Of a stretch of DNA of 10,527 bases, positions 1-10,527 are shown piece after piece. Source of the stretch: Candidatus Nealsonbacteria bacterium RIFCSPHIGHO2_02_FULL_43_13 (lineage in GTDB: Bacteria > Patescibacteriota > Minisyncoccia > Minisyncoccales > MHMH01). The stretch's first letter is position 1. Each line of letters starts with the position of its first letter. The notes under the pieces were generated by a model, which did no database searches, had not been told where the DNA came from, and saw only the letters and a list, made by a program, of their open reading frames with translations. Made by a program: the position numbers and the translations under genes. The DNA is taken from assembly GCA_001819295.1 (NCBI GenBank), contig MHMD01000030.1, forward strand, positions 1 to 10,527. The letters are read 5' to 3'.

Positions 1-609
1 CCAGAAGATAAAAATAAATACATTCAGATCATCGGCAACAAGATAATTTCTGGCAGTAAAGAGGGTATTATTGTTGACAATTCTGACAATCTGCAGATAA
101 TTGACAACCAAATTATCAATCCCGGCCAAGACAGTGGTACCGGAAATACGCGAAGATCCGGCATTAGCATAGACAACACCAATGGCCGAAACATAACTAT
201 TGCCAACAATCAAATAATAGACGATCAGAACTCTGCCACCATGCAGTATGGTATTTATTACAGCAATACTTCCGGCGGATATATTTCAGAGAATTACATA
301 AAGGGCAGCGTTTTGTCAGGCATTTCTTTAGCTGACGGATTTGCCGGAGTCATAAAAAACAATTATGGTTTTGCGACTGAAAATTTAGGCACAGCTGTCG
401 TGAACAGCGGTTCAACTTATGCGGATGTCGTCCACGGGCTTGCCATGACCCCTTCTTTAAAAAGCATTCAGGTAACTCCAAGCAATAATCTCGGCAATGC
501 TTCAAAATTTTGGATTTCCAATGCGGGGGCAAGCACCTTTAGGATTAATGTCGATGTTGCCCCGGGTTCCCCCGGCGCCAATTTTTCTTGGCTGGCCAAA
601 ATTTATTAA
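1..609 (+). CDS. C-terminal part of a parallel beta-helix surface or tail-fibre-like protein (5' end outside window)
   Basis: The reading frame is open from base 1 to the TAA at 607-609, giving 202 visible residues; the start lies upstream of the window. The first ~115 residues form short degenerate repeats with patterns such as IIGNKIISGS, IIDNQIINPG and ITIANNQIIDD, spaced about 20-25 residues. This is the signature of right-handed parallel beta-helix (pectate-lyase-like, NosD-like) coils, where N-x-I steps stack. The last ~75 residues (from about GTAVVNSGSTY to the end) form a separate beta-rich cap ending in FSWLAKIY. It resembles the C-terminal domains of phage tail spikes and large bacterial surface proteins. 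A cell-surface or secreted adhesin or glycan-binding role is inferred. No catalytic residues can be identified. A perfect terminator follows directly, so this is the last gene of its transcript. Confidence 0.8.
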   Translation, partial: PEDKNKYIQIIGNKIISGSKEGIIVDNSDNLQIIDNQIINPGQDSGTGNTRRSGISIDNTNGRNITIANNQIIDDQNSATMQYGIYYSNTSGGYISENYIKGSVLSGISLADGFAGVIKNNYGFATENLGTAVVNSGSTYADVVHGLAMTPSLKSIQVTPSNNLGNASKFWISNAGASTFRINVDVAPGSPGANFSWLAKIY

Positions 610-613
610 AGAG

Positions 614-640
614 AATACCAGGGCGCGCCCTGGTATTTTA
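614..640 (+). terminator. Rho-independent terminator after the beta-helix gene
   Basis: A perfect 24-nt palindrome (614-637; half-site AATACCAGGGCG) folds into a GC-rich stem with a tiny loop, followed by TTTTA. It begins 4 nt after the stop codon at 609. The upstream AATA pairs with the U tract, so it may work on both strands. Confidence 0.85.
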
Positions 641-641
641 G

Positions 642-839
642 TTGAGCAACATCAAGCCGCAGATTTTTGCCAACGGCGGCGATCGGAAGCCCGGCACGAT
701 ACCGTCCCCGGAAGTGAAAATTTGCCAAAAAATCAGTTGCAAGACGGTTTACAATATCGGCAAAGGTGGTAAAATTCAATCCAGTTCCTGGCTCGCCGAG
801 AATGCGGCGCGCTATTTGAAAAAGAAGAAAGAAAAATAA
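642..839 (+). CDS. small basic hypothetical protein
   Basis: This is a 65-residue open frame. The codon just before it is a stop (TAG 639-641), so translation can begin no earlier than TTG 642; GTG 714 is an alternative that would leave 41 residues. The C-terminal half (TVYNIGKGGKIQSSSWLAEN, then AARYLKKKKEK) looks like a folded segment with a lysine-rich amphipathic tail. The two Cys are at positions 28 and 33. There is no signal peptide or membrane segment. I do not recognise the family. It lies between a terminator and tRNA-Thr with no visible Shine-Dalgarno sequence, so the start and even expression are uncertain. Its codon usage resembles real genes nearby, which is the main reason to keep it. 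Confidence 0.45.
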   Translation: MSNIKPQIFANGGDRKPGTIPSPEVKICQKISCKTVYNIGKGGKIQSSSWLAENAARYLKKKKEK

Positions 840-842
840 TTC

Positions 843-913
843 GCCGATGTAGCTTAGTGGTAAAGCTATGGTTTCGTAAACCATGGATGGCAGTTCGATT
901 CTGCCCATCGGCT
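843..913 (+). tRNA. tRNA-Thr (anticodon CGT)
   Basis: A full cloverleaf can be drawn. The acceptor stem GCCGATG (843-849) pairs with CATCGGC (906-912), with discriminator T913. The D-arm is GCTT/AAGC. The anticodon stem ATGGT/ACCAT is perfect, with loop TTCGTAA, giving anticodon CGT at 875-877, which reads ACG (Thr). The T-arm is GGCAG-TTCGATT-CTGCC. CCA is not encoded (the next bases are CAA), so CCA must be added enzymatically, unlike the tRNA-Gln at 5118. Isotype is from the anticodon only. Confidence 0.95.
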
Positions 914-976
914 CAAAGATAATAAGTTTTAAGTTTAAGGCTCATTCGTCTCGGGGGAGAATCTCTTCTCCGGCTC

Positions 977-1004
977 TTGACTTTTCATCAAAAGAGCGTA
1001 TCAT
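977..1004 (+). promoter_or_regulatory. sigma-70-like promoter for the exonuclease gene
   Basis: TTGACT (977-982) and TATCAT (999-1004) are separated by 16 bp and each differs from consensus at one position. Transcription would start near 1011 and give a leader of about 34 nt ending in the strong ribosome binding site at 1032-1040. The rest of the 914-1044 gap shows only a weak hairpin (GGAGA 956-960 with TCTCC 967-971) without a U tract. Confidence 0.5.
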
Positions 1005-1031
1005 TAGCCCGTTAGTAGGTTAACAAAATAT

Positions 1032-1047
1032 AAGGAGGTGTAAGTTG
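1032..1047 (+). promoter_or_regulatory. strong Shine-Dalgarno that fixes a TTG start
   Basis: AAGGAGGTG (1032-1040) is a near-complete anti-SD complement. The AGGAGG core ends 6 nt before TTG 1045. This spacing selects TTG as the start of the exonuclease. Most genes in the window lack such a site; only glgC and the radical SAM gene have comparable ones. Confidence 0.8.
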
Positions 1048-1629
1048 TTAAACTTACCAGAAAGGTTTGTGTTGTTTGACCTAGAGTGTACGAGCTGGGA
1101 AGGGGCTGCGGCGAGAAATTGGTCCGGACCCGGCGAGCATCGCGAACTTGTGCAAATAGCCGCAGCCCTGGTTGAGACGAAGGGCTTCAGCGCATCAGCA
1201 ACCTTCCGAGCTCTAGTTAAACCCAGGATTAATTCGAGGCTTTCCGATTACTTCATCGATCTCACCCATATTACCCAAGCCAGGTTGGATGAACAGGGCT
1301 TCGATTTTGCGGATGTTCTTTCTGATTTTAATGCATGGTATGAAAAACATGAGCTGTATTGTTTCGATAGTCGGGTAGACGGTTCGCGGTTGTTTGATCG
1401 CGACGTGCTGGTAGAAAACTGTGAGTTATATGGTTTGCCATTTCCATTCGAGATGGAGCGGTTCCACAACGTTAACGAGATTTTCGCCAAGCACGGTTAC
1501 GTGGTGAGGCAAAGCGGAGCGTCGCCGGAAGTATTTGGCATCAAGATTCCGGCTCGTCCCCACGACGCGCTAAACGACGTCAGCGGCATTCTTATTTCGT
1601 TAAGAGCGTTGAGCGAACGGCTCAAGTAG
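1045..1629 (+). CDS. DEDDh-family 3'-5' exonuclease (DnaQ/RNase T-like)
   Basis: This is a 194-residue single-domain nuclease. Exo I is FDLECT with acidic residues D12 and E14. A conserved segment GPGEHRELVQIAA (28-40) follows, then LTHITQARLD (73-82), the Exo II region with a likely metal ligand at D118, and Exo III HDALNDV with H173 and D178 (H-x4-D). These four acids plus His define the two-metal DEDDh fold used by DNA polymerase epsilon-like, RNase T-like and KapD/ERI-1-like enzymes. Whether it trims DNA or RNA cannot be told from the sequence. It is monocistronic, with its own promoter, strong SD with a TTG start, and terminator, separate from prfB. Its codons look richer in G and C (CGCGAC, GACGCG, AACGAC) than those of neighbours, consistent with acquisition from another lineage; this is an impression, not a calculation. 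Confidence 0.85.
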   Translation: MLNLPERFVLFDLECTSWEGAAARNWSGPGEHRELVQIAAALVETKGFSASATFRALVKPRINSRLSDYFIDLTHITQARLDEQGFDFADVLSDFNAWYEKHELYCFDSRVDGSRLFDRDVLVENCELYGLPFPFEMERFHNVNEIFAKHGYVVRQSGASPEVFGIKIPARPHDALNDVSGILISLRALSERLK

Positions 1630-1640
1630 TAACCCGCAAT

Positions 1641-1674
1641 AAAGAGAGGAGAAAATCTCCTCTCTTTCTTTTTT
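1641..1674 (+). terminator. Rho-independent terminator after the exonuclease
   Basis: The 12-bp perfect stem AAAGAGAGGAGA (1641-1652) pairs with TCTCCTCTCTTT (1656-1667) across an AAA loop and is followed by CTTTTTT. It lies 11 nt after the stop codon and separates the exonuclease from the prfB operon. Confidence 0.9.
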
Positions 1675-1681
1675 AGTAAAA

Positions 1682-1690
1682 TATGATAAT
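1682..1690 (+). promoter_or_regulatory. possible -10 element of the prfB-ftsE-ftsX operon
   Basis: The stretch TATGATAAT contains two overlapping -10-like hexamers (TATGAT 1682-1687, GATAAT 1685-1690). No good -35 is visible, because the terminator occupies that position. Transcription would start near 1695-1698, leaving a leader of only about 5-8 nt before ATG 1703 and no room for a Shine-Dalgarno site. Confidence 0.4.
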
Positions 1691-1702
1691 ATCAATAAAG
1701 AA

Positions 1703-2717
1703 ATGAGTAATATTCCCGAAAAAAGAGAAGTTTTACAAGATAAAATCCGCGAGCTCGCGGACCGTCTTTGACGTCGCTGGTAAGAAGAAAAAAGTTGAAG
1801 AATTGACTCAAGCCATCCAAAAACCTGATTTTTGGCAGCATCAAAAAGAGGCTGTCAGAGTTACCCAAGAGTTGAGTGATTTACAGCAAGAGCTTTCCAA
1901 TTTTGAAAATGTCAAAACGGAAGAAGACCTGAAAAAAATGGAGTTCCGAGTTTTCCTTTCAGGCAAATACGATAAAGGCACAGCTTTACTTTCCATTATG
2001 TCGGGAGCAGGCGGGCAGGATGCCCAGGATTGGGCAACCATACTGTTGCGCATGTACCAAAGGTATGCTGACAGGCAGGGCTTCAAGACAAAGATTTTAG
2101 ATCAATCTTTCGGGGAAGGCGTGGTTGAGGGGAGATCCGGTATCAAATCCGTCACCTTGGAAATCGCAGGCAAGTACGCCTACGGTTATTTAAAAAAAGA
2201 ATCAGGAGTCCACAGACTCGTCAGGATTTCGCCGTTTTCAGCTCAATCACTGCGCCACACTTCCTTCGCCTTAGTTGAAGTTTTGCCCGAGATTTCTTTA
2301 ACCGAAGGAGAGAGTATGGAAGTTAAACCCGAACAATTATCAGTTGAAGTTTGCAAGGCTTCGGGGCCGGGCGGACAAAACGTTAATAAAAGAATGACGG
2401 CTGTGAAAATCACTCATTTGCCGACGAAAATTACGGTGGCTTCGCAAACCGAAAGGTCTTTGGCTCAAAATAAGGAGAGCGCCCTGAAAATACTTTATGC
2501 CAAACTTTATCAATTAAAAGAAAATCAAAGATCAAAAGAGCTAGCTCGCATCAAAGGCAAGGCTGTCGCTATCGAATGGGGTTCTCAAATCAGGTCCTAT
2601 GTTCTGCACCCGTATCAATTAATTAAAGACGTCCGAACAGACGTGGAAACATCGGATACGGGCGGGGTACTCGACGGAAAATTAGATGTTTTCATCGATG
2701 CTGAAATAAGAACATAA
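1703..2717 (+). CDS. prfB: peptide chain release factor 2, expressed by programmed +1 frameshift
   Basis: RF2 recognises UGA and UAA and triggers peptide release. The gene is in two frames. ATG 1703 opens 22 codons ending CTT (1766-1768), followed by in-frame TGA (1769-1771). Skipping one base joins GAC (1770-1772) and the long frame ending in TAA 2717, making 337 residues. The joined sequence around the shift (DRL-DVAGKKKKVEEL) matches the RF2 N-terminal helix expected there. The codon-recognition tripeptide SPF is at about 176-178 and the catalytic GGQ is at about 223-225 in SGPGGQNVNK. The domain 2 segment GAGGQDAQDWATILLRMYQRY is typical of class I factors. The protein is somewhat shorter than E. 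coli RF2 (365). It leads the operon, and ftsE starts 3 nt after its stop. Annotating only from TTG 1803 would lose the N-terminus and the regulation. Confidence 0.93.
1747..1772 (+). promoter_or_regulatory. RF2 autoregulatory +1 frameshift site with upstream palindrome
   Basis: CTT TGA C (1766-1772) is the canonical RF2 slippery site: slow termination when RF2 is scarce lets peptidyl-tRNA-Leu slip by +1. In E. coli an SD-like AGGGGG ends 3 nt before CTT. Here that place reads GCGGAC, a poor SD. Instead a perfect 14-nt palindrome CCGCGAGCTCGCGG (1747-1760) ends 5 nt before CTT and could form a CCGCG/CGCGG hairpin with an AGCT loop. The slippery site is certain from sequence. A stimulating role for the hairpin is inference. 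Confidence 0.85.
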
Positions 2718-2720
2718 ATC

Positions 2721-3410
2721 ATGATTAGTTTTCGTAACATCACCAAGGTTTATCAGGCGGGTGCAAAGCCCATCGTGGCTTTAAGCAATGTTTGTTTTGA
2801 TATTCAACCCCAAGAGTTTGTTTCGATTGTTGGCCGATCCGGCGCGGGCAAGACCACTTTATTGAAATTATTTCTGGCTGAAGAAAAGCCGACTGCCGGC
2901 AGTATCTTTTTCGAAAAAAAGGACGTTCATCAAATTAAGTCGCACCTTTTGCCGAATTTTCGTCGGGACATCGGCGTGGTGTTCCAAGACTATAAACTTT
3001 TACCTTCAAAAACAACTTACGAGAATATCGCTTACGTTTTGGAAGTCATGGGAGCGTCTGATGTTGATATTAAAAATGATGTGGCCAGAGTTTTAGAATT
3101 AGTAGGGTTAAGCAACCGAGCCCAAAACTTCCCTGAAGAGCTTTCGGGCGGAGAGCGTCAGCGGGCAGCGATTGCCCGGGCCCTGGTCCATCAACCCAAA
3201 GTGATTTTAGCCGATGAGCCGACCGGGAACCTGGATCCTTATTGCACTAAAGACATCATCAGATTATTGACTAAAATTAACGAAATGGGCACGACCGTCA
3301 TTTTGGCGACCCACGATCAATATATCATTAATTCACTCGTAAGAAGGGTGATTACCCTGGAAGAAGGTAAGGTTATCCGCGATGAAGAAAGGGGGAGGTT
3401 TACGCTTTAA
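2721..3410 (+). CDS. ftsE: cell-division ABC transporter ATP-binding protein FtsE
   Basis: This 229-residue ABC ATPase pairs with FtsX at the septal membrane and drives activation of peptidoglycan hydrolases during division. All nucleotide-binding motifs are visible: Walker A GRSGAGKTT (38-46), Q-loop Q89 in VVFQDYKLLP, signature LSGGERQR (141-148), Walker B VILADEPTGNLD (161-172) and switch histidine H198 in ATHD. The length matches the family. The YKLLP sequence after the Q-loop is typical of FtsE rather than of other ABC ATPases. It begins 3 nt after the prfB stop and is followed 26 nt later by ftsX, so it is co-transcribed and probably translationally linked to prfB. No Shine-Dalgarno site is seen. 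LolD-like exporters share the fold, but the ftsX neighbour settles the assignment. Confidence 0.95.
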   Translation: MISFRNITKVYQAGAKPIVALSNVCFDIQPQEFVSIVGRSGAGKTTLLKLFLAEEKPTAGSIFFEKKDVHQIKSHLLPNFRRDIGVVFQDYKLLPSKTTYENIAYVLEVMGASDVDIKNDVARVLELVGLSNRAQNFPEELSGGERQRAAIARALVHQPKVILADEPTGNLDPYCTKDIIRLLTKINEMGTTVILATHDQYIINSLVRRVITLEEGKVIRDEERGRFTL

Positions 3411-3436
3411 TTTTTCAATTATCAACTTTTCAATTT

Positions 3437-4345
3437 ATGAGTGCTTCATTAAAACGCATTATTAAATCAGGGTGGCTGGGCTTCAGAAGAAACAGCGGCT
3501 TGTCGCTAGCCACGGTTTTCATCATGGTGATGGCTATTTCTTTGGTAACTTCGCTTTTCTTGCTGCAAAAAACCTCCAATTACTTAGTGAGTTCTTTGTC
3601 AGAGAAGGTTGATATGGCCGTTTATTTTGGCGAAGAACCTACTACCGATGAAATTGATATTATCCAAAAGGAACTCAAGGGGCTTCCCGAAATTAAATCA
3701 TTGCAGTATATTTCCAAAGAAGAGGCTTTGGCTAAATTCATTGCTCGGCACCAGGGAGAACAGGTGATTATGGAGTCTTTGCAAGAAGTCGGCGGCAATC
3801 CTTTGCTGGCTTCTTTGAACATCAAGGCTTTTGAAGCAACGCAGTATGCTAACATTTCGTCTTTTTTGGATTCAGCTTCTTTCAAAAATTTAATCTCTAA
3901 AGTTGACTATAGCGAGAAAAAGCCGGCTATTGATAAAATGTTTTCTTTAACTTCGACTATCAGCAATACGGGTATTGTTTTAAGCATTATTTTGGCGGTG
4001 GTGGCGATACTGATCGCTTTCAACACGGTCAGAATCGCGATTTACAATTCCCGAGACGAGATTGAAACTATGAGGCTCGTGGGAGCGTCGAACTGGTTCA
4101 TCCGCGGGCCTTTCTTGGTTCAGGGCATGATCGGAGGGTTGCTGGCAGTTTTGATCACTTTTTTTGCCTTCGGCATAGCCCTTTGGTTTTTAAGTCCGAA
4201 AATCGATCTGGTTATTCCGGGACTTCACCTCTCTTCCTACTTTTTCGGCAGTTTCTTTATGGTGATTGTTTTACAGTTAGCAGCTGGATTAGGGCTAGGC
4301 GCTTGCGCCAGCTGGCTCGCTATCCGAAAGTATCTAAAAGTTTAG
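3437..4345 (+). CDS. ftsX: cell-division protein FtsX (ABC permease)
   Basis: This 302-residue integral membrane partner of FtsE transmits ATP hydrolysis to extracytoplasmic hydrolases. The four-helix FtsX plan is clear: TM1 about 22-43 (LATVFIMVMAISLVTSLFLL), an outer loop of about 130 residues (44-175) that would be the hydrolase or adaptor contact domain, then TM2 about 178-201, TM3 about 225-251 and TM4 about 268-296. Between TM2 and TM3 the cytoplasmic stretch RDEIETMRLVGAS (206-218) is the conserved FtsX coupling segment that contacts FtsE. The start ATG follows an AT-rich 26-nt gap without an SD. TAG 4343-4345 ends the operon, and the next bases already belong to a tRNA-like fragment at 4351. 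No terminator is visible after it. Confidence 0.94.
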   Translation: MSASLKRIIKSGWLGFRRNSGLSLATVFIMVMAISLVTSLFLLQKTSNYLVSSLSEKVDMAVYFGEEPTTDEIDIIQKELKGLPEIKSLQYISKEEALAKFIARHQGEQVIMESLQEVGGNPLLASLNIKAFEATQYANISSFLDSASFKNLISKVDYSEKKPAIDKMFSLTSTISNTGIVLSIILAVVAILIAFNTVRIAIYNSRDEIETMRLVGASNWFIRGPFLVQGMIGGLLAVLITFFAFGIALWFLSPKIDLVIPGLHLSSYFFGSFFMVIVLQLAAGLGLGACASWLAIRKYLKV

Positions 4346-4350
4346 AATAT

Positions 4351-4373
4351 GCCGATTTGGCTTAATGGTAGGA
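4351..4373 (+). pseudogene. 5' tRNA fragment (acceptor and D-arm only)
   Basis: The sequence reads like the first 22 or so nucleotides of a tRNA: acceptor GCCGATT, T8, D-stem GCTT and D-loop AATGGTAG. Downstream bases turn into GAAAAATTG and do not give a closing D-stem, anticodon arm or T-arm. The last ten bases AATGGTAGGA are identical to those of the intact tRNA-Gln at 5131-5140, and both are preceded by AATAT-like bases. No 3' half with AATCGGC follows. It is best read as a tRNA remnant left at the edge of the homing-endonuclease insertion. Confidence 0.6.
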
Positions 4374-4388
4374 AAAATTGATTGTACG

Positions 4389-4397
4389 TGTTATAAT
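4389..4397 (+). promoter_or_regulatory. extended -10 promoter giving a leaderless HEG transcript
   Basis: TGT-TATAAT (4389-4397) is a consensus extended -10. The ATG at 4404 lies 7 nt after the hexamer, which is where transcription should start, so the mRNA would be leaderless or nearly so. No Shine-Dalgarno precedes the ATG. Confidence 0.6.
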
Positions 4398-4403
4398 TGA
4401 ACA

Positions 4404-5114
4404 ATGGAGAAAAAACAGAAATCATGGAATAGAGGATTTACGAAAGAAACCCACCCCAGTATTCTTAAAATGTCAGAAACCTTTAAAAGGAAAAAGTTGG
4501 ACAACTTTAGAGAATGGCGCGATAAGATGAAAAGATTAGGAAAGATAAGATCAAGTTATCCCGAATTCAAAAAAAGTGGAGATTTGGCCGAATTTATCGG
4601 GGTGATATTGGGAGATGGCCACATAGAATCTTTTCTCAGGACCGAGGGCCTGACAATCGCCTGCAACTCTAGAAATAAAGGCTTTATTAGAAGATATAAA
4701 AATTTGATGCAGGGTTTTTTTGAGAAAAATCCGTACGAAGCAAAAACTGGTCCAAATAAGGGTTGTACTAGGATAAGAATATATCAAAAAAATATAAGTA
4801 AAAGATTGGGTATTCCTCTGGGTAGTCGCAAGAATATAAATTTCAAAACACCCCGGTGGATAATAAAAAATAAAGAATATCTTAAAAGATATCTTAGGGG
4901 GCTATACGAAGCAGAAGGAAGTTTCTGTGTTCACAAACCGACATGTACTTATAAATTTCTTTTTAAGAATTCGAACGACTCCTTATTAAAGAATGTATAC
5001 GACGGGGTGATAACCTTGGGATTCCATCCACATAAAAGCAAATACCAGATTCAAGTTTCAAGAAAGCAAGAGGTTTACAAAATTAAAGAATTAATTCAAT
5101 TTAGAAAGTATTAA
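4404..5114 (+). CDS. free-standing LAGLIDADG homing endonuclease
   Basis: This 236-residue protein has two LAGLIDADG helices and so probably works as a monomer. Motif 1 is LAEFIGVILGDG (61-72) with catalytic D71; motif 2 is LRGLYEAEG (164-172) with catalytic E171. The basic N-terminal 55 residues (WNRGFTKETHPSI onwards) resemble a NUMOD-like DNA-contact region. Such enzymes cut a specific target and spread by repair. No intron core or intein splice motifs surround it: only 30 nt separate it from the tRNA fragment upstream and 3 nt from tRNA-Gln downstream. It is therefore a stand-alone HEG, bracketed by tRNA sequence that may be its target. From memory, close relatives are common in Patescibacteria. 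Both acidic catalytic residues are present, so it is predicted to be active. Confidence 0.9.
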   Translation: MEKKQKSWNRGFTKETHPSILKMSETFKRKKLDNFREWRDKMKRLGKIRSSYPEFKKSGDLAEFIGVILGDGHIESFLRTEGLTIACNSRNKGFIRRYKNLMQGFFEKNPYEAKTGPNKGCTRIRIYQKNISKRLGIPLGSRKNINFKTPRWIIKNKEYLKRYLRGLYEAEGSFCVHKPTCTYKFLFKNSNDSLLKNVYDGVITLGFHPHKSKYQIQVSRKQEVYKIKELIQFRKY

Positions 5115-5117
5115 TAT

Positions 5118-5191
5118 TGCGGGATCGTCTAATGGTAGGACACATTCCTCTGAAGAATGATATCTTGGTTCGAATCCAAGTCCCGCAGCCA
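5118..5191 (+). tRNA. tRNA-Gln (anticodon CTG), CCA encoded
   Basis: A complete cloverleaf is present. The acceptor TGCGGGA (5118-5124) pairs with TCCCGCA (5181-5187), with discriminator G5188 and encoded CCA 5189-5191. The D-arm is GTCT/GGAC with loop AATGGTA. The anticodon stem CATTC/GAATG is perfect, with loop CTCTGAA, so the anticodon is CTG (5150-5152), reading CAG. The variable loop is 4 nt. The T-arm is CTTGG-TTCGAAT-CCAAG. It starts 3 nt after the HEG stop codon. The first pair T-A is typical of bacterial tRNA-Gln. Confidence 0.95.
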
Positions 5192-5234
5192 ACACATTAC
5201 ACGCCGAGTGACTGAGTCGCATAAAAGTAATTAT

Positions 5235-5735
5235 ATGAAATCTTGGATATCTCCAAAAACGAAGAAAGGATTAAAAAGTAAAATTCATGGAAGAGGTATT
5301 TTTGCCATAGCTCTAATTAAAAAAGGTGAAGTTGTTGCGATTAAAAAAGGTCATTTGCTTACAGGTGCCCAGATAAAAAAGCTTGGCACGCGGCATCATT
5401 ACGATCTTAAAATAGGCGACGATCTTTATATTGGTCCCAATTGTAAGGACGAGTTTGAGGATTCAATGGTTTTTATAAATCATTCTTGCAGTCCGAATGC
5501 TGGATTTAAGGGGCAACAAGCTACCTTTATTGCGATAAAAGACATTAAGAAAGGAGAAGAAATAGTTCTCGATTATGCGATGTTTGATGACGACGAAAAA
5601 AATATCATGAAGTGTAACTGTGGATTCTCAAATTGTCGAAAAATAATCACTGGAAAAGATTGGAAGAACCCAAAACTCCAGAAAAAGTATAAAGGATGTT
5701 TTTCGCCATTTATACAAAAAAAGATTAATAAATAG
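5235..5735 (+). CDS. SET-domain protein lysine N-methyltransferase
   Basis: This 166-residue, single-domain protein has every SET landmark in order: GLKSKIHGRGIFA (12-24), the N-terminal SAM-binding strand; NHSCSPNA (82-89), the pseudoknot core; EEIVLDYA (108-115), with the catalytic-type Y114; and a post-SET zinc motif C127-x-C129-x4-C134. A basic tail (DWKNPKLQKKYKG, FSPFIQKK) follows. It is expected to transfer methyl groups from SAM to a protein lysine; the substrate is unknown. The frame remains open upstream to 5157, but that part lies in tRNA-Gln, so ATG 5235 is chosen. No SD is seen; the AT-rich bases just upstream could be a -10 of a leaderless transcript. It is followed by a terminator near 5831. 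SET proteins are scattered in bacteria, so lateral acquisition is plausible. Confidence 0.9.
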   Translation: MKSWISPKTKKGLKSKIHGRGIFAIALIKKGEVVAIKKGHLLTGAQIKKLGTRHHYDLKIGDDLYIGPNCKDEFEDSMVFINHSCSPNAGFKGQQATFIAIKDIKKGEEIVLDYAMFDDDEKNIMKCNCGFSNCRKIITGKDWKNPKLQKKYKGCFSPFIQKKINK

Positions 5736-5742
5736 CCCCGAC

Positions 5743-5763
5743 TGAGACACGTCAATGAGACAC
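5743..5763. repeat. tandem TGAGACAC pair, possible insertion-sequence end
   Basis: TGAGACAC occurs at 5743-5750 and again at 5756-5763, in phase with a 13-bp period. On the minus strand this begins TGTCTCATTGACG, which resembles repeated terminal motifs of some transposable elements. No transposase or second end is present in the window, so at most it is a remnant. Confidence 0.3.
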
Positions 5764-5773
5764 CCCCAAAAGT

Positions 5774-5810
5774 CCCAGTTTTCCCCTTAAAACCGGGGTT
5801 CACAACTGGG
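5774..5810. other. nested inverted repeat between the SET gene and glgC
   Basis: CCCAGTT (5774-5780) pairs with AACTGGG (5804-5810), and inside it CCCC (5783-5786) pairs with GGGG (5795-5798). The result is a two-tier hairpin with an 8-nt loop. No U tract follows, so it is not a standard terminator. It may be part of the adjacent mobile-element remnant or a structured RNA end. Confidence 0.5.
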
Positions 5811-5830
5811 GCATACAGCTACTTAAAGGA

Positions 5831-5859
5831 GGGTCCGTTAGCGGGCCTTTTAATTTTTC
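5831..5859 (+). terminator. probable terminator before glgC
   Basis: GGGTCCG (5831-5837) pairs with CGGGCCT (5842-5848) around a TTAG loop, with two G-T wobbles. TTTAATTTTT follows. It would end transcription from the SET gene, 96 nt after its stop codon. Confidence 0.65.
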
Positions 5860-5867
5860 AGTGATTG

Positions 5868-5876
5868 TGTTATGAT
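5868..5876 (+). promoter_or_regulatory. extended -10 promoter for glgC
   Basis: TGT-TATGAT (5868-5876) is a good extended -10, directly after the terminator. There is no clear -35, which an extended -10 does not need. A leader of about 44 nt would carry two AAGGAG sites (5908-5913 and 5915-5920). The second is 6 nt from ATG 5927 and is the likely ribosome binding site. Confidence 0.5.
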
Positions 5877-5926
5877 ACTCCCGCTCATTAAAATTTGAAT
5901 ATTTCATAAGGAGAAAGGAGAGCGTT

Positions 5927-7183
5927 ATGGAAGAGTTTACCGAAAAAATAGTAGTAATCATATTAGCCGGAGGGAAGGGAGAGCGACTTAGCGTGGTCGG
6001 AGAAAATGGGGTAATACGCGGTCAGCTGACCGAGTATCGGGCAAAAACATCTTTGTCTTTTGCGGGTAAATACCGCATGGCAGACATTGTGCTTTCGAAT
6101 TGCTGGAACTCAAAACTATACAAGATATTTGTGCTGACGCAGTATAAAAGCCAAACTTTGTACCGACACATCGCCCAATGGCAGCCGAAGTTTATTCCAG
6201 AAAGAGGTGATTGTTTGGAAATTATTCAGCCCCAAGCATGGACCACTCCGGAGCTGGAGCCATATAGCGGAACCGCTGATGCGGTCTATGAAAATCTATT
6301 TTGGATTCAAAACTTAAAACCGGAACTTGTTTTGGTCCTTTCATCAGACCATGTTTATAAAATGGACTACCGCGATTTGATCCTTTTCCACCGAAAAAGA
6401 CAGGCGGAATTAACCGTCGTAGCAAAAGAGACGGATGACCGCGAATCAGCCAAAAGATCGGGAGTTCTGCAAGTAGACCAAGATTATAAAGTTATTGGTT
6501 TTGAAGAGAAACCCAGGGAACCAAAATCAATTCCTGGCAAACCAGGCACTTTTTTGATTTCCATGGGGATTTATGTCTTTAATCACAAAGCAATGGCTAA
6601 AGTATTGAAAGCCGATGCAGCTGACGTTGGGAGTAAACACGATTTTGGCCACAATATAATTCCAAAAATGGTGGCCGAAGACAGAGAGGTTTTCGCATTT
6701 CCGTTCAAGGGCTATTGGCAGGATATAGGCACAATCGATAGCTATCATGCCGCGCAGATGGATCTGGTTTCCACGCTTCCTCAATTCAATCTTTACGACA
6801 AAGAATGGCCGTGGTGGACTTTCGGCGAGCAATGGCCGCCTGGTAAAATTGTTTTTCACGGAACGATAAAGAATTTACTCTATTGCGAAGGCTGTATCAT
6901 TGACCGCGCAGAAATATACAGCTCTGTCATTTCTCCCGGAGTAAAAATAGGGATGGATGCCAGAATAAGCAACTCCGTGATCATGGAAGGCGTGACCATT
7001 GAGCCGCGGGCAGTGGTAAACAGGGGAATTATCGATAAGGATAATGTGATTCCTGCCGATGCGGTCATTGAGGCGGGAAGGATGAATTATGAAGGAGTTC
7101 AAAAGGATAAAATCGGAATTACTCCTTCGGGGATTGTAGTAATGCCCCGCTATCTCAAACCTGGAGAGGAAGCCAAGTCTTAA
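5927..7183 (+). CDS. glgC: glucose-1-phosphate adenylyltransferase (ADP-glucose pyrophosphorylase)
   Basis: This enzyme makes ADP-glucose and PPi from ATP and glucose-1-phosphate, the committed step of bacterial glycogen synthesis. At 418 residues the length is right. The nucleotidyltransferase domain shows LAGGKGERL (13-21), RAK (38-40), GKYRMADIVLSN (47-58), GTADAVYENL (115-124), SSDHVYKMDY (139-148, metal-site D141), EKP (194-196), SHDFG-like KHDFG (237-241) and GYWQDIGTIDSY (262-273). The C-terminal ~110 residues form a left-handed beta-helix with isoleucine/valine hexapeptides (SVISPGVKIGMDARISNSVI). Odd points are about ten extra residues between GERL and the RAK lysine, and KTSL in place of the usual KPAV after it. 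The gene is monocistronic, with its own promoter, double SD and terminator; no other glycogen gene is in the window. Confidence 0.88.
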   Translation: MEEFTEKIVVIILAGGKGERLSVVGENGVIRGQLTEYRAKTSLSFAGKYRMADIVLSNCWNSKLYKIFVLTQYKSQTLYRHIAQWQPKFIPERGDCLEIIQPQAWTTPELEPYSGTADAVYENLFWIQNLKPELVLVLSSDHVYKMDYRDLILFHRKRQAELTVVAKETDDRESAKRSGVLQVDQDYKVIGFEEKPREPKSIPGKPGTFLISMGIYVFNHKAMAKVLKADAADVGSKHDFGHNIIPKMVAEDREVFAFPFKGYWQDIGTIDSYHAAQMDLVSTLPQFNLYDKEWPWWTFGEQWPPGKIVFHGTIKNLLYCEGCIIDRAEIYSSVISPGVKIGMDARISNSVIMEGVTIEPRAVVNRGIIDKDNVIPADAVIEAGRMNYEGVQKDKIGITPSGIVVMPRYLKPGEEAKS

Positions 7184-7190
7184 AATTATA

Positions 7191-7229
7191 AAAACCCACA
7201 ACCGTGCATGACGGTGTGGGTTTTTCTTT
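7191..7229 (+). terminator. Rho-independent terminator after glgC
   Basis: AAAACCCACA and CCGT (7191-7205, one bulged A) pair with ACGG and TGTGGGTTTT (7211-7224) around GCATG. TTTTTCTTTT (7221-7230) supplies the U tract. It begins 8 nt after the glgC stop. Confidence 0.88.
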
Positions 7230-7269
7230 TGACAAAACATCTCCGAAATAGGAAGGTTAGATTAGATTT

Positions 7270-7304
7270 ATGCTGATTGACGACGTTAAAATCAAAGTCA
7301 TCGC
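7270..7304 (+). repeat. 35-bp direct repeat, left copy (obgE start)
   Basis: This copy matches 7982-8016 at 32 of 35 bases. Two of the three differences are silent (CTG/TTG Leu, ATC/ATT Ile) and one is conservative (GTC/ATC, Val/Ile). The copies are 712 bp apart and bracket the toxin-antitoxin pair. Confidence 0.9.
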
Positions 7305-7359
7305 TGTGCTCGCAGTACTGTTTACGGCTCTTGACAGAGCAATACGATGTACACTATAA
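7270..7359 (+). pseudogene. broken 5' copy of obgE (first 12 codons intact)
   Basis: ATG 7270 starts MLIDDVKIKVIA, identical to the start of the real obgE (7982) except Val for Ile at position 10. Similarity stops after base 7304. The frame then runs through unrelated sequence to TAA 7357-7359, inside the toxin-antitoxin promoter. It marks the former obgE start, just downstream of glgC, cut off by the inserted cassette. The product would be a meaningless 29-residue peptide. Confidence 0.8.
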
Positions 7360-7366
7360 TGTACAT
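7331..7366 (+). promoter_or_regulatory. consensus promoter and TGTACA operator of the toxin-antitoxin operon
   Basis: TTGACA (7331-7336) and TATAAT (7355-7360) are both perfect sigma-70 hexamers with an 18-bp spacer. Two TGTACA boxes (7348-7353 and 7360-7365), 12 bp apart, flank and overlap the -10; together they make the inverted repeat ATGTAC-8 bp-GTACAT. TGTACA cores are the known sites of YefM-type antitoxins, so autorepression by the antitoxin or the complex is strongly suggested. Confidence 0.85.
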
Positions 7367-7407
7367 AGAAAGGCCGAGTCGGATAAATTAAGTAAAAATA
7401 TAAAAAT

Positions 7408-7758
7408 ATGGATGTAAAAACAACTTTGCCTATATCCGAGGCAAGAAAAAAGATATTTGATATCGCAAAAGACGTACAAAAGCCGAGTCATTACTATACT
7501 TTAACCGAAAAAGGTCGGCCCAAGGTTGTGATGATGTCGGCTGAAGAATTTGAATCTTGGAAAGAAACCATGGAAGTTTTAGAGGAATTTCCAGATCTTA
7601 AAAAAGATATTAAAGAGGCAGATAGAGCGATTAAAAGCGGGGAATATAAAAATTGGACGACACTTGAAGAACTTTTGGCAAAAGAAGGCTTTCAAGTAGC
7701 AGATAAATCCTACAAAAAATATGGAGTATCAGGTAAGAACAAAACCAAGCGTCGATAA
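7408..7758 (+). CDS. Phd/YefM-family antitoxin
   Basis: This is a 116-residue protein. The N-terminal ~55 residues are a typical Phd/YefM DNA-binding dimer domain: TTLPISEARKKIFDIAKDV, then YTLTEKGRPKVVMMSAEEFE (about 31-50), the strand-turn-strand followed by the SAEEFESW helix. The remainder is acidic to basic and presumably disordered: FPDLKKDIKEADRAIKSGEY is the expected toxin-wrapping segment, and the end NKTKRR is basic. It should neutralise the RelE-like toxin encoded next and bind the TGTACA boxes upstream. The toxin start (7721) lies inside this gene, a 38-nt overlap that couples translation. It has no clear SD. Its tail is longer than in most family members, possibly because the overlap extends it. 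Confidence 0.88.
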   Translation: MDVKTTLPISEARKKIFDIAKDVQKPSHYYTLTEKGRPKVVMMSAEEFESWKETMEVLEEFPDLKKDIKEADRAIKSGEYKNWTTLEELLAKEGFQVADKSYKKYGVSGKNKTKRR

Positions 7759-7975
7759 AGAATTAAAAACTCTTACTAAGACTGATTACTATAGAATGTT
7801 GGCCGCATTCACTGTTTTAGCCAAAGATCCTTTTGTGGGGAAGAAAATGGGAGGCGAATACAAGAATTGTTATAATTATCGAGTTTGGCCATATAGAATT
7901 GTGTATCAAATTTACAGAAAAGCCTTAATCGTTTTAGTCATTCGCGTTCGCCATCGTCAAGGAGTTTATAGATAA
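7721..7975 (+). CDS. RelE/ParE-superfamily toxin
   Basis: This 84-residue toxin has the compact RelE fold pattern: an N-terminal strand (EYQVRTKPSVDKELKTL), two helices, a central GEYKNCYNYRVWPYRIVYQI block (about 45-64) and the C-terminal strand ALIVLVIRVRHRQGVYR. The Arg/His-rich end with HRxxVY is typical of ribosome-dependent mRNA interferases of the RelE/YoeB/YafQ group, although ParE-like gyrase poisons share the fold. The YefM-type antitoxin and TGTACA operator favour the mRNase reading. It overlaps the antitoxin gene by 38 nt in another frame, and obgE starts 6 nt after its stop, so transcription of the pair probably continues into obgE. Key residues appear intact, so it is likely active. 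Confidence 0.88.
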   Translation: MEYQVRTKPSVDKELKTLTKTDYYRMLAAFTVLAKDPFVGKKMGGEYKNCYNYRVWPYRIVYQIYRKALIVLVIRVRHRQGVYR

Positions 7976-7981
7976 TTTTCA

Positions 7982-8016
7982 ATGTTGATTGACGACGTTA
8001 AAATTAAAATCATCGC
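7982..8016 (+). repeat. 35-bp direct repeat, right copy (start of intact obgE)
   Basis: This is the partner of 7270-7304. It coincides exactly with codons 1-11 and part of codon 12 of obgE, with the repeat beginning at the ATG in both copies. Confidence 0.9.
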
Positions 8017-8950
8017 GGGACACGGCGGCCGAGGAGCCGTGGCTTTTAATAAGACTAAAATGAATTTGGGCCCGGCCGGAGCTAACGGCGCTCGGGGCGG
8101 CAGTATTTTTTTAGAGGGCATCTCAAACATCGACGCGCTTAACCAGTTTCGTTTCAAGAAAAAGGTTCTGGCCCAAAACGGCGAAAACGGCAAAACCCAA
8201 TTTAATGACGGAAAAAGCGGCCAGGATTTAATTATTAAAATTCCGGTCGGCACGGTTATAACTGATTTGGTTACGGGCAAAAGCATCGAGATTATCGCTA
8301 TTGGCGAACGATTGCTCGTCGCTCGAGGCGGAAAAGGCGGCAAAGGCAATTTGAATTTCCGTTCCTCGACCAATACCACCCCGATGCAATACGGCAAGGG
8401 TTTGCCTGGCGAAGAGCGCGAATTAAAACTGGAACTTAAACTTATTGCCGATGTCGGGTTGATCGGTTTGCCCAACGTCGGTAAATCAAGTTTATTGAAT
8501 ACCCTGACTAATGCTAAAAGCAGGGTTGCCAACTATCCCTTTACCACGCTTAATCCAAGCTTGGGCGTTTATTTTGAGCTGATTTTGGCCGATATTCCGG
8601 GGTTGATTGAAGGAGCTTCTAAGGGCAAAGGTTTGGGTATTAAGTTTTTGCGCCACGTTGAGCGGACGAAAACTCTTTTTCATCTTATTTCTGTAGAATC
8701 ACCAGATCCGGTTCAAGATTATCATGTTATTCGGCAGGAGCTGGGCGCTTACAACAAAGAATTATTAGAGAAACAAGAGTATGTTTTTTTAGGCAAAAGC
8801 GATCTTGTTGATAAAGTTGAACTCAAGAGAAAACTCAGCGAATTAAAAAAGATAGGCATTAAAGCCGTGCCGATTTCCATCATCGACGATGAAAGCATGA
8901 AAAGCGTGGAAGCGATCTTGCGCAAGCTTATCAAGCAGAAAATAAGTTAA
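7982..8950 (+). CDS. obgE: Obg-family ribosome-assembly GTPase
   Basis: This 322-residue P-loop GTPase acts in 50S maturation and stress control. The N-terminal glycine-rich Obg domain covers 1-155 (GHGGRGAVAF, GPAGANGARGG, RGGKGGKGNLNF, LPGEE). The G domain shows G1 GLPNVGKSS (162-170), G2 YPFTTLNP (185-192) and G3 DIPGLIEGASKGKGLG (204-219). FLRHVERT follows at 222-229. At G4 the usual NKxD reads GKSD (271-274), with Gly for Asn. G5 is weak (VPISIID). The protein ends at the G domain: the C-terminal OCT domain of longer Obg proteins is absent, as in many compact genomes. AAGGAG at 7959-7964 is 17 nt from the ATG, too far for a normal SD. Its own former leader was displaced to 7230-7269 by the toxin-antitoxin cassette, so it probably depends on read-through from that operon. 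Confidence 0.93.
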   Translation: MLIDDVKIKIIAGHGGRGAVAFNKTKMNLGPAGANGARGGSIFLEGISNIDALNQFRFKKKVLAQNGENGKTQFNDGKSGQDLIIKIPVGTVITDLVTGKSIEIIAIGERLLVARGGKGGKGNLNFRSSTNTTPMQYGKGLPGEERELKLELKLIADVGLIGLPNVGKSSLLNTLTNAKSRVANYPFTTLNPSLGVYFELILADIPGLIEGASKGKGLGIKFLRHVERTKTLFHLISVESPDPVQDYHVIRQELGAYNKELLEKQEYVFLGKSDLVDKVELKRKLSELKKIGIKAVPISIIDDESMKSVEAILRKLIKQKIS

Positions 8951-8972
8951 GTAACGACACCTCTTTAATAAG

Positions 8973-9000
8973 AAAAAGGAGAGCAGAAGCTCTCCTTTTT
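8973..9000. terminator. bidirectional terminator between obgE and the radical SAM gene
   Basis: AAAAAGGAGAGC (8973-8984) pairs perfectly with GCTCTCCTTTTT (8989-9000) around AGAA. T tracts occur on both strands, so it can end obgE transcripts (plus) and the convergent gene (minus, stop at 9046). Confidence 0.9.
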
Positions 9001-9045
9001 TATTTTGTTCGTTACTCAATTTTTATTAATTGATGTAATAAAATA

Positions 9046-10500
9046 TTACCAAGAATTCGGGCCTTGTTGGGTGTCACAGGACTGACAACCACCCTGACAA
9101 CCAGTGTCGCAACCCTGGCAATATTTTTCGCAACCTTGGCAAGAACGTTCGCAGCGACTTTGGCAGGAGTCGCAGACAAGACAGCTATCGCAAAATTGAC
9201 ACGAGTCACAATGTTGGCAACTATGCTCGCACGTTTTTTGGCAGTCATCACAAGTTTGGCATTCAAGGCAACTTTGACAACTACTTTCGCACGTTCTTTG
9301 GCAGCTTTCACAACCGCCATAACAATTTTCACAATCGTAACATCTACCGCAGTTTCTTTGATGTTCACTTTGAAGAATTAGTTGAGCTGAATTTCTAAGG
9401 CTTAGAAATGTCGCGACGCGTAATTTGCATTCATTTTTTTCGGGGTTAGCAGAATCGCCGTTTGCTAAAAGATTACTCGTCCAACATCCGCCATTGCAAT
9501 GGTTCCTAGCCGGACAATCAATACACGTTTCAGGGATTTTCTCGCAGCGAGGAGGCAGTATCGATTCCTCAATGGCCGTTCTTATTGCCGCTGGCGTGTT
9601 TTGAGATGCATTAATAATCGCGAACTCCGGCGTATTGGTAAGGTGGTGGCAGAAATAAAGTTTTCCGTCAACGCCGATAGCCCAGAGTCCCTTGCCGGCG
9701 CCGCAGTAAGTAAAGCGGTCAATTACTTTCTTTCTTTGCTCCAATTTAATTATTGTGCTTATCTTTTTGCGATGCTGGTATACCTTCTTAGTCTCTTTAT
9801 GAGCTTCCGCAATACCTTCAGCCCATTTTTCAATTGCTTTCTGATCCCACGGCATATTATAGGCGGGGAACAAACCAATAACTTTAAATCCGAGCCCCAG
9901 AATTGTTTCGGCGATTTCTGGTAGAGATCCTGCATCTTCTGGAAGGACAGTGACCCTGGCCGTATCATCGGGAGTGATCTGCAGTGCGAGAGGGATGTTT
10001 TTGACGACATCGGCAAAAGACGGTTTACCGTTCGCATAGGGGCGATTTTTGTCGTGGATTTTTGCCGGTCCATCAATTGAGCAGTGAATCCCGGCTTTCT
10101 CTTTGAGCATGTGCTTGGTTTTTCTTTCATCCAGCGCAATCAGATTCGAGGTCAGCGACCAAGTGAATTTTGTTCCTTTTTCTTCAAAGGAGCGTCTGGC
10201 AGTTGCGTTGAGTTCTAAGATTTCTTCCCAGGCTAAGAGAGGTTCGCCGCCCATGTAATGGAAGTTCACTTCTTTCAGTTTTGGTTCAAAGATAGCGCTT
10301 AGATTACTTGCTGCAGCGAGGACACTACTGACACGCATCTTTTGCGAGCCTTTGTTCCCGTAATAGCAATAACCGCATCTTAGCTGGCAACTGTTGGTCG
10401 CATCGATCATCAAAGACAAGTCAAACTTTTCACGACTCTCATAGTAGTTGCAAAACAAGACATTATTCTTTTTATTCTGCTCTTGCTGTGTAATAGTCAT
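9046..10500 (-). CDS. radical SAM/SPASM peptide maturase-like enzyme fused to a cysteine-ladder tail
   Basis: The protein has 484 residues. The radical SAM site is CxxxCxxC at C38, C42, C45, followed by YMGGEPLLAW (82-91), the SAM-binding GGEP. A SPASM domain for auxiliary [4Fe-4S] clusters follows: C266-x12-G-x4-C284, then C326-x2-C329-x5-C335-x3-C339 and C358, plus C319. This anSME-like plan is typical of enzymes that modify peptides or proteins (thioether/sactionine maturases, Cys- or Ser-oxidising sulfatase maturases). Residues 384-475 are unlike any standard enzyme domain: 28 Cys spaced by 2 or 3 residues, rich in Gln, Asp, Glu and Ser. That tail may be a built-in substrate or a metal-binding segment. 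ATG 10500 has an SD (AAGGAG, 10508-10513 on the opposite strand) 7 nt upstream. The gene is convergent to obgE. Nothing upstream is visible, so a partner peptide gene could lie outside. Confidence 0.88.
   Translation of the reverse strand: MTITQQEQNKKNNVLFCNYYESREKFDLSLMIDATNSCQLRCGYCYYGNKGSQKMRVSSVLAAASNLSAIFEPKLKEVNFHYMGGEPLLAWEEILELNATARRSFEEKGTKFTWSLTSNLIALDERKTKHMLKEKAGIHCSIDGPAKIHDKNRPYANGKPSFADVVKNIPLALQITPDDTARVTVLPEDAGSLPEIAETILGLGFKVIGLFPAYNMPWDQKAIEKWAEGIAEAHKETKKVYQHRKKISTIIKLEQRKKVIDRFTYCGAGKGLWAIGVDGKLYFCHHLTNTPEFAIINASQNTPAAIRTAIEESILPPRCEKIPETCIDCPARNHCNGGCWTSNLLANGDSANPEKNECKLRVATFLSLRNSAQLILQSEHQRNCGRCYDCENCYGGCESCQRTCESSCQSCLECQTCDDCQKTCEHSCQHCDSCQFCDSCLVCDSCQSRCERSCQGCEKYCQGCDTGCQGGCQSCDTQQGPNSW
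9076..9351 (-). repeat. coding repeat: 28-cysteine ladder, CxxC/CxxxC
   Basis: This stretch encodes residues 384-475. Of 27 Cys-to-Cys gaps, 17 have two residues and 10 have three. A supermotif CQ-x-x-CE-x-S-CQ-x-C recurs at residues 400, 420 and 446. Both Cys codons are used, so the periodicity is kept at protein level rather than by simple DNA repetition. Confidence 0.9.
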
Positions 10501-10507
10501 CTTCCTT

Positions 10508-10513
10508 CTCCTT
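10508..10513 (-). promoter_or_regulatory. Shine-Dalgarno of the radical SAM gene
   Basis: Read on the minus strand this is AAGGAG, 7 nt before ATG 10500. It supports that start over later in-frame ATG codons (for example Met31 or Met55), which would lose the N-terminal strand. The promoter lies beyond the window. Confidence 0.8.
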
Positions 10514-10527
10514 ATTTTATTTTCAAG

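Follow-up and report, generated by a model that had tools for sequence, protein, structure and literature searches.

Among the closest described systems, the freyrasin maturase PapB forms Cys-Asp or Cys-Glu links, accepts Cys-Xn-Asp for n = 0-6, and acts on a target that holds Cys-X3-Asp/Glu motifs, according to passages of PMC9413430. Within a protein subunit, QhpD joins Cys to Asp and to Glu by thioethers, as a passage of PMC11002830 describes. CteB connects Cys to Thr, and in a streptococcal case the link runs from Cys to Asn (passages of PMC11002830 and PMC8326336). The SCIFF target, a peptide separate from the enzyme, has six Cys in 45 residues (in the latter source's passage). The borosins are self-modifying N-methyltransferases whose core peptide lies at the C-terminus of the enzyme chain (passage of PMC7878506). 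Among the open-licence PMC papers that literature searches listed, there was no description of C-[DEQN]-x-C ladder proteins, of the viral cassettes reported below, or of a fused form.

The gene considered here lies in a stretch of 10,527 nucleotides, hereafter the window, from Candidatus Nealsonbacteria bacterium RIFCSPHIGHO2_02_FULL_43_13 (Table 1). An earlier note on this DNA had read the product as an enzyme with intact radical SAM and SPASM motifs followed by 28 Cys in 92 residues, spaced two or three residues apart, and the translation, the family scores and a 15-sequence alignment all bear this out. The radical SAM motif is C38-x3-C42-x2-C45, the SPASM cysteines are C266, C284, C326, C329, C335, C339 and C358, and all ten motif Cys (three radical SAM and seven SPASM) are invariant in 15/15 aligned sequences. 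Radical_SAM (PF04055; 40.8 bits, cut-off 29.5) is the sole Pfam match and places the protein in the superfamily, and the alpha-N-methyltransferase domain that marks borosins is absent. TIGR04085 (45.3 bits, cut-off 27) and the seven cysteines agree in identifying the SPASM domain.

Table 1. Features at the locus, with positions in the window
Feature	Position	Strand	Basis
Radical SAM/SPASM enzyme with C-terminal Cys ladder	9046..10500	(-)	ORF, 484 aa, ATG start; family matches
AAGGAGAAGG, ribosome-binding-like, just 5' of ATG	10504..10513	(-)	By eye from sequence
CxxxCxxC radical SAM motif, Cys 38, 42, 45	10366..10389	(-)	Translation and alignment
SPASM domain cysteines 266-358	9427..9705	(-)	NCBIfam match and alignment
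Cys ladder, 28 Cys/92 residues, gaps 2 or 3 only	9076..9351	(-)	Residues 384-475 of translation
Obg-type GTPase (obgE), convergent neighbour, outside proposed system	7982..8950	(+)	61-63% identity matches
Terminator-like hairpin between convergent obgE and enzyme genes	8972..9001		Reported on + strand

Among the best 25 of the 38 NCBIfam matches of the enzyme, the top family is PapB (NF047865) with 179.1 bits, below its curated cut-off of 340. Membership of that family would also imply a thioether that runs from Cys to a non-alpha carbon of Asp or Glu. It is followed by the Nif11-type (133 bits, cut-off 519), SCIFF (TIGR03974; 112, cut-off 425), QHNDH/QhpD (TIGR03906; 104, cut-off 453) and CXXX-repeat (97, cut-off 350) families, all likewise below cut-off. 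Of solved structures, the chain nearest in sequence is PDB 5wgg (E 1.3e-19), which I take to be the SCIFF maturase CteB, and the enzyme also matches phrog_1802, a radical SAM family that one viral enzyme tested matches as well. No RRE recognition domain was detected with NCBIfam or Pfam, and the best family match begins at residue 29, which leaves too little N-terminal room for one.

The 27 gaps within the ladder comprise 17 of two residues and 10 of three. At the Cys frequency of the core (3.4%), the binomial chance of at least 28 Cys is 2.8e-19, and the chance that every gap is two or three, given 28 Cys with the ends fixed, is 2.9e-16. The Cys codons are mixed (16 TGC and 12 TGT) and tandem repetition in the DNA is weak, with a single array of 2.2 copies at 80% match, so the pattern is one of the protein rather than of a fresh DNA repeat. 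NCBIfam models gave zero matches to the tail at E 10, a weak result given filters that discard most weak matches. As a query, the tail found itself and nothing else in 246 genomes of the order, and it had no match among plasmids, where the BLAST low-complexity filter may mask some. No separate precursor gene of the kind found in RiPP cassettes was seen at the locus: the ORF lists, inspected by eye, hold no other Cys-rich ORF near the gene, where an 18-N scaffold gap interrupts the sequence from 27 bases past the start codon on the upstream side.

Searches for relatives of the enzyme in whole genomes, in four overlapping sets that each include its own genome, gave 6/60 matches at E 1e-10 (relatives), 4/383 at E 1e-20 (class), 1/379 at E 1e-22 (phylum) and 2/247 at E 1e-20 (order), the top non-self identity among the genome matches listed being 31%. 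A profile scan of genome contigs confirmed six relatives (L146-L151), none with a ladder that looks real. Plasmid and phage records gave matches about 22-30% identical among those listed, and none of the 12 such loci examined (L152-L163) has a C-terminal ladder. Across the examined loci, none of 39 radical SAM-like ORF rows has more than 10 Cys among its final 110 residues, and such a C-terminal tail occurs in none of the relatives examined. The earlier note had held that homologues lacking the tail in an unchanged context would speak against a fusion of maturase and substrate. Tail-less relatives exist; the ones from genomes share no more than 31% identity with the window enzyme and are too distant to count. 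Exact-peptide scans of viral and genome contigs turned up no close relative of the window protein, and genome, plasmid, phage and viral-contig searches found no orthologue that bears the tail. Conservation of the fusion thus lacks support, which counts against reading the tail as a substrate in cis. Elsewhere in the same order, genome G023 carries four ladder-free radical SAM genes within about 9 kb (L004, L007, L008 and L009; contig C7, 95-104 kb).

Viral contigs present the ladder in another setting. Seven Cys at gap two, sought as a pattern in the DNA, occurred in at least 120 stretches of them, and among the ORFs of at least 60 aa in these stretches one, in L045, matched the core of the window enzyme. 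This L045 enzyme lies directly downstream of two Cys-ladder proteins, one of 944 aa with a C-terminal ladder and one a free ladder of 262 aa, and upstream of these is a tape-measure-like protein (PF10145, 87.7 bits). Three viral profile scans returned 5, 29 and 10 loci on 31 different contigs, of which 13 carry the cassette (10 after dropping three near-identical pairs). Its order is the same in 13/13. A phage tail-region protein that ends in a ladder comes first, then a free protein made of Cys ladder, and last the SPASM enzyme, which is PapB-like; the distance from one open frame to the next is -31 to +84 nt. The earlier note had proposed a search for homologues in which the tail is a separate ORF beside the enzyme, and these 13 contigs, with a free ladder directly upstream of a PapB-like enzyme, are such cases. 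The cassette contigs are those at least 35% identical to the query; in the other 18, at 22-33% identity, the DNA examined showed no ladder by the criterion used.

Measured by open frame, the free ladders are 118-314 aa long with 30-83 Cys, and their first Cys stands at residue 14 or earlier, which leaves scant room for a leader. The ladder-ended protein matches phrog_8917, of unknown function, in 3/3 cases tested. In all 13 cassette enzymes 7-21 Cys precede the radical SAM motif, in segments that resemble pieces of ladder. Searches with these viral proteins returned little: the ladder-ended protein of L045, queried with its front part, had zero matches in named phages, the free ladder of L171 found nothing there (the BLAST low-complexity filter may mask matches), and the free ladder of L140 found itself alone in viral contigs. 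A viral ladder profile recovered 4/4 viral records as positive control and 0/383 class genomes; because it also fails to detect the window's own tail at E 1e-6, the 0/383 says little about tails of the window type.

Several details of the viral loci deserve separate record. The ladder-ended protein of L171 (2888-5980) has a weak match to CBM_4_9 (20.3 bits, cut-off 25.9), which would be compatible with a tail part that contacts a receptor. The cassette enzyme at L175 (5747-8071; contig IMGVR_UViG_3300033150_002113) measures 775 aa because of an insertion, intein-like by eye, that splits its radical SAM Cys motif, and the other 12 cassette enzymes span 445-545 aa by open frame. The enzymes at L045 (9120-10676) and L140 (6001-7494) read C-x3-C-x3-C instead of CxxxCxxC, with one extra residue (Pro). 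Long viral CxxC ladders of a different grammar occur at L087, L096, L107, L037 and L056, in which Cys is often followed by Ser, Thr or Ile and the next Cys preceded by Asn, Asp or Gly, and the DNA examined around them has no ORF that matches the window enzyme.

Set beside the described systems, the window protein shares with the PapB/freyrasin maturase the radical SAM and SPASM domains and the best NCBIfam match, which is also that of the four viral enzymes scanned (187-230 bits). The Cys-X3-Asp/Glu motifs of the PapB target have a counterpart in the tail, where an acid stands at offset +4 from Cys eight times. The window protein differs in falling below the family cut-off and in its presumed target, which is part of the same chain and holds Cys at a much higher density, with no separate precursor gene found. 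QhpD resembles it as a SPASM enzyme that makes Cys-Asp/Glu thioethers within a protein, whereas the window enzyme is well short of the QhpD cut-off and QhpD modifies the product of a separate subunit gene (annotated in L156). The SCIFF maturases supply the closest solved chain and likewise have a Cys-rich target, but here too the family cut-off is far from reached and the target is a separate peptide. Borosins keep enzyme and substrate in one chain with the core at the C-terminus, the same logic as proposed here, although their enzyme and chemistry are unrelated and involve no radical SAM domain. The viral cassettes (for example L045, L169, L171 and L199) combine a PapB-like SPASM enzyme with C-[DEQN]-x-C ladders and a ladder-like segment in cis, but their ladders also stand in separate genes and on the tail-region protein, and their in-cis segment is N-terminal.

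The likeness between the ladders can be put in numbers. Asp, Glu, Gln or Asn directly follows Cys (position +1) at 23/28 Cys of the window tail (82%), at 55-74% in eight cassette ladders, and at no more than 44% (the next value being 25%) in 57 other viral ladder segments. Within the window tail, Asp, Glu or Gln follows 22 of the first 27 Cys, a count that 20,000 shuffles never reached (mean 10.5). A model of positions +1 and -1, with nine cassette ladders as its training set, rates the window tail at 3.72 bits per Cys. Cassette ladders withheld from training reach 3.30-4.55, and the highest value among 34 other segments is 1.32; the control ladders are imperfect, since many are low-complexity or antisense frames. 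The likeness of the window tail to the cassette ladders could be convergent, with polar residues needed for solubility. Given this need, the imperfect controls and the failure of the viral profile to detect the window tail, the two kinds of ladder are alike in grammar, short of demonstrated homology. Gln makes up 11 of the 28 residues at +1 in the window and is absent from the acceptors named in the passages of PMC9413430, PMC11002830 and PMC8326336, and its abundance there without a named acceptor role counts against the tail as substrate in cis.

In a 15-sequence alignment the viral cassette enzymes are 21-26% identical to the window enzyme, which sits on a long branch in a tree of 46 sequences and 322 columns (this tree omits the interrupted L175 enzyme, ORFs shorter than 330 aa, all rows of L008, L009 and L150, and also L176, L178, L179, L181, L185, L188 and L199). 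A constraint that groups the window with the viral enzymes is accepted (AU p = 0.25), and one that groups it with a QhpD-like plasmid set is accepted too (AU p = 0.52). As neither grouping is rejected, what connects window and viruses is the enzyme family, the grammar of the ladders and their in-cis architecture rather than a clade.

What, then, does the tail do? On balance, and with belief only just ahead of doubt, I read the gene from its sequence as probably encoding a radical SAM/SPASM maturase of ranthipeptide-like type that forms thioethers and would naturally act on a Cys ladder, here fused at its own C-terminus. The earlier note's idea of a maturase-substrate fusion is thereby upheld in part: the free ladder beside the enzyme on 13 viral contigs supports ladders as substrates, and with that the fusion, but the tree neither supports nor rejects common descent with the viral enzymes. 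The ladders are rich in known acceptor residues (Asp, Glu and Asn) beside Cys, which, by analogy with characterised enzymes, would fit thioether chemistry. The radical SAM cluster would make a 5'-deoxyadenosyl radical, which would take a hydrogen from the side chain of Asp, Glu or a similar residue beside a ladder Cys; the Cys sulphur would then close the thioether with the SPASM clusters assisting. Should the reaction recur down the length of the tail, within one enzyme molecule or across a pair, a stapled, oxygen-stable rod may result, and covalent tethering of the ladder could stand in for an RRE. Modification of the tail, the type of bond and self-modification are what I infer here. The viral Cys segments lie at the opposite end of the enzyme and the viral ladders have genes of their own, and both facts count against a substrate in cis. 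On the same side, incidental reading of the contig brought no gene for export or for a peptidase to notice.

The same viral segments lend themselves to another account, in which the tail serves for docking or mimics a substrate: contacts between ladders would recruit a separate ladder target or make the enzyme a dimer, while the tail would be unmodified or modified incidentally. A role as recognition handle is natural when viral enzymes bear ladder-like segments despite separate ladder proteins next door, and the undetected RRE agrees with it. Against it, no target in trans is visible in the window's own genome, which at 92% completeness holds no second tail-like match at E 0.001, and I consider docking unlikely. 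SPASM enzymes require several Fe-S clusters, and 28 closely spaced Cys with acidic neighbours could also serve as a metallothionein-like metal-binding or Fe-S/redox store of free thiolates, perhaps feeding the clusters of the enzyme. The 39 related ORF rows with few Cys at their ends indicate, however, that such enzymes commonly manage without a tail; storage does not predict the D/E/Q grammar that the tail has in common with the enzyme-linked viral ladders, and the missing NCBIfam match of the tail tells against it weakly, given the filters. I regard storage as slightly less likely than docking.

That the fusion has no function at all, being an assembly join, a recent frameshift or a gene in decay, appears very improbable. 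It is true that the fusion occurs once, that no orthologue was found and that the scaffold gap lies close to the start codon; but core and tail lie in a single open frame that no gap interrupts where they join, the periodicity is kept despite mixed codons and weak DNA repetition, and obgE ties the contig to its lineage.

Returning to a maturase that modifies its own tail, the viral cassettes invite a wider and more tentative proposal, one that I would sooner doubt than assert. C-[DEQN]-x-C ladders may form a class stapled by dedicated PapB-like maturases, comprising in tailed phages a tail-region protein together with the rod protein that accompanies it, and in a cell of Patescibacteria-like type a self-modifying fusion, the product being a cross-linked, redox-stable rod and not a small RiPP. 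If so, radical SAM thioether chemistry would extend beyond small peptides to structural protein rods, a phage tail part included, and an odd class of Cys-rich viral proteins would be explained. The fused form would add a new variant to radical SAM maturation. The window protein would then be a one-gene test system with enzyme and substrate in one chain, free of leader and RRE, and peptides with many staples could be genetically encoded by this route.

The contig that carries the window is 20,239 bases long and belongs to a draft genome of 524 kb. The Obg protein has full-length matches of 61-63% identity in 4/8 other genomes of the same family, which supports the contig as part of the lineage, and weak or no matches in the other four. 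Around obgE in four genomes of the same family the window enzyme has 0/4 matches, and obgE alone was matched of the 13 window-contig proteins tested against these regions. The weak Obg matches are in G001, G003 and G004 (E about 1e-9 to 1e-10) and G007 has none; in these four genomes Obg is either diverged or missing from the assembly, and G001 is listed as 99% complete despite its weak match. Terminator-like sites number two against a shuffle mean of 2.0, so the hairpin between the convergent genes is no evidence by itself. Past the scaffold gap, upstream, lie a small protein, presumably SWIB-like, and then a membrane-like protein. Family matches identify a Phd/ParE-type pair, a SET-domain protein and a LAGLIDADG protein among the other genes of the window, and a reading of the ORF list adds GlgC-, FtsX-, FtsE- and peptide-release-factor-like proteins. 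The LAGLIDADG protein ends just ahead of a tRNA-Gln (5118-5191), which overlaps the called start of the SET-domain ORF (5157-5735), so the SET-domain protein probably begins further downstream.
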